Below are positions 1 to 64,000 of a stretch of DNA of 64,000 bases, piece after piece; positions within the stretch are counted from its first letter, which is position 1; every line of letters begins with the position of its first letter. The translations under genes were made by a program, and so were the position numbers. Below the pieces are notes generated by a model. It was not told the origin of the DNA. It ran no database searches and worked only from the letters and a program-made list of their open reading frames with translations. Location of the stretch: positions 62,001 to 126,000 of the forward strand of contig NZ_CP054862.1 of assembly GCF_013459645.1 (NCBI RefSeq), in the 5' to 3' direction. The DNA comes from Martelella sp. NC20 (GTDB taxonomy: Bacteria; Pseudomonadota; Alphaproteobacteria; Rhizobiales; Rhizobiaceae).

Positions 1-1
1 A

Positions 2-619
2 ACGCTCGAGGAGTATCAATATGTCGGCGCGGCACTCAGCAAACTCGGATTGACCGTTCTGGCCGTGCCGGGAAACCATGATGCCCGCGCGCCAATGCGT
101 GAGGCACTTGCCGATTTTGTCGGGAATACGGACTCAGGTCATCTTTGCTTGTGTGACAGCCGCTTCCCGATCACCATCATTGGTCTGGATACGCTGGTCG
201 AAGGTGCGCCGCACGGAGAGCTCTGCCAAGCCCGGCTCAACTGGCTTGAGGACGCACTTGCGCGTCAACGACAAAACGACGTTCTGATTTTCATGCATCA
301 TCCGCCGCTGACCACTGGTCTGCGCGATATGGATTCCATGGGGTTGCTTGAAGGGCGGGAGCGCCTTGCACGTCTGGTCGAAGCGCATGGAAAGGTCAGG
401 GGTATTCTGTGCGGGCACATGCATCGGGCGATCATCGGTTCCTGCGGCGGCGCCCCCGTTTTCGTGTCACCCTCGTCATCGCACCAGATCACCTTCGATC
501 TGCGTGATAACCAGCCATACAGCTTCTCAGACGAACCCGCACAATTTGCCATGCACCTCATCGAGCCGGGTACGCCGATGCTCTCGCATGTCGTGCCTGT
601 TCTGTATCAACGCCCCTGA
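2..619 (+). CDS. Calcineurin-like metallophosphoesterase (5' end outside window)
   Basis: The frame is open from the window edge, so the N-terminus is missing. The visible part carries the C-terminal motifs of class III cyclic-nucleotide or glycerophosphodiesterase-type phosphoesterases: GNHD near the visible start, FMHHPP in the middle and GHMHR further on, which supply His, Asn and Asp ligands of a dinuclear metal site. The family hydrolyses phosphodiesters such as cAMP or glycerophosphodiesters in the cytoplasm; the substrate here cannot be told. It ends convergently with the opp operon, about 390 bp away. The family assignment is firm, the specificity is not. Confidence 0.85.
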   Translation, partial: TLEEYQYVGAALSKLGLTVLAVPGNHDARAPMREALADFVGNTDSGHLCLCDSRFPITIIGLDTLVEGAPHGELCQARLNWLEDALARQRQNDVLIFMHHPPLTTGLRDMDSMGLLEGRERLARLVEAHGKVRGILCGHMHRAIIGSCGGAPVFVSPSSSHQITFDLRDNQPYSFSDEPAQFAMHLIEPGTPMLSHVVPVLYQRP

Positions 620-1006
620 GACGGGTGGGATTTCAAAAAATCGGAAACAAGAGAGATGTGGCTCAAGTAGCTTGTATTGTCGTCTCTCATTGTCGACCGT
701 GTGCAGGGCCTGGGAAATCCAGCATTGAATCGTAAGGGGCCTGTCGCAAATGTCGCGAATTTTCGGGCTTAACCGTATGTTGACCATAGGCATGGAATTT
801 GCCGCTCCGAAAGTTGCGCAGCGAGCCCATGATTCTGAATATAGTCCATGGCCCGTCTCCTATGCATGAGGCTCTGTGTGAGGTTAACTTACGCAACCCT
901 CGATACCTGCATAGTGTGAGACGGGTCACCCGGTCCCAAGGCGAACATTTAGTCTAGGTAAACCGGCTCGTCCTTCCTTTCCGGATATCACAGGTGGTAA
1001 ACTTGA
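620..1006. other. Intergenic, no gene recognised
   Basis: About 390 bp between two convergent genes. Short open frames exist on both strands, but none shows a recognisable domain or a good ribosome-binding site. No clear terminator was seen. Confidence 0.5.
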
Positions 1007-2026
1007 TCATGCGTGCACAGCCTCTATCTCAGGCCCGGGGTGGTGGCAGGCGAAACTGTGTTGAGGTCCTTTGTCCGGATCAGTGCGGAGAGCCGGGATC
1101 TCTTCGGCGCAGATTGCCGTCGCCCGGGGACAACGAGTGCGGAAAACGCAGCCCGATGGCGGATTGAGGGGGCTCGGCAGGTCGCCTTCAAGCGGCAGTG
1201 CCTTCTTTTTGCGCTCGATCTCGGGATCGGGAATCGGCACGGCAGAAAGCAGGGCCTGTGTATAGGGATGTTGAGGCGAGGCATAAAGCTCATCACTCGG
1301 CGCCACTTCCATCACACGCCCGAGATAAAGCACCATGACCCGCGTCGAGATGTGCTTGACCACCGACAGGTCGTGGGCAATGAACATCAGCGCAAGGCCC
1401 AGCTCACGTTGCAATTCCATCAGCAGGTTGATGACCTGGGCCTGGATCGACACATCAAGCGCCGAGACCGGCTCGTCGCATATAATCAGCTTCGGACGGA
1501 CGATCAGCGCGCGAGCGATGCCGATACGCTGGCACTGGCCGCCGGAAAACTCATGCGGATAACGGTTGATCTGGTTGGGCAGAAGACCCACGCGGCTCAT
1601 CATTTCCTGAACCCGTGCTCGAACCTCTTCTTTTGCCATTCCCTTCTGATGAGTGATCAGTGGCTCCGCGATGATATCGCCGACCTTCATTCGCGGGTTG
1701 AGGCTTGCCAGAGGGTCCTGAAAGATCATCTGGATATCTCTGCGGTAAAGCAGCATTTCGCGCGGAGAAAGCTCCAGCAGATTCGTCTCTCCGTTCCAGA
1801 GCGCCGAGCCGGTTGCCGGGACCATGCGGATCATCGCGCGCGCCAACGTCGACTTGCCGCAACCGGATTCTCCGACAACGCCCAGTGTCTCGCCCGGACG
1901 AAGTTCGAAGCTGACGCCATTGACAGCATGCAGTGACAGCGGCTTGTGCCAGGGCATACCGCCCGGGCGGTAAATATCAAAGGTGACGCGGACGTCTTCC
2001 GCCTTCAGCAGAACATCACTCGTCAT
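1007..2026 (-). CDS. oppF: Oligopeptide ABC transporter ATP-binding protein OppF
   Basis: A 339-residue ATPase of the Opp/Dpp family that energises peptide import with OppD. It shows Walker A GESGCGKST near residue 54, the signature EFSGGQCQR (a Cys where Arg is usual), Walker B LIICDEP, and the C-terminal oligopeptide/dipeptide extension with the CVFRTRCP cysteine motif. It is the last gene of oppABCDF. Its ATG overlaps the oppD stop (ATGA), so translation is probably coupled. The length is normal. The D versus F assignment follows gene order and similarity. Confidence 0.93.
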   Translation of the reverse strand: MTSDVLLKAEDVRVTFDIYRPGGMPWHKPLSLHAVNGVSFELRPGETLGVVGESGCGKSTLARAMIRMVPATGSALWNGETNLLELSPREMLLYRRDIQMIFQDPLASLNPRMKVGDIIAEPLITHQKGMAKEEVRARVQEMMSRVGLLPNQINRYPHEFSGGQCQRIGIARALIVRPKLIICDEPVSALDVSIQAQVINLLMELQRELGLALMFIAHDLSVVKHISTRVMVLYLGRVMEVAPSDELYASPQHPYTQALLSAVPIPDPEIERKKKALPLEGDLPSPLNPPSGCVFRTRCPRATAICAEEIPALRTDPDKGPQHSFACHHPGPEIEAVHA

Positions 2027-3024
2027 TGCACGTCTCCTCTGGCTTCCGCGTCGCCGCCGGTTACCTCGACAATCGGCCTGTTGCAGGCGCGCAGCCGGCC
2101 CGGCGCGAACTCTGTCAAAGGTTCGAGATGTTCAAGACAGTCCTCGCCGGCGAAATCGCAACGCGGCGCGAACGGACAGCCCTGCTGCAGGCGGGCCATA
2201 TTGGGCGGATTACCGGGAATGGACCGCAGCATTTCGTCATTGCGGTCAACGCGTGGAATGGAGCCGATAAGCCCGCGCGTGTACGGATGCGTTGCGTCCT
2301 TGAACAGTGTGTCGACCGGGCCTTTTTCCATGACCTGCCCGCCATACATCACCATCGCCCGTTCGGCCGCACCTGCGACCACACCGAGGTCGTGGGTGAT
2401 GAGAATGAGAGCCATGCCGAATTCGCGCTGAAGCTCGGAAAGCAGCCGCATGATCTGGGCCTGAACAGTCACGTCAAGCGCCGTGGTCGGCTCATCGGCT
2501 ATCAATACTTCGGGGCGACAGAGCAGCGCCATGGCGATCATCACCCGCTGGCGCATGCCGCCTGAGAACTCGTGCGGATAGAGACTGATCCGCGAATTCG
2601 CGTCGGGAATACGCACGGCATCAAGCATGCGCACGCTTTCCGCGATCGCGGAGCGCTTCGACATGCCCTTGTGAAGCTGAAGCACTTCCGCCATCTGCTC
2701 GGAAACCCGCATATAGGGATTCAGCGAGGTCATCGGATCCTGAAAAACGATTGCCATGCGGTTGGCGCGGATGGGATTGATCACCCTTGGCGGGGCATTG
2801 AGGATTTCGGTGCCATCGAAGCTCACCGAGCCGGAAGCGACGCCATTGGAGGCAAGCAGACCCATTATTGCGAAAACCGTCTGGCTTTTGCCCGAACCGC
2901 TTTCACCGACGATTGCCAACGTTTCGCCGCGATCGAGCCTGAAGTCTACGCCGCGCACGGCGTAGACGGGACCGGAATTTGTGGTGAACCGGATATCCAG
3001 TTTGGAAACGTCGAGAAGCGTCAT
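2023..3024 (-). CDS. oppD: Oligopeptide ABC transporter ATP-binding protein OppD
   Basis: A 333-residue ATPase and partner of OppF at the cytoplasmic face of the permease. Walker [10 protein letters not shown], signature EFSGGMRQR and Walker [12 protein letters not shown] are visible, as is the C-terminal CPFAPRC motif seen in OppD/DppD proteins. It starts 1 bp after oppC ends and has a Shine-Dalgarno-like AAGGATC upstream, as expected for a tightly packed operon. Confidence 0.93.
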
Positions 3025-3025
3025 G

Positions 3026-3952
3026 TCAGCGATCCTTCGGGTCTAGCGCATCGCGCAGGCCGTCGCCCAGAAAGAAGAACGAGAACAATGTGACGATGAA
3101 GAAGAAAAGCGGGAAGACGAGCTGCCAGAGCGTGCCGTAATTCATCGTTGCTGCGCCTTCGGAAATCAGCGCGCCAAGACTGGTCAGCGGCTCCTGGACA
3201 CCGAGGCCGAGGAAAGAAATGAAGCTTTCCGACAGAATCATGCCCGGGACCAGAAGCGTCGCGTAGACAATGACCACGCCCAGAAGATTGGGAACGATAT
3301 GACGGCGGATGATCGTCCCTGACGCCACCCCCGTCGCCCGCGCTGCCTCAACATACTCACGACCTTTCAGCGAAAGGGTCTGGCCGCGCACGATGCGGCT
3401 CATATCAAGCCATGACAAAAGCCCGATACCGACAAAAAGCAACACGATCGAACGGCCGAACATGACCAGCAGCAGGATGAGCACGAACATGTAGGGAATG
3501 GCGAGCAGGATATCGACGGTCCGCATCATGAGATTATCGATCCGGCCACCGAGAAACCCAGACGCCGCGCCATAAATCGTGCCGACGACGACCGCAATCG
3601 AGGCGCCGATAAGGCCGACGGTCAGCGAGATCTGCGTGCCGAGCACCGTACGGGCGAAAAGATCACGGCCGAGATCATCCGTGCCAAAATAGTGACCGTT
3701 GGCGAAGGAGGGCGCTCCGTCATGCACAATGTCGCCCATCACCATGAAATCGATCTCGTCAATCGGCCAGCGGGAAATCCAAGGGCCGAAAACGGCAAAA
3801 GCCATGACGAAGATCAGCAGACAGAGCCCGATAACCGCCTGTCTGTTCTTGAAGAACCGCACCCGGGCGTCGGCCCAGGGCGAGCGCCCCTTCTCGGCCT
3901 CGTCAGCCATGGCCTCCGAAAGGCTTTCCATTTTCTGTCTTTCGATCAGCAT
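3026..3952 (-). CDS. oppC: Oligopeptide ABC transporter permease OppC
   Basis: A 308-residue inner-membrane permease with a cytoplasmic N-terminus followed by about six hydrophobic segments. It has the GTDDLGRDLFAR motif typical of DppC/OppC, and the coupling loop that contacts the ATPases (EAARATGVASGTIIRRHIVP). It ends with the family's usual GDGLRDALDPK tail. The start ATG lies 3 bp after the oppB stop. It forms the translocation pore with OppB. Confidence 0.93.
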   Translation of the reverse strand: MLIERQKMESLSEAMADEAEKGRSPWADARVRFFKNRQAVIGLCLLIFVMAFAVFGPWISRWPIDEIDFMVMGDIVHDGAPSFANGHYFGTDDLGRDLFARTVLGTQISLTVGLIGASIAVVVGTIYGAASGFLGGRIDNLMMRTVDILLAIPYMFVLILLLVMFGRSIVLLFVGIGLLSWLDMSRIVRGQTLSLKGREYVEAARATGVASGTIIRRHIVPNLLGVVIVYATLLVPGMILSESFISFLGLGVQEPLTSLGALISEGAATMNYGTLWQLVFPLFFFIVTLFSFFFLGDGLRDALDPKDR

Positions 3953-3955
3953 GGC

Positions 3956-4882
3956 TCAATACCTGATTTTCGGGTCGATCCACGCGTACAGGATATCGAC
4001 AAAGAGATTGAAGGCGATGGTGAGCGTGCCGAGCAGGATGGTAATACCCATCATCACGGCGTAGTCACGGTTAAGCGCCGATTCGACAAAGAATTTCCCG
4101 ATGCCGCCCGTTGAAAAATACATGTCGATCACCACCGAGCCGGTGATCATCCCGACAAAGGCGGGACCGAGATAGGAAATGACCGGCAGCAGCGACGGCT
4201 TCAGCGCATGTCTCATCACCACACGGCGCATCGGCAAGCCCTTGGCCTTCGCCGTGCGGATATGATTGGAGTTGAGGACTTCCAGCATTGAGGAGCGGGT
4301 GATGCGGGCCAGAGACGCCATATAGGATGTCGAAAGCGCAATCACCGGCATCACCATATAGGCAGGATGGCCAAGGCCTTCCCAGCCACCGCCGGGCAGC
4401 CAGCGCAACCAAAGTGTAAATACCAGAACAAGGATCGGGGCCATGACGAAGTTCGGTAGAACCTGTGCGCCAACCGAAATGCCGACGGCCAGGCTGTCCA
4501 GCCATGTGTTGTGCCGCACAGCGGCAATCACGCCCAATGTCACCCCGACCAACACCGCGACGATGGCCGACAGCAGGCCATAGGTGAGGGTCACGGGGAA
4601 TCCCTGCGATATGATCGAGTTCACCGTCTGGTCAGGATAGACGAATGACGGTCCAAAATCGAACCGCGAGACGATGCCCCAGATGTAATCGAAAAGCTGT
4701 TTCCACAGAGGCTGGTCGAGACCATATTTCGCATTGATGTTCGCAAGCACCTGCGGCGGCAAGGCGCGTTCGGACGAAAATGGGCCGCCGGGCGCGGCAT
4801 GCATGAGGAAAAAGGAAAAGACGATCAGCAGCAGGATCGTCGGAATCGCCACAAACAGGCGCTTTATGATGTAACCAGTCAT
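3956..4882 (-). CDS. oppB: Oligopeptide ABC transporter permease OppB
   Basis: A 308-residue permease with the standard OppB/DppB opening (MTGYIIKRL) and a first membrane helix ending in HAAPGGPF. The coupling motif RTAKAKGLPMRRVVMRHALK is present, and the protein ends DPKIRY. It is the first permease gene after oppA, 143 bp downstream of it. It pairs with OppC. Confidence 0.93.
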   Translation of the reverse strand: MTGYIIKRLFVAIPTILLLIVFSFFLMHAAPGGPFSSERALPPQVLANINAKYGLDQPLWKQLFDYIWGIVSRFDFGPSFVYPDQTVNSIISQGFPVTLTYGLLSAIVAVLVGVTLGVIAAVRHNTWLDSLAVGISVGAQVLPNFVMAPILVLVFTLWLRWLPGGGWEGLGHPAYMVMPVIALSTSYMASLARITRSSMLEVLNSNHIRTAKAKGLPMRRVVMRHALKPSLLPVISYLGPAFVGMITGSVVIDMYFSTGGIGKFFVESALNRDYAVMMGITILLGTLTIAFNLFVDILYAWIDPKIRY

Positions 4883-4986
4883 GTTCGGCCAGGCTCAGCC
4901 TTGTGCTCCAGTCCTTCACCCGGGCCCAAGAGGACAGAGGCTTTCTGGGTCGGGACAAATCGAACGATGCGGCCTCACCGGAGGCT

Positions 4987-5000
4987 GCGGCAAACGCCGC
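4987..5000 (-). terminator. Weak stem-loop between oppA and oppB
   Basis: GCGGC and GCCGC flank a 4-nt loop inside the 143-bp oppA-oppB gap. The stem is only 5 bp and has no T-run, so it is at most a processing or mRNA-stability element. Confidence 0.25.
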
Positions 5001-5025
5001 CGCCCCCGAGAGCCGGTTTCAGACC

Positions 5026-6633
5026 TCAGTTGGCAACGCGATAGAGATCTTTCGCGTACCAGTTCTGCAGCACGTTTTGGACCGGCAGACCCTTCAGGTC
5101 GGCGGGAACCATCACCGGAGTCGAATAGAAATAGATCGGCGCCAGCGGCATTTCCTCCGCCAGAATCTGCTCGGCCTTGTCGTAGTCGGTCGACGGGCTG
5201 TCGGCCGTCAGCGATGCCTTCATCGCTGCATCGTAGTCGGGATCTGAAAAACCGCCATAATTCATGCCGCCGGAGCGGAAATAGTCGAGATAGGTCGATG
5301 CTTCGTCATAATCGCCGCACCAGGCGTAGCGGCCGATGTCGAATTCCTTGTTTTTCAGATGGTCGAGATAGACCTTCCACTCTGTATTGTTGAGCGTGAC
5401 ATTGACGCCGATCGCCTTCCAGAACTGCTGTGCAGCGATCGCGATCTTCTTGTGGTCGTCGGAGGTGTTATAGGAAAGCGTCAGTTCCAGCGGGTTGCTT
5501 TTGTCATAGCCCGCTTCCTTCAAAAGCTCGATTGCCTTTTCGTTGCGCTCGGCCTGTGTCCACTCGGAATAGTCGGTCACCGGCGGCTTAAAGTCGGCCG
5601 TCGCATAGTAGGTCCAGCTATAGGCAGGTTTCTGGCCGCCGCGGGTAATGTTGTCGACGATGATATCGCGGTTCAGCGCATAGGAAAGCGCCTTGCGCAC
5701 ACGCACATCCTTCAGCGCTTCCGGGCCCTTTTCGGAAACGTTGAACAGATAAGCATAGGTGCAGGATCTCGGCACGGCATGGGTCTGATCCGGATATTCT
5801 TCCTTCAAACGCGGGAACTGGCCGGAAGGCAGCTCAATACGGTCCAGCTCACCGGCAAGATAACGCGTCAGCGCTGCGTTCTTGTCGTTGATCGCCTGGA
5901 AATGGATGGTTTCGATGACGGTGTTGTCGTTGTCCCAGTAGTTCTCGTTGCGCTCGAGGGTCAGATCCTGGCCGAGCTTATCTTCAACAAGCTTGTAGGC
6001 GCCGTTGCCAACCATGTTTTCTGGCAGCGTCCACTGATCGCCAAACTCCTCAACCACGGCCCTATTGACCGGAAAGGTTGATGTGTGAGTCGTCATCTTG
6101 ATGAAATAAGGGATCGGGCTATCTAGCGTGACCTCGAATGTGTGATCATCGACAGCCTTAACACCGAGTTCTGAAGGATCCACTTCGCCGGCGACGATCG
6201 CGGACGCGTTTTTCACATTCATCAGCTCTTCATACCAGGCATAGGTCGAACCGGTTGCCGGATCAGCAAGGCGCTGCCAGGCGAACACAAAATCCTCAGC
6301 CGTTACCGGCTCGCCGTTCGACCATTTAGCCTCGGGACGAAGGTGGAAGGTATAGACGGTCTGATCTTCGGAAACCTCGTAATCGGTAGCAACGCCCGGC
6401 ACCAGCTCACCGGCATTATTCTGGTTATAAAGGCCCTCGAAGAGCTGCCGTGCCACATCCGAGCCTTCGGTCGCGCTGTTGAGCTGCGGATCTTTGGTCT
6501 TGATGGCATCGAGCAGCCAGTAGTTAAGGCTCTGATCGCCGGCCAGCGTTTCATCCGGCTGCGGGCTCGCAGCATAGGCTGGCGCAGCCAGCGCGAGCGC
6601 GAGGCAGGAGGAAAGCAGAAGGTTCTTTTTCAT
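5026..6633 (-). CDS. oppA: Periplasmic oligopeptide-binding protein OppA
   Basis: A solute-binding protein family 5 member of 535 residues. The frame is open further upstream, but I place the start at 6633: GGGAGA lies about 8 nt upstream and the protein then begins with a clean Sec signal peptide (MKKNLLLSSCLALALAAPAYA). The body resembles enterobacterial OppA/MppA: LFEGLYN, a Y-T-FHLR-AKWS-G-PVTA-DF block near residues 85-110, and a C-terminal PIYFYSTPVMV. It captures oligopeptides in the periplasm and delivers them to OppBC. It is the first gene of the operon, so the promoter should lie within 6634-6850. Confidence 0.93.
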   Translation of the reverse strand: MKKNLLLSSCLALALAAPAYAASPQPDETLAGDQSLNYWLLDAIKTKDPQLNSATEGSDVARQLFEGLYNQNNAGELVPGVATDYEVSEDQTVYTFHLRPEAKWSNGEPVTAEDFVFAWQRLADPATGSTYAWYEELMNVKNASAIVAGEVDPSELGVKAVDDHTFEVTLDSPIPYFIKMTTHTSTFPVNRAVVEEFGDQWTLPENMVGNGAYKLVEDKLGQDLTLERNENYWDNDNTVIETIHFQAINDKNAALTRYLAGELDRIELPSGQFPRLKEEYPDQTHAVPRSCTYAYLFNVSEKGPEALKDVRVRKALSYALNRDIIVDNITRGGQKPAYSWTYYATADFKPPVTDYSEWTQAERNEKAIELLKEAGYDKSNPLELTLSYNTSDDHKKIAIAAQQFWKAIGVNVTLNNTEWKVYLDHLKNKEFDIGRYAWCGDYDEASTYLDYFRSGGMNYGGFSDPDYDAAMKASLTADSPSTDYDKAEQILAEEMPLAPIYFYSTPVMVPADLKGLPVQNVLQNWYAKDLYRVAN

Positions 6634-7373
6634 ACGGATTGTCTCCCGGTTTGTGGAGCTTGCGGGGCAGTGCGTTTGCTGAAGAATAGTGTCTACTTTG
6701 GTTGTAGTTTGAACAGGAATTCCATGAAACAATAGGCCGCTCGTACCGCGCCATGCAAGAGAAAGTGACTTTTGTTCAGGGTTTCATCGTTCCTTGGCTA
6801 TTGAGGCCTTTGAAAACACTCAAACATACAGCCGCACTCGCGCGAAGATTGAGAAGGGCTCGTTCCGCGCCGACAAGCTGTCCTGCCGCAATTTAGCGCC
6901 ACTTTGGCGCGACACCGAGCGAGCCGCTTCAGATAAGCAGGTCGTCATCGGCGTAACCCTCGCCAACCCATGTTATCGAAAGCCCAGGTGCCAGCTATTT
7001 CCTCACAGAGGTGTTGGCCCTGTCTGTTTTCAAGAGATCTCCACCTGCCAGCAGGTGTCATGCATGGGGCGGAGAACGAGGTCTGCCGCGCTAAACGGCC
7101 CCATTTTTGTCATCCCACCGGGCCCAAATTCGTGTTCGGGTATTGGAACTTTATGCGGAAGAGTATCACAACCACAGGGTCGCCGTTCCATATCCTTTCT
7201 GGGCAACCGCTGCGGTCTGGATGCGGTCCGATACCGGAGGCAGCAGTGTGAATTTCACACAGTCCTATTTCGTCCGGGGTGGCATCGCAGCGCTTCCTTC
7301 CTTGCTGCTGCCCTTCTATTGATCATTCCACCCGCTTTGGCGTTCATGTGGAGCGCGACGGTTTTGACCCGCT
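6634..7373. other. Intergenic; opp promoter side plus repeat
   Basis: About 740 bp with no convincing gene. It should hold the opp promoter (reverse strand). A small hairpin, CACCTG-CCAG-CAGGTG, lies at 7042-7057, and copy A of a dispersed repeat lies at 7128-7203. Forward frames here have no recognisable domain. Confidence 0.45.
7128..7203 (+). repeat. Dispersed ~76-bp repeat, copy A
   Basis: First of three ungapped copies (others 8514-8589 and 10668-10743), roughly 65-70% identical by eye. Shared blocks include TATGCGGAAGA, AGGGTCGCCG and TATCC at fixed spacing. In one frame it reads VRVLELYAEEYH, and many differences between copies fall at third codon positions, so it may be a relic of a small protein module. 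Confidence 0.5.
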
Positions 7374-7799
7374 TCAGATCGATCCTTCGTAGTCGACGTA
7401 AGCCATCATGCCGCTCGCCATGTGATAGAGGTGGTGGCAATGGAAGGGCCAGTGGCCGGGATTGTCGGCGACGAATGCGATATCGACCGTCGCCATCGGC
7501 GGCACATAGACAGTGTCGCGCAGTGCCCCGTCCATCGCCTTGCCATTGAGGCCGACGACCCGGAAGTGGTGGCCATGCAGATGCATAGGGTGACCCATCG
7601 TCGACATGTTGGTCATGGCGAGCCGGATGCGGTCGCCACGGCGCGCGCGCAACTGGTCTGCACCGTCGATCCGTCAGTCATAGCCGGACATGCTGCCGGT
7701 CCGTTCGCGCGCGCCTTCGCGAAGGGCGAGAACCGGAAAGGCGCCGCCCTCGGCCGGTACGTCGAGTACGATATCGAGAGCATGAGGAATTATGTGGCA
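7374..7799 (-). pseudogene. Multicopper oxidase, C-terminal remnant
   Basis: On the reverse strand, 7799-7674 reads as an internal cupredoxin strand (HALDIVLDVPAEGGAF, then PVLALREG) ending at a TGA. After this, 7652-7374 encodes the terminal copper domain with HPMHLHGHHF and HCHHLYHMASGM, the T1 and trinuclear copper ligands. The N-terminal two-thirds and the linker between the pieces are missing and the frame is broken, so it cannot be functional. Intact relatives (CopA-like laccases) are periplasmic and oxidise Cu(I). The family call is secure from the copper motifs. Confidence 0.85.
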
Positions 7800-7869
7800 G
7801 ATGCCGGCGTTGGGTGAATGCGGTATGAGTGAGCGATGATTATCGCCCTACCCGCCGAGGCCTGCATTT

Positions 7870-8475
7870 TTGAAACCAGCCCGCAAGAAACGACATTCGC
7901 CAGCCGCAACAGGCAGCCCACCCACGCCGGATGAAACGCCCGCGGTCCTGCAATTCCGGGTCTGGCTGAAAGGTCTGAGCCCGATGGTCTGGCGCCGGGT
8001 GCAGGTGCCATCGACCATGACCTTGCGAAAGTTCCATGGCGTTCTCCAGGTCGCGATGGGTTGGGACGACATTCATCTGTATCAGTTCGTCGTGCACACG
8101 GTCTGCTACGGGTCATGGGAGCTGAGTGCCGAATCTGCCAACATCGTGCTCGGCGACCTGAAACTGCGCAAGGGCAGCCGGTTTTTGTACGAATACGACC
8201 TCAACATTCCCTGGGAGCATGAAATCCGGCTGGAAGACACGCCCACCCGGGTCAGCACACGGCCGGACAACTATGATGACCTCGCCGATCTGGTTTTGCG
8301 GCTTGTGCAGGGCTGGCCCGATCGCTGCCTCTGGGGCAGTGACTGGCCCCACGTGATGACGCCGCCGCCCGTGCCGCGTCTCGCGCCGATGCTCGATTTG
8401 CTGAAACGGGTTCTGCCGCAAGAAGGCCTCAGGGCGGTGCTGCAGGACAATCCCGCAGCGCTCTATCGGTTCTAA
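7870..8475 (+). CDS. Chimeric ORF: pRiA4b ORF-3-like N-terminus fused to amidohydrolase C-terminus
   Basis: This 201-codon frame joins two unrelated pieces. Residues about 26-125 match the plasmid pRiA4b ORF-3 family (FRVWLKGLSPMVWRRVQVP, then FHGVLQVAMGW and WEHEIRLED), the same family as the gene at 46879-47541. Residues about 134-201 are the end of an amidohydrolase_2 TIM barrel (RCLWGSDWPHV, with its late metal/acid residue, then LRAVLQDNPAALYRF). The junction near 8260-8275 stays in frame. The first part lacks its Cys-rich tail and the second lacks its HxH metal site, so neither activity is expected. It is probably a deletion product; whether it is expressed is unknown. Confidence 0.7.
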   Translation: MKPARKKRHSPAATGSPPTPDETPAVLQFRVWLKGLSPMVWRRVQVPSTMTLRKFHGVLQVAMGWDDIHLYQFVVHTVCYGSWELSAESANIVLGDLKLRKGSRFLYEYDLNIPWEHEIRLEDTPTRVSTRPDNYDDLADLVLRLVQGWPDRCLWGSDWPHVMTPPPVPRLAPMLDLLKRVLPQEGLRAVLQDNPAALYRF

Positions 8476-8513
8476 GCTGCAGTGACAACTTGAAGTTAGG
8501 AATTCCTTTCTCC

Positions 8514-8589
8514 GTGGAAGTACGAGTATTTGAATTCTATGCAGAAGGATGTCGTAGCGATAGGGCCGCCGGTTCATATTCCTTCAAGA
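8514..8589 (+). repeat. Dispersed ~76-bp repeat, copy B
   Basis: Second copy, starting 38 bp after the chimeric ORF. It aligns without gaps to 7128-7203. Its frame reads VRVFEFYAEG, and many differences from copy A are silent or conservative (CGG/CGA, GCG/GCA, Leu/Phe). Confidence 0.5.
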
Positions 8590-8727
8590 CCTTTGGGCCT
8601 AGGACAAGACGCTTGGGGTGTGTTTGTCGTCACTTAACCTTGACCGATCCACTTGCGACCATCCAAGCTGGTTCAGCCGGTTGTTTCCCTTGGGCTCAAA
8701 GGGTGACCGCTGTACGAAACTGGAGGG

Positions 8728-9624
8728 ATGATTTTGAAAGCAAACAGATCGCTTTGGCGCAGCCTGACCCTGGCCGCCGCGCTTTCAGTGGCCGCGGCGC
8801 CAATCGCCGATGCCTGCACGCGTGTTGTCTATCATGGTCCGGAAGATCGCATTCTGACGGCGCGTTCCATGGACTGGAGCCTGCCGATGCTTTCCAACCT
8901 GTGGGTGTTCCCGCGCGGAATGGAGCGAAATGGCGAGGCGGGCGAGAATTCGCTGATCTGGACGTAAAAATATGGAAGCATGATTGTTTCCGGGTATGAC
9001 TTCTCCACGGTGGATGGCATGAACGAAGCCGGCCTGGTGGCCAACATGCTCTGGCTGGTGGCCTCCGAATACCCCAAGAATGACGGGACAAACCCCGAAA
9101 TGTCGCTGTCGATCTGGGCGCAGTATTTCCTGGACAATTACGGCAGCGTTGCTGAAGCGGTAGTCGATATCGAAGCCAATCCTTTCGACGCGGTGACCGC
9201 CGACGTTCCCGATCAGCCCGGACGACTGGCGAAGGTGCATCTGTCACTCTCGGACGCCAGCGGCGACAGCGCTATTCTGGAATGGCTGGATGGTGAACTG
9301 GTCATCCATCACGGCCCTGAATACCGCACCATGACGAACGATCCCCCGTACGACCAGCAGCTGGCGGTGAAAAGGTACTGGCAGGACGTCAACCCGCGTG
9401 AGGCGCTGCCTGGTGTAATCTGAAGTGCCCAGTCGGAGGCACTGGCTTCCGAAGCTGTCGAGGCGTCCGGAGCCGGAGCGATACTGTCAGTCGCATGGAG
9501 AATTTGTGGAACACACAGAGATAAAGCGCATGCAAAGAGATATTTTTTCAATGTGTTCTCCCCGGGTCCGGCAAACGCAAACCTGAAACCCGATTTCAAT
9601 GACATTCTATCTTTTGTAAGCTGA
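8728..9624 (+). pseudogene. Choloylglycine hydrolase/penicillin acylase family (Ntn hydrolase) with two in-frame stops
   Basis: One reading frame spans 8728-9624, interrupted by TAA at 8965 and TGA at 9421. It opens with a signal peptide and the nucleophile Cys30 (ADACTRVVYHG, then RSMDW), as in linear-amide C-N hydrolases. After the TAA the same frame continues KYGS, VSGYDFSTVDGMNEAGL and DQQLAVKRYW, all family motifs. After the TGA it still reads a plausible C-terminus (KRYFFNVFSP, then LKPDF). The total is about 299 codons against roughly 330-350 for the family. Ser-to-stop at 8965 (TCA to TAA) is the simplest explanation. Decay is likely; readthrough cannot be excluded. Confidence 0.75.
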
Positions 9625-9867
9625 TGCCATCATAGGAGCTACATGCTCTTCAGCGGTTCCACAAAAACCGCAGACACGATCGAAGGCACGGCAACCGTTC
9701 TTCTCGCGCGTTCTGTTTAAAACGTAGACTACCGGTTCGGCATCGCCAAACGGGCCGGCTGTTTGTAACAGGGATCCGCAGCCGGCATTCAGTTCGCTGC
9801 TCATACCCGAGAGCGTCACTAATCAGAATTTTAACCGGGCGATTGTAGTCTCAGGAAAGCCTGATCC

Positions 9868-10650
9868 GTGTTTTCCCTGAAGTGGATTTCAATGTCGTAT
9901 TTCCTGAACCTGGCACTGGTTCCCTCAATCCTGCTGTTTCTGGTCTTCGGTCTTGCCTTGTTCGTCATGACCTATTGGGTCCTGTGCCTTTTTGCCCGAT
10001 ATGCGCGCACTGATGCTCTCGTCATACCGCTGGGCGCATTCATTGGAACGATTGCGACTTCCTGGGCTCTGTCTCTCGGCTTTGTTGCTGCCGACATCTG
10101 GGCACTGCATGCAAAGGCCGATCAGGAACTCACCTCGGAACGATCCGCGATCAATCGACTGATCGGAAACGCTGAAGCCGAGGTCCTGAACAGGCCTGAC
10201 CTTGAAGTAGCGATGGAGTTCTATCGCGAAAAGGTAATCTCGGACGAATGGGGAGCCAACGGAAACCTTCATCCAGCGGCTTCGGTCGAGCAGGCTCTTC
10301 AGAAAATACGTGTCATCATCATGGATATCGCCGAGGGCGATGCACCTGCTCCGATCATCAATCAGACCGTTTCCATTTTCAATGACCTGCAGGAAACACG
10401 CGATGTGCGCCTCGCCATCGCCAGCACGACCGTCAATCAGTATAAATGGTATATGCTGCTGACGCTGACGATCTTAACATCGATCACGATCGCGGTGACC
10501 CACGCAGACAGAACACGCGCGGGAAGTATCGCAATTTTCCTTTACGTGCTTGCAGCAACAACAAGCCTCTGGCTGCTGACGGTTCACGCAAGCCCCTATG
10601 CCGGTATCGAGACGATAGAGCCAAGCGGGCTGTATCTGAATTTAACCTGA
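9868..10650 (+). CDS. DUF4239-like membrane protein
   Basis: A 260-residue protein with two N-terminal hydrophobic segments (about residues 12-40 and 50-75), a soluble middle of about 110 residues and two or three C-terminal helices. This is the layout of the DUF4239 (bestrophin-like) family of unknown function. I chose the GTG at 9868 because AGGAAAG lies about 9 nt upstream; an ATG at 9892 is possible. It stands alone, followed at once by repeat copy C, and is convergent with the two-component system. Confidence 0.65.
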   Translation: MFSLKWISMSYFLNLALVPSILLFLVFGLALFVMTYWVLCLFARYARTDALVIPLGAFIGTIATSWALSLGFVAADIWALHAKADQELTSERSAINRLIGNAEAEVLNRPDLEVAMEFYREKVISDEWGANGNLHPAASVEQALQKIRVIIMDIAEGDAPAPIINQTVSIFNDLQETRDVRLAIASTTVNQYKWYMLLTLTILTSITIAVTHADRTRAGSIAIFLYVLAATTSLWLLTVHASPYAGIETIEPSGLYLNLT

Positions 10651-10667
10651 CGCTGGAAAGTACTTGG

Positions 10668-10743
10668 GCTCGCGTTCGGCTACTAGCAGTTTACGCGGAT
10701 GAATATCATTTCGGCGGGGTCGACGGTTTGTATCCCATCAAGA
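10668..10743 (+). repeat. Dispersed ~76-bp repeat, copy C
   Basis: Third ungapped copy, starting 17 bp after the DUF4239 gene. It shares TTTACGCGGATGA, TATCA, GGGTCG-CG and TATCC at the same spacing as copies A and B. Its frame reads VRLLAVYADEYH. Confidence 0.5.
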
Positions 10744-10772
10744 GCCGATGCTGACCGTCAACACGGGCTGTG

Positions 10773-12251
10773 TCACTCGTAGATCCGGGTTCTGTTCTGA
10801 TCATGCATCGGCAGTGTAACGGTCACCCTGAGCCCGCCTTCCGGGCGATTTTCAAGCGTTATGTCACCGCCATGGGCGAAGATCGTCGTCCGTGCGATGG
10901 CAAGTCCCAGACCGACGCCGCCTGTCTCACGTGAGCGCGATGTTTCAAGACGCACAAAGGGCTCGAAGACCTGTTCCATCTTGTCGCCGGGAATGCCCGG
11001 GCCCGTGTCGTCGATCCGGATGATGGCTTGTCCCTTCCCAGCGCTGGCTGAAATACTGGCTTCGTGACCGTAGCGGATGGCATTCTCGACGAGATTGCGC
11101 AGCGCCCTGCGCATCGCGGTTACCCTGAGCCGCAACCGGATATCGGCAATCGCGCCGGTATTGACGGTTCCACCGGTTTCCCGGCAATTCTCGGCAAGCA
11201 AGAGCAGGAAGCTTCGCAGTGACACGTCTTCAGCCTGCTCGCTCACGGTCGCGCCGCGGGAGAAGGAGAGCGTCGCTTCGACCATTTCACGCATTTCCTC
11301 GATTGTGGAAATCATCCGCTCGCGGGTTTCCTCGTCATCGACCATTTCGACGCGAACCCGCAAAGCTGTGAGCGGCGAGCGCAGGTCATGACTGAGCGCG
11401 CCGAGCAATTGAGTCCGTTCGCGCACGAAACGGTCGAGACGGGCCTGCATCTCGTTGAAGGACGCCGCGAGTTGATGCATCTCGACGGGTCCGCCAAGCG
11501 GCAGCAGCTCAACGTCTTCACCGCGCCCCAGTCGGTCAGCGGCATGACCAAGCCTTTTGAGCGGCCCGACCAGCCGGGCCAGCGCGAGCCACAAGACAGC
11601 GGCGAGCAGCGCGGCCGTGAGCGCAAAGGGCGCAGCCTCCTTCCACACCCATTGATAAGGTGGTTCGCGAAAGCGCGAGGTGACATTCAGCCATCTGCCA
11701 CCGGTGAGCGCCACGGAGAGATTGAGTTCGACCGCGCTGACCGGTTCGCGGTTCGGCTGAGGATCGTTTCCCGGCTGACGCAAGTGCCGCATGCCGCCGC
11801 CTATTGTCGCTCCCCGTCCCTGACCGGGCCCGCTGCCCATCATCGCACCGCCGGACGGCGCGGGGGTTGGGGGAGCATCGCGAACCGTATTCAGCATGAC
11901 GCGAACGGCCTCTGGGTCGCTATTGCCGAGGGCTGCCTGAATACGCTGGCTGATCCAGGAGGGCGCCGTGCCCTCGCCATCGGTAACAGAGGGGGTGTCA
12001 GAGACGGTGAATTGCACCAGCGTTGAACTGGCAGCGTTCAGAATATCGGGCCAGAGATCCTGCGGCGCATCTTCGAGCAGGCGCGCCGTATTGCCGGTCC
12101 GGTCCGCTGCCTCCAGTGTCAGCGCGGAACGCACGGCAAGCGCGCGCTGATCCACAAAGAGCCACAGCGTCAGCGCTTGCGCCAGAGCAAGTGCGATGAC
12201 GATCAGAAGGATGATCTGTCCGCGCAATGTCTTTGGCAGCAGCGATCTCAT
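10773..12251 (-). CDS. Sensor histidine kinase with Gly/Met-rich periplasmic loop
   Basis: A 492-residue membrane kinase: TM1 about 13-33, periplasmic domain about 34-205, TM2 about 207-228, HAMP, HisKA with phospho-acceptor His288 (LLGALSHDLRSPLTALR), and HATPase_c with DTGPGIP and GGVGLGLAI. The sensor domain contains a low-complexity stretch at about 130-165 rich in Gly, Met, His and Pro (GGAMMGSGPG, GGGMRHLRQ), suggestive of metal sensing but unproven. Its ATG overlaps the response-regulator stop (ATGA), so the pair is translationally coupled. Confidence 0.92.
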   Translation of the reverse strand: MRSLLPKTLRGQIILLIVIALALAQALTLWLFVDQRALAVRSALTLEAADRTGNTARLLEDAPQDLWPDILNAASSTLVQFTVSDTPSVTDGEGTAPSWISQRIQAALGNSDPEAVRVMLNTVRDAPPTPAPSGGAMMGSGPGQGRGATIGGGMRHLRQPGNDPQPNREPVSAVELNLSVALTGGRWLNVTSRFREPPYQWVWKEAAPFALTAALLAAVLWLALARLVGPLKRLGHAADRLGRGEDVELLPLGGPVEMHQLAASFNEMQARLDRFVRERTQLLGALSHDLRSPLTALRVRVEMVDDEETRERMISTIEEMREMVEATLSFSRGATVSEQAEDVSLRSFLLLLAENCRETGGTVNTGAIADIRLRLRVTAMRRALRNLVENAIRYGHEASISASAGKGQAIIRIDDTGPGIPGDKMEQVFEPFVRLETSRSRETGGVGLGLAIARTTIFAHGGDITLENRPEGGLRVTVTLPMHDQNRTRIYE

Positions 12252-12970
12252 GACAGGTGCTCGACGTCGACGGCAAGGCTGTAGCCACCGCCACGCACCG
12301 TGACGATAATCTCCGGTGCTGCCGGATCATGCTCGATCTTGCGCCGCAACCGGCTGATCTGGTTGTCGATTGTCCGATCAAAAACACTGGCGGCGCGCCC
12401 TGTCGTCGCGTCAAGAAGTTGTTCGCGACTCATAACGAAACGTGGCCGTGCCAGAAGCGTGGTCAAAATGCGGAAATCGGCGGTGGTCAGGCTTTCCTCC
12501 CGCCCGTCATCGGCAATCAGGCGCCGTGTATCGGTATCGAGTGTCCAGCCGGCGAAACGGAGTTTCTCGCCCGTTGGCGCGCCGGCGATCTTCGGATGGC
12601 GTTCCGATCGCCTCAAAATGGCGCGAATCCGCGCCAGAAGCTCGCGTGGATTGAATGGTTTCGGGAGATAATCATCGGCACCAACCTCCAGGCCGACGAT
12701 CCGGTCCGTTTCCTCGCCAAGGGCTGTCAGCATCAGGATCGGAACCGAGCCTTCGGCGCTTAGCCGGCGACACACAGAGATGCCATCTTCGCCAGGCATC
12801 ATCACATCCAGGACAATGAGATCAAACTGTCCGACACGCATTTTATCGTTCATCTCGGACGCGTCGCGCGCGGTCGTGGCGCGGAAGCCGTTGCGCTCCA
12901 GATAGCTGCGCACGGCGTCCCGGATTTCCCGGTGATCATCAACGATCAGAATATGTGGTTCCTTTGTCAT
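12248..12970 (-). CDS. OmpR-family response regulator
   Basis: 240 residues. The receiver domain has acidic residues Asp11/Asp12, phospho-acceptor Asp55 (LIVLDVMMPG) and the LTALGEETDR and KPFNPREL switch motifs. It is followed by a winged-helix Trans_reg_C domain (RLRRKIEHDP, then IVTVRGGGYSL). It is transcribed first, then the kinase. The gene is divergent from the EF-hand protein at 13141, a likely target. Confidence 0.95.
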   Translation of the reverse strand: MTKEPHILIVDDHREIRDAVRSYLERNGFRATTARDASEMNDKMRVGQFDLIVLDVMMPGEDGISVCRRLSAEGSVPILMLTALGEETDRIVGLEVGADDYLPKPFNPRELLARIRAILRRSERHPKIAGAPTGEKLRFAGWTLDTDTRRLIADDGREESLTTADFRILTTLLARPRFVMSREQLLDATTGRAASVFDRTIDNQISRLRRKIEHDPAAPEIIVTVRGGGYSLAVDVEHLS

Positions 12971-13140
12971 GCTTACGTTTTAGCGCAACTTGAACAGAGA
13001 CATGGAAAATTGTGTCGCGATTTGTATCAGAACGCCGTCTTGCGACAAATGGATACAATTGAGGGCCAAAACGGCATCGCTGTGCGACAGAAAGCCACCA
13101 GATTGAGGTCATCGGAACATCAAACAGAAGAGGTGATGTC
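12971..13140. promoter_or_regulatory. Divergent promoter region, two-component system / EF-hand gene
   Basis: 170 bp between divergent genes. Two related segments, GTCGCGATTTGTATCA (13014-13029) and TTGCGACAAATGGATACAA (13040-13058), resemble spaced half-sites as used by OmpR-type regulators. Autoregulation plus control of the EF-hand gene is an inference. Confidence 0.35.
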
Positions 13141-13584
13141 ATGAAACGCAATCTGATGCTGGCAACCAGTCTTGTAGCCGTCTTTCTTGGCGCAGCGGCA
13201 ATCCCGTCGTTCGCACAGCAGGCCAACGGCAACGTCAACCCTCCGCGTTATGCTGCCGCGCAGCGCAACCCCGACTGGAACGGCTCGATGAAGGGCGGCC
13301 CCGGGCAGTTTGCCGGCCAGAACAATGTCGGCCCGCGCGGCGACAGAATGGCCATGCGTGGTTCGGGCATCATGGCTAGTTTCCAGCACTATGACGCCAA
13401 TAGCGACGGTTTCATCTCGCCGGATGAATTTCAAACTTTTGTCGAGGAGACCGGGCGGCCCGTGATCGAAGGCCACTTTCAGTTCATGGATGCCAATGGT
13501 GATGGGAAGATTGCTGGCACGGAACTTCCCGGCCGGCCAATGCAGTTGCACCGCGGCATGGGCGGCCCGATCCAGCCGAACTGA
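13141..13584 (+). CDS. Secreted EF-hand calcium-binding protein
   Basis: 147 residues with a Sec signal peptide (about residues 1-25, ending SFAQ), a Gly/Asn/Met-rich linker, and two canonical 12-residue EF-hand loops at 85-96 (DANSDGFISPDE) and 117-128 (DANGDGKIAGTE). Both loops have complete acidic ligand sets, so calcium binding in the periplasm or outside the cell is likely. The start follows GAAGAGGTG. The gene is divergent from the two-component system and is followed by a hairpin. Confidence 0.88.
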   Translation: MKRNLMLATSLVAVFLGAAAIPSFAQQANGNVNPPRYAAAQRNPDWNGSMKGGPGQFAGQNNVGPRGDRMAMRGSGIMASFQHYDANSDGFISPDEFQTFVEETGRPVIEGHFQFMDANGDGKIAGTELPGRPMQLHRGMGGPIQPN

Positions 13585-13610
13585 TCCCTGATCGGCTTCA
13601 AAGAGATAGC

Positions 13611-13638
13611 AAAGGCACCGGAGCAATCCGGCGCCTTT
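13611..13638 (+). terminator. Stem-loop after EF-hand gene
   Basis: AAAGGCACCGGA-GCAA-TCCGGCGCCTTT forms a 12-bp stem with one mismatch, 27 bp after the stop codon. The upstream arm starts with an A-run and the downstream arm ends TTT, but there is no longer T-tract. It may work on both strands. Confidence 0.5.
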
Positions 13639-13640
13639 GA

Positions 13641-13913
13641 TCGAATGGCTCGATACCTACCTTTGCCAGCCTCGCCTTCCCGCTGAGTTTGGTGCGGCCG
13701 AGACTGGCGATCTGGGTGTTCTTGGGCCTCACCGCTTATGGAGGTGTCATCGAACTGATCCAGCCGCACTTTGGGCACCAGGCAAAGTGGGACGATCTCA
13801 TGGCCGACGGCATTGGCGCTGCGGCCGGCGCAATGGCCGCCCGCTATCTCGGCTCACGGTTGTTGCAATCGCGATGGAAGGACAGCAACCGGGATGAGGT
13901 AACAGACCCATAG
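13641..13913 (+). pseudogene. VanZ-like membrane protein, N-terminally truncated
   Basis: Open from just after an in-frame TGA. It reads FASLAFPLSLVRPRL, then FLGLTAYGGVIELIQPHF and WDDLMADGIGAAAG, which is the C-terminal half of small VanZ-like proteins with the conserved Glu in the GGVIEL helix. The first helix and a normal start are missing. A GTG at 13689 could start a 74-residue product, but without the first segment. Most likely a remnant. Confidence 0.6.
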
Positions 13914-14091
13914 GTACTGAAACCTGCAGATGTCCTCCGTCAAAGAGTGGTTGTGGAACTCACAGGATTTTCCGATTTTGCGTTGCAATGGCTTGGGCCA
14001 GGTCACTAGTGTATGAGCCATACTGGCGACACCACTCAGGACTCCGAGCTCCATCACGACGACAGACAAATTTGCTGCTGGGCCGTTCTGA

Positions 14092-14695
14092 TGCCGAACA
14101 ATCACTTGTCGATGGGCGGTTTTCATCCGGCTTTCTACGCATCGCGAACAGCCATCGTCTTGTGGGCACTGTGCCTGCTCGTTGCGGTGTTTTCCTTCGG
14201 AACAGTGGACCGCAACACACAGGCCCTGTCGGTCATCCTGTGTGGTCTCGCCGCTGGCATCGGGGCCGCCTTCCGGGTTTTCCCGGCGCCGCCGCGGGGT
14301 GGTTGCTGAATTGGTTCGTCTGGGTGTTTGTGGCTCTGCTATGTGTCATCGGGTTCCAACTGTTGCCGCTTCCCGGTCTGGCAGACCCGGCGTGGAGCGA
14401 GCTTGCCAAGTTCGGGATCTCGAAAACTGGAACAATTTCGGTGGCGCCGGCCGACACAGTCGAGGCGATCCTGCCGCTGGCTCTGCCTCGCCTGATGTTT
14501 CTGACGACCCTCATTCTGTTCCAGAGCGACGAAAGTGCTGTGCGGGTGTTCGGACTGGTTGCTGTTTCCAGCGGCGTGATCACGGTCCTCGCTCTGCTGC
14601 AGTTTCTGGTGACGCCAAACATGATCCTGTTGACCGAATTGCCCTTCAGGCGCGACGGTCTCAGTGCTTTTGTCATCAACAGGAACAACGCCGCA
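14092..14695 (+). pseudogene. O-antigen ligase/polymerase-like membrane protein, frameshifted and cut at an IS110-family element
   Basis: Hydrophobic N-terminal helices (ALCLLVAVFSFGTVDRNTQ) run in one frame to about 14270. The sequence then continues in another frame with FVALLCVIGFQLLPLP, then LPRLMFLTTLILFQSDES and FVINRNNAA. The NRNN-A motif before a helix is typical of the Wzy_C/O-antigen ligase family. The homology stops at about 14695, where the IS-associated sequence begins, and I do not see the C-terminal half on the other side. The gene has thus suffered a frameshift and a truncation or rearrangement. Confidence 0.6.
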
Positions 14696-14696
14696 C

Positions 14697-14829
14697 CATC
14701 ATTGCTGGCCTCCTCACCAGCAATGATCTTGAGACCCCATGTCCCTGATCGGCATGGTGGCTCGCGTCGCAATATGTTGGCAACGAGGGTTAACTTTGCA
14801 GCCAGAGCCTCAAACATAGGAGACGATCC
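14697..14829 (+). ncRNA. Candidate bridge RNA / structured left end of IS110-family element
   Basis: IS110-family recombinases are guided by an RNA from a non-coding end (left in the IS110 group, right in the IS1111 group). This leader holds a perfect 11-bp stem with an 8-nt loop (14698-14727, ATCATTGCTGG / CCAGCAATGAT), a second short stem (CCATG / CATGG, about 14735-14757), and a third imperfect one up to the recombinase gene. Because the element has IS1111-like sub-terminal repeats, the RNA could instead come from 15955-16195. This is inference. Confidence 0.3.
14781..14791 (+). repeat. Left sub-terminal inverted repeat of IS110-family element
   Basis: CAACGAGGGTT, exactly complementary to AACCCTCGTTG at 16038-16048. 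An 11-bp match between two such short windows is unlikely by chance. Confidence 0.6.
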
Positions 14830-15954
14830 GTGACCGATGATACAGCACTTTACGTTGGTTTGGATGTGAGCAAAGAAAAAATAGCCATTGGCCTGGCGGA
14901 AGCTGGCCGCAAGGGAGAGGTGCGTTACTACGGCGAAATCGCCAACCGTGCTGATGCAGTGCGCAAATTTGTCGATAGGCTTGCAGGACGTCACGGACGC
15001 CTGTGCCTTTGCTATGAGGCTGGCCCGACAGGCTACGGACTGTATCGCCAACTTCGCGATCTTGGCCATGAATGCCTTGTCGTTGCACCATCGTTGGTTC
15101 CCACGCGTCCAGGGCTTCAGATCAAGACGGATCGCCGGGACGCTGTCGCGCTTGCCGCGTTGTTGCGTGCCGGTGAACTGTCGTCCATTTGGGTTCCCGA
15201 CGAAACACATGAGGCCATGCGCGATCTTTGCCGGGCGCGGGAGGCGTCCGTCTCGGATCTACGGCGGGCACGCCAGCACCTGTTGTCGTTTCTGCTCCGG
15301 CACGGGCGGGTCTTCGAAGGCCGGTCTCACTGGACAAGGGCTCATCGAAACTGGTTGGCGACACAGCGCTTTGATCATCGCGCGCAGCAAATTGCCATGG
15401 AAGAATATATTCGTGCCATTGAGCAGATCGAGGAGCGGCGCGACCGGCTGACACGGCAAATGGTGGAGCTCTTGCAGGATTGGTCGCTTAACCCGATCGT
15501 CCAAGCGATCCAAGCCCTGCGTGGTGTCGCGCAGATCTCGGCGATGACATTGGTATCGGAGATCGGCGACTTTAGACGCTTCAGTAATCCGCGTCAGTTC
15601 ATGGCCTGGCTGGGGCTGGTTCCCAAAGAGCATTCGACCGGTGCCAGCGTGTCGCGTGGGTCGATCACGAAGGCCGGCAACATCCGTGCGCGACGCATGC
15701 TGGTCGAAGGCGCCTGGACCTACAGACTGCCCGCGCGTGTAAACCAGGAAATCCTGAAGCGAACGGAGGGGCTGCCTGAAGCAATCAGAGCGATCGCCTG
15801 GAAAGCGCAAGTGCGGCTATGCCAGCGGTATCGGCGCATGCAAGCCAGCGGTCGCCCCACCAACATTGTCATCGTCGCCATCGCGCGCGAGCTTGCGGCT
15901 TTCGTCTGGGCTATTGCGACAACAGTTCCCATTCCCCCAACAAAGACAGCCTGA
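14830..15954 (+). CDS. IS110-family DEDD transposase/recombinase
   Basis: 374 residues starting at GTG with AGGAGAC about 6 nt upstream. The N-terminal RuvC-like DEDD domain has Asp12 (YVGLDVSKEK), Glu63 (CYEAGPTGYG) and Asp101/Asp104 (KTDRRDA). The C-terminal transposase_20 domain has LRGVAQISAMTLVSEIGDF and GLVPKEHSTG, with the Ser-containing SRGSITKAGN motif that carries the proposed catalytic serine. Length and motifs are complete, so the enzyme may be active. It recombines a circular donor into a target chosen by a bridge RNA. Confidence 0.93.
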   Translation: MTDDTALYVGLDVSKEKIAIGLAEAGRKGEVRYYGEIANRADAVRKFVDRLAGRHGRLCLCYEAGPTGYGLYRQLRDLGHECLVVAPSLVPTRPGLQIKTDRRDAVALAALLRAGELSSIWVPDETHEAMRDLCRAREASVSDLRRARQHLLSFLLRHGRVFEGRSHWTRAHRNWLATQRFDHRAQQIAMEEYIRAIEQIEERRDRLTRQMVELLQDWSLNPIVQAIQALRGVAQISAMTLVSEIGDFRRFSNPRQFMAWLGLVPKEHSTGASVSRGSITKAGNIRARRMLVEGAWTYRLPARVNQEILKRTEGLPEAIRAIAWKAQVRLCQRYRRMQASGRPTNIVIVAIARELAAFVWAIATTVPIPPTKTA

Positions 15955-16037
15955 CGAAGAGGCATCAACGCGAAGGAGAGAAAACAAGTTCAATTCCATC
16001 ACGCTGCTTATTGCTGGGCGTGGCGGCCGGTCAGGGC

Positions 16038-16048
16038 AACCCTCGTTG
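16038..16048 (-). repeat. Right sub-terminal inverted repeat of IS110-family element
   Basis: AACCCTCGTTG, the complement of 14781-14791, located 84 bp after the transposase stop. Confidence 0.6.
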
Positions 16049-16333
16049 TGATTCTGCGAGCCTGAAATGGCGACACGCGCTATGTGAGACAGAGGAAGGC
16101 CCGAGACGAACCACGGTCTTGCGGTATCCAACCCGCGCATCAGAGTCTGATCAACCGTCGTCTCAGCGCCGCCGCGCCCTGCAATAGGCAGCATATCCCC
16201 CCTCGTCGACGCTGAAAAAGCGACGCGAAATACCTATGCCAAAAATCTTGAAAACGGACATGAGAATCACAAGTCCCCAGCTCCCGCCAAGGGGGTTTGT
16301 CAGCAGTCTGAGCCAGCTTTAGCGGGCGGCTTC

Positions 16334-16990
16334 GTGTTTTTCCAGGAAACTCGCGTCGATCAGATGCTGCGCGTATTCATTATTGGCGCGACGACGGGCA
16401 ATGGCGTCCGGTTCGACCGGCTGAGCGCCCTCCTCGACCATCCACGTGGCACCCGCATGCCCTCTGTCGCGATCTACGGCAACAGCGGTATGGGCAAGAC
16501 CATGATCATGAAGCGATCGGCGTACAGGTGCTGGTGATCGACGAAGTGCACAACATTCTCGCCGGAACCTATCGCGAGCAGAGGATTGTCCTGAACACGC
16601 TGCGCTTCCTGAGTAGCCGCCTTCAGATCTCGCTTGTCTGCTTCGGGGTCAACGATGCGCGCGAAGCGATCGGCGGCGACGTCCAACTTGCACGCCGGTT
16701 CGAGCAGTTGACCTTGAGCAGGTGGGCGGCGAACGATCAGTTCGAGGCCCTTGTGGCGTCGATCCTGCGCAACACGCCGCTGCGTCGACCCTCGTGCTGA
16801 CGGCGAAATCGATGCGGCGGGTTCTTCAGGTCACCGAGGGTATCACGGCGAATATCTTCCACATGATCAACAGCCTCGCTGTCGATGCCATCGTCGAACG
16901 TGCCGGTCCCGAAATGCTCCGGATGCTGAGCAGTCACATGATGGGCGAAAACAGGGCTCGATCCAACGATGCCGCCGAGACCATGCTGGT
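16334..16990 (+). pseudogene. TniB-like transposition AAA+ ATPase remnant
   Basis: Pieces of a TniB ATPase (Tn5053/Tn402/Tn7-like transposition) in several frames. Walker A lies in VAIYGNSGMGKT (about 16464-16500). A deletion of probably 45-70 codons follows, then Walker B in VLVIDEVHNILAG (from about 16528), then FLSSRLQISLVCFG and RRFEQLTLSRW. After another frameshift comes the C-terminal part RRVLQVTEGITANIF and MINSLAVDAI. No matching TniA or TniQ gene is visible nearby, so this is the scar of an older transposon. Confidence 0.8.
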
Positions 16991-17212
16991 CCAAGCCGCA
17001 AAGTTCCGGACCACTTCACAAATGCACTTAATTTGAGAATCTACTCCTTCTATTCTCACGGCCAAATGCCCAACCCGAACAAAACCAACGCATTCTTACA
17101 ATTAAGTGCCAAGCGACAACAGCCAACGAAGCCGTTTTGCAGCAGCCTGTCAGACCACGCCGCCGCCGCCGTGGCCGGTTCTTTGCCCTGCCGATATCAA
17201 TGACCGGGCCGG

Positions 17213-19207
17213 CTACATGAAGTCGCGCGGGATGCGCTTTTCGAATGCCTTGGCAAAGATCTCCCGGTCGCCCTCGAATGCCGTCACGCTGGCGGCAATG
17301 ATCCAGTCTTCCGCCGTGCAGCGCATCGCGGTCGTGGTTTTTGTCGTCACCGACCAGCCGTCGCGCTCGATCCGGATTTCCCAGCCGATATCGCCCGTCA
17401 TCGACAGCGGGTCCTTCGGGTCGATCGACCAGTCCTCGTTGCGGATTTCCCGGGTGCGCAGTCCGTTTTCCGGATGCACTTCCAGCCCGGTATCCTCGTA
17501 GATGCGGTAATGGGTCAGGCCGCTCACCAGATTCCTTTCGACCGACCGGCGGGTTTCCTCCGGCAGCCGCATTTCATACTGCGGCAACGGATCGGGATTT
17601 TCCGGCTCGGCGACGGTGATGCGCTCATGTTGCCCCAGAAGCGGCAGGCAAAGGCGGATGCTGGCCGTATCGATCGTCAGTCCGGGCGCCTCTGGCGACG
17701 GCAGGATGGTCGGCCAGTAGCTTGTCGAAAATGCAAGCTTGATGCGGTGACCGGGCGCAAAACGGTAGCCCATGGCATCGAGCCGCATGGCAATACGGGT
17801 CTTGCGGCCATGTTCCATGGCCTCGGGTTCGGCGTTGCCGTTGCGATGGGCAAGGTTGAGAACACCGTAGCAGGCGCGGGTTTCCGTGCCGTCGGGATGG
17901 ACATCGACGATGCGGACGGCGAGGTTTTCCCAGTCGCCCTGGCAGGCGACATCGACGGTGAGTTCCGGCGCGCCGAGATAGACGGCTTCCACGGCAAGCG
18001 GCGCGGTTTCGAAAACCAGCGCGCCGCCGTCATCGATGCGCTGGTCGCCGGCGATTTCCGCGTCGGGTTTCAACGTGAACCATTCGCCGCCGCTGATGCC
18101 GGTATCGAGCGGGGAACGCAGGTAGATATCGCCGGCGCCTTCGCTGGCGCCGGTCGCGTTGAGCGTACCGTCGGCGGCAACCGTCAGGGTCTCCGTCTGC
18201 GGCGGCTGCCAGTCCTGCCTGGCAATCCAGTAACCGGGATCATTTTCGCGCCTGAGCGCCGGACGCGGTCCGTCGAGAATATAGGCGCGCATCTGCGGCA
18301 GCTGTTCCGCGCCGTTGTCGGCGTCATCCAGCCAGCGTTTCCACCATGAAATGGCCTCAGTGTGGAAATCCATGCGCGGCTTCGGCCATGCGAAATGCGG
18401 ATATTTGTGGATCCACGGGCCGATAATCGCCTTGCCCCGCTCATGCAGGCCCTCGATGGCCTTCAGCGGCGTGTTGCGATAGCCGTCCGCCCAGCCGGCG
18501 ATAACCAGCGCCGGTACGGGGAAACCGTCAAAATCCTCGCAGATCGAGCCGTGTTTCCAGAAATCGTCGCGGCGCTGGTGCGCGAGCCATTCCTCCATGA
18601 AGAACGGCTCGCCTTCCAGCCGCTCCAGCCACATCGCCTTCCATTTGTCGCCGACCAGATCGATATCCGGCGAACGCGACTGATAGGCCAGCATCGTGCC
18701 GGCCCAGGAGAGTTGCGCGGAAAGATGCGTGCCGTTCTTGTAGTGAATATCGTCATTGTAACGGTCGACGGTGGAGGCGATCGAGATCACGGCTTTCAGC
18801 TGCGGCGGTTTGAGAGCGGCCACCTGCAGGCAGTTGAACCCGCCCCAGGAAATGCCCATCATGCCGACATTGCCGTTCGACCAGGGCTGGGCGGCAATCC
18901 ATTCGAGGATTTCGCAGGCATCGGAAAGCTCGCGCGGGGTGTATTCGCCATCGATGACGCCGTCGGATTCGCCCGAGCCGCGGATATCGACCCTGACGCC
19001 GGCAATACCGGCCGCGGCGAACACCGGATAGGTGGATTCGTCGCGCGGGTCGGTTCCGCCGCGTTTGCGGTACGGCAGATATTCCAGCACGGTGGGAACC
19101 GGCGTGTCCGTCGCACTGTCCGGCATCCAGATTCGCGTTGCCAGACGGGTGCCGTCCTTGAGCGTGATCCACTGGTCTTCGGACGTCGAAAAACCTTGTT
19201 GCGCCAT
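17213..19207 (-). CDS. CocE/NonD-family serine hydrolase
   Basis: 664 residues. The N-terminal alpha/beta-hydrolase has nucleophile Ser120 in GISWGG, Asp241 in IAGWADGY and His267 in GPWIHKYP. The C-terminal jelly-roll is of the X-Pro dipeptidyl-peptidase S15 type (from about 330). The family includes cocaine esterase, alpha-amino-acid ester hydrolases and acyl/peptidyl amidases. There is no signal peptide, so it is cytoplasmic. It is the last gene of a Dpp-type uptake operon, which suggests that it hydrolyses the imported compound (a small peptide, amide or ester). The exact substrate is unknown. Confidence 0.9.
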   Translation of the reverse strand: MAQQGFSTSEDQWITLKDGTRLATRIWMPDSATDTPVPTVLEYLPYRKRGGTDPRDESTYPVFAAAGIAGVRVDIRGSGESDGVIDGEYTPRELSDACEILEWIAAQPWSNGNVGMMGISWGGFNCLQVAALKPPQLKAVISIASTVDRYNDDIHYKNGTHLSAQLSWAGTMLAYQSRSPDIDLVGDKWKAMWLERLEGEPFFMEEWLAHQRRDDFWKHGSICEDFDGFPVPALVIAGWADGYRNTPLKAIEGLHERGKAIIGPWIHKYPHFAWPKPRMDFHTEAISWWKRWLDDADNGAEQLPQMRAYILDGPRPALRRENDPGYWIARQDWQPPQTETLTVAADGTLNATGASEGAGDIYLRSPLDTGISGGEWFTLKPDAEIAGDQRIDDGGALVFETAPLAVEAVYLGAPELTVDVACQGDWENLAVRIVDVHPDGTETRACYGVLNLAHRNGNAEPEAMEHGRKTRIAMRLDAMGYRFAPGHRIKLAFSTSYWPTILPSPEAPGLTIDTASIRLCLPLLGQHERITVAEPENPDPLPQYEMRLPEETRRSVERNLVSGLTHYRIYEDTGLEVHPENGLRTREIRNEDWSIDPKDPLSMTGDIGWEIRIERDGWSVTTKTTTAMRCTAEDWIIAASVTAFEGDREIFAKAFEKRIPRDFM

Positions 19208-19249
19208 GGTTTTACCTTCTCGTATTCGGATTTTTTCGGGAGACGGGCG

Positions 19250-19269
19250 CGGGCCGCCGTTGCGGCCCG
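19250..19269 (-). terminator. Stem-loop before the CocE-like gene
   Basis: A perfect 8-bp stem (CGGGCCGC / GCGGCCCG, 4-nt loop) in the 73-bp gap between the ATPase and hydrolase genes. With no U-run it is more likely an mRNA-stability or processing element than a terminator. Confidence 0.4.
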
Positions 19270-19280
19270 GCCGGAATTCA

Positions 19281-20933
19281 TCAATTGCCGGCGCTGGAAA
19301 TCCTGCGGCTTTGCAGCACTTCCTCCAGCCAGCCGATCTTCATTTCGGGCACGGAATTGAGCAGCAGATCGGTATAGTCGTCGAAGGGCGGGCTCAGCGC
19401 TTCCGACTTGGGGCCGAAACGGACGAGCCTGCCCCGGTGCATCACCGCGACACTGTCGGCAATGGCGCGGACAATGGCGATGTCGTGGGTGATGAAGACA
19501 TAGGAAAGCTGCTTTTCCTTCTGAAGCTGCAGCAGCAGTTTCAAAATACCGTCGGCAACCAGCGGATCGAGCGCCGAGGTCGGCTCGTCGCAGATGATCA
19601 GCTCCGGCTGCGCGGCAAGCGCGCGGGCAATGGCCACGCGCTGTTTCTGGCCGCCGGAAAGCTCGGCGGGATAGCGGTCGTAAAAGCCGCTGCCCATTTC
19701 GATCTGTTCGAGCAGCGCGTTGACGCGGCTGCGGCGCGCGGAACCGCTGAGGCCATCGTAAAACGTCACCGCCCTGCCAATGATCCCGCCCACGGTCTGA
19801 CGCGGGTTCATCGCGGTATCGGCCATCTGGTAGATCAGCTGAAGCCGGCGCAACTCCTCGCGGCTGCGATTCTTCAGCGCCGGCGGCAGCTCCGCCCCGT
19901 CAAAGCGCACGCTGCCGGATGTCGGCGGCAGAAGCCCGGTGGCCACCCGTGCCAGCGTCGATTTCCCCGACCCGGATTCGCCGACAATGGCAAGCGTCTG
20001 CCCCCTGGGAACGTGCAGCGACACATCGAACAGCACCGGCATGGTGCCGTAGGAGGCCGAGATATTGGTCATCTCGAAGAAGCGGCCGGACTGGTCGGCC
20101 GCCTCCGCGTGCCGGATCGCACGGACATTCACCAGATCACGAGTGTATTCAGCGTCCGGATTTTCGATGATCTTTTCGACGCTGCCGTATTCCACGGTTT
20201 CGCCGTTGCGCAGCACCATGATGTCGTCGGCGACCTGCGCCACCACCGCCAGGTCATGGGTGATGTAGAGTGCCGCGGTTCCGGTTTTCACAATTGCGGT
20301 CTTGATCGCGGCCAGAACGTCGATCTGGGTGGTGACGTCCAGCGCCGTGGTCGGTTCATCGAAGACGATGAGTTCCGGCCGGCTGCACAGCGCCATCGCG
20401 GTCATCGCCCGCTGCAACTGCCCGCCGGAGACCTGATGGGGGTAGCGGTTTCCGAAGGTTTCCGGGTCCGGCAGGCCAAGAATGCCGAAAAGTTCGATGG
20501 CCCGCGCGCGCGCCTCAGAACGGCTCATCAGCCCATGGCGGATGGTCGCCTCAATCACCTGATCACCGAGCTTGTGGGCGGGGTTGAACGATGCGGCCGC
20601 CGATTGCGAGACGTAGCAGACCCTTGCGCCGCGGAGCGCGCGCGTTCCGGCCTTGCCGAGCTTCAGGATGTCGACGCCATCCAGCAGAACCTCGCCGCCG
20701 GTAATCGTGACGCCGCCGCGCCCGTAAGCCAGAGGCGAAAGCCCGATCGTGGATTTTCCGGCTCCCGATTCACCGATCAACCCGAGAACCTTGCCGCGTC
20801 CCAGCGTGAAGCTCACGCCCCTGACGATCTCGATGGGCCGGGGGCGCTCGCCCGGCGTATAGGCCATGGCGCCGATCTCAAGGTTGCGGACCTCAAGCAG
20901 GGGTGTTTCATCCTGTTTTCGAAGCTCAGCCAC
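19281..20933 (-). CDS. Dipeptide-type ABC transporter, fused dual ATP-binding protein (DppD-DppF)
   Basis: 550 residues with two complete ABC domains in tandem. The first has Walker A GESGAGKST and signature QVSGGQLQR; the second has Walker [10 protein letters not shown] and signature ELSGGQKQR. Both carry DEPT-ALD Walker B blocks. Such fusions replace separate DppD and DppF. The start overlaps the upstream permease gene by 8 bp. It powers the DppBC-like pair at 20926-22787. Confidence 0.92.
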   Translation of the reverse strand: MAELRKQDETPLLEVRNLEIGAMAYTPGERPRPIEIVRGVSFTLGRGKVLGLIGESGAGKSTIGLSPLAYGRGGVTITGGEVLLDGVDILKLGKAGTRALRGARVCYVSQSAAASFNPAHKLGDQVIEATIRHGLMSRSEARARAIELFGILGLPDPETFGNRYPHQVSGGQLQRAMTAMALCSRPELIVFDEPTTALDVTTQIDVLAAIKTAIVKTGTAALYITHDLAVVAQVADDIMVLRNGETVEYGSVEKIIENPDAEYTRDLVNVRAIRHAEAADQSGRFFEMTNISASYGTMPVLFDVSLHVPRGQTLAIVGESGSGKSTLARVATGLLPPTSGSVRFDGAELPPALKNRSREELRRLQLIYQMADTAMNPRQTVGGIIGRAVTFYDGLSGSARRSRVNALLEQIEMGSGFYDRYPAELSGGQKQRVAIARALAAQPELIICDEPTSALDPLVADGILKLLLQLQKEKQLSYVFITHDIAIVRAIADSVAVMHRGRLVRFGPKSEALSPPFDDYTDLLLNSVPEMKIGWLEEVLQSRRISSAGN

Positions 20934-21750
20934 CGCGGCCTCCTTTCAGGCTGGACGTGCGTTTCAGCAGCCAGTCGACGATGAGATTGATCGAGATGGT
21001 GAGCGCGGCAATCGCAGCACCCGGCACAAGGGCTGCGGAAACGCCGAAGATGATGCCATCCTTGTTGTCCTTGACCATGCCGCCCCAGTCGGCGGTCGGC
21101 GGCTGGATGCCGAGCCCGAGGAAAGACAGGGTTGAGATGAACAGAACGGCGAAGGCAAGGCGCAAGCCGAATTCGGCAAGAAGCGGCGTCATCGCGTTCG
21201 GCAGGATTTCGCGAAACACGATCCACAGCGTCTTCTCGCCGCGCAATCTCGCCGCCTCGACAAAGTCCATCACCGCGATATCGAGCGCCAGCGCCCGGCC
21301 GAGGCGGAAGACGCGGGTCGAGTCGAGCACCGCCATGACGCCGATCAGCACCGCCAGATTCTGCGGCAGCGCCGCCAGCACGATCAGCGCGAAAATCAGC
21401 GTCGGGATCGACATCATCAGGTCGTTGAGGCGCGACAGGCCCATATCGACGACACCGCGCATGACCGCTGCGACGAAGCTCAGAACAACCCCCAGCGAAA
21501 ATGCGAGAACGGTGGCGCAGAACGATACGAAAAGCGTCATGCGGGCGCCGTAGATCATGCGTGACAGCAGATCCCGGCCGAGATTGTCGAGACCGAGCGG
21601 AAAGGCCTGACTGGCCGGTTCCCAGGGGGTGCCGACAATCTGGTTTTCGCCGTAGGGCGCAAGAAAGGGGGCAAAGGCGGCCGCGATGACGGCAACGGCG
21701 ATACCGGCCATGCCGATCCATGCCGTCAGCGAAACGGAACGGATATTCAT
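20926..21750 (-). CDS. Dipeptide-type ABC transporter permease (DppC-like)
   Basis: 274 residues from the ATG at 21750. The frame is open further upstream, but that part is antisense-like junk inside the neighbouring permease gene. The ATG overlaps the upstream stop (ATGA). It shows LGLDNLGRDLLSRMIYGAR, five or six hydrophobic helices, the coupling loop EAARLRGEKTLWIVFREILP and FLGLGIQPPTADWG, all DppC features. It forms the pore with the DppB-like protein. Confidence 0.92.
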   Translation of the reverse strand: MNIRSVSLTAWIGMAGIAVAVIAAAFAPFLAPYGENQIVGTPWEPASQAFPLGLDNLGRDLLSRMIYGARMTLFVSFCATVLAFSLGVVLSFVAAVMRGVVDMGLSRLNDLMMSIPTLIFALIVLAALPQNLAVLIGVMAVLDSTRVFRLGRALALDIAVMDFVEAARLRGEKTLWIVFREILPNAMTPLLAEFGLRLAFAVLFISTLSFLGLGIQPPTADWGGMVKDNKDGIIFGVSAALVPGAAIAALTISINLIVDWLLKRTSSLKGGRGG

Positions 21751-22787
21751 CGTGGATGCCTCAGTCGCGGATTGACAAGAATGGACAGGATATCGGCGAT
21801 CATGTTCAGAAGGATGTAGATGGCCGAGAACACCAGCCCACAGCCCTGCACCACAGGCAGATCGCGCACCGTCACCGCATCCACCATATACTGGCCCATG
21901 CCGGGATAGACGAAGACCACTTCGACCACGACAACGCCGACGATCAGATAGGCGAGGTTGAGCGCGACGACATTGATGATCGGCGCCAGCGCGTTGGGCG
22001 CGGCATGTTTCACGATCGCCCGCAATGCGCCGATGCCCTTGAGTTCGGCGGTTTCCATATAGGCGGACGCCATGACGTTGATGATCGCCGCGCGGGTCAT
22101 GCGCATCATGTGCGCGATCACCACCAGAACAAGCGTCGCCACCGGCAGAATGATGGTCTGAAGCTTCTGCCAAAGGCTCATGCTGTCATAGACCGTGGCC
22201 GGAAACGCCGCGACGGGGTGCTGGACCACAAACACCATGATCAGCAGGTAGGCGACGAAGAATTCCGGCAGCGATACCGCGGCAAGCGAAATGAGGTTGA
22301 TGAGCCGGTCCACCAGACGGTCGCGATAAAGCACGGCGATCAGGCCGAGGCCGACGGCAAGCGGAACGGCGATAGCCGCCGCCGCTCCGGCCAGCAGCAG
22401 CGAATTGCCCAGCCGGGCGGCAATCTGGGCGCTGACCGACTGGCCGCTGGCCCACGAATGTCCGAAATCGCCATGCAAAATATTGAAAAGCCAGTCGAAA
22501 TAGCGGGTCACGAGGGGACGGTCGAGACCGAATTCAGCGCGCAGATTGGCAATAGCCTGCGGCGTTGCGGCCTGTCCGAGATAGGTCTCGGCGAAATCGC
22601 CGGGCAGGATTTCAATGCCGGCGAAAATCAGGATCGAACTGGCGAACAGCAGGCCGATGCCGAGTACGATCCGCTCGCCAATACGGCTTGCCATGGGAAA
22701 GCGCGCGCGCAAAACGACGAGCAGGCCGGGAAGCGGCGCCTTGCCGGGGGCGGACGGAACGGGTTGGGTTTCTGTCATTGTGTCCAT
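21747..22787 (-). CDS. Dipeptide-type ABC transporter permease (DppB-like)
   Basis: 346 residues, with a start at 22787 (MDTMTETQ) or 22778; the frame upstream runs into the binding-protein gene. The unusual N-terminus is about 35 residues long before TM1. GIEILPGDFAETYLG, the coupling motif AYMETAELKGIGALRAIVKH and the ending DILSILVNPRLRHPR fit DppB. The start lies only 2 bp after a strong hairpin (22790-22813) and has no good Shine-Dalgarno, so translation may be weaker than that of the binding protein. Confidence 0.88.
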   Translation of the reverse strand: MDTMTETQPVPSAPGKAPLPGLLVVLRARFPMASRIGERIVLGIGLLFASSILIFAGIEILPGDFAETYLGQAATPQAIANLRAEFGLDRPLVTRYFDWLFNILHGDFGHSWASGQSVSAQIAARLGNSLLLAGAAAAIAVPLAVGLGLIAVLYRDRLVDRLINLISLAAVSLPEFFVAYLLIMVFVVQHPVAAFPATVYDSMSLWQKLQTIILPVATLVLVVIAHMMRMTRAAIINVMASAYMETAELKGIGALRAIVKHAAPNALAPIINVVALNLAYLIVGVVVVEVVFVYPGMGQYMVDAVTVRDLPVVQGCGLVFSAIYILLNMIADILSILVNPRLRHPR

Positions 22788-22789
22788 GA

Positions 22790-22813
22790 AAGCCGCGGGT
22801 TTGCCCGCGGCTT
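22790..22813 (-). terminator. Strong stem-loop after the binding-protein gene
   Basis: A perfect 10-bp stem (AAGCCGCGGG / CCCGCGGCTT, 4-nt loop) followed by T, between the binding-protein stop and the permease start. It looks like a partial terminator or 3'-end stabiliser that raises binding-protein expression over permease expression. Confidence 0.65.
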
Positions 22814-22827
22814 CCTCGTTTTCAGGA

Positions 22828-24408
22828 TCAGGAAACGAGCCAGGCGCGGCTGGCCACCTGCCCGTTGGAGAGGTCGTTGCCGACATCGTCGATCCAGCCC
22901 TTCAGCTTCACCGAGCGGGCATTGAGGTAGTTGTTGAACACCGGCAGGATGAGACCGCTATTGTCGCGCACCGTCATCGCCATCTGGCGGTAGAGCGCGC
23001 GGCGCTTGTCCTGATCGGTCTCGGCACGGGCTTCAAGCAGCATCTTGTCGAATGCGGGATCCTTGAAGCGGGTATCGTTCCACGGCGAGGTTGAAAGCTG
23101 TGTCGTGGTGTAGCGGATATCCTGCGTCGCCCGGCCGCCCCAGTAGGAGGCGCAGAACGGCTTCTTGTTCCAGATATTCGACCAGTATCCGTCGGAAGGC
23201 TCGCGCTGGAGCTGGATGTCGATGCCCGCTTCCTTGGCATTGGCCTGAAACAGGACGGACGCGTCGACCGCGCCGGTAAAGGCGGCATCGGAGGTGCGCA
23301 GCAGAACCGGACCTTCATGGCCGGATTTCCTGAAGTAGTGCGCCGCCTCTTCCGGATCGTAGGCGCGCTGGGGAATATCCGTCGGCGCCAGCGCATAGGC
23401 GTCGTTGACGGGATAGTCGTTGCCCAGCGTGCCATAGCCGCCGAGAATGGTGTTCAGCATCGCCTCGCGGTCGATGGCGAGCTTCAGCGCCATCCTGAGG
23501 TCGTTATTGTCGAAGGGCGCGGTGTCGCCATGCATCAGGAACGAATAGAAGCCCTTGCCCTTGGTGCTGAGGGTCTCGATATTCGGCGCCCGCGACAACA
23601 ATGACATCGTCTTCGGGCTGAGCGTGTTGATGAAATGCACCTTGCCGGACGACAGCGCGGCAATGCGAGCCGTATTGTCGTTGATGACGAGGACCTCGAC
23701 GCTGTCGACGAAACCGCGGTCCTCGTTCCAGTCATCTTCATTCTTCGAAAAGGTGATGCGAATGCCCGGCTCGAAGCTTTCCAGCTTGTAGGGACCCGTG
23801 CCGACGGCGCTGTTGGGATCGTCCATGCCGCCGTTCTTCTGGATCTGCAGATGATAGTCGGTCAGAAGCAGCGGAAGGTCGGCATTGCCGTTCTTGAGCG
23901 TGATGACCAGATCGCCGGCGCTCTCCTCGATGGTTTCGATCTCTTCGAGAAGACCGAGTGCGGCGGAGGTGGAGTCCTTGTCGGAGTGCCGGCGGAGCGT
24001 CTGGACCGCATCGTTGGCGGTGAAAGCGGAACCGTCGTGAAAGCGCACATCCTGGCGCAGCTTGAAGGTCCACGTCTTCGCGCCGTCGGAAGATGTCCAG
24101 CTTTCGGCAAGGCTCGGCAGCGCCTCGCCGGAAACCGGGTCCGTGGTGACCAGCCGGTCGCCCCAGGTGAAACCGACTAGAAACATGGTGCTGCCGGCAT
24201 AGGTGCCGGGATCGAGAATGTCGGTCGTCTGCCCGCCGTCGAGACCGAGAACGAGGTGACCGCCACGCTGCGGTTCTTCCGCGGCAAGGCTCTCGCGCGG
24301 CATCAGAAGGCCGGAAGCGGTGGCAGCGAAGCCGGCGGCGGCGGCGGACGCAAGAAAGGCGCGGCGGTTGAGGCCGGTCTGCTGAATGGTGGTTTTTGTG
24401 TTTTTCAT
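22828..24408 (-). CDS. Family 5 periplasmic solute-binding protein with Tat signal
   Basis: 526 residues. The start at 24408 has AGGGGAAACC just upstream. The N-terminus holds a twin-arginine motif (LNRRAFLASAAAAG), so export is probably by Tat, already folded. The body has the SBP_bac_5 layout: LAESWTSSDGAKTWTFKLR, then VRFHDGSAFTANDA, then FSKNEDDWN and a C-terminal VFNNYLNARSV. It is the first gene of the dpp-like/cocE operon, and it is divergent from the HTH regulator at 24636. Confidence 0.92.
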   Translation of the reverse strand: MKNTKTTIQQTGLNRRAFLASAAAAGFAATASGLLMPRESLAAEEPQRGGHLVLGLDGGQTTDILDPGTYAGSTMFLVGFTWGDRLVTTDPVSGEALPSLAESWTSSDGAKTWTFKLRQDVRFHDGSAFTANDAVQTLRRHSDKDSTSAALGLLEEIETIEESAGDLVITLKNGNADLPLLLTDYHLQIQKNGGMDDPNSAVGTGPYKLESFEPGIRITFSKNEDDWNEDRGFVDSVEVLVINDNTARIAALSSGKVHFINTLSPKTMSLLSRAPNIETLSTKGKGFYSFLMHGDTAPFDNNDLRMALKLAIDREAMLNTILGGYGTLGNDYPVNDAYALAPTDIPQRAYDPEEAAHYFRKSGHEGPVLLRTSDAAFTGAVDASVLFQANAKEAGIDIQLQREPSDGYWSNIWNKKPFCASYWGGRATQDIRYTTTQLSTSPWNDTRFKDPAFDKMLLEARAETDQDKRRALYRQMAMTVRDNSGLILPVFNNYLNARSVKLKGWIDDVGNDLSNGQVASRAWLVS

Positions 24409-24586
24409 CTGGTTTCCCCTGACTGTCTTAACATTGCATATTTTCGCCCCGGCCGCTTCACGAAAACGGGGGCGCGGCTCTGCGCTGAAGGTGGCGTCGG
24501 AATGCCGGCAGGCGCCGTTGACGAACTCGTCAAAATTGATGTGCAAAGGCATAAGGGGCTTGCGCGAACCAGGCAACTTCGCTTAT

Positions 24587-24612
24587 TGACGCAGAGTGAC
24601 GCTAACTGACGC
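24587..24612 (+). promoter_or_regulatory. Three TGACGC direct repeats at 10-bp spacing (candidate operator)
   Basis: TGACGC occurs at 24587, 24597 and 24607, exactly one helical turn apart, ending 23 bp before the regulator's ATG in the regulator/binding-protein divergent region (24409-24635). Sites on one face of the helix suit cooperative binding of the adjacent HTH protein. This is an inference from position and periodicity. Confidence 0.5.
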
Positions 24613-24635
24613 TATGAGGTTTGCCTCCGAACGCC

Positions 24636-25433
24636 ATGACATCCCGGAACAATAGTCGTTTTGCGACCAATTGGCGGTTTGCCTGCGATACCCGCCCGTC
24701 GATTACGGCAATCTGTCGCGAAATCGGGATCAACCGGCAACAGTTCAACCGTTATCTCGCGGGTCAAACCTGGCCGTCGCCCTATAATACAGGAAAAATC
24801 GCGCGGTATTTCGGCCTGAAGCCGCAGGATTTCCTGGCGCCGGAAAAGCGCTTCCAGGAAATACTCGACGCGCCGGTCGAAACCGTCGGACCGGATTTCC
24901 TGTTGCGGGAAGCTTTCCCCGGCAACCTGCCGGAACTGCGTCAGTATGCGGGCTATTACGAACTTTACCACAAAAGCCTGTCATGGCCCGGGAAAATCGT
25001 CCAAAGCTGCGCCAGGATCGAAGAAAAGGGCGGCCAGATCACGGTGAAATCGATCGAACGGATCTATGACCGTAACCAGGAGATCCGGCAGTTTTCGAAA
25101 TATGCCGGACTGGCCGCCTATTGGCGCAACCGGCTGTTTATCGTCGAGCGCGGCATGAGCGAGCATTCCTTCCTGTGTCAGACGACGCTGATGCCGTTTG
25201 CCGAGCACCAGCGCACCTATCTGCGCGGCGTGACGACCGGCGTTTCCTGGCGTCAGGAAAACCTGCCCTATTCGACCCGGACCATCTGGCGGGCGGTCGG
25301 GCCGAACCCCGACAAGCGCAGGCTGCTGGAAGGATGCGGTCTGATCACCGAAAAATCACCGAAACTGCCGCTTCCCGTCCGCCGTTATCTCAACAGCGAA
25401 GGCGAAAACCACACGCTTGTCGCCGCCCGGTAA
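24636..25433 (+). CDS. XRE-type helix-turn-helix transcriptional regulator
   Basis: 265 residues from the ATG at 24636 (a TTG at 24621 is less likely). The N-terminal helix-turn-helix (about residues 22-60: SITAICREIGINRQQFNRYL, then SPYNTGKIARYFGL) is Cro/C1-like. The remaining ~200 residues (LREAFPGNLPELRQYAGYYE, then FSKYAGLAAYWRNRLFIVER) form a sensory domain I cannot name. It is divergent from the dpp/cocE operon and is probably its regulator, perhaps ligand-responsive. The last ~25 residues are Arg/Pro-rich. Confidence 0.8.
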   Translation: MTSRNNSRFATNWRFACDTRPSITAICREIGINRQQFNRYLAGQTWPSPYNTGKIARYFGLKPQDFLAPEKRFQEILDAPVETVGPDFLLREAFPGNLPELRQYAGYYELYHKSLSWPGKIVQSCARIEEKGGQITVKSIERIYDRNQEIRQFSKYAGLAAYWRNRLFIVERGMSEHSFLCQTTLMPFAEHQRTYLRGVTTGVSWRQENLPYSTRTIWRAVGPNPDKRRLLEGCGLITEKSPKLPLPVRRYLNSEGENHTLVAAR

Positions 25434-25434
25434 A

Positions 25435-25541
25435 GGCCGGTTGTGATCCCCTCTTCGATCCCGGTTGCCTTGCTTGCCCGGAATCAAAGGTTCAATCATC
25501 GCCCACTGTCTGTCCGTCAAAACAAGCCTGAACGAGATCAT
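25435..25541 (-). pseudogene. IS5-family transposase, N-terminal remnant
   Basis: The reverse strand reads MISFRLVLTDRQWAMIEPLI, then PGKQGNRDRRGDHNR, the opening of IS5-type transposases. It runs into the end of the HTH gene after about 35 residues, with no catalytic domain left. Confidence 0.7.
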
Positions 25542-25619
25542 CTCCTGTTTGTGATCTTGAATCGGAAAATCAACGCTTGCGGAATTTCCCCGATGCAGAC
25601 GCCGCCTGGAGACCTTGGC

Positions 25620-25695
25620 TGAAAAGGGTCGGCGCGCCGGCCCCACAGGCGAAGCGCGCGTCGTGGATATGGCGGTGGCTGTCGCAGGTCTTCAC
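25620..25695 (-). pseudogene. Amidohydrolase, N-terminal remnant
   Basis: From a GTG that overlaps the aldolase stop (GTGA), the reverse strand reads VKTCDSHRHIHDARFA, the HxH metal-binding start of amidohydrolase_2 proteins. It is lost after about 20 residues. The C-terminal end of a protein of the same family sits at 8266-8475. Confidence 0.55.
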
Positions 25696-25850
25696 TCCGT
25701 TTCTCCCGCCTTGGCCAGCACCGCTTTTGCCCGGTTGAGCACCGGCAGGTCGATGAACTCGCCGTCAAGCATGAAGGCGCCGGTGCTCTTGGCGGCGGCA
25801 TCCCGCGCCGCGACGACGATGCGGCGCGCGCGTTCAGCAGCCCGACGGCA
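25692..25850 (-). pseudogene. HpcH/HpaI (CitE-like) aldolase, C-terminal remnant
   Basis: The last ~50 residues of a citrate-lyase-beta/HpcH-type enzyme: AAERARRIVVAARDAA, then GAFMLDGEFIDLPVLNRAK and a stop at 25692. GAFMLDG and the following helix are characteristic. The barrel with the active site is missing; sequence above 25850 no longer fits. Confidence 0.6.
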
Positions 25851-26002
25851 TCCTCGATGATCGGGAGGATGTCCACGGCGCCATTGTCGCCTTCTCCCAA
25901 TCTGGACGGCAGCGCATCAATCTTACCGGACGACGCTATCCCTTCCGCCAGTTCAATGAACACAGCAGACCTCTCACCGGGGATCGCAATCCATCTGAAC
26001 GG

Positions 26003-26590
26003 TTGGGACTGTCAGAAGCCGAACTGGCACAGATTCCTGATCGGTACCGCCAGTCGTTCAACCTCCGCGTCGAAGATCTGGCGCGCTTGATAGGCGCCGC
26101 CGAACTTCAGGCCTCTACCCACGCCATAGCACCGCTGAAATCAGCGGACGTTATGTCGATAGACCTGATCACAGTCGGGCCCGAGACGAGGTTGAGGCAG
26201 ATCGCAGACCTGTTCAGACGTCACAAACTCACGTCCCTTCCCGTCGTCGGCACGAATGACGAATTTCTTGGCGTGATATTCCAAATCCACCTGATCAACC
26301 GCGCCAGGCAAGCCGACCTGCTGTCGCAAAGCAGCCTCCTGATGGTCTTCCGCCGAATAGTCGGCCGAGGCCGGCCCGCGATATCATGTCCACCACCGGA
26401 CCACGGGCTTCACCGGATACCCCGATTGCAGCGCTGCTTCCGATGATGGCGGACGGGGAAGTCGATGCTGTTCCCGTGCTTGATGTTGACCGCATCACCG
26501 GGATAGTCACCCGAACGGACCTGATTGCGGCGATGGCGAGAAGCGCCCTCGGTAATCTCACGGTTCCCGCCCCGGCAAACCGTTCCGTCT
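26003..26590 (+). pseudogene. CBS-domain pair of an HPP-type protein, frameshifted
   Basis: The first CBS repeat (SADVMSIDLITVGPETRLRQ, then LPVVGTNDEFLGVIF) is in one frame from 26003. The second (ISCPPPDHG region shifting to MSTTGPRASPDTPIAALL, then VPVLDVDRITGIVTRTDLIA) is in another frame from about 26386. The helical lead-in (LRVEDLARLIGAAELQA) resembles HPP-family proteins, whose membrane part is missing upstream. It cannot make a full protein without frameshifting. Confidence 0.65.
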
Positions 26591-26762
26591 CGCATTGCAG
26601 GTCAGTCCGCTCCGATCATAAGCAGCAGCGATTACTTCCGATCAGGGTGGAGACCTGCGCCCCGATCGGTCGATCTGCCTCAATGGAGAGGCGCCGGCAC
26701 AAGGTGGACCCGCCGCCTTGCGACCGCCATCTTATGACGACAACGCACCCAACAGCGCCTGT

Positions 26763-28001
26763 TCAGTGGCCTCCCGAGAAAACCAGCTGGTTGACGGGCA
26801 GCATCACGACTTCCAGGCGCAGCAATGCCGCATGCAGAATGCCGACTGTGTCTATCATATGCAAAAGCAGGCTCTGTCCGAAGCCGATATCCGGGTCGTT
26901 GTATTTCTCGTAATTGCTGGTGTAGACATTGGCGATGCAGGCGCTGCCCGGCGGGATCGACGCGGCCTGTCCTTCATAAAGCGGATGCAGCCGCACAATC
27001 ACCGTGCCGGGATTGCTCCCTCGATCATTGACATCCACCAATGAATCCGACGGCCTGAACTGGCCAGCCGCAATGACGTCCTGCACGGCATCGACAACGA
27101 CTGGAATGATCTTGAACGGCTGCGTGGCGCACGCCAGTTCGCCGATCATGCCGGGGTGAATGACTTGCGCCGTCAATTGGCCGAACCCGGCCACAAATAC
27201 CCCCTCCTGCTGATCCTTGGGCACGAGGATTCCCGCAGGCCTCACAAACGGGTTGACGACATCGCCGGGACGGAGCTGAAACTGCTGGATATTGCCGGCA
27301 ATACCCGCCCTGACGCTGCGCTGGTCGAGGGCGACCTCCGCCTCTTCCAGCGCGGCCTCCGCGCCTGCCCTCTGGGTCGGCAGCAGGGTTTCGATGCGTG
27401 CTTCAATTGCGCGCTGATTTGCAAGAGCGACGTCCAGCGCGCTTTGCTTCTCGGAAACGCTGTTGTCCAATGCATCAATGACCCTTTGGGCCACGGCATC
27501 GGCGTTTCTTTGCTGCAGGCCCAGATTACGATCGAGTTCGATCCGGGCGTGATCAAGCGTACTGCGCGCCTGCTCAACCGTGGCTCTGGCTGCCTGAAGC
27601 TCCTGCTCGGCGACGGCCTGCTGGGCTTCCACCTCGGAAACCTTCTCGCGCGCGGCATTGGCGGCTGCCTGCTGCTGCCGGTCGTCCAGGGCAAAAATCA
27701 CGTCTCCGGCCTGCACCGTATCGCCGGTTTTCACATAGACTTCGGTCACCCGGCCGGGCGTGTCCGGCAGGATCGACACCGTGCGGAAGTAGGAGGATAC
27801 GGTCGTCGACGTCGGATGATAGAAGAAAACCGTTGTGATCAGCAGGATCGTCAGGACCGTGCAGCCAGTAATGCCCCAGCGCAATTCATACCAGACGGTG
27901 AAGAGATTGATCTCGCGGCCGATCCGCTTGCCCTGCTTGTAACGGCGGTACAGAAAATCAGGCAGAATTGTAAAAAGGGAACAGAACAGCAGCTCAAGCA
28001 T
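26763..28001 (-). CDS. HlyD-family membrane fusion/adaptor protein (YiaV-like)
   Basis: 412 residues: a cytoplasmic start (LPDFLYRRYKQGKRIGREI), one membrane helix (about 48-68), a biotinyl-lipoyl half-motif (GRVTEVYVKTGDTVQAGDVI), a long alpha-helical hairpin (about 105-215) and a second lipoyl/beta-barrel part (RAGIAGNIQQFQLRPGDVV). This is the periplasmic adaptor layout of EmrA/HlyD pumps. The start overlaps the DUF3302 gene by 8 bp. Pairing of an HlyD protein with DUF3302 parallels yiaV-yiaW of E. coli. No dedicated pump gene is seen here. Confidence 0.85.
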   Translation of the reverse strand: MLELLFCSLFTILPDFLYRRYKQGKRIGREINLFTVWYELRWGITGCTVLTILLITTVFFYHPTSTTVSSYFRTVSILPDTPGRVTEVYVKTGDTVQAGDVIFALDDRQQQAAANAAREKVSEVEAQQAVAEQELQAARATVEQARSTLDHARIELDRNLGLQQRNADAVAQRVIDALDNSVSEKQSALDVALANQRAIEARIETLLPTQRAGAEAALEEAEVALDQRSVRAGIAGNIQQFQLRPGDVVNPFVRPAGILVPKDQQEGVFVAGFGQLTAQVIHPGMIGELACATQPFKIIPVVVDAVQDVIAAGQFRPSDSLVDVNDRGSNPGTVIVRLHPLYEGQAASIPPGSACIANVYTSNYEKYNDPDIGFGQSLLLHMIDTVGILHAALLRLEVVMLPVNQLVFSGGH

Positions 28002-28485
28002 GACCGTCGCCCTCCTTCTTCGGCGGTCCGGGAGGCGTTTCCTCTGTGGGGGCCGCTTCCTCTGTGAGGGCCGCTTCCTCGGTGGGCGTGGCTTCAGGCT
28101 GAACGGTCGCCGGGCTTTGCGGGACCTCCGCCTCGCTCAGATCCCTGCTCTGGGCAATTCTGTGCAGCGAATGGGCGATCGAATTGACAGGCGTGATAAA
28201 GTCCGGAATGCGCACCGCCACGATCAGAAGCGCGGCGATCCAGAATATGTTGTTGTGGGTAAACAGCGACAGAAGCGCGAGCACACCGACCAACTGCAAT
28301 TGAAAGGCGTTGCTGCTGTGCGCCATCCGCTCGGGCAAGGCGTGCAGATAGAGATAGAACACGCCGATCAGAAGAACGCCGACAAGCGCCAGAATGATGA
28401 TCCCGACCATGAGAACATCTGTTTGACCCGGGCCTGTAATATAGAATGGCAGGTGCCCAGCCTGCGCGAGTGCTTCCGATTCCAT
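27994..28485 (-). CDS. DUF3302 inner-membrane protein (YiaW-like)
   Basis: 163 residues with an N-terminal periplasmic stretch and two or three helices (TM1 about 24-48, TM2 about 64-90). Residues about 115-163 are low complexity with repeated EEA/TEE-P units (repeats at 28020-28090 in DNA). DUF3302 proteins accompany HlyD-type adaptors; their function is not established. AGGTAGGGG lies just before the ATG. Confidence 0.75.
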   Translation of the reverse strand: MESEALAQAGHLPFYITGPGQTDVLMVGIIILALVGVLLIGVFYLYLHALPERMAHSSNAFQLQLVGVLALLSLFTHNNIFWIAALLIVAVRIPDFITPVNSIAHSLHRIAQSRDLSEAEVPQSPATVQPEATPTEEAALTEEAAPTEETPPGPPKKEGDGHA

Positions 28486-28678
28486 CCCCTACCTCGTTTT
28501 GTCCCTTGATCTCCACGGACCATGCCTTGCCAAGGCGATCACGCGATCCCCCGGATGCGCGGCCACAATCACCCTAATCGAACTGCTTCGGCCAAACCAG
28601 CCACGAAATGCGCTTTGTCAGTAAAGCGAATGGTTTCACCGGCACGGCTGCGTGCCCAAACAAAGGTCCGGACGACGC

Positions 28679-29470
28679 TCAAAACCGCAGCGACAGCCCG
28701 ACAATCGGTCCCTGCTCCACGACGTCGAAGACGAATCCATTGCTGTTGTAGTCGACGCCGAGAGCGCGGTATCCGGCAACCGCGGAGACCGTGTCGTTAA
28801 ACCGATAGCCGATCGTGGCAGCGACATCCCAGTCGAGATCGGCGCCGCCGGCGCCGATGAAGCCCCATCCGGTCAAGTAGACTTTCGACGTCAGGAAATA
28901 ACTGCCGCGAACGCCGGCCATGGCGTCCACCCATGTGGCGCTGTCGCTTCTCGACCGGCCGTCAAAGACGCCCCCGGTGATGGAAAGCTTGCTCTCAACG
29001 GACCAGACCCGCACACCGCCGACGACTTCAAGCCGGTATTTCTCATCCTCCATGAAGGTATAGCCGGCGCCGAGCAGGCCTGCGAAAGTGCTGGTTTCCA
29101 GCTGAACGGAGGCGGCGGTGTTTCCAACCGGCGAACCGGTCTGACCGGACAGCTTGATGTAGATGGCGTCGCCAATAACGCTGTATGGCCCATACCGCGC
29201 TTCCCCGATCGCCATCAGGCCTACATCGAGATGATCGAAGATATTGTCGAAACTGGCGTCGACGGTCACTTTCGGAAGCCCGAACTGGGCGATGTCTCCC
29301 GAGATTCCGGCGCCCCAGAAATAAGGGGCGAAGGTAAAAGTCCACCCCTCCGGCCCGGAGGTCTCCTGAACCGTCGGCGTCATCGGCAGATAGATGTCCG
29401 CTGCCCGGGTCTGCCCAGATGCAAGACAGACGCCGATCGCGGCCAGAGACGAAACCAGGCGGATTTTCAT
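28679..29470 (-). CDS. Outer-membrane beta-barrel protein
   Basis: 263 residues. A signal peptide (cleavage after TRAA, about residue 24) is followed by alternating beta-strands such as FTFAPYFWGAGISGDI and AATIGYRFNDTVSAVAGYR. The protein ends in Phe (GLSLRF), the usual barrel-assembly signal. No catalytic motif was seen. It is co-directional with the DUF2721 gene 77 bp upstream. It may supply the outer-membrane part of the envelope gene set; no specific function is claimed. Confidence 0.75.
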   Translation of the reverse strand: MKIRLVSSLAAIGVCLASGQTRAADIYLPMTPTVQETSGPEGWTFTFAPYFWGAGISGDIAQFGLPKVTVDASFDNIFDHLDVGLMAIGEARYGPYSVIGDAIYIKLSGQTGSPVGNTAASVQLETSTFAGLLGAGYTFMEDEKYRLEVVGGVRVWSVESKLSITGGVFDGRSRSDSATWVDAMAGVRGSYFLTSKVYLTGWGFIGAGGADLDWDVAATIGYRFNDTVSAVAGYRALGVDYNSNGFVFDVVEQGPIVGLSLRF

Positions 29471-29547
29471 GTTGTCTCCAATAATGTTGTCGGCATCCGG
29501 AGTTCACCCGCCATCATCGGCGGCTTTGTCCTGCCGGATTTACCCGA

Positions 29548-29991
29548 TCATTCATCCCATCTGTCCGTTCGATCCATTCTCAACTGCCGCAACATCGTTC
29601 GGGCGCAAACAACCAGCTCAAACAGAAATGCGACGAGCGATGCTATGAGCGACACGATCGCGCCGCCGAAGAGCCAGAACAGGTTTTCCTGGCGCAACCC
29701 GATCGCAAGAGCGCCGGCAAGCAAGTTCAATATCGCACCGCCCGTGCAGATCGCGGCAACCGCGCCTAGGATCATGGCGACAACAAGCGCCAATGCCCTT
29801 CGCCTCAGGTCCGGGTCCTGCTCACGGAGCGCCCGCCCGCCGTCAGCAATCTCGTTCAACCGGTCCGATACTCTTCCCAGACGAACGGCATAGATACTGA
29901 CGAAGCCGGCGGTTCCCGCCAGCAGGAAGACGGGCGCCAGGGACGTTTGTACGATAGCGACAAGATCGCTGACGATGGGTTGTTCGTTCAC
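29548..29991 (-). CDS. DUF2721 membrane protein
   Basis: 147 residues with three hydrophobic helices (about 15-37, 66-92 and 100-125). The sequence SLAPVFLLAGTAGFVSIYAV followed by RLGRVSDR is the hallmark of DUF2721. Function unknown. It lies 55 bp from the DUF1254 gene upstream. Confidence 0.8.
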   Translation of the reverse strand: MNEQPIVSDLVAIVQTSLAPVFLLAGTAGFVSIYAVRLGRVSDRLNEIADGGRALREQDPDLRRRALALVVAMILGAVAAICTGGAILNLLAGALAIGLRQENLFWLFGGAIVSLIASLVAFLFELVVCARTMLRQLRMDRTDRWDE

Positions 29992-30046
29992 TAGGGTCTT
30001 CCGTGTTCACGACAGTCTGAGGTAGCCCCCGACCGCGCGCCCTGAT

Positions 30047-31594
30047 CTATTGCACCAACTCAATTTCGCCCGGCCGCCAGGTCTTGTCGATCCAGGGCTC
30101 CAACGGGCCATACATCCGCAGGAGTGGGAACCAGCTTTTGCCGGAAACAGTCTGAAGCCAGTTGCCCTCCATTCCTTCCGGCGCAGTGGGAGCAAAATAG
30201 ATGTCGTAGGACCCATCCGTGTTTTTCCTAATTCCGTCAGTCAGACTGCCGACGGTTGGGAATTTCTGGCTCGTCTGAAGTTGTGACCGGCTTTGGGTGT
30301 CGTATATGGTGACCGCCCAGAAATCGTTAACCGGTACGTTTGGCGGCAGATGCAGCTTGTAGGTCTTTGCGCCGTCAAACGGCTTCTTCTCTGCATCGAG
30401 GCTCGCCATGGCATAGTCCGAGCCAGCACCTGCTGTCGTGACCGCCATGGAAGGCGTCACACCGCCGGCATTGAAGTAGAAGAGTATCCTCGCACTCAGA
30501 TTCATGGCACCAACGGCCTCGAACGAGGTGTTCTTGTCCGCAAACGCCATTATCCAGGAGCTGTCGGTATCGGGGTAGATCTGGACCCCGGCGATGCGCG
30601 GATAGGCGGTGATAACGCGCGCGGTTGCGTTGCCGAGCGTGCCGGCTTCTACCAGCAGCTTTTTCATCCGGTCGTCGGGCTCGAATTTCTGCCCCTTGAC
30701 GATACCGATCGAAGCGATCTCTCCGCGAACTTCAGGGCCGATCGCATTGGTCGGTTCACGTTGAATGATCGCGTCGAGGATTTCAAAATACTTCAGATCG
30801 TTCGGGAACACAGTGTTGAAAGGCTTTCCCGACACGTTGACAAATTCGGTCGGCGCGGGTTTGCCGGCGTCTTTCAGCGGGTAGATCTTGAGACCGCCGG
30901 TAATGTTTTCGACCGCCGGCTCCAGGCCATCCTTGATCGAGCCGCGCAGAAACAGAAAGTTCCTGTTGGTCGAGGGCTTCAGCAGGAAATATCCGTCAGG
31001 CACATCACCCTCGTAGCCCGGCGGCAGCACGAGGTACTTGCCGCCCTTGCCCTTGTCCGGGCCGGTGACGCCGATATTACCGACAAATCTCTGCCAGGAA
31101 TCATCTAGAAAGCCGAGCATTCCCGGCGGCACTTCGATAACCGTCGGGCCGTCGTTCGCCAGGTCGGTGCCCGAATAAGCGTAGAGCGTCGATGTATTCG
31201 CTGTCACAACAAGGGTCGCCGAATCCATCAACTGCTCGAATACGGCGATTTTGTTCGATGCGTTCGCGCCCTGCGAAGCAAGCCCGTCGAGAACGCTATT
31301 GATCGACACGGCACCCAGATTGTCGAGATAGACGTCGGTGGCACGCGTTCTGTCGAGATTGTCGTAAACGGTTTGGACCGTGTTGCCGAGCGGCATGCCA
31401 TCGAAGAACGTCAACGTGCCGATCGAAGTGTCGACCTTGTCAGGGATTGAGATCGCGTCGAGCTCCGCTTGCGTGACTTCCGCTGCCGCCAACCGCGACG
31501 ACCCCGCAGTAACAAGGGCTGAAGCGAGCAGAACGCCTCCGAATTTCATTGCGAATGACCTGTTTTCAGTGATGCGATTGCTCGCGGGCCTCAT
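30047..31594 (-). CDS. DUF1254/DUF1214 secreted protein, paralogue 1
   Basis: 515 residues from the ATG at 31594, chosen because AAAGGAGG lies 7 nt upstream. A signal peptide ends near SRLAAAE (about residue 38). DUF1254 (about 70-210, with ANTSTLYAYSGTDLANDGP and PPGMLGFLDDSWQRFVGNIG) is followed by DUF1214 (about 370-500, LHLPPNVPVNDFWAVTIYD). The product is probably periplasmic; the biochemical role is unknown. Both domains end in FDKSW/IDKTWRPGEIELVQ-type tails, shared with the paralogue at 31763. Confidence 0.85.
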   Translation of the reverse strand: MRPASNRITENRSFAMKFGGVLLASALVTAGSSRLAAAEVTQAELDAISIPDKVDTSIGTLTFFDGMPLGNTVQTVYDNLDRTRATDVYLDNLGAVSINSVLDGLASQGANASNKIAVFEQLMDSATLVVTANTSTLYAYSGTDLANDGPTVIEVPPGMLGFLDDSWQRFVGNIGVTGPDKGKGGKYLVLPPGYEGDVPDGYFLLKPSTNRNFLFLRGSIKDGLEPAVENITGGLKIYPLKDAGKPAPTEFVNVSGKPFNTVFPNDLKYFEILDAIIQREPTNAIGPEVRGEIASIGIVKGQKFEPDDRMKKLLVEAGTLGNATARVITAYPRIAGVQIYPDTDSSWIMAFADKNTSFEAVGAMNLSARILFYFNAGGVTPSMAVTTAGAGSDYAMASLDAEKKPFDGAKTYKLHLPPNVPVNDFWAVTIYDTQSRSQLQTSQKFPTVGSLTDGIRKNTDGSYDIYFAPTAPEGMEGNWLQTVSGKSWFPLLRMYGPLEPWIDKTWRPGEIELVQ

Positions 31595-31762
31595 ATTCCG
31601 GCCTCCTTTATTGTTCGTCTGAACTTGCCTGCATCTGCCGGTCATCGGCATGATCGACAACGCCGCGCGGCACCCCTGCGGGCACCGCTCTATCTCTTTG
31701 TATTGCCGCGTTTTGGCGGACGTCAGGTGATTCCACCTGACGTCGAAATGCTCTAACCGGAT

Positions 31763-33391
31763 CTATTGCACCAGTTCGATCTCGCTCGGCCGCCAACTCT
31801 TGTCGAAGAACGAGGGCAGCGGGCTGTACAGGCGCAGGATGGTGAACCAACCCTTTTTCGGGTCTGTCTGGACCCAATTGCCGCGCGCCACGCCGACAGG
31901 CTGCTCCGGGCTGAAGTAGACGGTCGTCACACCATCCGCGTTTGCCGCGGCCGCCGGCGAGGGATAGGACTGCGAGCCGGCGCGAGGATATTTCTGGGGC
32001 GTCTGGAGCATCGATCGGGTCTGATTGTCATAGAGCGTCAAGGACCAGAAAGCCTCGGCCGGAATGTCCTTGGGCAAGGTGACTTTGTAGGTCAGCGCAC
32101 CGTCGAACACGTCGCCCTTGGCATCGAGAAAAGCCATCAGATACTGCGATCCGACGCCGGGAATGTTCATGATCATACCAGGGCTGTCGAGCGTATAGCC
32201 GTAGTAGAATGCCGTGCGTGAATCGAGGGTGCGGGCACCGGTCGGCGGCAGTGGCTTGAATTCACCGTTCTCAAATGCGGGCGGCGGGGTTTCGAAGAAA
32301 GCGCCACCTTCCCAGAGCATGCTGCCCCACTGCGAGCCTTCGTAATAGGCCCAGTCCGGGTGAGCGGCATAGGGGCGCCAGTTCAGCACCCGGCCGGCCG
32401 CCTGACCGACGGCTGCTGCGTCGGAAAGGATCTTTTTCATTCGTTCATCAGGCGCGAATTCCTTGCCCTTGACGATGCCGATGGCGGCGAGTTGGCCGGA
32501 AAGTTCCACATCGTAGCTGGTGGCGGGCTCGGCCTGGACATTCTCGTTGATCCACTCGTAGAAACCAATATCGCTGGGCGGGATGGTGTTCATCGGTACG
32601 CCACTGATCTCGATGAATTTGGTATCGGGGATCTTCGCGTTTTCGCCGAGGCGTACCGCGCCAGTCAGCGCCTGGGCGATACTGGTGCCGTAACCGCCCG
32701 CCGCATAGGGATAGATCTTCAGGTTAGCCTTGATGTTTTCGACCGCCGGTTTTGGATCGTCGTTCACGAGGTATGCGCGGGAGGCATAGAGCGCCCGGTT
32801 GGTCTTTGAATGGGCGACGAAATACCCGCCCTCCGGCAGCGGTCCGTCGTAATCGGGCCCAACGATCAGGTACTTGCCGCCCTGTCCGCGATCCGGGCCC
32901 GGACCGCCGACGTCAATGATCCACGAGAACCACATGTCGTTGATCGTGCCGACGCCATCGGACGGCTGCTCGATCACCATCGGTCCCTTCGAAAGGTCGA
33001 TGACCGAGAGGTAATAGACGGTGTCGGCGTTGCCGGTCAGGAACAGACTCGCCGAGTCCAGCAGTTCCGACGTTATGACGACATCATTGTAGCCGGCGCC
33101 AACACTCTGGAAGCCCTTGTGGAACCCGAGGGCGGAAGCCCCACGAAAGCTGTTGTTGTAGACGTTGAGGGCATTGTTGAAGTCGAGCGCATCGAACACC
33201 TTCTGCGCGGTCTCGACCGCCGGAGCACCGTCCTTGAACGCAAGTGTCCCGATGCTCGTCTCTACGATGTCGGGTGTGCCGAGAGACTTCACCGTATCTT
33301 CGGAGACTTGCCCGTGAGCCGCTCCTGTAGCGAAATATAAACCTGCGATTATCACCGCGGGGGTGATGTGTATATATCGATTCCGCTGCAT
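31763..33391 (-). CDS. DUF1254/DUF1214 secreted protein, paralogue 2
   Basis: 542 residues with a signal peptide (cleavage about residue 27, AAHGQ). The layout matches paralogue 1: NADTVYYLSVIDLSKGP in DUF1254 and VTLPKDIPAEAFWSLTLYDN in DUF1214, ending SWRPSEIELVQ. It has an insertion of about 25 residues relative to paralogue 1. GGAGGAGC precedes the ATG. It is first in the co-directional envelope gene set and divergent from an AraC regulator. The two genes look like an old duplication. Confidence 0.85.
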   Translation of the reverse strand: MQRNRYIHITPAVIIAGLYFATGAAHGQVSEDTVKSLGTPDIVETSIGTLAFKDGAPAVETAQKVFDALDFNNALNVYNNSFRGASALGFHKGFQSVGAGYNDVVITSELLDSASLFLTGNADTVYYLSVIDLSKGPMVIEQPSDGVGTINDMWFSWIIDVGGPGPDRGQGGKYLIVGPDYDGPLPEGGYFVAHSKTNRALYASRAYLVNDDPKPAVENIKANLKIYPYAAGGYGTSIAQALTGAVRLGENAKIPDTKFIEISGVPMNTIPPSDIGFYEWINENVQAEPATSYDVELSGQLAAIGIVKGKEFAPDERMKKILSDAAAVGQAAGRVLNWRPYAAHPDWAYYEGSQWGSMLWEGGAFFETPPPAFENGEFKPLPPTGARTLDSRTAFYYGYTLDSPGMIMNIPGVGSQYLMAFLDAKGDVFDGALTYKVTLPKDIPAEAFWSLTLYDNQTRSMLQTPQKYPRAGSQSYPSPAAAANADGVTTVYFSPEQPVGVARGNWVQTDPKKGWFTILRLYSPLPSFFDKSWRPSEIELVQ

Positions 33392-33700
33392 TTAAAGCGC
33401 TCCTCCAGTGAAAAACCCGATTATTTCAATATCGAATTCAACAATTATTTTTTTAAATTGGAACTAAATTCGACCAGTTGAAAATTTAATCGTAATTGCA
33501 GATTTGTAAATCAGGCAGCGATTGATAATCATCTTCCGTTTGCGGTCGACAATCACCTCATCTATATTCGAATTTGAGCGATTGGCCCTACATGGCTTTT
33601 TCGTTTCTCCAGACAAATCGCATTTCGTTGAGTAGCAACTCGTGATTTTTAGAGCCACTCATTTTGCGCCAAATTCGCCTTCGACGTAGGATTTGCAGAC
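33392..33700. promoter_or_regulatory. AT-rich divergent regulatory region
   Basis: 309 bp, markedly richer in A and T than the surroundings (33410-33560 especially), between a DUF1254 gene and an AraC regulator. It probably contains both promoters. A 64-codon reverse frame inside it has no RBS or domain and is not called. Confidence 0.5.
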
Positions 33701-34735
33701 ATGACTGAAATACCTGTCATTTCCAGCCGCATACTGCATGGCGTACCTTTCTTTGTCCGTCAGGAACTGGGGGAGCGAGCGCTTCGGCAGGCCAATCGCG
33801 CGGCGGGCTTCGATCTCGAACTTCTTGAAGAGCAGAATTGCTTCATCCCGCACGCGGCGGTGGTCTCGTTTCTGAACGCTGCGGCAAAAGCGGCGGGCGA
33901 GCCCAATCTCGGCATCCTGATGGTGCCTGCGATGAACGCCGCCAACTACGGCAGTTACGGTCGCTACCTGCTCGGCGCGGAAACCCTCGGCCTCGCCATC
34001 GAGCGGGCGATCACGGCCCTGCCCTATCACAGCACGGGCGACGGGATGGCGGTCTCTGTCGTCGGCAACGAAGTGCGATACAGCTATGCATTCGCTCTTG
34101 CCGGCTGCGAAGGATACGACGTGATCGCGGTTGCCGCGGCCGGTGTGCTTCTCAGCGTGATGAGAGCCTATCTGCCCGTTGACTGGCGACCGCTGCGGGT
34201 GGAACTCGATATCGCAAAACCCCGCCAGACAGAGGCATTCGAAACCGTGTTCCAGTGCCCTGTCATTTTTGGCGCGCCGGTGGTGACGGTTGTCATCGAA
34301 CGCCATCATCTCGCGGCCACCCCGCGCCATGTTTCCCGGTCGATCGTCACCATCGAGGATGTCATGCGCGCAAGGCGTGGCGGCGCTCCGCGCGATCTGC
34401 TCGACGTCGTTATCGAGCAGATCCGCACACAGGTTCGCACCGGCAGCGTCTCGCTGGACAGTACAGCGCGCGCGATGGACACCAGCGTCCGGACACTGCA
34501 ACGCGAACTGAACCGGACCAGCACCGATTTTCGCAGCATGGCGAATGCGATCAGGATCCAGAGAGCGATAGAGCTGCTTCGGCACACCAACGGAACGGTC
34601 ACTTCGGTTTCGGCGGAAATGGGATATTCCTCCCCCGCCAATTTTGCGCGGGCCTTTAGAAAAGTGACGGGTTACGGGCCAAGGGAGTTCAGGACCAGAG
34701 ACTGGTCAAACGGAACCGCAGAATATTTTTCGTAA
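33701..34735 (+). CDS. AraC-family regulator with arabinose-binding-like N-terminal domain
   Basis: 344 residues. Residues about 20-200 match the N-terminal ligand/dimer domain of OruR/ArgR-type AraC proteins (FIPHAAVVSFLNAAAKA, then LGILMVPAMNAANYGSYG). The C-terminal HTH_18 domain (about 240-335) has TARAMDTSVRTLQRELN and VSAEMGYSSPANFARAFRKV, followed by TGYGPREFR. It is divergent from the DUF1254 set, which it probably regulates. Ligand unknown. Confidence 0.9.
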   Translation: MTEIPVISSRILHGVPFFVRQELGERALRQANRAAGFDLELLEEQNCFIPHAAVVSFLNAAAKAAGEPNLGILMVPAMNAANYGSYGRYLLGAETLGLAIERAITALPYHSTGDGMAVSVVGNEVRYSYAFALAGCEGYDVIAVAAAGVLLSVMRAYLPVDWRPLRVELDIAKPRQTEAFETVFQCPVIFGAPVVTVVIERHHLAATPRHVSRSIVTIEDVMRARRGGAPRDLLDVVIEQIRTQVRTGSVSLDSTARAMDTSVRTLQRELNRTSTDFRSMANAIRIQRAIELLRHTNGTVTSVSAEMGYSSPANFARAFRKVTGYGPREFRTRDWSNGTAEYFS

Positions 34736-34918
34736 GCCCCGCCTGGAGGTGAACGCCATTCGGATGACCGAAGATCGCGATACCTTCATCGTCTTTCGTT
34801 CCTTGCCGAAGCCCTGGAACGGCACTTTAAAGTCAACCTGGCATCGATCAAAATCACGGATGAGGTCAATGCACCGCGTCCGGAAAGGCTCTCAGGACAC
34901 CGCCCCAAACACAGAGAG

Positions 34919-34945
34919 ACCGTTCCCACCTGAAGTGGAAACGGT
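34919..34945 (-). terminator. Stem-loop downstream of the agp operon
   Basis: ACCGTTTCCAC / GTGGGAACGGT with a 5-nt loop; the stem is fully paired (one G-U) only in the reverse-strand transcript, about 75 bp after the agaL2 stop. It is followed by a C/T-rich stretch rather than a clean U-run. Confidence 0.5.
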
Positions 34946-35019
34946 TTGAGACTGACGGATCGTCTTTTTTCACCGGATACTCGCGCCGGGTGCCTTCAAG
35001 TTCAGGCGAACGTAATGCC

Positions 35020-36393
35020 TCAGGCCGCGCGCTCCTGCGGCGCGATGCGTGCCCATTCCGGTATCCAGTCATGATGTGCTGTCAGCAAGTCATCGACCAG
35101 CGACCAGATCTGGTCGAGGTCGAGTTCGGCGGCCGTATGCGGGTCCATCATCGCGGCGTGATAGAGATTTTCGCGGTTTTCGTTCACCAGTGCGGCAACA
35201 GTCAGTTCCTGCACATTGATATTGGTGCGGATAAGGGCCGTCAGCTGCGGCGGCAGGTCGCCGATATAGGTCGGTTGAATGCCGGAGGCATCGACAAGGC
35301 AGGGCACTTCCGCCGCGCAGTTTTTCGGCAGAGATGTGATGCAGCCATTGTTGCGGACGTTTCCGTAAATGACGGAAGGCTCTCCGGTCCACACCGAATT
35401 CATGATCGAGGAGGCATATTCCTTGCTCTGCTCAACCTTGATTTCATCGGCCTTCCTGTATTCCTCCGCCTGATCCTTCCACCTGGCGATCTGTTCGACG
35501 CAGCGGACGGGGTATTCGTCGAGCGGGATGCCGAATTTCTCGATCAGGTCCTCGCGGCCTTCCTTGATGAAATAGGGCGTGTATTCGGCAAAATGCTCCG
35601 AGCTTTCGGTGACGAAATAGCCGAGCCGCGTCAGCATTTCATAGCGCACCTTGTTGGGGCAGCGCGGGTTCCAGCTGGACGGTTTCGGGAAGCGGCCCTC
35701 GCGATAGCCGCGCACCAGTTCGGGGTAGAGATCGCGGTAGCTGCCATCGGCCTGGCGATGTTCGAATTTCAGGAAGAACGCCATGTGGTTGATGCCGGCC
35801 GAACGGTAACGGATCTCCTCGTATGGAATGTCGAGATCGCGCGCCAGTTCGCCCGCCGTGCCCTGCACCGAATGGCAGAGGCCGACCTGTTTGATATTCG
35901 GATATTTCTCGGCGATCGCCCAGGTATTGATCGCCATCGGGTTCACATATTGCAGCAGAATGGCGTCGGGGCAGACCTGCATCATGTCCTCACAGATCGA
36001 CCAGAGATGCGGCACGGTGCGCAAACCCCGCATGATGCCGCCGACGCCGAGCGTATCGGCGATCGTCTGGCGCAGGCCGTATTTTTTCGGCACCTCGAAA
36101 TCGGTCACGGTGGCCGGCTCATAGCCGCCGATCTGGAAGGCGACGACGACGAAATCCGCGCCATCCAGCGCCTCGCGCTGACTGGTGTGCGTGGTGATTG
36201 CGGATTTCGAACCAAGCGTTCTGGCGAGCTTGCCGGCAACGATCTCGCTTTCGGCAAGCCGCTCCGGATTGAGGTCCATCAGGGCGATGGACGCATCTTT
36301 CAGCGCGGGACGCTGCAACGCATCGCCAATGATATTTTTCATGAAAACCGTGGAGCCGGCGCCGATGAAGGTGATCTTGGGTTGTCTTGCCAT
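35020..36393 (-). CDS. agaL2: GH4 alpha-galactosidase (AgaL2-like)
   Basis: 457 residues, starting at 36393 with GAGGAATT upstream. Glycoside hydrolase family 4 uses NAD+ and Mn2+: the Rossmann motif ITFIGAGSTVF is at residues 7-17, and the metal ligands should be Cys173 (GLCHSV) and His203 (INHMAF). NPMAINTW is also typical. It hydrolyses imported alpha-galactosides (melibiose, raffinose) in the cytoplasm by an oxidation-elimination mechanism. It is last in the agp operon, 17 bp after agpD. The symbol follows the S. meliloti gene order. Confidence 0.88.
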   Translation of the reverse strand: MARQPKITFIGAGSTVFMKNIIGDALQRPALKDASIALMDLNPERLAESEIVAGKLARTLGSKSAITTHTSQREALDGADFVVVAFQIGGYEPATVTDFEVPKKYGLRQTIADTLGVGGIMRGLRTVPHLWSICEDMMQVCPDAILLQYVNPMAINTWAIAEKYPNIKQVGLCHSVQGTAGELARDLDIPYEEIRYRSAGINHMAFFLKFEHRQADGSYRDLYPELVRGYREGRFPKPSSWNPRCPNKVRYEMLTRLGYFVTESSEHFAEYTPYFIKEGREDLIEKFGIPLDEYPVRCVEQIARWKDQAEEYRKADEIKVEQSKEYASSIMNSVWTGEPSVIYGNVRNNGCITSLPKNCAAEVPCLVDASGIQPTYIGDLPPQLTALIRTNINVQELTVAALVNENRENLYHAAMMDPHTAAELDLDQIWSLVDDLLTAHHDWIPEWARIAPQERAA

Positions 36394-36410
36394 GGTGTAA
36401 TTCCTCAAAT

Positions 36411-38081
36411 TCAGGCGGCAACTTCGAAGGCGGCCTTGACCAGCCGCTTCGTGTAGTCTGTCTGCGGGTTCTCCAGCACATCGCGCACCGGACCCTGTTC
36501 AACGATTTTGCCGTGCTGCATGACGCAGACACGGTGGCAGAGCGCTCGCACGACCTTCAGGTCATGCGAGATGAAGAGGTAGCTGAGACCCCGCTCGCTC
36601 TGCAGCTTGCGCAGGAGTTCGATGATCTGCGCCTGCACGGAGAGATCGAGCGCCGATGTCGGCTCATCGAGAAGGATGAACTCCGGCTCCAGCGCCACGG
36701 CGCGGGCGATGGCAATGCGCTGGCGCTGGCCGCCGGAGAATTCGTGCGGGAACCGATGGGTGATGGAGCCCGGCAGGCCGGCATCGACAAGCGCATCGCG
36801 TACCCGCTCGTTGCGGTCCTTGCCGGACGAGCCGATGTTGTTGACGATCAGCCCTTCCTCGATGATCTGGCCGATCGTCATGCGCGGATTGAGCGAGGAA
36901 AACGGGTCCTGAAACACCACCTGCATGCGCGAGCGCAGTGGCCTAAGCTGTTCGCGGGAAAGCCCCTCGATGTGTTTGTCGTCGAAAAGCACCGTGCCGC
37001 CATCTGTATGGATCAGCCTCAGCAATGCCTGGCCGAAGGTGGTTTTCCCCGATCCGCTTTCGCCCACAAGCCCCAGCGTTTCGTGTTTCCTGAGCGCGAT
37101 GGACAGATCATTGACCGCGACAAGCTGGCTGTAGCTGGACTTGAAGAAGGTGCCGGTCTTCAGCGTGAAGGCAACCCGTACATCCTGGCCCTCCAGGATG
37201 GTCTGCGATCCCTCCGGCAGTGGATTGGCCTCGCCCGAGGGTTCCGAGCCGAGGAGTTTCTTCGTGTAGGGATGCTGCGGGTCGGCAAATAGTGCCCTGG
37301 TCGTGTTGTGCTCGCGCACCACGCCTTCGCTCATCACATAGACATAATCCGAGAAGTGCTGAACCACGGTCAGGTCGTGGGTGATCAGGATGACGGCCAT
37401 GCCGAGTTCCAGCTGCAGTTCGCGGATCAATCCGAGAATCTGGGCCTGAACGGTCACGTCGAGCGCCGTAGTCGGCTCATCGGCGATCAGCACGTCCGGC
37501 TTGTTGGCGAGCGCCATGGCGATCATCACCCGCTGGCGCTGGCCGCCGGAAAGCTGGTGCGGATATTGTTTGAACCGCGCTTCAGGTTCGGGAATCTGGA
37601 CCTGCCGCAAAAGTTCTATTGTTTCTTGTTCCGCTTGTCTGCGGCTGACGCGGCGATGGGTCTGGATGGCTTCGATGATCTGCGAACCGATTGTGTAGAT
37701 GGGGTTGAGTGAACTCATCGGCTCCTGAAAGATCATTGAAATCCGCGATCCGCGCATTTGCCGACGCCGGCGTTCAGAGAACTTGAGAACGTCCTCACCG
37801 TCAAAAGTGATCGTGGCTCCCTCGCCGACGCTTGCACGCTTCGGCAGTAGCCCCATGATGGTGCGCGCGGTGACGGATTTGCCGGAGCCGGATTCGCCGA
37901 CGATGGCGATGGTCTCGCCCCGATAGATCTGGAAGGAGACATCGCGCACGGCATTTACCGTGCCGTCCTCGACCGCGATATCGACGGCGACATTGCGGGC
38001 GTCGATGATCGGCTCGCCCCGCTGTTCGCCATGGTCGCGCCGCGTGGAAGGCACCGTGTCATGTCTGAGGTCGTCAGTCAT
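36411..38081 (-). CDS. agpD: Alpha-galactoside ABC transporter fused dual ATPase
   Basis: 556 residues with two ABC domains. The first has Walker [10 protein letters not shown], signature QLSGGQRQR and [11 protein letters not shown]; the second has Walker A GESGSGKTT, signature EFSGGQRQR and LLDEPTSALD. It belongs to the peptide-type importer class, as does agp of S. meliloti, despite the sugar substrate. It sits 16 bp after agpC. Confidence 0.9.
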   Translation of the reverse strand: MTDDLRHDTVPSTRRDHGEQRGEPIIDARNVAVDIAVEDGTVNAVRDVSFQIYRGETIAIVGESGSGKSVTARTIMGLLPKRASVGEGATITFDGEDVLKFSERRRRQMRGSRISMIFQEPMSSLNPIYTIGSQIIEAIQTHRRVSRRQAEQETIELLRQVQIPEPEARFKQYPHQLSGGQRQRVMIAMALANKPDVLIADEPTTALDVTVQAQILGLIRELQLELGMAVILITHDLTVVQHFSDYVYVMSEGVVREHNTTRALFADPQHPYTKKLLGSEPSGEANPLPEGSQTILEGQDVRVAFTLKTGTFFKSSYSQLVAVNDLSIALRKHETLGLVGESGSGKTTFGQALLRLIHTDGGTVLFDDKHIEGLSREQLRPLRSRMQVVFQDPFSSLNPRMTIGQIIEEGLIVNNIGSSGKDRNERVRDALVDAGLPGSITHRFPHEFSGGQRQRIAIARAVALEPEFILLDEPTSALDLSVQAQIIELLRKLQSERGLSYLFISHDLKVVRALCHRVCVMQHGKIVEQGPVRDVLENPQTDYTKRLVKAAFEVAA

Positions 38082-38097
38082 TGAAAGCGTCTCCTTC

Positions 38098-39222
38098 TCA
38101 ATAGGGGTCGATCGCGTCGCGCAGACCGTCGCCGAACGCGTTGAAGGCGAAGACGGTCAGAAGCACGAAGGCAACGGGCGACAACAGCCAGGGATAGGCG
38201 CCGATCACCGCATAATTGGAGGTATCGCGCAGCATCAGCCCCCAGGAAATCATCGGCGGTTTGACTGCAAAACCGAGGAAGCCAAGAAAGGCCTCGAGCA
38301 GCACCACAGTGGGGATGGCAAGCGTGACCGCGACGATCACATGGCTCATCACGTTCGGCAGAATATGGCGGAAGATGATGCGTTTGTCGGTCGCGCCGAC
38401 GGCGATGGCCGCGCGCACATAATCCATGCGCACCAGCCCCATAGTCTTGCCGCGCACCTCGCGCGACATCTGCGCCCAGCCGAGCGCCGACATGACCGCG
38501 ATGACGAAGCCGAGAAACACCTTGGTCGGTGCGGTCACCGGAATAAGCGAGGCGAGCGCCAGATAGAAGGGCAATTGCGGAAAGGCGAGCACCAGTTCGA
38601 CGAAGCGCTGGATCCACGCATCCACCGGCCCGCCGAAATAACCCGATGTCATGCCGACGGATGTTCCGACGATGGTGACGACGGAAACCACGGTGAGCGC
38701 GATCAGAAGCGAAATCCGCGAGCCGTAGAGAATACGCGACAGCACGTCCCGGCCCAGCTTGTCTGTGCCGAGAAAATGGATCACCGAGCCATCGGTCGCT
38801 CCGATGAAATGGCGGTCGGCGGGAATGAAGCCCAACAGCTTGTAGGGCGCGCCCTTGACGAACAGGCCGATGATCTGCGGGTTGTCGTAATCCTTGCCGA
38901 CGAGCGGCTGAAAGGTGATCGGGTCCAGTTCACCGGTATCGCCAAGCGGATAGGTGCGTGGGGGAAATACGAACTCACCGTCCCTGCCGAAGACGGTCAC
39001 CATCTGCGGCGGCTGGTAGGAGGCATCGGTGGCCCGCGGATCGGCGGGCGACAGGAAATCGGCGAACACGGCGACGAACAGCAGGAAGACGACCAGGATC
39101 AGGCCCATCATGCCGGAAAACGACCGCTTCAGCCTGCGCCAGACCAGCGCCAGATAGGTTTCGTTCTTGTTGGCTTCCGGTTGTTTGACGGTATCGACGG
39201 TTTGAAGGATGTTGTCGGTCAT
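38098..39222 (-). CDS. agpC: Alpha-galactoside ABC transporter permease AgpC
   Basis: 374 residues, longer than DppC because of a ~100-residue periplasmic insertion after TM1 (about 60-165, with FVFPPRTYPLGDTGELDPIT). It then has FLGTDKLGRDVLSRILYGSR, five further helices and the coupling loop RAAIAVGATDKRIIFRHILP. It ends NAFGDGLRDAIDPY. The long loop is typical of the oligosaccharide branch of this permease family. Start and agpB stop overlap (ATGA). Confidence 0.9.
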   Translation of the reverse strand: MTDNILQTVDTVKQPEANKNETYLALVWRRLKRSFSGMMGLILVVFLLFVAVFADFLSPADPRATDASYQPPQMVTVFGRDGEFVFPPRTYPLGDTGELDPITFQPLVGKDYDNPQIIGLFVKGAPYKLLGFIPADRHFIGATDGSVIHFLGTDKLGRDVLSRILYGSRISLLIALTVVSVVTIVGTSVGMTSGYFGGPVDAWIQRFVELVLAFPQLPFYLALASLIPVTAPTKVFLGFVIAVMSALGWAQMSREVRGKTMGLVRMDYVRAAIAVGATDKRIIFRHILPNVMSHVIVAVTLAIPTVVLLEAFLGFLGFAVKPPMISWGLMLRDTSNYAVIGAYPWLLSPVAFVLLTVFAFNAFGDGLRDAIDPY

Positions 39223-40232
39223 GCCGCGGCGCTCCCGGTCTGTCTGACGCGCGGATCAAGGGCCACGAGCAGAAGGTCGGCGATGATGTTGCCGATCAGC
39301 AGCATGGCCGAGAGCAGCAGCATGAAGGTTGCAGTGACATAGACGTCGCCCACTTGCATCGAGCCGACGATTGCCGGGCCGACGGTCGGCAGCGCGAAGA
39401 TGATGGCGACTTCGATTTCGCCGGTCAGCATGTAGGGCAGCACAACGCCCTGATACATGACGAGGGGATGCAGCGCATTGGGCACGGCATGGCGCATGAT
39501 CACCTTGCGCTCCGAAAGCCCCTTGGCGCGAGCGGTCTCGACATATTGCATGTTCAAAGTGTCGAGCAGATTGCCGCGCATGACCCGCATATTGTAGGCG
39601 AGCCCGCCGAAGGTGGCGATGGCGACGACCGGCCATATGTGTTGCATGAGATTGATGAACTTGCCCCAGGACCAGGGCGCGCCGCCATATTGCGGAGAGA
39701 AGAAACTGCCCACTTCATTGACGTCGAAATGGAAGACGAGGACATAGACGATGATCAGCGCCATCAGGAAACGCGGCACCGTCATGCCGAGAAACGCGAC
39801 CCCCGACAGCGCCGTATCGATCCAGCTGTATTGGCGCGTGGCCGCGACAATGCCAAAGCCGATGCCGAGAATGGAAGCCAGGATGTGGCAGGTCAGCGCC
39901 AGCGCCAGCGTGCGTGGCAGCCGCTGGGCGACGACGTCGGAGACGGGCTTGTTGTAGTAGAGGCTCTGGCCGAAATCTCCGTGGAAGACGATCCCCTTCA
40001 CCCAATTCAGATACTGCACGGGAAGCGGATCGTTCAGGCCGTGGGTCTCGCGATAGGCCTCGGCCTGCCGATCGGCCTGTTCGAAGGTTGCGCCACCCTG
40101 ATTGATCGCTTGCGAGCGGATGTAATCGCTGTAGTCGCCCGGCGGGGCCTGGATGATGGCGAAGGTCACGATGCTGAGCACGAACAGCAGCATCAGCCCC
40201 GACATGATCCGGTTGAACAGAAATCGTGCCAT
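39219..40232 (-). CDS. agpB: Alpha-galactoside ABC transporter permease AgpB
   Basis: 337 residues from the ATG at 40232 (AAGGATAA upstream); the frame extends 12 codons further without an RBS. Features: MARFLFNRIMSGLMLLF, TM1 followed by IIQAPPGDYSDYI, a periplasmic helix with QADRQAEAYR, the coupling loop ETARAKGLSERKVIMRHAVP and a C-terminal ALDPRVRQTG. It pairs with AgpC. Confidence 0.9.
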   Translation of the reverse strand: MARFLFNRIMSGLMLLFVLSIVTFAIIQAPPGDYSDYIRSQAINQGGATFEQADRQAEAYRETHGLNDPLPVQYLNWVKGIVFHGDFGQSLYYNKPVSDVVAQRLPRTLALALTCHILASILGIGFGIVAATRQYSWIDTALSGVAFLGMTVPRFLMALIIVYVLVFHFDVNEVGSFFSPQYGGAPWSWGKFINLMQHIWPVVAIATFGGLAYNMRVMRGNLLDTLNMQYVETARAKGLSERKVIMRHAVPNALHPLVMYQGVVLPYMLTGEIEVAIIFALPTVGPAIVGSMQVGDVYVTATFMLLLSAMLLIGNIIADLLLVALDPRVRQTGSAAA

Positions 40233-40257
40233 TTTATCCTTGCGTCCCTTGTCTGTA

Positions 40258-40331
40258 CGGACCGGCAACTGGAGGAGAACAGGGTCGCCGGTCCGCGAGG
40301 TTGGCGGCGGCGCTTTTGCAAGAGCCGCCGC
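40258..40331 (-). terminator. Two tandem stem-loops after agpA
   Basis: In the 113-bp agpA-agpB gap: 40304-40331 (GCGGCGGC / GCCGCCGC, 8 bp, loop also partly paired) and 40258-40295 (CGGACCGGC / GCCGGTCCG, 9 bp, 20-nt loop). Neither has a U-run. They probably stabilise the agpA transcript. Confidence 0.6.
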
Positions 40332-40345
40332 GACGCTTTCGGGTG

Positions 40346-42442
40346 TCAGCCGCTGACCGGGCCGTCCGCACCCGGTTCACCCGGCAGGGTTTTCGGGAAC
40401 AGCTGATAGTCCTGCTGCATGTCCGCCGGAACGAACATGCGCTCGCGGATAATGGCGTCTTCCGCCCAGTTGAACATGAAGATCGGCGCGCCGGGGGCGA
40501 CATTGTCGAACCGTTTGTTGACGATCAGTGCGCCTGGATATTCCGTCAGCCCGACCATATCGACATTCTGCGTCACGACGGTCTGATACTGCTTCATCAG
40601 CTCGGCCCGCTCGGCATTATCGTCGGTGGCGATGAACTGGTCGATGATATCGACCATCTGTTCTTCATAGGGCATCAGGTCGAGCGTGCCATCGGGGCCG
40701 GCGCGGTGATGCTCGCTGGTGCGCGGTCCTACGGGCGCAAGGCCGGTTGTGCCCTGCATCACGGATGCCAGAGCCGGTGGATTGCGCAGGACCATCCAGT
40801 CGAACTTGCCGGCCCGCCGCTGGTTGTCGAACTGATTGTTTTCGATAGCATTCTGCACGACCCTGAGGCCCACCTGCTGCAATTGCCCTATCACGCCTTC
40901 GGCGAGGCTGAGATCCGTGGTGTAGTTGGAACTCAGCGAGACCACGATATCGACATCCTGCCCGCCAAGCGTGCCTTCCGGCCAGTTGACGAAGCCATTG
41001 CCGTCCGTGTCTTCAAGGTCGATCGAGGCAAGCAGTTCCTTCGCCCCTTCGGGATCATAGGGGTAGTAATAGGTCGATTCCCGGTCATAGAAGCTTGTGC
41101 CGGAATTCAGACCGCCGGGATAGATGGCGGTGAAGGGACCGCGGACCAGCGAATCGCCAAGCGCCTGACGGTCGATCGCCATCGTCACGGCTCTGCGGAA
41201 GTCCGGGTTGCGGTTGAGCTCGCGCACGGCCTCTTCGCGTTCGTCCGGCTCGCCCCAGCCATTGCCGGAAAGGTTCATGCGCATATTGTAGCCGATGAGG
41301 CGCGGACCGAAGGCCAGCCTTGCCGGCGCATCCGCCTCGGCGGCGCGGCGCAGCGCCACGACGAAGTTTTCCGGCTGTTCGAGATTGGAAAGGTCGGCAG
41401 AGCCCGCAATCGTCTGGATGTCGCGGTCGGCCCAGGTCGAAAGCTTGTACTGTAATTCATCGATGTAGGGCAATTGATGACCGTCCTCATCGACCTTCCA
41501 GTAATAGGGGTTGCGGCGCAGAACGATGATATCCTCGGGTCGATATTCGACCGGAGCCCAGGCGCCCATGACCGGCCAGTTCAGCATTTCCGGCGGAAAG
41601 CCGTTGCGATACTCGTCATAGGTCGTATCGGCATATTTCGGGTGTTTGGTCTTCAGGATATGCGACGGGCCGGGGCAGAAATCGCCATAGGCCATGTTGA
41701 ACAGATACTGGCGCGGGAAGGCTTCCGCAAAGGTCCATTCGACCGTGTAGTCGTCCACGGCCTTCAGCGTCGTGTCGGAGCCGAAGGTTTCGCGTGAGGC
41801 GCCATTGAGCGGCGACACATTGGGGTCGACGATATTGTCTTCCCACATGAAGATCACGTCTTCGGAGGTGAACGGCACGCCATCGGACCATTTCGCGCCC
41901 TCGATCAGGTGCATGGTGAGCGTATGCCCGTCCTCCGACCATTCCCAGCTCTTGGCAAGGTTCGGCAGCGGCTCCATGTCGCTGGCCTCGACCTGATAAA
42001 GCTGCGCGGTGCGGGTCAGGCACTCATACATGGCGATATCGATGCCGCCCCAGCCCTGTGCCTGGCCGGCCTGATAGTTCCAGCCTTCCGGACGGCCGCC
42101 GACCACATGGCGCAGCGTGCCGCCATAAACGCCGATGCCGTCCGGCATGTTTCCGGTCTTGAAGACCAGTGGCTCCTTCGGCAGCCGTTCCTCGACGGGC
42201 GGCAGCTTGCCGGCCTCGACAAATTGCTCGGTCACCCATTGCGGTTCGGAGTAAGCCGGCAGCGATCGGAATTCCTCGATCGCGTTGCGCGGCACATAGG
42301 TGATCCTGGACTGTGCCGGGAAATCCGGCTGCGGCGGCACGACCGTCATTTCCGAAGCGAGCGCCCCGGAGACGAGTGCAAGGGTTGATATCCCGGCAGC
42401 CAGGACACTGGCCAGATGCCGGGCAGAAAGGTGAGATGTCAT
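40346..42442 (-). CDS. agpA: Alpha-galactoside periplasmic binding protein AgpA
   Basis: 698 residues from the ATG at 42442 (GGGAGGAC upstream), with a Sec signal peptide ending near SGALASE (about residue 30). It is a large family 5 binding protein, over 100 residues longer than peptide-binding OppA, as is usual for the oligosaccharide subgroup. Blocks: GGTLRHVVGGRPEGWNYQAG, then PNLAKSWEWSEDGHTLTMHL, then WSDGVPFTSEDVIFMWEDN. It captures melibiose, raffinose or related galactosides by analogy with S. meliloti AgpA. Confidence 0.88.
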   Translation of the reverse strand: MTSHLSARHLASVLAAGISTLALVSGALASEMTVVPPQPDFPAQSRITYVPRNAIEEFRSLPAYSEPQWVTEQFVEAGKLPPVEERLPKEPLVFKTGNMPDGIGVYGGTLRHVVGGRPEGWNYQAGQAQGWGGIDIAMYECLTRTAQLYQVEASDMEPLPNLAKSWEWSEDGHTLTMHLIEGAKWSDGVPFTSEDVIFMWEDNIVDPNVSPLNGASRETFGSDTTLKAVDDYTVEWTFAEAFPRQYLFNMAYGDFCPGPSHILKTKHPKYADTTYDEYRNGFPPEMLNWPVMGAWAPVEYRPEDIIVLRRNPYYWKVDEDGHQLPYIDELQYKLSTWADRDIQTIAGSADLSNLEQPENFVVALRRAAEADAPARLAFGPRLIGYNMRMNLSGNGWGEPDEREEAVRELNRNPDFRRAVTMAIDRQALGDSLVRGPFTAIYPGGLNSGTSFYDRESTYYYPYDPEGAKELLASIDLEDTDGNGFVNWPEGTLGGQDVDIVVSLSSNYTTDLSLAEGVIGQLQQVGLRVVQNAIENNQFDNQRRAGKFDWMVLRNPPALASVMQGTTGLAPVGPRTSEHHRAGPDGTLDLMPYEEQMVDIIDQFIATDDNAERAELMKQYQTVVTQNVDMVGLTEYPGALIVNKRFDNVAPGAPIFMFNWAEDAIIRERMFVPADMQQDYQLFPKTLPGEPGADGPVSG

Positions 42443-42586
42443 CGTGTCGTCCTCCCGTTTTGACACTGAATGCGAAGGCTTCTGGCCTTTCGCCGGTTGT
42501 TCCGCCGGCAAGGCTCCTACCCACAAGGCCGCCGGAACAGGAAAGTCCGGGTCGGCGTCATGCCGGCCCGGTTAAGGTGAAAACAG

Positions 42587-44059
42587 TCAGGCGTTGGCCG
42601 CCGCGCGCTCGGCTTCTTTTTCCGCGCGCATTTCATCAACCGAGCGAATGTGGCGGCGGGCAGCCCCTTCCCATTCGCGGGTCTTGACTGTCGCCTTGGA
42701 AAGCCGCTCTTTCGCGCCGTCGATGGCATGCGCATATTGCGGCAGCCATGCGGCCTGGGCGACGACCATCTCGTCCACCATCTGCCAGACCTCCTCCGGC
42801 GTGCAGACGGCGCCGACCAGCGGATCATGCAGGACGGCAAGTTTCAGCAGATCGAGGTCGCCGGTCACGGCCGCATGAACGGACATGCGCTGAACGTTGA
42901 TCGATGCCATGCAGGTTGCCGCGCACGCCTCCGGCAGGGTGATGCCGGCCACCATGTTGAGGCCGAAACGATCGACGAAGCCGGGCGATTCAATGATGCA
43001 GTCATCCGGCAGATTGGTGATCACGCCGTTGTTCTTGCGGTTGAAATGGCCGCGATAGATCCGGCCGGTCTCCAACCCTTCGAGAATATAGCTGGCATGT
43101 TCGCTCGAGCGCTTCTTCGGGTCGATGGGTTTTGCCGCATCTTCAAGGAATCCGTCATATTCGGTTTCGAACCAGTTGCGGTTTTCCGCCGTGTAGCGCA
43201 GATAGCCGCCGGTCTCTCCATGGATCCAGTCGGACATGTCGATCCAGCGGGTAATTTCCTCCGGGCGCTTGCGATACCAGGGCAGGTATTCGGACAGGTG
43301 GCCGTTGCTCTCGGTCGAATAGACGCCGAAGCGTTTCAGCACATCGATGCGGACCTTTTCCTGCTTCGAGATCACCGGATGCGCCTCGAAGGCGGCGATC
43401 AACTCGTCCTTTTCGATTCTGCGGCCGTTGACGCGCAGATCGGTGAACCAGGTCTGATGGTTGATGCCGGAGCAGATATAATCGAGTTCGCCCTGCTTTA
43501 TGCCGAGCACTTCCGCAATCTGTTCCGCGCCGTGCTGGACGCCATGGCACAGGCCGATCGTATCGACCTTGCCGTATTCATTGGCCGCCCAGGTGTTCAT
43601 CGCCATGGGATTGGCATAGTTGAGGAAGCGGGCGCCGGGCTCGGCCACTTCGCGGATATCCTTGCAGAAATCCAGAATGACCGGAATGTTGCGCTGGCCA
43701 TAGAGAATGCCCCCGGCGCAGATCGTGTCGCCGACGCACTGATCGACGCCGTATTTCAGCGGAATTCGGATATCGTCGGCATAGGCTTCAAGCCCGCCGA
43801 CGCGCACGCAGGAAATCACATAGCGCGCACCCTCGATCGCCTTGCGGCGGTCCGTGGTCGCGGAGATTTTTGTCGGCAGGCCGTTGGCCTCGACGATCTT
43901 CTCGAGGATGGTTTTCACCATCGTCAGATTTTTTTCGCTGATATCCGTCAGCGCCACTTCGATATCCGCAAACTCCGGAACGCACAGGATATCCCTGAAC
44001 AGCGTCTTGGTGAAACCGACGCTGCCCGCGCCGATAATGGCTATTTTGAAAGCGCTCAT
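42587..44059 (-). CDS. agaL1: GH4 alpha-galactosidase (AgaL1-like)
   Basis: 490 residues with GGGAGGCGG before the ATG. Family GH4: the NAD-binding motif IAIIGAGSVGFTK is at residues 7-19, the metal ligands Cys171 (GLCHGVQHG) and His201 (INHQTW) are intact, and NPMAMNTWAANEYG is present. It is only distantly related to the second GH4 in this operon, so the two may split substrates or anomers. It is first gene of the operon, divergent from agpT. Confidence 0.9.
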   Translation of the reverse strand: MSAFKIAIIGAGSVGFTKTLFRDILCVPEFADIEVALTDISEKNLTMVKTILEKIVEANGLPTKISATTDRRKAIEGARYVISCVRVGGLEAYADDIRIPLKYGVDQCVGDTICAGGILYGQRNIPVILDFCKDIREVAEPGARFLNYANPMAMNTWAANEYGKVDTIGLCHGVQHGAEQIAEVLGIKQGELDYICSGINHQTWFTDLRVNGRRIEKDELIAAFEAHPVISKQEKVRIDVLKRFGVYSTESNGHLSEYLPWYRKRPEEITRWIDMSDWIHGETGGYLRYTAENRNWFETEYDGFLEDAAKPIDPKKRSSEHASYILEGLETGRIYRGHFNRKNNGVITNLPDDCIIESPGFVDRFGLNMVAGITLPEACAATCMASINVQRMSVHAAVTGDLDLLKLAVLHDPLVGAVCTPEEVWQMVDEMVVAQAAWLPQYAHAIDGAKERLSKATVKTREWEGAARRHIRSVDEMRAEKEAERAAANA

Positions 44060-44244
44060 AGCCGCCTCCCTGAATTAAGACCAACACACAGGGTAAAATC
44101 CAACGCAACAGATGCCGGTCCGGCAGGGCGCAATGAAAGGCGCGATCCGTACCGATATGTTCTGACTGTAACGCTTGTGTTTCAAACTCCCGGTACGCAT
44201 TATGCAGCAGTCAGGAAGACATTACAGAGAGGGATTGTGCTTTC
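44060..44244. promoter_or_regulatory. Divergent agaL1 / agpT promoter region
   Basis: 185 bp between divergent genes, expected to hold AraC-type half-sites and both promoters. I could not fix -35/-10 boxes with confidence. Confidence 0.4.
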
Positions 44245-45204
44245 ATGGGTAATTTTGTGCTGCAGGAATTGCGGGCAAAAGCGCCGATCGGGCGACTGAT
44301 TTCCCTGCCGCGCGGCCATCAGGACCTGCATGCCATGCCCGTCAGTGCCGGCTACGAGATTCGCACCCGACCGGACTATCAGTGGGACGGAAGAAGACGG
44401 GGCCAAAGTCCGTTTTCAGTGATCCAGTACACCGTTGCCGGCGCGGGAAATCTGCGTTTTGAAAACCAGACCTATCGTATCCGGCCGGGTGAAACCATGC
44501 TCACCCTGATCCCGCACAACCACCGCTACTGGCTGGAAGCCGACGGCATGTGGGAGTTCTTCTGGATCTCGCTCAACGGCGAGGAGGCCATGCGCATTCA
44601 AAGGGCCGTTCTGGCGACCGCCGGCCCTGTGCTGAAACTCAAGGAGGAGACCGTTAATCAGCTCGCCGATTGTCTGGGGCGCCTGCTTTCGTCGGAAACC
44701 GACACCCCGGCCCGGGCCTCTGCCGTCGCCTATGAGGTGACCATGCTGCTTTATGACGACGTTTTCGGCGTTCACACCATGCCGCCGGTCGAAAGCCGGG
44801 CGATGCAGCGGGTCACGCACTATATCGATGCCAATCTGGAAAAGCCGCTGCCCGTCGACAGGCTGGCGGAAATCTCGGGCTTCAGCCGCTCGCATTTCTC
44901 ACGGCTGTTTGCCCAGTCAGAGGGCATGCCGCCTGCAGAATATGTGCTCCTGCGCCGCTTGAAACAATCGACCCGGCTTCTGGCAAGCGGCGATCACACC
45001 GTCAAGGAGGTAGCCGGCATGTCCGGTTTTACCGACCCGAACTATTACGCGAAGGTGTTCCGCCGCTACTTCCGCGTCAGCCCCACGGAATTCAGGAGGA
45101 TTGGCCTTGCCGCCAGCATCATGACAATGAACAAGGAAACCACTGCACCCGTACTGCAAAAGGAGCCGGTCGAGTATCCGGAAGTCGATGCATGTAAAAC
45201 CTAA
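44245..45204 (+). CDS. agpT: AraC-family activator of galactoside genes (AgpT-like)
   Basis: 319 residues. An N-terminal cupin-like sugar-sensing domain (YTVAGAGNLRFENQTYRIRP, then GETMLTLIPHNHRYW) and a C-terminal AraC HTH (about 185-285: VDRLAEISGFSRSHFSRLFA and VKEVAGMSGFTDPNYYAKVF, then RRYFRVSPTEFR). In S. meliloti AgpT activates the agp operon in response to alpha-galactosides; the same divergent placement here supports the name. A ~30-residue tail beyond the HTH is unusual. Confidence 0.8.
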   Translation: MGNFVLQELRAKAPIGRLISLPRGHQDLHAMPVSAGYEIRTRPDYQWDGRRRGQSPFSVIQYTVAGAGNLRFENQTYRIRPGETMLTLIPHNHRYWLEADGMWEFFWISLNGEEAMRIQRAVLATAGPVLKLKEETVNQLADCLGRLLSSETDTPARASAVAYEVTMLLYDDVFGVHTMPPVESRAMQRVTHYIDANLEKPLPVDRLAEISGFSRSHFSRLFAQSEGMPPAEYVLLRRLKQSTRLLASGDHTVKEVAGMSGFTDPNYYAKVFRRYFRVSPTEFRRIGLAASIMTMNKETTAPVLQKEPVEYPEVDACKT

Positions 45205-45259
45205 GGAGGACGCCCCCGGTTTTCTGGGTAAACGGGCCGGAACAAGAGCAATTTAAAAG

Positions 45260-45286
45260 GAGAGTACCGCAAAGTGTGGGGCAATT
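45260..45286 (+). repeat. Left terminal inverted repeat of ISKra4-type element
   Basis: 27 bp, perfectly complementary to 47575-47601, beginning GAGAGTACCGCAAAG and ending GCAATT. Confidence 0.95.
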
Positions 45287-46670
45287 AGGCTGCCATTCTG
45301 TTTTCTGTGCTTGATTCCATTCCTGAATACCAGTGCTCAAATTTCGCACGCAGCGTTCCATCGAGCGTTCGGGTACGAGTTTGCAACATGAGATGAGCGC
45401 CCCGTCTGGACCAACGCATCTGCTGGCGTTTGTTGAAGCGCTTGCCAACAACAGTGTTCACGGTGCTTTCGACGAAACCGGTTGAGACACGTTCACCATA
45501 GCGCCGCCGTTCCGCATAGTTCGGGATCATGTTGGCGTTGTTCGCAATGTAGGTTTCGAATTCGGCAGCGGATTTGCGCAAGGCCTTGAAGCTCGGGTAG
45601 TCGGTTTCGATCTCATCCAGATCAATGACCAGATCTCCGATTATTGTCCGGCCGTCATGTAGATTGCCATGCCAAAGGAAGCCTTTGATTTGGCGGAGCA
45701 GGCGGGAGATAGCCTCAGCTTCTTCTGGATTGCTATGAGCCAGCCCCTTCACATATTGCTGCATTACCGTGATGCGCATGGTGATATGAAACCAGTCGAG
45801 GATGTGTTCCGACGCAGGCGCCATATGGCGGGCCATCTTGATGACTGTGTCGCCGCCATCGGTCATGAATGTTACCATCTGGTTTTCCTGCCAACCTTGG
45901 TCTTTCAGCACTTCATGCAGCCGCCGTTTCGGTTTGTCGTCATGGCTTTGGACGAGACCCAAGTAGCGACTGGGCCGATCTGTCGAGATCGACTTGCCCA
46001 CCGTCACTTCAAAATGCGACTGGTCGACATCACGGGATCGAACATAGCCGCCATCAATTCCGACCGTAATCGGTCCTTCCGGATTGGAAAGTTGTGCCCG
46101 TTGATGAGCGTTGGTGCTAATGAAGCTGAAGCGCTCGTCAGCCAGATCTGTTTCCATGCGAGTTGCTATACGCCCCAAATGTCGGCGGATACTGTCCGAA
46201 CTGAGTTTCCTATTGATGGGCAAGACATCCTTCAGAAGGTCTGTGGTGACCCCGAAAGACATTAACGATGCCCATTTCGTTTCCAGCCAGAGCAGCTCTG
46301 GGGCAACGTGGTCGGGCAGAAGCTCGGTCAAGGGACTGAAAGTCCTGGCCGACATGTCCTGGCAAAAGCACTGGTAGAAGCGAGGACTGTTGACACCGAC
46401 ATCACCGAAAACCGTACGATATCTGATTTGTCGGCGCGCCTTGCATCTCAGTTTTAGACCGCAGCACTGGCAGGATGCGCGCTCGGCGCAAGAGGCTGCA
46501 CACTGCGCGCCCACGATCTTTTGCTGGATATTCAGCAGGAGCGTCTTGCTTTCGTCAATACTCAGTCCGATTTCGCCGATTGTTTCAAACCCTTTGGTGA
46601 GCTTACCTATCGTGTCGGTGTGGGTCGTGCCGTCCGGGGCGGTGATTGTGACTTTGATTTCAACATCCAT
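45285..46670 (-). CDS. ISKra4-family transposase
   Basis: 461 residues. An N-terminal Cys-rich zinc-finger-like region (Cys57, 61, 67, 69, 70, 76, 101, 103) is followed by a DDE-type core with Asp206 (ITVGIDGGYV) and Asp271 (VTFMTDGGD), then ILDWFHITMRI. The C-terminal VSTGFVESTVNTVVGKRFNK and QQMRWSRRGAHLMLQTRT fit ISKra4 transposases. Intact length and intact inverted repeats suggest recent activity. Confidence 0.92.
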   Translation of the reverse strand: MDVEIKVTITAPDGTTHTDTIGKLTKGFETIGEIGLSIDESKTLLLNIQQKIVGAQCAASCAERASCQCCGLKLRCKARRQIRYRTVFGDVGVNSPRFYQCFCQDMSARTFSPLTELLPDHVAPELLWLETKWASLMSFGVTTDLLKDVLPINRKLSSDSIRRHLGRIATRMETDLADERFSFISTNAHQRAQLSNPEGPITVGIDGGYVRSRDVDQSHFEVTVGKSISTDRPSRYLGLVQSHDDKPKRRLHEVLKDQGWQENQMVTFMTDGGDTVIKMARHMAPASEHILDWFHITMRITVMQQYVKGLAHSNPEEAEAISRLLRQIKGFLWHGNLHDGRTIIGDLVIDLDEIETDYPSFKALRKSAAEFETYIANNANMIPNYAERRRYGERVSTGFVESTVNTVVGKRFNKRQQMRWSRRGAHLMLQTRTRTLDGTLRAKFEHWYSGMESSTENRMAA

Positions 46671-46878
46671 GCTCGTACTTTCCTGCCAACTTTCTTATGC
46701 CGTTTGTGCGCCTCGGTGCGTGAGGAGTGCCAACCAGCCTTGAAAAGCAGGCTACGACGCCCGCAGTGACGCCCACTTGAATCCACTGCTTCCATTGCCT
46801 GAAGCTGGTTTCATCGGCTGGTTCATGGATGAATTTGAGCATAAGGCTCGGACAGAAAAGCAGGTAGCCTGAGAACTT

Positions 46879-47541
46879 TCACCACATCTGCTGATGCATT
46901 AATTGTCGGTGGTTGCCGGCGCGGAAGCGCTTATTCACCTGTCCCCGTGAAGATGTTCCCTCAATGAAAGGTGCGCGCGCAACCATTCGCTCCATTGCGG
47001 CTTCGACATCATCAGACAGGAAGTCAGATACCGCGCGATCAGGCGTACTCGCGACTGCGATATCTTCGAGAAAATCAGCCATGATGTCCATGTCTCTCCA
47101 GGCATCATAGCAATCAGCCTCATCCCGTCGTTCCAGGTAGCCATGCGGCCCGCCACAATCCTCCGGCGGGCAAGCCCCAGATCCACCAGTGCAACTTGGG
47201 TAGGATTTACCTGCAGTCAGTGTACTTATCTTCTCAATGCGTATTTCGTGTTCCCAATGGTCGCCCATATCATACACATATGAAAATCTTTCACGCTCTC
47301 GCAGTTCGAATGTCTGTAGAGCGATATCCGGTCTGGAAACATGAAGATCAAATGAACCGTAGCTGACCGCGTGGACATTGAAGAGAAACAAATGGATGCC
47401 CTCCCAGCCCATAGCCACCTGAAGAATGCCGTGCAACTCGTGCAGGGTTGTCGATGCCGGAATCAAAACGCGCCGCCAAACCATCGGGCTGATACCGAGA
47501 AGACGAACTTTTATTTGATAGATTTGCGGCGCGGGTGACAT
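46879..47541 (-). CDS. Plasmid pRiA4b ORF-3 family protein (IS passenger)
   Basis: 220 residues. The fold matches pRiA4b ORF-3 (IKVRLLGISPMVWRRVLIP, then LHGILQVAMGWEGIHLF and WEHEIRIEK), with the Cys-rich block YPSCTGGSGACPPEDCGG and HGYLERRDE towards the end. The family often accompanies transposable elements; its role is not established. It lies inside the ISKra4 inverted repeats, upstream of the transposase. A truncated relative sits at 7870-8475. Confidence 0.88.
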   Translation of the reverse strand: MSPAPQIYQIKVRLLGISPMVWRRVLIPASTTLHELHGILQVAMGWEGIHLFLFNVHAVSYGSFDLHVSRPDIALQTFELRERERFSYVYDMGDHWEHEIRIEKISTLTAGKSYPSCTGGSGACPPEDCGGPHGYLERRDEADCYDAWRDMDIMADFLEDIAVASTPDRAVSDFLSDDVEAAMERMVARAPFIEGTSSRGQVNKRFRAGNHRQLMHQQMW

Positions 47542-47574
47542 CCAAAACCCTTGGCATCACAAAACCCAAAACGC

Positions 47575-47601
47575 AATTGCCCCACACTTTGCGGTACTCT
47601 C
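47575..47601 (-). repeat. Right terminal inverted repeat of ISKra4-type element
   Basis: Perfect complement of 45260-45286; lies immediately beside the truncated AraC gene. Confidence 0.95.
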
Positions 47602-47840
47602 GATTGCTGGGGCCGGCGCGGAATACGTCTGACTGTTGTAGAAGGCCCTTGGAAAACCGCCAGTGGCCCGCCGCCCGAAGCGCCATCCAGAAGCGACATA
47701 CCGGCAAGACTGAAAATGATCTGGCACCGTCCAGACGGCAGCAAAGCCTCGAATCCAGAGGCCTCAGGGTCTGAGACGCACCAGAGGTGGTCGATAATCG
47801 ATCCGGCCGTCTTGTTTTCAGGGACGCGAGAAGTGAGCAT
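47602..47840 (-). pseudogene. AraC-family regulator, N-terminal remnant cut by the ISKra4 element
   Basis: From the ATG at 47840 the reverse strand reads IIDHLWCVSDPEASGFEALL, then PSGRCQIIFSLAG and GPLAVFQGPSTTVRRIPRRP, the N-terminal domain (DUF6597-type) of AraC regulators. The frame runs into the element's inverted repeat at 47601. The DNA-binding half is absent on the far side, so insertion came with a deletion or a later rearrangement. Confidence 0.7.
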
Positions 47841-48287
47841 CGTTTCCCTCGATTTGAAGCCCGAACTATTGGATCATCAAAGTCGTCCCGAAGCAATGGA
47901 AAGCGTGCCGAAATGTCGCCTCATGCGAGCTTGGTCACATTGATTGAGCACCTGAAGCGACAGTCTGGCGGGGCCGCACATCCATCATTTGCCTCCTGCA
48001 CGGTGAACGTTCGTTCCCCGCCCATCTGACACGTTCATTTCGCCCTGAGGACTGGTCGCTTAGTTCGAATCGTGGTCATTTGTTCGCTACTCAACGAGTG
48101 TCTGGTTCTGGAATCCAATCACGAACCGTTGCTTGGCTGAAATGGGACGCGAAACTGTCGTTCAACCCGCAGCACTGCGGAAGATAGCATCGCTATTCTG
48201 GTCTTGAAGGGATTGGGACCGGCGACGACCCCAGCATTGTCTTTCTTTCTGTTTCGAAATTGGGTAATTGAAAAGGCAGAGATTTAA
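47841..48287. other. Intergenic, no gene recognised
   Basis: About 450 bp; short frames on both strands show no domain. It separates the IS scar from the carboxylic-acid gene set. Confidence 0.45.
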
Positions 48288-48545
48288 GGAAAACCACTTT
48301 ACGAGGATGACAGGATTCACGCGGTGATGATGATCGAGGTCGTCGGCAAATCGGCGACCCAAGTCATTCGCAAGCTGCGCGGTCTGCCGGAAGTCTATTC
48401 GCTGCATACCACCAATGGCAGCTGGGACCTCGTCGCCAGTATCCGGACCTCCACCATCTCCGAATTCGACCGGATCCTGCAGGAGGTCCGGATGATCGAG
48501 GGCGTGTCGAACAGCGAGACCAGCCTGCTGTTGAGCAGTGTCTGA
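48288..48545 (+). pseudogene. Lrp/AsnC-type ligand-binding (RAM) domain, N-terminus missing
   Basis: The frame opens after a TAA at 48285 and reads EDDRIHAVMMIEVVGKSATQ, then GLPEVYSLHTTNGSWDLVAS, then IEGVSNSETSLLLSS, the full C-terminal RAM domain of Lrp/AsnC regulators. The DNA-binding HTH is missing. ATGs at 48324-48330 could start a 71-73-residue stand-alone RAM protein; such proteins exist and modulate full-length Lrp proteins. Truncation is the more likely reading because the leftover EDDRIHAV matches the linker of intact proteins. Confidence 0.65.
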
Positions 48546-48577
48546 GCGCGCGGTCCGACTTTCAGATTTACGGCGGC

Positions 48578-49729
48578 CTAGCCGGAAAAATGGTAGAGCG
48601 GCTTTCTGTCGATGGTGCTTCCGGGAATGAACTTGTGGGTGCGAAGCGCATCCTTTTCGAACCGGACGCCGTGACCCGGCGCATCGGAGAGCTGGTGTTT
48701 CCCCCCGCTGATCGGTAGCGGTGCGGATGTCGCGCCGAAATCGAACAGGTTGAGACCGAAGATATTCTCCACATGCATTGCGTTCGGGAGCGCTGCCGCG
48801 AGATGGACCGAAAGCTCCGCAGCCCCGTGAGGGGAGACCGGAATGCCCGCCGCCGCGCCGAGCGCCGCGATCTTCACGAATTCGGTGATGCCGCCGACCT
48901 TCCAGACATCGGGTTGCAGGAAATCCAGCGCGCCGGCGCGGATATAGTTCCAGAATTCGAAACGGTTGCAAAGCTGCTCGCCCGCCGCGATCGGCATGCC
49001 GGTTGCCGCCCGCAAGGCGGCATGGCCATCGATCGTATCGGAGAGTAGCGGCTCTTCCAGAAACAGCGGCGCGGCATCGATGAGCAGGCGTGAACGCTGG
49101 ATCGCCTCGCCGGGCGACCACTTCTGGTTGGCATCGAGCATGAGCTGGCAGTCCATGCCGATGAGATCGCGAACCGCCATGACGCGCTCCCGGTCCTCAT
49201 GCAGCCCCGGCCTTCCGACCTTGAGCTTGAACGCCCTGTAGCCTTCGCCAAGCTGCCTGCGCGTCTGCTCCAGAAGTTCATCCAACGAAAGGTGGAGGTT
49301 GATGGCGCTGGCATAGACCTCGACCGCGCTTCGGGCACCGCCCAGCAACCGATGGAGCGGCTCGCCGGCCGCCTTCGCCTTCAGGTCCCACATGGCGATG
49401 TCGATCGCCGAAAGCGAAAGCGTGGTGATGCCGCCCGGCCCGGCGGCATGGCATTCCATCCACAACCGCTGCCAGACCTGCTCGGTGTTGCGCGGGTCCA
49501 TCCCGATCAGCATCGGGGCGAGATAGCCGGTGATCAGCGCTTCGGCGGCGGCCGCGCCCACGCCTGCCGTCGTGCACCAGCCGGTCCCGCTGCTGCCGTC
49601 CGACGCGGCCACCTCGACCAGAACCAGTTCGCGATGGGTCATGGTCACACGGCTGGAGGTAAACGGCTGCTTCAGCGGCAGCCGGTAGCCGCTGCCGTGG
49701 ACTTCGGTAATCTTCATGTCGGTCGTCAC
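48578..49729 (-). CDS. Enolase-superfamily enzyme, mandelate racemase-like subgroup
   Basis: 383 residues. Catalytic features of the mandelate racemase group are visible: the KxK base motif Lys168/Lys170 (AFKLKVG), metal ligands Asp199 (LMLDAN), Glu225/226 (FLEEPL) and Glu251 (AAGEQ), and the His-Asp dyad Asp274 (FLQPDVW) and His301 (PVSPHG). It abstracts a proton next to a carboxylate; many relatives are sugar-acid or tartrate dehydratases, others racemases. It is divergent from the tct genes and probably part of the same pathway. The RBS is modest. Confidence 0.88.
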   Translation of the reverse strand: MTTDMKITEVHGSGYRLPLKQPFTSSRVTMTHRELVLVEVAASDGSSGTGWCTTAGVGAAAAEALITGYLAPMLIGMDPRNTEQVWQRLWMECHAAGPGGITTLSLSAIDIAMWDLKAKAAGEPLHRLLGGARSAVEVYASAINLHLSLDELLEQTRRQLGEGYRAFKLKVGRPGLHEDRERVMAVRDLIGMDCQLMLDANQKWSPGEAIQRSRLLIDAAPLFLEEPLLSDTIDGHAALRAATGMPIAAGEQLCNRFEFWNYIRAGALDFLQPDVWKVGGITEFVKIAALGAAAGIPVSPHGAAELSVHLAAALPNAMHVENIFGLNLFDFGATSAPLPISGGKHQLSDAPGHGVRFEKDALRTHKFIPGSTIDRKPLYHFSG

Positions 49730-49936
49730 CTCCCTCGTTCACCCGGAAAGCCATGCCGTTCTGGCTGTAGCCTTGCGCCAGCCCATCTTGCCGGAGCCCG
49801 AAGAAGCACACCTTGTTGTTATCGACGCCTTTCGCCTGACGAAACGTCGTTGTGTGGCTATTTCGCTGAATCGGCATGCGGATATTGTGAACGCGCCGCG
49901 GCGGATTCCTTCAAAACGACGAGAAATGCTTGAAAC

Positions 49937-50401
49937 ATGCAGAAAACAAAACTCAACGCCGATCTGATTTCCGGATTGCTTTTCATAGCGTTCGGACTGT
50001 GGTTCTGCGTTTCATCGGTCTTCAGCCTCAATCTCGGCAATGCGTTCCGGATGGGGCCCGGGTTCTTTCCGGCAGCCCTTGGCGGCCTTCTCGCGCTGCT
50101 CGGCCTTGTCATCGTCGTCAACGGCCTGCGATCGGATGAAGCGCCGTTGACGCTCGCCAATGTCCCGTGGCGGGCGGTCGTGCTGCTGCCGGTGGCGCTC
50201 ATCCTGTTCGGCGCGGCCATGAAACCGCTCGGGCTTGCCATTGCGCTTCTTCTGCTGTGTTTCTGCTCGGCCATGGCGATCAAGGAGATGACGCTGCCGA
50301 AGGCCGTGGCGTTGTCGGTCGCGGTCACGCTGCTTTGCATCGGTATTTTTTCCGTGGCGCTCGGTCTCAACCTGCCTGTTCTCGGCAACTGGCTGCGATA
50401 G
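49937..50401 (+). CDS. tctB: Tripartite tricarboxylate transporter small permease TctB
   Basis: 154 residues with four hydrophobic helices and the TctB opening (LNADLISGLLFIAFGLWF, then MGPGFFPAALGGLLALLGLV). It is the small membrane subunit of a TTT system and acts with TctA. It begins the forward operon tctB-tctA-CoA transferase-tctC-dehydrogenase-hydrolyase, 11 bp before tctA. Confidence 0.9.
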   Translation: MQKTKLNADLISGLLFIAFGLWFCVSSVFSLNLGNAFRMGPGFFPAALGGLLALLGLVIVVNGLRSDEAPLTLANVPWRAVVLLPVALILFGAAMKPLGLAIALLLLCFCSAMAIKEMTLPKAVALSVAVTLLCIGIFSVALGLNLPVLGNWLR

Positions 50402-50412
50402 GGGGCTGAACA

Positions 50413-51921
50413 GTGGATTTCATCAACAATCTCGCGCTCGGCTTCTCGGTCGCCTTTGCCGTCAATAACCTGTTCTTCTGCTTTGTCGGCGTCCTGGGCG
50501 GCACGCTGGTCGGGGTCCTGCCAGGTGTCGGACCGCTGGCGACGATCGCCATCCTGCTGCCGGTCACGTTTTCCATGGGGCCGGATTCGGCGCTGATCAT
50601 GCTCGCCGGCATCTATTACGGCGCCCAGTATGGCGGCTCGACGACGGCGATCCTGCTCAACCTGCCCGGCGAGGCGTCGTCGGCCGTCACCACGCTGGAT
50701 GGCTACCAGATGGCGCGCAAGGGCCGGGCGGGGCCGGCGCTTGCGACCGCGGCGCTATCCTCGCTTTTTGCCGGAACGATCGCGACGCTGGTGATCGCGC
50801 TGTTTGCGGCCCCGCTCACCCATGTGGCGATGGCGTTCCGGCCGCCATCCTACTTCTCGATGATGGTGCTTGGCCTGATCGCATCCGTCGTGCTCGCCCA
50901 CGGCTCGGTGCTGAAAGCCATAGCCATGGTGCTGCTCGGGCTGCTGCTCGGCATTATCGGCACGGATATCTACACCGGTACGACCCGGCTGAACATGGGC
51001 ATGCTGGAGCTTGCAGACGGCGTCGATATCGTCGCGCTGGCCATCGGGCTTTTCGGTATCGCCGAGATCCTGCGCAATCTGGAAACGACCGAAGTCCGCG
51101 AGGTCCTGAACGAGAAGGTCAAGGGGCTTTGGCTGTCGCGCGCCGATTTCAAGCGCATCTTCATGCCTTCGGTGCGCGGAACCGCGATCGGCTCCGCGCT
51201 CGGCATATTGCCGGGTGGGGGCGCTATGCTGTCCTCGTTCGCCGCCTATATCGTGGAAAAGAAGGTGTCGAAGAACCGCGCCGAATTCGGCCACGGCGCG
51301 ATCGAGGGCGTTGCCGCGCCCGAAGCGGCTAACAATGCCGGCTCGCAGACCGCCTTCATTCCGATGCTCACCCTCGGCCTGCCGTCCAACGCCGTGATGG
51401 CGCTGATGATCGGGGCGATGATCATTCAGGGCATCCAGCCGGGACCCGACATCATCGTCAAGCAGCCGGGCATGTTCTGGGGCCTGATCGTGTCGATGTG
51501 GATCGGCAACTTCATGCTGGTGCTGCTGAACCTGCCGCTGATCGGGTTGTGGGTGAAGTTCCTGTCGGTGCCCTATTCGGTTCTGGTGGTGGCGGTGATG
51601 GCGTTCAGCGCGGTCGGCATCTACTCGGCCTCCGGCACGCTTTTCTCGATGTACGAACTCGGTTTCTTCGCCTTGCTCGGATACCTGCTGATGCGGCTCG
51701 GCTGCGAACCGGCGCCGCTGACGCTCGGCTTCATCCTCGGCCCGATGATGGAGGAGCAATTGCGGCGCAGCATGCTGATGTCGCGCGGCGATCCGACCGT
51801 TTTCCTGACCGAACCGATCAGCCTGGCATTTCTGGTTGCCGCCGCCATCGTGCTCGCGCTGCTCGCGCTGCCGTCGATCGCCCGCAAGCGCGAAGAAGCC
51901 TTCAGTGAAAGCGAGGACTAG
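50413..51921 (+). CDS. tctA: Tripartite tricarboxylate transporter large permease TctA
   Basis: 502 residues, GTG start, about 11-12 membrane helices. Family motifs: LVGVLPGVGPLATIAILLP, YYGAQYGGSTTAILLNLPGE, the repeated IGSALGILPGGGAMLSSF with NNAGSQTAFIPMLTLGLPSN. It forms the ion-coupled translocation channel for carboxylates delivered by TctC. Length is normal. Confidence 0.95.
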   Translation: MDFINNLALGFSVAFAVNNLFFCFVGVLGGTLVGVLPGVGPLATIAILLPVTFSMGPDSALIMLAGIYYGAQYGGSTTAILLNLPGEASSAVTTLDGYQMARKGRAGPALATAALSSLFAGTIATLVIALFAAPLTHVAMAFRPPSYFSMMVLGLIASVVLAHGSVLKAIAMVLLGLLLGIIGTDIYTGTTRLNMGMLELADGVDIVALAIGLFGIAEILRNLETTEVREVLNEKVKGLWLSRADFKRIFMPSVRGTAIGSALGILPGGGAMLSSFAAYIVEKKVSKNRAEFGHGAIEGVAAPEAANNAGSQTAFIPMLTLGLPSNAVMALMIGAMIIQGIQPGPDIIVKQPGMFWGLIVSMWIGNFMLVLLNLPLIGLWVKFLSVPYSVLVVAVMAFSAVGIYSASGTLFSMYELGFFALLGYLLMRLGCEPAPLTLGFILGPMMEEQLRRSMLMSRGDPTVFLTEPISLAFLVAAAIVLALLALPSIARKREEAFSESED

Positions 51922-51924
51922 ACC

Positions 51925-53127
51925 ATGGACCCCATCAACGACATCCGCCCCTTCGAGGGCATCAGGGTACTGGACATTACCCATGTTCTGGCCGCGCCCT
52001 TCGCGACCTATCAACTCGCGGTTTTCGGGGCCGACGTCATCAAGATCGAAAACCCGCACGAGCCGGAGCAAACCCGTATCGACGGCAGCGATCCTGAGCT
52101 CTCGGCGGACAATATCGGCACCCACTTCATCATCCAGAATGGCGGCAAGCGCTCGTTCACCCTGGACCTGAAAACCGAGGAGGGACGCGAGATCCTGCGC
52201 AGACTGGTGCCCGGCGCGGATGTTCTGGTCGAGAACTTCCGGCCGGGGGCGCTGAAGGCGCTCGGGCTTGGCTATGAGGATCTCAGAAAACTCAATCCCC
52301 GCCTGATCTACGCCTCGATGTCCGCCTTCGGGCAGGATGGGCCGCGCGGCGGGCAGACCGGTTACGATCAGGTGATCCAGGCGGTGTCAGGGCTGATGAT
52401 GGTCAACGGAACCGCCGACATGGTGCCGATGAAGGTCGGCACGCCGGCCGTCGACTATTCGACCGGCGCGATGGGCGCGTTCGCGCTCGCGGCAGCGCTA
52501 TTCCAGCGGGAAAGGACCGGGCTTGGGCAATATATCGACCTTTCCATGCTCGATACCGCGCTGATGCTGATGGGCGCGCATCTGACCAATTACAGCCGCT
52601 CCGGCAAGGAACCGAAGGCGGGCGGCAACCGGCACGAATTTGCGACCTGCGGGCTCTACGACACAAAGGATGGCAAGATTCAGATCGCCGCCATCAACCT
52701 GCGCCAGCAGGCGCGGCTCTGGAAGGCGCTCGGTCATCCCGAACTGGTCAAGGCCAGCAATGCCGAACGCCGTGCGGGTGCCGCCGAGGAACTGGCTATC
52801 CTGCTGCCGATCCTGATGACCAGGACGGCGGCCGAGTGGGAGGACTGGTTCCAGGACCATCACATCCCTGCCGCCAGGGTGTGGACGCTGCCGGAAACGC
52901 TGGCCCACAGCCAGCTCGAGACCCGTGATATTCTACACCACTACCAGGATGAGCCCGGCATTCCCGGACGGATCACGGCCCCGAAGGCCGCGTTCAAACT
53001 GGAACATGGCGGCGCGCGGATCGATCGTCCGCCGCCGCGTCTGGGCGAGCACAATGAGGAATTGCTCGCCGAACTCGGCTACAGCGCCGAGGAAATCGCC
53101 GCCCTGCGCACCGCAGGCGCAATCTGA
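51925..53127 (+). CDS. CaiB/BaiF (class III) CoA-transferase
   Basis: 400 residues. Blocks: GIRVLDITHVLAAPFATYQL, GADVIKIENP, LVENFRPGALKALGLGYEDL, and the probable catalytic Asp177 in GTPAVDYSTGAMGAF. Class III enzymes move CoA between carboxylic acids through aspartyl-CoA anhydride intermediates (formyl-, oxalate, succinyl-CoA:citramalate types). Being placed between tctA and tctC, it probably activates the imported acid to its CoA thioester. It starts 3 bp after tctA. Confidence 0.92.
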   Translation: MDPINDIRPFEGIRVLDITHVLAAPFATYQLAVFGADVIKIENPHEPEQTRIDGSDPELSADNIGTHFIIQNGGKRSFTLDLKTEEGREILRRLVPGADVLVENFRPGALKALGLGYEDLRKLNPRLIYASMSAFGQDGPRGGQTGYDQVIQAVSGLMMVNGTADMVPMKVGTPAVDYSTGAMGAFALAAALFQRERTGLGQYIDLSMLDTALMLMGAHLTNYSRSGKEPKAGGNRHEFATCGLYDTKDGKIQIAAINLRQQARLWKALGHPELVKASNAERRAGAAEELAILLPILMTRTAAEWEDWFQDHHIPAARVWTLPETLAHSQLETRDILHHYQDEPGIPGRITAPKAAFKLEHGGARIDRPPPRLGEHNEELLAELGYSAEEIAALRTAGAI

Positions 53128-53151
53128 ACCCATAATGAGGAGGAGAACCCC

Positions 53152-54123
53152 ATGAGACCCCTGGCACTACTAACGTCCATTTCCCTGGCGCTCGCGACAT
53201 TGACGGGCGCCGCCGCCGCTGCGGACGGTGACTATCCGAACGATATCGTCCGCGTCGTCGTCGGTTCATCGCCTGGCGGCACGGCCGATACCGTTTCCCG
53301 GCTCGTGGCCGATGCGCTGAGCGACAAATTCGGCAAAACCTTCGTGGTCGAGAACCTGCCGGGCGCTGGCGGCGCGCTGGCGGCCTCGGAGGTCAGGAGC
53401 GCCGAACCGGATGGCTACACCATCCAGTTCATCTTCTCGTCGTTTTCGATCCTTCCCTCGCTGAACCCGGATGTGAACTACGATCCGGTCAAGGATTTCG
53501 AGGCGATCACCATGGTCTCCTATGCGCCGAACCTGCTGCTGGTGAACCCGTCTTTCGGCGTCAAGACCTTTCCGGAGTGGGTCGACAAGATCAAGGCCAA
53601 TCCCGGCAAGTTCGACTATGGCAGCGGCGGGATCGGCTACAGCCAGCATCTGTCGATGGAAATGCTGCTGCAGGATATCGGCGGCGACGTGGTGCACATC
53701 CCCTATGCCGGCAGCGGCAATCTGCTCGGTGCTCTGATCTCGGGCGAAATTCCGTTCGCCTTCGACACGCTGACGACGGCCGTGCCGCACATCGAATCCG
53801 GCGCGCTCATACCCCTGGCGATCACCAGTACCGAGCGGTCCGAGATCCTGCCGGACGTGCCGGCGGTCGGCGAGTTCGTCGAGGGCTACGAACTGACCGC
53901 CTGGAACGGTTTTGTCGCGCCGGCGGGGACGCCAAAGGAAATCATCGATGAACTGAACGCTGCGATCGTTGAATATCTCGAAACCGACAAGGCCAAGGCG
54001 TTTTTCGGCAAGCTCGGAACCGCGATCGCCGCGAGCACGCCCGAAGAATTCGAACAGGTGATTGCCGGCGACTACGAAAAATTCGCAGTGGTGATCAAGG
54101 AAGCGGGCATCACCGCGCAATAA
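53152..54123 (+). CDS. tctC: Tripartite tricarboxylate transporter binding protein TctC (Bug family)
   Basis: 323 residues with a Sec signal peptide (cleavage after AAAAA, about residue 25). The Bug layout follows: VRVVVGSSPGGTADTVSRLV, ENLPGAGGALAASEV, and IPYAGSGNLLGALISGEIPF with WNGFVAPAGTPKEIIDELN. It binds a carboxylate in the periplasm and presents it to TctAB. AGGAGGAG precedes the ATG. Confidence 0.93.
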   Translation: MRPLALLTSISLALATLTGAAAAADGDYPNDIVRVVVGSSPGGTADTVSRLVADALSDKFGKTFVVENLPGAGGALAASEVRSAEPDGYTIQFIFSSFSILPSLNPDVNYDPVKDFEAITMVSYAPNLLLVNPSFGVKTFPEWVDKIKANPGKFDYGSGGIGYSQHLSMEMLLQDIGGDVVHIPYAGSGNLLGALISGEIPFAFDTLTTAVPHIESGALIPLAITSTERSEILPDVPAVGEFVEGYELTAWNGFVAPAGTPKEIIDELNAAIVEYLETDKAKAFFGKLGTAIAASTPEEFEQVIAGDYEKFAVVIKEAGITAQ

Positions 54124-54130
54124 GCCAGAC

Positions 54131-54162
54131 AAGCCGGGCAGGACAGGTCTCCAGCCCGGCTT
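54131..54162 (+). terminator. Stem-loop after tctC
   Basis: A perfect 9-bp stem (AAGCCGGGC / GCCCGGCTT, 14-nt loop) starting 7 bp after the tctC stop and followed by CCC rather than a U-run. Likely a 3'-stabilising or partial termination element. Confidence 0.6.
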
Positions 54163-54218
54163 CCCGACGCATGCCGCCGGGAGGCGAATGCGTTTTGCCA
54201 TGCTGCGGAGTTCCGCCA

Positions 54219-55277
54219 ATGTCAGATGAGAAAACTTTTTCCGCCGACATTCTGCGCCGGTTCGCGACCGGGCTTTTTAGCGCGGCCGGCCTTTCCGCAA
54301 AGGCGGCGGGCCGCGTTGCCGACGCGCTGATCGAGGCCGATCTCTCCGGGCGCGGTTCGCACGGATTGTTGCAGGCCGACAGATATATCGAGCGGCTGAT
54401 CGCGGGCGCGATGTCGACCGCCGACGCGCCGATGGTCGTCAGCCGCAGCCACGGAGCGATCGTGCTCGATGCGGATGGCATGGAAGGCCATCTGGTCGCC
54501 GAGGATGCGATGAAGATGGCCATCGAGACGGCCCGTGAAACCGGCATAGCAGCCGTCGCGGTCCGCCGGGCGCAGCACATGGGCGTGGTCGGGCGCTATG
54601 TGCGCATGGCCGCCGAGGCCGGCTGCGTGGGCATTGCCATGGGCAACACCAAGCCAGTGATGGCCGCTCCCGGCGGCGCGGAAAAACTCGTCGGCACCAA
54701 TCCGCTGGCGATCGGCATACCGGCCTCAAGGGAAGCGATCGTGCTCGATATGGCGACCAGCGCGGGCACTTACGGCCGCATCCGGCAGGCAAATGCGCTT
54801 GGCCAGGACATTCCCGACGGCTGGGCGCTTGATGCCGAGGGCGTTGCGACCACGGACCCGGCGGAGGCGATGAAAGGACTGTTGCTGCCGGCCGGCGGCG
54901 CAAAGGGCTTTGGCCTGGCCTTCATGATCGATCTGCTCGCCGGGTTGCTATCCGGCGGGGCGTGGGGGACGAAACTCGGCCTGATCGACGACAGCACCAT
55001 CGGACCGCAGATGTCGTCCTATCTGTTCATCGTGCTTGATATCGCTTCATTCCGGCCACTTGAGGAATTCAAGGCGGAGGCGGATGAAGCGATCGCCGGG
55101 GTGCGGCAATCGCGCAGGGCCGAAGGCGTGGACCGGCTCTATACGCCCGGCGAACGCAGCGCGGAACAACTGGCCGCGAGCACGGGCCGGGTCAGGCTCG
55201 CCCCCGCCGTGGTGCAAGCGCTTGCCGAACGCGGGCGGCAACTCGGCATCACCGTGCCCGCAGAACTTCTGGAGTGA
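54219..55277 (+). CDS. Malate/L-lactate dehydrogenase-family (Ldh2) oxidoreductase
   Basis: 352 residues from the ATG at 54219. Ldh_2 family, NAD(P)-dependent and unrelated to classical lactate dehydrogenase: catalytic His48 in SGRGSHGLLQ, the second His in AQHMGVVGRY, VGTNPLAIGIPA, IVLDMATSAGTYGRI and GGAKGFGLAFMIDLLAGLLS. Relatives oxidise 2-hydroxy acids (malate, sulfolactate, ureidoglycolate) or reduce 2-keto or imino acids. It probably handles a hydroxy-acid intermediate of the tct-linked pathway. Confidence 0.9.
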   Translation: MSDEKTFSADILRRFATGLFSAAGLSAKAAGRVADALIEADLSGRGSHGLLQADRYIERLIAGAMSTADAPMVVSRSHGAIVLDADGMEGHLVAEDAMKMAIETARETGIAAVAVRRAQHMGVVGRYVRMAAEAGCVGIAMGNTKPVMAAPGGAEKLVGTNPLAIGIPASREAIVLDMATSAGTYGRIRQANALGQDIPDGWALDAEGVATTDPAEAMKGLLLPAGGAKGFGLAFMIDLLAGLLSGGAWGTKLGLIDDSTIGPQMSSYLFIVLDIASFRPLEEFKAEADEAIAGVRQSRRAEGVDRLYTPGERSAEQLAASTGRVRLAPAVVQALAERGRQLGITVPAELLE

Positions 55278-55283
55278 TCGGCG

Positions 55284-56153
55284 ATGACCATCACCTGCGA
55301 TATCATCAGGGAAACCGCACGGGCGCTCTATGACAGGGCGCTCAGGCGCATTCCGGAAAACTCGAAAGAGGCGCTGGCAACCGCCCTTGAAACGGAAAGC
55401 TCGCCTTCTGCCCGCACGACGCTCGAATTCATGATCAAGAGCGCCCGCCGCGCCGAAGAGAAATCGACCTTTGTCTGTTCGGATGCGGGCTTTCCTGTCT
55501 ATTTCGTCAAGATCGGCACGAAGGCCCGGTTTGAGGGCGATATCAAGAAGGCGTTTGTCGATGCGTTCGACGAACTGGTGAGAACGATCGAGCCGCCGAT
55601 CCTGAAATTCGTCACCAACCCGCTGACCGGCGAGCGCAGCTACCACGGCAAGGATATGCCGCATATCACCTGGGATTTCGTCTCGGATGACGATTGCATC
55701 GATATCACCTGTTCCCCCAAGGCGCTCGGCTCCGGGCGCTGGGCCGCGCTGGAAATCTTCAGCTATCCAAAGCTTGAGGAGATCGAGCGCTATATTCTCG
55801 ATGTCTCGATAAGGGCAGGCTCGCAGCATTGCCCGCCGGTGGTCATCGGCGTGGGCATTGGCGGCTCCTTCGACCATGCGGCGAAAATGGCGAAGCTGCA
55901 GACGCTCCGTCCGTTCGGGACCACCAATCCTGAGCCGATCTTGGCCGCGATGGAAGACCGGCTCACCCGCGCCGTCAACAAGACGGGCTTCGGGCCGATG
56001 GGGACCGGCGGCGACACTACCGCGCTCGGCGTTCACATCGATTATGCCTCCGGCCACGGCTTCACCCCCGTTGCCGTCTGCTTCAACTGCTGGATCAACA
56101 GGCGCACCCGGGCGCGCATCAACAATGACGGAGAGGTAGCCTATCTTGAGTGA
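55284..56153 (+). CDS. Class I fumarase/L-tartrate dehydratase-type hydro-lyase, alpha subunit
   Basis: 289 residues. The [4Fe-4S] cysteines should be Cys65 (FVCSDAGFP), Cys143 (ITCSPKALGSG) and Cys183 (QHCPPVVIGVGIGG). The motif CSDAG replaces the usual CQDTG, and CSPKALGSG replaces the KG-GSE loop, so substrate contacts differ from true fumarase. KMAKLQTLRPFGTTNPEP and GFGPMGTGGDTTALG are also family blocks. It hydrates or dehydrates a small dicarboxylate together with the beta subunit encoded next. Confidence 0.9.
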   Translation: MTITCDIIRETARALYDRALRRIPENSKEALATALETESSPSARTTLEFMIKSARRAEEKSTFVCSDAGFPVYFVKIGTKARFEGDIKKAFVDAFDELVRTIEPPILKFVTNPLTGERSYHGKDMPHITWDFVSDDDCIDITCSPKALGSGRWAALEIFSYPKLEEIERYILDVSIRAGSQHCPPVVIGVGIGGSFDHAAKMAKLQTLRPFGTTNPEPILAAMEDRLTRAVNKTGFGPMGTGGDTTALGVHIDYASGHGFTPVAVCFNCWINRRTRARINNDGEVAYLE

Positions 56154-56766
56154 GTACCTTCTCGATCTGCCGGTCTCGCCAGTTCTGGCGCGGTCCCTGA
56201 AGCTCGGCGATACCGTCTTTCTGCGGGGAGATGCCGTGATCACCGCGGGCTATCCCACGCACCAGCGCCTGCTGGACTGCGTTGAAGAGGGCCGAATGCC
56301 GCCGGTTTCCATGGACGGCGGAGCGTTCTTCCATCTCGGCTGCATGAGCCGGGAAGAGGACGGCGCGTTGCGCCCGCTTTACGTCAACCCCACCACCAGC
56401 ACGCGCTTCAATGCCTTCATGCCGCACATCATCACCCATTTCGGCCTGACCGTCGTCGGCGGCAAGGGCGGTCTCGATGCCGAAAGCGTTGCCGCGATGA
56501 AGAAGGCCGGCTGCGTCTATCTTTCCATCCTCGGCGGCGGCGCGCCGTTGCTGACGGAAGGCATCGAGGCGGTCTGCGAAACCGGCTGGAACGACCTGAT
56601 CGTCCAGTTCCGCCTTTCCCGGGTCAGGCTGGACACGTTCGGACCGCTGACCGTGGCCATCGACGCTCACGGAAACTCGGTCTACGCCGATCTCAGCGCC
56701 AGCGCCGAGGCGCGCCTTCCCGACATCATGCGCGAGCTCGCGAGGGACAGGTCAATTCAGTTGTGA
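56146..56766 (+). CDS. Class I fumarase/L-tartrate dehydratase-type hydro-lyase, beta subunit
   Basis: 206 residues. It begins at TTG (56146), inside the alpha gene (8-bp overlap) with GAGAGG about 9 nt upstream; no in-frame ATG or GTG lies near. Fumerase_C blocks: LKLGDTVFLRGDAVITAGYP, RDGA-like MDGGAFFHLGC, VNPTTSTRFNAFMPHII and GGKGGL. The overlap and TTG start imply translational coupling for equal stoichiometry. Confidence 0.88.
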   Translation: MSEYLLDLPVSPVLARSLKLGDTVFLRGDAVITAGYPTHQRLLDCVEEGRMPPVSMDGGAFFHLGCMSREEDGALRPLYVNPTTSTRFNAFMPHIITHFGLTVVGGKGGLDAESVAAMKKAGCVYLSILGGGAPLLTEGIEAVCETGWNDLIVQFRLSRVRLDTFGPLTVAIDAHGNSVYADLSASAEARLPDIMRELARDRSIQL

Positions 56767-57108
56767 GTTTCTTAAACTCAAAATGGGACTCGTCGCACGG
56801 TAGATCGACTGCGGCATTCATTATGGGTGGAAATCCAAAATCGAACGAACCGTCACTTATCTGGCCGGAATAGGCAAAAAAATCGCGTTTCCATAATGTC
56901 TCAATTGAAGTGGAACGTTTCTGCAAAATTTGCCCGAATCCAGTTCAAGTGTAAATCGACACGACGATATACCCTCGGTCCGCGGCGGCGTAAAAACCGG
57001 CCACGCGGCGGAGCACAAGTCGGCCACTTTGGACGCAGACATGAGGTTCGCGGTAGGGCGTAGCCCGAGCGGGGGGCTCGTGCCTGCGTTGCGATTTTCT
57101 GAAGGGTT
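56767..57108. other. Intergenic with a probable IS21 end
   Basis: 342 bp after the hydro-lyase genes. No gene is recognised. TGTAAATCGACAC near 56949 resembles IS21-family terminal repeats and would mark the right end of the istB remnant at 57109-57275. Confidence 0.4.
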
Positions 57109-57275
57109 TCAGCCAGCCTTTCGGGCACGGCTTTGGGCGAGACGAGAGCTGTCGCCATTCATTTCGAGAATGTTGACATGGTGAGTGACGCGATCGAGCA
57201 GAGCGCCGGTCAGTCGCTCGAATCCCTGGATTTCGGTCCATTCGTCAAAGGGCAGATTGCTGGTGATCAGGTGGC
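57109..57275 (-). pseudogene. IstB (IS21 helper ATPase), C-terminal remnant
   Basis: The reverse strand reads SNLPFDEWTEIQGFERLTGA, then LLDRVTHHVNILEMNGDSSR and LAQSRARKAG, then a stop: the unmistakable end of IstB. The Walker motifs are gone, since the sequence changes identity at about 57275. Confidence 0.8.
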
Positions 57276-57381
57276 GCCCCGCTCACACTATGATTGGGAG
57301 AAGTTTTATAACCTCGCCAGACCACATGGGGCATTCAAGGGCAAAGCACCTTACGAAATCCTACGGGAGCGGCCACACTAA
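57276..57381 (+). pseudogene. IS3/IS481-type transposase, C-terminal remnant
   Basis: Forward frame with DWEKFYNLARPHGAFKGKAP, then YEILRERPH and a stop; the N-x-x-RPH...G-xPYE motif closes the rve integrase core of IS481/IS3 transposases. It abuts the istB remnant on the opposite strand. Confidence 0.7.
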
Positions 57382-57422
57382 ACTCAAGGATGTTTCAAAG
57401 CCCTTTCGCGCATTACACCCCC

Positions 57423-57463
57423 TTGACAGGTCGCGCTGTTTGCTTTGCTATGATGTCAGACCA
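57423..57463 (+). promoter_or_regulatory. Candidate promoter and GntR operator
   Basis: TTGACA at 57423-57428 and TATGAT at 57449-57454 (spacing 20 bp, wider than ideal; TGCTAT at 17 bp is an alternative). ATGTCAGACCA at 57453-57463 is the complement of TGGTCTGACAT, one base from the TNGTNNNACNA box of FCD-type GntR regulators. Autoregulation is inferred. Confidence 0.4.
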
Positions 57464-57606
57464 ATTTAAAAGCAAATAATCAGGGGAACGCCGGAAGGCT
57501 TCTTGAGAAAACCGGTCTGAAACGGGACTGATCCCGTCTGGTGCCGCATCGGGCCTTGCCCTTGCGGGAGCGGTTTCTTGCGCCTTCCCGGCAGCATGGC
57601 TGACGC

Positions 57607-58320
57607 ATGAACGATGAAAAAACCGCTATCATGCCGCTTGCACCGATAAGCCGCGTGCGACAGGTCGCCGACGCACTGGTGGACTACGTGTCGCGCTCCG
57701 GCTTGAAGCCAGGCGGTCGTATCCCGGCCGAACGCGAGCTGATGGCGGCGCTTGGCGTCGGGCGCTCGACGATCCGCGAGGTGATCCGCCACTTTCAATC
57801 GCTCGGCGTGATGGAGACCCGCAAGGGCAGCGGTACCTTTCTGCTCAAGCCGATCTCGTCGGCCACCATCCACATGCCGTTGTCTCTGGATGCGGTCAAT
57901 CTCCGTGACGCTTTGCTGCAGACGCTGGAAGTGCGCCGCGGCATCGAGGCGGAGGCCGCCATGGCCGCAGCGCGGCGCCGCACCGCCGCGGACCTGAAGA
58001 TCATAGAGGAAAGGCTCGACGCGATGGAGTGCGTGCACCTGTCCAAGGGCACGTCCGGACCGGAAGACCTTGAACTGCATCTGGCGATCTACGACGCCAC
58101 GCATAATCCTTTGTTCCGCCAGCTTCTGGAGCAGATGCGCGAGGCGTTCGAGAAATTCTGGACCAAGCCTTTCGACCGTCCGGATTTCGCCCGCCGCTCC
58201 TTTCCCTATCACCGCACTTTGTTCGACGCCATCGCCGCCCAGGATACCGAGGCCGCGCGGCGGGAAACACTGAAGATCCTCGACGTCGTCGAGGAAGACA
58301 TCAAGGAAATGTCCAAATGA
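57607..58320 (+). CDS. GntR-family (FadR/FCD) transcriptional regulator
   Basis: 237 residues. N-terminal winged helix (about 15-80: GRIPAERELMAALGVGRSTI, then GVMETRKGSGTFL) and a C-terminal FCD domain (about 95-225: LEVRRGIEAEAAMAAARR, DLELHLAIYDATHNPLF, YHRTLFDAIAAQD), whose Asp and His residues usually bind metal and a carboxylate effector. Its stop overlaps the next start (ATGA), so regulator and enzyme are coupled. Confidence 0.92.
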   Translation: MNDEKTAIMPLAPISRVRQVADALVDYVSRSGLKPGGRIPAERELMAALGVGRSTIREVIRHFQSLGVMETRKGSGTFLLKPISSATIHMPLSLDAVNLRDALLQTLEVRRGIEAEAAMAAARRRTAADLKIIEERLDAMECVHLSKGTSGPEDLELHLAIYDATHNPLFRQLLEQMREAFEKFWTKPFDRPDFARRSFPYHRTLFDAIAAQDTEAARRETLKILDVVEEDIKEMSK

Positions 58321-59486
58321 ATGACGGCCTCTCCCAAGCCGAAGAAATCGCGCTGATCGGCGCACATGACGAGGGCCACGCCTTCGCCGCCGTCGTTCCG
58401 CCGATCGTGCAGACGTCGCTTTTCACCTTTGGGAACTACGACGAGATGCTCGACACCTATGCCGGCCGGAAGGAGCGTTTCGTCTATTCGCGCGCCGCGA
58501 ACCCGACGGTCAGGGTGTTCGAGGAGATGCTGGCGCGCATGGAAAAGGCGGAGGACGCGGTCGGCTTTGCCAGCGGGATGGCGGCGATTTCGGCGGCGAT
58601 CATCACTTTCGTCGAGCCGGGAGACCGGATCGTTGCCGTGCGCAACGTCTATCCCGATGTTTACCGGCTGTTCGGCACCATCCTGAAGCGGATGAAGATC
58701 GAGGTTGAGTATGTGGACGGGCTGGACCTTGAAGCGGTCGATGCGGCGCTTTCCGGCGCGAAGCTGTTCTATATGGAAAGCCCGACGAGTTGGGAAATGG
58801 AGGCCCACGACGTCGGCGCGCTGGCGGCGCTCGCAAAAAAACATGGCGCGATCTCGGTGATCGACAATTCCTGGGCAAGCCCCGTTTTCCAGCAGCCGAT
58901 CACGCTCGGCGTCGATCTCGTTCTCCATTCGGCCTCCAAGTATATCTCCGGCCACAGCGATGTCGTCGCTGGCGTCGTCGCCGGATCGCGGGAGATGATC
59001 GGCCGGCTGCGCGGGGAGGCGCTGTCCTATCTCGGCGGCAAGCTCGCCCCTTTCGAGGCCTGGCTTCTGACGCGCGGACTGAGAACGCTTGCTATCCGGA
59101 TGAAGGCGCATGAGACCTCCGCGCTTGAAATCGGCAGGCGGCTTGCCGCCCGCGACGATGTCACCAAGGTCTGCCATCCGGGGCTGAAAAACCAGCTTCC
59201 GCCCGGGCTTTCCGGAACCTCCGGCCTGTTTTCCTTCCACCTTTCCCGACGCATCGACATCAAGGCCTTCTGCGACCGGCTCTCGCTGTTCAAGCTCGGC
59301 GTCAGTTGGGGCGGTCATGAAAGCCTGATCGTGCCCGGAGAGGTGGTTCTGGCGCAGAAGGCGCAGCCGAATTCGGCTCAAGCTTTCGGCCTCGATCCGC
59401 GCTCAGTGCGCATTCATGTCGGGCTGGAGGGCACGGAAGCGCTTTGGCGCGACCTTGAGGCGGCCTTCGAGGCCGCCAAAGTCTGA
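58317..59486 (+). CDS. Cys/Met-metabolism PLP enzyme (cystathionine gamma-synthase/beta-lyase type)
   Basis: 389 residues of PLP fold type I. The PLP lysine is Lys208 (HSASKYISGHSD), the cofactor-binding block is SGMAAISAAI, and Asp183 is in VIDNSW. SLGV-type end motifs (FKLGVSWGGHESL) are present. Reactions in the family include beta- or gamma-elimination of sulfur amino acids and related substrates. The pairing with a carbohydrate-type ABC importer and a GntR regulator is unusual, so the substrate could be an amino-acid conjugate. The name is by family only. Confidence 0.88.
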   Translation: MNDGLSQAEEIALIGAHDEGHAFAAVVPPIVQTSLFTFGNYDEMLDTYAGRKERFVYSRAANPTVRVFEEMLARMEKAEDAVGFASGMAAISAAIITFVEPGDRIVAVRNVYPDVYRLFGTILKRMKIEVEYVDGLDLEAVDAALSGAKLFYMESPTSWEMEAHDVGALAALAKKHGAISVIDNSWASPVFQQPITLGVDLVLHSASKYISGHSDVVAGVVAGSREMIGRLRGEALSYLGGKLAPFEAWLLTRGLRTLAIRMKAHETSALEIGRRLAARDDVTKVCHPGLKNQLPPGLSGTSGLFSFHLSRRIDIKAFCDRLSLFKLGVSWGGHESLIVPGEVVLAQKAQPNSAQAFGLDPRSVRIHVGLEGTEALWRDLEAAFEAAKV

Positions 59487-59525
59487 GACTTCACCGCATA
59501 GACGCAAAAAGCAAGGGGAATGGAA

Positions 59526-60779
59526 ATGAAGAAACTGCTCACAGCCACATACCTTTCGGCGCTCATGGCGTCTGCCGCCCACGCCGAAACGCTCACCCTG
59601 GTCGAGGTCATCACCAGCCCGGCCAGAACCGAAACGCTGGAATCGATCGTCGCGAGTTTCGAGGAAGCCAATCCGGGTACCGATGTCGAAATCATTTCGC
59701 TGCCCTGGGGCGAGGCCTTCCAGAAGTTCGCCACCATGGTCTCCGCCGGCAATATTCCCGATGTGGTCGAAATGCCGGATTCCTGGGTTTCGCTCTATGC
59801 CAATAACGGCATGTTGGAAAGCCTCGAGCCCTATCTCGCCGACTGGGAATATACAGATGATCTGACGGATCGGGCGCTGGAGCTCGGTCGCGAGGTTGAC
59901 GGCACGGCCTATATGCTGCCCTACGGCTTTTATCTGCGCGCTATGTTCTACAACAAGAACCTGCTGGAAGCCGCCGGCATCTCCGAGCCGCCGGCCACGC
60001 TTGCCGAATTCACGGAAGCCTCGGCGAAGATCTCCGAACTGGACGGCAAATACGGCTATTGCCTGCGCGGCGGCGCGGGCGGGCTGAATGGCTGGCTGAT
60101 GTATGGCGCCGACATGGCCGGCTCCAACGTGTTCTTCGAGGAAGACGGCACTTCCACGGCCAATCAGGAAGGCTGGGTCGACGGCTTCCAGTGGCTGATC
60201 GACCTCTACCAGAATGGCTACGCGCCGAAGGATTCGGTCAACTGGGGCTTCAACGAGATCGTCGCCGGCTTTTATTCCGGCACCTGCGCCTTCCTGGACC
60301 AGGACCCCGATGCGCTGATCGCCATTGCCGAACGCATGGACGAGAGCGATTACGGCGTGACGACTATGCCGAAGGGGCCGTCCGGCAAGACCTTCCCGAC
60401 CATCGGTTATGCCGGCTGGTCGATGATGTCGGCCTCCGACAACAAGGACCTCGCGTGGAAACTGATCGCGACGCTCGAGAGCCCGGAGGGCAATGTTGCC
60501 TGGAACAAGCGCACCGGTGCGCTTCCCGTGCAGAAGGCCGCCGAGGAAGACCCCTTCTATGACAGCCCGCAGTTTGCCGGCTGGTTCGAGGAACTGAACG
60601 ACCCGGATGCCGTGCCGACCGTGATGCCGACCTATCTGGAGGAATTCGGCTTCTTCAAGGATTCGTTGTCCATCTCGACCTCGCAGCAGGCCCTGCTCGG
60701 CGAAATCACCGCGCAGGAAATGGCCGACGAGTGGGCCGACTACCTGACCAAGGCGCAGAAGAAGCACCTCGCCAGATAA
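59526..60779 (+). CDS. Carbohydrate-type (family 1) ABC binding protein
   Basis: 417 residues. I prefer the ATG at 59526 over 59520 because AAGGGG lies 6-8 nt before it. Signal peptide MKKLLTATYLSALMASAAHA. The family 1 layout is clear: ESIVASFEEANPGTDVEIIS, FATMVSAGNIPDVVEMPDSW, MLPYGFYLRAMFYNKNLLEA and GYAGWSMMSASDNKDLAWKL. It feeds the permeases encoded downstream. Ligand unknown. Confidence 0.92.
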   Translation: MKKLLTATYLSALMASAAHAETLTLVEVITSPARTETLESIVASFEEANPGTDVEIISLPWGEAFQKFATMVSAGNIPDVVEMPDSWVSLYANNGMLESLEPYLADWEYTDDLTDRALELGREVDGTAYMLPYGFYLRAMFYNKNLLEAAGISEPPATLAEFTEASAKISELDGKYGYCLRGGAGGLNGWLMYGADMAGSNVFFEEDGTSTANQEGWVDGFQWLIDLYQNGYAPKDSVNWGFNEIVAGFYSGTCAFLDQDPDALIAIAERMDESDYGVTTMPKGPSGKTFPTIGYAGWSMMSASDNKDLAWKLIATLESPEGNVAWNKRTGALPVQKAAEEDPFYDSPQFAGWFEELNDPDAVPTVMPTYLEEFGFFKDSLSISTSQQALLGEITAQEMADEWADYLTKAQKKHLAR

Positions 60780-60790
60780 CGCATCCGTGC

Positions 60791-60818
60791 GGCCGGCGGC
60801 GGGAGACCGCTGCCGGCC
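60791..60818 (+). terminator. Stem-loop after the binding-protein gene
   Basis: A 12-bp stem with one G-U (GGCCGGCGGCGG / CCGCTGCCGGCC, 4-nt loop GAGA), 11 bp after the stop and followed by CGCCTTTCTTC. Probably partial termination or 3'-end stabilisation in the SBP-permease gap. Confidence 0.65.
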
Positions 60819-60851
60819 GGCGCCTTTCTTCGATCATTCAAAGGACAGACG

Positions 60852-61775
60852 ATGACCGACGCGGTGGACAACCGTGCCAGGAAACCACTGGCGAAGCGGG
60901 CAAGCGCGTTTCTCGAGCCCTATCTCTACAGCGCTCCGGCACTCTTTCTGATCGCCGCTGTGATCCTCGTTCCGCTTGTCGTGGGCATTTCCTATGCCTT
61001 CCGCGACGTCCAGCTTCTCAATCCGTTTTCGGGCGGCTTCATCGGGCTTGAACATTTTCAGGCGCTTGCCGGGGACAAGGCCTTTCGCCGTGCGCTCGGC
61101 AACACGCTTTGGTGGACCGGCGCATCCGTTCTCCTGCAGTTTGTCCTCGGTCTCATCCTGGCGCTCCTGCTCGACAAGCCGTTTTACGGACGCGGTCTGG
61201 TTCAGGCGCTGGTCTTTCTGCCCTGGGCCGTGCCGACCTTTCTCGCCGGCCTCAACTGGGCCTGGCTTTTCAACCCGGTCATCGGTCCGCTGCCGCATTG
61301 GTTTCACGCACTTGGCCTGATGGCGGAACCGGAAAACATCCTCTCCGACCCCGCCCTTGCCATGTGGGGGCCGATCGCCGCCAATGTCTGGTGGGGCATC
61401 CCCTTCTTCGCCATCACCATGCTGGCGGCCCTCCAGTCGATCCCGCGCGATCTCTACGAGGCGGCGGCCATTGACGGCGCCGGTCCGGTGCAGCGGTTTT
61501 TATCGATCACCCTGCCGTTTCTGGCGCCGACCATGGCGATCACAATTCTGCTGCGCACGGTCTGGATTGCCAATTTTGCCGACCTGATCGTGGTCATGAC
61601 ATCCGGCGGACCGGCCAACCGCACCCAGATTGTAGCCAGCTACATTTTCACCCAGGCCTTCCGCAAGCTCGACTTCGGCTATGCCTCGGCGATCGCGCTC
61701 GTGCTGCTGGTGCTGCTTCTGGCCTATGCGCTGCTGATCATCCTCCTGCGCCAGACATTGCTGAACAAGGGCTGA
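60852..61775 (+). CDS. Carbohydrate-type ABC permease (MalF-like)
   Basis: 307 residues, six helices, with the N-terminal part (RASAFLEPYLYSAPALFLIA) typical of UgpA/MalF permeases. The EAA coupling loop is DLYEAAAIDGAGPVQRFLSI, then TLPFLAPT. It ends 4 bp before the second permease. AAAGGACAG precedes the ATG. Confidence 0.93.
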   Translation: MTDAVDNRARKPLAKRASAFLEPYLYSAPALFLIAAVILVPLVVGISYAFRDVQLLNPFSGGFIGLEHFQALAGDKAFRRALGNTLWWTGASVLLQFVLGLILALLLDKPFYGRGLVQALVFLPWAVPTFLAGLNWAWLFNPVIGPLPHWFHALGLMAEPENILSDPALAMWGPIAANVWWGIPFFAITMLAALQSIPRDLYEAAAIDGAGPVQRFLSITLPFLAPTMAITILLRTVWIANFADLIVVMTSGGPANRTQIVASYIFTQAFRKLDFGYASAIALVLLVLLLAYALLIILLRQTLLNKG

Positions 61776-61779
61776 GACA

Positions 61780-62613
61780 ATGAGACCGAAAAAAATAGCC
61801 CTCACGGCAGCGCATCGCCTCGCAATCCTCGCCTATGTCGCCTTTGCGCTGTTCCCCCTCTACTGGCTGTTGAAAGTTGCGGTAACGCCCAACAGGCTGC
61901 TCTACAGCGAAGGGGTCCGAATGTGGCCATCGCGCATGACGTTCGAACATTTCGACTTCGTGCTGCGTCATTCCGATTTCCCGCTGTTCTTCAGAAACAG
62001 CGTCATCGTTTCCGCCTCCACCGCCATTGCCGTCACCATCGTTGCCTCGCTTGCCGGTTATGCGCTGTCGCGCTTTGCCTTCAAGACCAAATACTGGATC
62101 GTGGCGCTGTTGCTGATCACCCAGATGTTTCCGCTGGTCATGCTGGTGGCGCCGATCTTCAAGCTTCTGTCGCCGCTCGGGCTGACCGACACGCTGGCGG
62201 GCCTCATCATCGTCTATACCGCCTTCAACGTACCCTTCGCCACCTTCCTGATGCAATCCTTCTTCGACGGCATTCCGAAGGATCTCGAGGAAGCGGCGAT
62301 GATCGACGGCGCGACCCGGTTCAAGGCGTTTCGCCAGATCATCCTGCCGCTCACCCTGCCGGGCATTGCCGCCACGCTCGGCTTCGTCTTCACCGCGGCC
62401 TGGAGTGAGCTCCTGTTTGCCCTGATGCTGATTTCGGGCAACAGCGCGGCGACCTTTCCGGTCGGCCTCCTTACCTTCGTGTCCAAATTCTCCGTCGACT
62501 TCGGTCAGATGATGGCCGCCGGCGTGCTCGCCCTCATTCCCGCCTGCATCTTCTTCCTCGCCATCCAGCGCTATCTCGTCAAAGGCCTGACCGCGGGCGC
62601 CGTCAAAGGCTGA
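61780..62613 (+). CDS. Carbohydrate-type ABC permease (MalG-like)
   Basis: 277 residues, six helices. FALFPLYWLLKVAVTPN starts the MalG-type core, and the EAA loop is DLEEAAMIDGATRFKAFRQI followed by ILPLTLPG. It ends KGLTAGAVKG, the standard MalG/UgpE C-terminus. It pairs with the preceding permease. Confidence 0.93.
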   Translation: MRPKKIALTAAHRLAILAYVAFALFPLYWLLKVAVTPNRLLYSEGVRMWPSRMTFEHFDFVLRHSDFPLFFRNSVIVSASTAIAVTIVASLAGYALSRFAFKTKYWIVALLLITQMFPLVMLVAPIFKLLSPLGLTDTLAGLIIVYTAFNVPFATFLMQSFFDGIPKDLEEAAMIDGATRFKAFRQIILPLTLPGIAATLGFVFTAAWSELLFALMLISGNSAATFPVGLLTFVSKFSVDFGQMMAAGVLALIPACIFFLAIQRYLVKGLTAGAVKG

Positions 62614-62625
62614 AAGGACTTCCAA

Positions 62626-63693
62626 ATGGCTTCCATCGATATTTCGGACGTGCGCAAGAGCTACGGCAGAACCCCGGTGCTCCACGGCGTCGACCTCAAC
62701 ATCGAGGATGGCGAATTCGTCGTTCTTGTCGGCCCTTCGGGTTGCGGTAAATCGACGCTGTTGCGCATGATTGCCGGGCTTGAGGAGATCACCGACGGCG
62801 ATATCGCCATTGCCGGCAGGCGGGTCAACGATCTGGCGCCCAAGGATCGCGATATCGCGATGGTGTTCCAGTCCTACGCGCTTTACCCGCATATGAGCGT
62901 CGCCGACAATATGAGCTACAGCCTGCGCCTGCGCAGAACGCCCCGCGAAACTATCAAATCCGTGGTCGGCAGGGCCGCGACGATCCTCGGCCTCGATCCG
63001 CTTCTCGAACGCCGCCCGCGCGCACTGTCCGGCGGCCAGCGCCAGCGCGTCGCCATGGGGCGCGCCATCGTGCGCGAGCCGAAGGCGTTCCTGTTCGACG
63101 AGCCGCTGTCAAACCTCGACGCGCGCCTGCGCGAGCAGATGCGCGCCGAAATCAAGAAGCTCCACAAGAATATCGGCGCCACCTCGATCTACGTGACCCA
63201 TGACCAGATCGAGGCGATGACGCTTGCCGACCGGATCGTCGCCATGAATGGCGGCGTCGTCCAGCAGGTGGGAAGCCCGCTCGATCTCTACGACCGCCCC
63301 GTCAACCGCTTTGTCGCGGGTTTCATCGGCTCGCCGGGCATGAACTTTCTCGAGGGACAGTTGCGATTGAAGGAGAGCGGGCCGGTGCTGACGCTTGAGC
63401 GCGGCGTCGAGGTGGCGCTCCCGGTGCGCCCCGGCATGGAGGATGGCAGCGCCATGACGCTTGGCATCCGTCCGGAACATGTTGCCCTCTCGGTCGAAAG
63501 CGCTGCCGTCACCGCCGAAACCCAACTCATTGAGCCGACCGGCTTTGGTATCATCGTGCATCTCAATGTCGGAGGCCAGGACCTCAAGATGTTCACCCAG
63601 GATCGGGCCGCGCTTCGGTTCGAGGGCGAGATCACGGTATCGCTCCCGCCAGACCATCTCCACTTTTTCGACGACGCCGGCGATCGTGTTTAG
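62626..63693 (+). CDS. Carbohydrate-type ABC ATPase (MalK/UgpC/MsmK-like)
   Basis: 355 residues. ABC domain: Walker A GPSGCGKST, Q-loop VFQSYALYPHM, signature ALSGGQRQRVAMGRA, Walker B LFDEPLSNLDA and switch His in YVTHDQIEA. The C-terminal TOBE/regulatory region (about 235-350, TLGIRPEHVAL) is complete. It supplies the transporter's energy and ends the operon. Confidence 0.95.
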   Translation: MASIDISDVRKSYGRTPVLHGVDLNIEDGEFVVLVGPSGCGKSTLLRMIAGLEEITDGDIAIAGRRVNDLAPKDRDIAMVFQSYALYPHMSVADNMSYSLRLRRTPRETIKSVVGRAATILGLDPLLERRPRALSGGQRQRVAMGRAIVREPKAFLFDEPLSNLDARLREQMRAEIKKLHKNIGATSIYVTHDQIEAMTLADRIVAMNGGVVQQVGSPLDLYDRPVNRFVAGFIGSPGMNFLEGQLRLKESGPVLTLERGVEVALPVRPGMEDGSAMTLGIRPEHVALSVESAAVTAETQLIEPTGFGIIVHLNVGGQDLKMFTQDRAALRFEGEITVSLPPDHLHFFDDAGDRV

Positions 63694-64000
63694 GTGAGGT
63701 CAACAATTGTCTTTGAAACGATTGTTCATCAAAGTCTCGATGCGTCGCGAAACATGCAGCGCTTCTATCGAGTCAACGTCGAACAAACCCTATTCGCCGA
63801 CGAGGGCGGTGGTGCGGGAATGATGTCGTTTCGAAAGCAGAGACGTCTGAACTGCTGCCGGTTGCGATGATATGAGGATAAGGTCGTGACCAAGAGACTC
63901 GAGAGTATTTATGACGAGACGTATGGCTGGATTTGAGTGACGTGTTCCATTTTGATGGACAGCATCAGGTCTTGAAGGGATACGAACAGACGACACGTCG
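63694..64000. other. End of window, no gene recognised
   Basis: 307 bp. An imperfect inverted repeat with AACAAT/ATTGTT arms (about 63702-63726) could be a weak terminator of the ABC operon. A 68-codon reverse frame (63790-63996) has no recognisable domain. Confidence 0.4.

Follow-up and report, generated by a model that had tools for sequence, protein, structure and literature searches.

What acid does an eight-gene locus of Martelella sp. NC20 take up, and what chemistry do its enzymes carry out on it? The locus combines a tripartite tricarboxylate transporter (TTT) type importer with a hydro-lyase annotated elsewhere as fumarate hydratase. We addressed these questions through gene content, conservation, active-site residues and genomic neighbourhood, starting from a 64,000-nucleotide stretch of DNA (the window).

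Gene content and conservation of the locus

All eight genes are present and intact in the window:

48578..49717, minus strand: MR/MLE-type enzyme (mandelate-racemase/muconate-lactonizing, enolase superfamily), divergent; Pfam MR_MLE_N and MR_MLE_C; start as in RefSeq
49718..49936, no strand: intergenic region between the divergent genes
49937..50401, plus strand: tctB, small membrane subunit of the TTT importer; Pfam TctB
50413..51921, plus strand: tctA, large membrane subunit of the TTT importer; Pfam TctA, 494 bits
51925..53127, plus strand: class III (CaiB/BaiF) CoA-transferase; Pfam CoA_transf_3, 366 bits
53152..54123, plus strand: tctC, periplasmic binding protein; Pfam TctC; PDB relatives 2dvz and Bug27 2qpq
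54219..55277, plus strand: Ldh2-type 2-hydroxyacid dehydrogenase; Pfam Ldh_2; start as in RefSeq
55284..56153, plus strand: [4Fe-4S] class I hydro-lyase alpha (HLa), assigned by Pfam Fumerase, the clade tree and a predicted model compared with 7xky_A
56146..56766, plus strand: hydro-lyase beta (HLb); Pfam Fumerase_C; TTG start, 8-bp overlap with alpha

The initial annotation had described an operon tctB-tctA-CoA-transferase-tctC-Ldh2-HLa-HLb with a divergent MR-type gene and a CoA-transferase wedged between transporter genes. The gene coordinates bear out this order, with the CoA-transferase between tctA and tctC. The span assigned to the set, 48288..56766, contains all of its genes, but the MR-type gene ends at 48578 and positions 48288-48577 hold none of it. 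Between tctB and HLa, adjacent genes of the window are 3–95 bp apart. The replicon matches a Martelella plasmid, and the MR-type gene is a RefSeq CDS on a plasmid of Martelella sp. NC18. TctA, TctB and TctC together make the importer complete by Pfam, which supports the earlier description of a carboxylic-acid catabolic set, and the eight genes probably import and break down an organic acid.

A search for the same gene order, proposed at the outset, identified at least three further genomes that carry all eight genes identically arranged, two of Martelella and one of Nitratireductor (loci L031, L032 and L197), at 62–98% identity. For all eight genes dN/dS against L031 and L032 is 0.03–0.21, indicating purifying selection. 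Because the order recurs in these three genomes and dN/dS is low, the gene set is more than a chance grouping; the same values and the intact genes led us to reject a pseudogene reading. The whole set was seen only in Martelella and the one Nitratireductor, and the alpha gene occurs in 3 of 13 Martelella genomes (neighbours were checked in two of these besides the window). Parts of the set recur more widely, with the hydro-lyase accompanied by Ldh2 or by TTT and CoA-transferase genes; in four further loci (L052, L073, L078 and L089) hydro-lyase, TctC, TctA and CoA-transferase are consecutive on one strand. Titles and the opening parts of abstracts, drawn from a literature that takes in few subscription journals, yielded no paper on this gene set or its hydro-lyase clade, of which a characterised member may exist.

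The intergenic region 49718..49936 is probably the promoter region of both transcription units. By eye, its sequence is kept in L031 and not in L032. No sigma-70-like site was found in it, and promoter and terminator scans gave no more matches than shuffled sequences.

A class I hydro-lyase without the fumarase arginines

HLa scores 213.6 bits on Pfam Fumerase (cut-off 25) and reaches TIGR00722, while HLb scores 76.2 bits on Pfam Fumerase_C (cut-off 22.2) and misses TIGR00723 (114.4 versus a cut-off of 145.15). The best AlphaFold2 model of HLa has a mean pLDDT of 84.6 (the other four models, 64.7–68.7). Its top Foldseek match is the M. jannaschii fumarase 7xky_A (E 4.6e-29, TM 0.85), and chains of the Leishmania fumarase LmFH follow at a TM of about 0.8. 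The predicted structure thus has the class I (FumA/TtdAB) fold.

The phylogeny against characterised relatives, run with E. coli rows, places the hydro-lyase in a separate monophyletic clade (support 100/98; 99% of 200 bootstrap trees), in a tree with long deep branches whose joins with the E. coli rows were flagged by the tree tool. Across 397 genomes of the order, no match falls between 61% and 35% identity. Of 103 relatives, 80 were taken in, and the remaining 23 may be of intermediate identity. The clade comprises 95 distinct alpha rows, the window's included (240 or more aligned residues, identity of 55% or higher, identical rows removed), and 93 beta rows, L044 and L077 having given no usable one. 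For comparison we used 19 alpha rows below 55% identity with at least 240 aligned residues, all from one order.

Residues Cys65, Cys183, Cys269, Asp67 and His258 of HLa are present in 95 of 95 clade rows and align, through FumA, with LmFH C133, C252, C346, D135 and H334. We take D135 to be catalytic and C133, C252 and C346 to be the cluster cysteines of LmFH; H334A is a deposited structure variant. Beta Arg87 and Lys107 occur in 93 of 93 clade rows and Thr83 in 87 of 93. Other pocket residues are altered throughout the clade:

55602..55604, plus strand: alpha Leu107, at the position of Leishmania fumarase Arg173; all 95 clade rows have Leu, and all 19 others, TtdA and FumA have Arg
56248..56250, plus strand: beta Gly35, at the position of Leishmania fumarase Arg421; Gly is invariant over the 93 clade rows, and both TtdB and FumA have Arg
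55479..55481, plus strand: alpha Ser66, at the position of Leishmania fumarase Gln134; 94 of the 95 clade rows have Ser, TtdA and FumA have Gln, and the 19 others vary among Ala, Gln and Gly
55710..55712, plus strand: alpha Cys143, an additional cysteine in the loop CSPKALGSGRW; present in all 95 clade rows and in none of the 19 others

The clade therefore lacks both class I fumarase arginines, LmFH Arg173 and Arg421, which are replaced in the variant structures 6uqm (R173A) and 6uq8 (R421A). Because both equivalents are lost, fumarate is probably not the substrate of HLab. Further invariant residues peculiar to the clade are alpha Arg118 and Arg152 and beta Arg156; these arginines could rebuild a dicarboxylate clamp for a fumarate-like substrate. 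The earlier observation that the active-site loops are unlike those of fumarase extends to all 95 alpha and 93 beta sequences. For the motifs CSDAG and CSPKALGSG, the departure from the fumarase loops stands, but Cys143 of CSPKALGSG is not a cluster cysteine, since Cys65, Cys183 and Cys269 align at those positions.

HLab resembles the E. coli L(+)-tartrate dehydratase TtdAB as a two-subunit class I hydro-lyase with aligned cluster cysteines, catalytic Asp and His, and the beta Thr, Arg and Lys. Unlike HLab, TtdA and TtdB keep both arginines and a CQDTG motif; HLb is 29% identical to its counterpart, and HLab falls below the TtdAB model cut-offs (132.2 versus 365 bits for alpha on TtdA, 96 versus 264 for beta on TtdB). 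The fold and cluster cysteines are likewise those of class I fumarases and mesaconases (FumA, FumB, FumD, LmFH and 7xky), from which HLab differs in the lost arginines, the extra Cys143 and an HLa identity of 34% to 7xky_A and about 20% to LmFH. All six plasmid copies of the clade's hydro-lyase that we found are annotated 'fumarate hydratase'. We rejected a role as plain TCA-cycle fumarase: HLab would be dispensable there because the genome has its own FumC, which exceeds its model cut-off, and no second class I hydro-lyase match was found in the genome.

Genes around the clade's hydro-lyase

We examined 89 context loci, 64 of which gave near and far gene counts; related species were counted separately, so these counts are not independent. 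The gene caller was rough and lost the alpha gene in four loci, and a tblastn recount covers all 89. Hydroxyacid dehydrogenases are recurrent neighbours: a member of four families lies within 1.8 kb of the hydro-lyase in 39 of 89 loci (20 D-2-hydroxyacid, 8 Ldh2, of which two are the full operon, 6 PanE-like and 5 HIBADH-like), and the other 50 have none of those families. The L113 dehydrogenase, HIBADH-like by its RefSeq name, and four like it are D-2-hydroxyacid dehydrogenases by Pfam. Taken together, the four families are near in 36 and far in 14 of the 64 loci. The commonest, the D-2-hydroxyacid type, is hardly denser near the clade (17 near, 13 far).

Of the 397 genomes of the order, 8 carry close relatives of Ldh2, and 6 of these 8 are among the 11 carriers of the hydro-lyase clade (P = 2e-9; 0.0036 when each genus counts a single time and Martelella is excluded). 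Among these six, two have the genes on different contigs, and a single genus accounts for four. An in-frame TGA was flagged in two Ldh2 relatives, both intact over the matched stretch.

Glutathione S-transferase (GST) genes are more frequent close to the hydro-lyase (35 near, 12 far of 64). We considered whether a GST could serve as a maleylacetoacetate isomerase and so provide HLab with a trans substrate, and rejected this on the one neighbour scored, L115, which reaches 24.8 bits on MaiA (cut-off 171); a chromosomal GST (L161) scores 21.2 bits on the same model. TTT genes are in slight excess near the hydro-lyase (37 near, 26 far), the CoA-transferase is weakly associated over the wider clade (30 near, 22 far), and the MR enzyme is not associated with it (2 near, 4 far). 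Because neighbours vary greatly between lineages, clade members may not share one substrate. Protocatechuate-dioxygenase-like genes, a possible link to ring cleavage, are near in 3 and far in 2 of the 64 loci and lie within 1.8 kb in 5 of 89. Amidohydro_2 genes are near in 9 and far in 12 loci.

A proposed hydroxy-acid pathway

We propose, with a probability of about one half, that the locus is an accessory catabolic operon for a hydroxy acid, combining (de)hydration by an uncharacterised hydro-lyase subfamily with 2-hydroxyacid oxidation. A carboxylic acid would be imported by TctC, TctB and TctA. HLab would convert between a hydroxy acid and an enoic acid by adding or removing water. Ldh2, forming the core pair with HLab, would interconvert the 2-hydroxy acid and the 2-oxo acid. 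The CoA-transferase would probably move CoA from succinyl-CoA or another donor to the acid for cleavage; its best NCBIfam model, succinate-glutarate CoA-transferase, gives 258.7 bits against a cut-off of 750. The MR-type enzyme would probably racemise or dehydrate a stereoisomer that the other enzymes cannot use. It carries K164/K166 (KxK), D195/E221/E247, D270/H297 and E317, which places it in the mandelate-racemase subgroup; we take the KxK motif, three metal acids and His-Asp dyad to match mandelate racemase numbering. The direction and order of the steps, and the roles of the CoA-transferase and MR enzyme, are inferred.

The substrate would be neither fumarate nor (2R,3R)-tartrate nor mesaconate, but a hydroxy acid with its second polar group placed otherwise than in malate. 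More tentatively, at a little under even odds, HLab represents a subfamily with a new reaction, (de)hydrating a hydroxy acid that does not have malate's 1,4-dicarboxylate arrangement. The product would pass to a hydroxyacid dehydrogenase, and the catabolic clusters concerned are scattered over Alpha-, Beta- and Gammaproteobacteria, with the enzyme annotated 'fumarate hydratase' where annotation was seen. Example substrates would be 4-oxo-enoates, hydroxy acids that are longer or branched, and acids with another anionic group. If the clade does act on something else, the annotation is wrong in many catabolic clusters (their neighbours include GST, flavin reductase and LeuCD-like genes), and the enzymology of the Martelella HLab-Ldh2 pair could help assign a step to them.

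Alternative readings

The locus might be a looser assembly, in which Ldh2 and HLab form one functional unit, next to which the MR enzyme, the CoA-transferase and the importer serve partly different functions. We regard this as unlikely, though the foremost of the alternatives. Relatives of the MR enzyme (44–47%) lie beside TRAP-like importer and GntR-like genes, with no hydro-lyase in the 12.7–17.5 kb read, and relatives of the CoA-transferase (48–56%) occur in other sets, for example TTT genes with RraA or PrpD, with no hydro-lyase in the stretch read. Against this stand the eight-gene order, constant in four genomes of two genera, the short gaps from tctB to HLa, and the four other loci with consecutive hydro-lyase, TctC, TctA and CoA-transferase.

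A mesaconate/citramalate route, one of two raised by the initial annotation, is disfavoured and rather improbable. HLab would act as mesaconase and the CoA-transferase would form (S)-citramalyl-CoA, to be cleaved by an HpcH/CitE-type lyase from another part of the genome. This matches the published logic of mesaconate use (PMC4682846), in which mesaconase activity belongs to ordinary class I fumarases. Mesaconate is methylated fumarate and should need the same two-carboxylate clamp, whose arginines the clade has lost. The CoA-transferase reaches 220.2 bits on the succinyl-CoA:mesaconate CoA-transferase model, far under the cut-off of 700, and the route has no place for Ldh2 or the MR enzyme. 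The earlier statement that no citramalyl-CoA lyase is present applies to the operon only, since the genome has 8 HpcH/HpaI-family matches that may include one. Of the 64 loci, 10 have HpcH/RraA genes near the clade's hydro-lyase and 2 have them far from it; both observations are in line with this route. Pseudomonad itaconate/methylsuccinate clusters are similar in their CoA-transferase-based breakdown of small acids; a class I fumarase there supplies citramalate from mesaconate (PMC12290011), and their itaconyl-CoA hydratase and citramalyl-CoA lyase are absent from the Martelella operon.

Quite improbable is a stereo-interconversion like that of sulfolactate, in which Ldh2 (ComC-like) would handle one enantiomer imported by the TTT system, the MR enzyme or a second dehydrogenase the other, and HLab would eliminate the 3-substituent. 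The slcHFG sulfolactate loci also use Ldh2-type and D-2-hydroxyacid dehydrogenases. They are not known to contain a class I hydro-lyase or CoA-transferase. The best NCBIfam model for Ldh2 is L-sulfolactate dehydrogenase, at 241.6 bits and well under its cut-off of 500, and the lost carboxylate-binding arginines would fit another acidic group. No sulfite exporter or sulfo-lyase is among the genes that carry a family name, a set that covers only part of the neighbours. TTT import of sulfolactate is described in Roseovarius and Chromohalobacter (PMC5812351), a likeness of working to the Martelella locus and not of membership.

Least probable, and likewise disfavoured, is the other route of the initial annotation, with MR-type and TtdAB-like dehydratases and Ldh2 acting on tartrate isomers: (2R,3R)-tartrate dehydratases are among the class I hydro-lyases (PMC4682846), acid-sugar dehydratases exist in the enolase superfamily and the best model for the MR enzyme is L-talarate/galactarate dehydratase, but that match (255.3 bits) is under the cut-off of 500, both HLab subunits score far below the TtdA and TtdB cut-offs, the two arginines kept by TtdA and TtdB are lost in the clade, and the route needs no CoA-transferase.

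An accessory eight-gene operon on a plasmid-like replicon

The operon (window 48578-56766) lies on a 259,514-base replicon, contig C2 of its assembly, and all eight genes are intact. Genes for a TctA/TctB/TctC (TTT) importer, a class III CoA-transferase, an Ldh2 dehydrogenase and the alpha (HLa) and beta (HLb) subunits of a class I hydro-lyase are encoded on a single strand, from tctB to HLb in the order tctB-tctA-CoA-transferase-tctC-Ldh2-HLa-HLb, with successive gaps of 11, 3, 24, 95 and 6 bp and an 8-bp overlap of HLb with the end of HLa. A mandelate-racemase-type (MR) gene is divergent from tctB across 219 bp, in which a scan found no ordinary sigma-70-type site.

The initial annotation treated these genes as one set, and a same-order search in other genomes upheld this. 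The full set, order unchanged, occurs in Martelella mediterranea IOP_24 (L031, 90-98% per protein), on a 4.67-Mb contig of Martelella G403 (L197, 90-98%) and in Nitratireductor aestuarii (L032, 62-88%). Across all eight genes, dN/dS spans 0.03-0.12 in the comparison with L031 and 0.09-0.21 in that with L032. The alpha gene is present in 3 of 13 Martelella genomes, the third of which (G405) may be the genome of L031; gene neighbours were covered in the other two only. The whole set was found in none of the remaining loci among the 80 listed of 103 hydro-lyase relatives. Given this recurrence, the dN/dS values and the sparse spread of the complete set, the operon is real, accessory and narrow as a complete set. 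HLa is 100% identical on plasmid unnamed2 of Martelella sp. NC18 (NZ_CP054860.1, 259,503 bases).

The operon is flanked by:

45285-46670 (-): ISKra4-family transposase gene, upstream of the operon
45285-47541 (-): the same transposase gene plus a pRiA4b ORF-3 family gene, between a sugar locus and the MR gene
57607-59486 (+): FadR/GntR-type regulator and PLP enzyme (PRK05968), directly 3' of the operon, then a sugar ABC transporter

The transposase and pRiA4b ORF-3 genes are a possible sign of how the operon arrived on the replicon. The regulator's best NCBIfam model is LldR, with a score under the cut-off. Relatives of the regulator, PLP enzyme and sugar-binding protein were absent from the 80 listed hydro-lyase loci, and these genes were therefore left out of the operon. 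Past the window's end, the plasmid carries a second TctA, TctB and TctC set (L111 24117-28212), in which an IS630 transposase separates TctB from TctC.

A distinct hydro-lyase clade with an altered pocket

HLa has matches at 1e-20 in 54 of 397 genomes of the order. Matches at 61-100% identity occupy 13 places in 11 of these genomes; the next is at 35%. The wider genome collection holds at least 80 loci at 58-95% in Alpha-, Beta- and Gammaproteobacteria, and six plasmids, the window's own included, carry such a hydro-lyase. In a tree that set 95 distinct rows of these relatives beside E. coli TtdA and FumA and 19 further class I rows, the relatives form one side of a single branch (support 100/98; 99% of 200 bootstrap trees). 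By sequence, the hydro-lyase is a distinct clade.

The best AlphaFold2 model of alpha has pLDDT 84.6 and pTM 0.82 (64.7-68.7 for the other four models), with loop 149-152 below pLDDT 50. It resembles M. jannaschii fumarase 7xky_A (TM 0.85) and Leishmania fumarase (LmFH) chains (TM 0.77-0.84).

LmFH numbering, taken from the 5l2r alignment with a 36-residue offset, gives Cys133, Cys252, Cys346, Arg173 and His334 and, in the C-terminal region, Arg421, Thr467 and Arg471. PDB entries with malate, fumarate or malonate carry titles that name R173A, R421A, R471A, T467A and H334A variants; four of the five changes were confirmed in chain sequences. Clade alpha rows all keep Cys65, Cys183, Cys269, Asp67 and His258 (95/95), and beta rows keep Arg87 and Lys107 (93/93) and Thr83 (87/93; Ser in 6).

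LmFH Arg173, Arg421, Gln134 and Lys491 contact the malate carboxylates. The Arg173 equivalent is Arg in all 19 non-clade rows, TtdA and FumA, but is lost in the clade (Leu107, 95/95). Likewise, the Arg421 equivalent is Arg in TtdB and FumA (Arg 13, gap 5 in 18 non-clade beta rows), whereas the clade has beta Gly35 (93/93). The Gln134 position is Ser66 in 94/95 clade rows and varies outside the clade too (Ala 11, Gln 5, Gly 3 in 19 rows). Residues invariant in the clade alone are Arg118, Cys143, Arg152, Trp153 and Gln181 in alpha and Tyr79, Asn81 and Arg156 in beta.

We consider it about an even bet (probability about 0.5) that this accessory operon serves a single imported carboxylic acid and has Ldh2 and the hydro-lyase as its core, putatively acting on a hydroxy acid other than malate, tartrate or citramalate. 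Of the routes first proposed, both the tartrate and the mesaconate one are possible alternatives, since the arginines invariant in the clade alone could re-form a clamp and class I fumarases are described as promiscuous in PMC4682846.

Gene company of the clade

Context was counted by tblastn in 89 loci (80 from the genome collection, five plasmid loci and four from other genomes).

Gene families near (up to 5 kb) and far (6-10.5 kb) from the clade hydro-lyase in the 64 loci that extend 9 kb or more in both directions; w, weak or no enrichment
Family; near; far
Any of four dehydrogenase families; 36/64; 14/64
Flavin reductase; 22/64; 0/64
GST; 35/64; 12/64
PanE-like; 9/64; 1/64
HIBADH-like; 5/64; 0/64
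Ldh2; 5/64; 0/64
LeuCD-like; 8/64; 1/64
HpcH/RraA; 10/64; 2/64
MaoC; 8/64; 2/64
CMD-like; 21/64; 14/64
D-2-hydroxyacid dehydrogenase (w); 17/64; 13/64
CoA-transferase (w); 30/64; 22/64
TTT (w); 37/64; 26/64
Enoyl-CoA hydratase (w); 4/64; 19/64
Amidohydro_2 (w); 9/64; 12/64
DUF6282 (w); 6/64; 6/64
MR (w); 2/64; 4/64

A dehydrogenase lies within 1.8 kb of the hydro-lyase in 39 of 89 loci (20 D-2-hydroxyacid type, 8 Ldh2, 6 PanE-like, 5 HIBADH-like). That several distinct families occupy one seat suggests that a hydroxy/oxo step is conserved next to a pathway that varies. Of the order's 397 genomes, 8 have close Ldh2 relatives, and six of these 8 carry the clade hydro-lyase (P = 2e-9; 0.0036 with each genus counted once and the window's own excluded); in G227 and G263 the two are on separate contigs.

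Four loci (L052, L073, L078, L089) encode hydro-lyase, TctC, TctA and CoA-transferase (33-49% to the window's) consecutively on one strand, an alternative arrangement of the operon's functions. Seven others (L035, L037, L040, L041, L075, L115, L116) have a LeuCD-type (isopropylmalate-isomerase-like) dehydratase near the hydro-lyase, and thus two distinct hydro-lyase families per cluster. In Roseomonas relatives (L066, L068, L071, L076, L088), the hydro-lyase adjoins genes called protocatechuate-3,4-dioxygenase-like from a single representative.

MR enzyme, importer and CoA-transferase

The MR enzyme has the complete catalytic residue set of the mandelate-racemase subgroup and matched no NCBIfam equivalog. 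Its relatives at 44-47% adjoin TRAP-like importer genes and a GntR-like gene. The nearest PDB relatives of TctC are 2dvz and Bug27, for which the review PMC5812351 lists glutamate and nicotinic acid. Citrate, sulfolactate, terephthalate, adipate and galactarate/glucarate are among the characterised TTT ligands in that review, so the substrate cannot be read from the importer.

CoA-transferase relatives at 48-56% belong to other gene sets, several of which also contain TTT, RraA or PrpD and thiolase genes. On the chromosome of the same genome, locus L161 (G000 C1:3995000-4014000) holds gene types that often adjoin the clade elsewhere, yet has no clade hydro-lyase. It encodes a CoA-transferase, CMD-like protein, flavin reductase, enoyl-CoA hydratase, GntR-UTRA, GST, 3-hydroxyacyl-CoA dehydrogenase and a second CoA-transferase, which is 52% identical to the window's.
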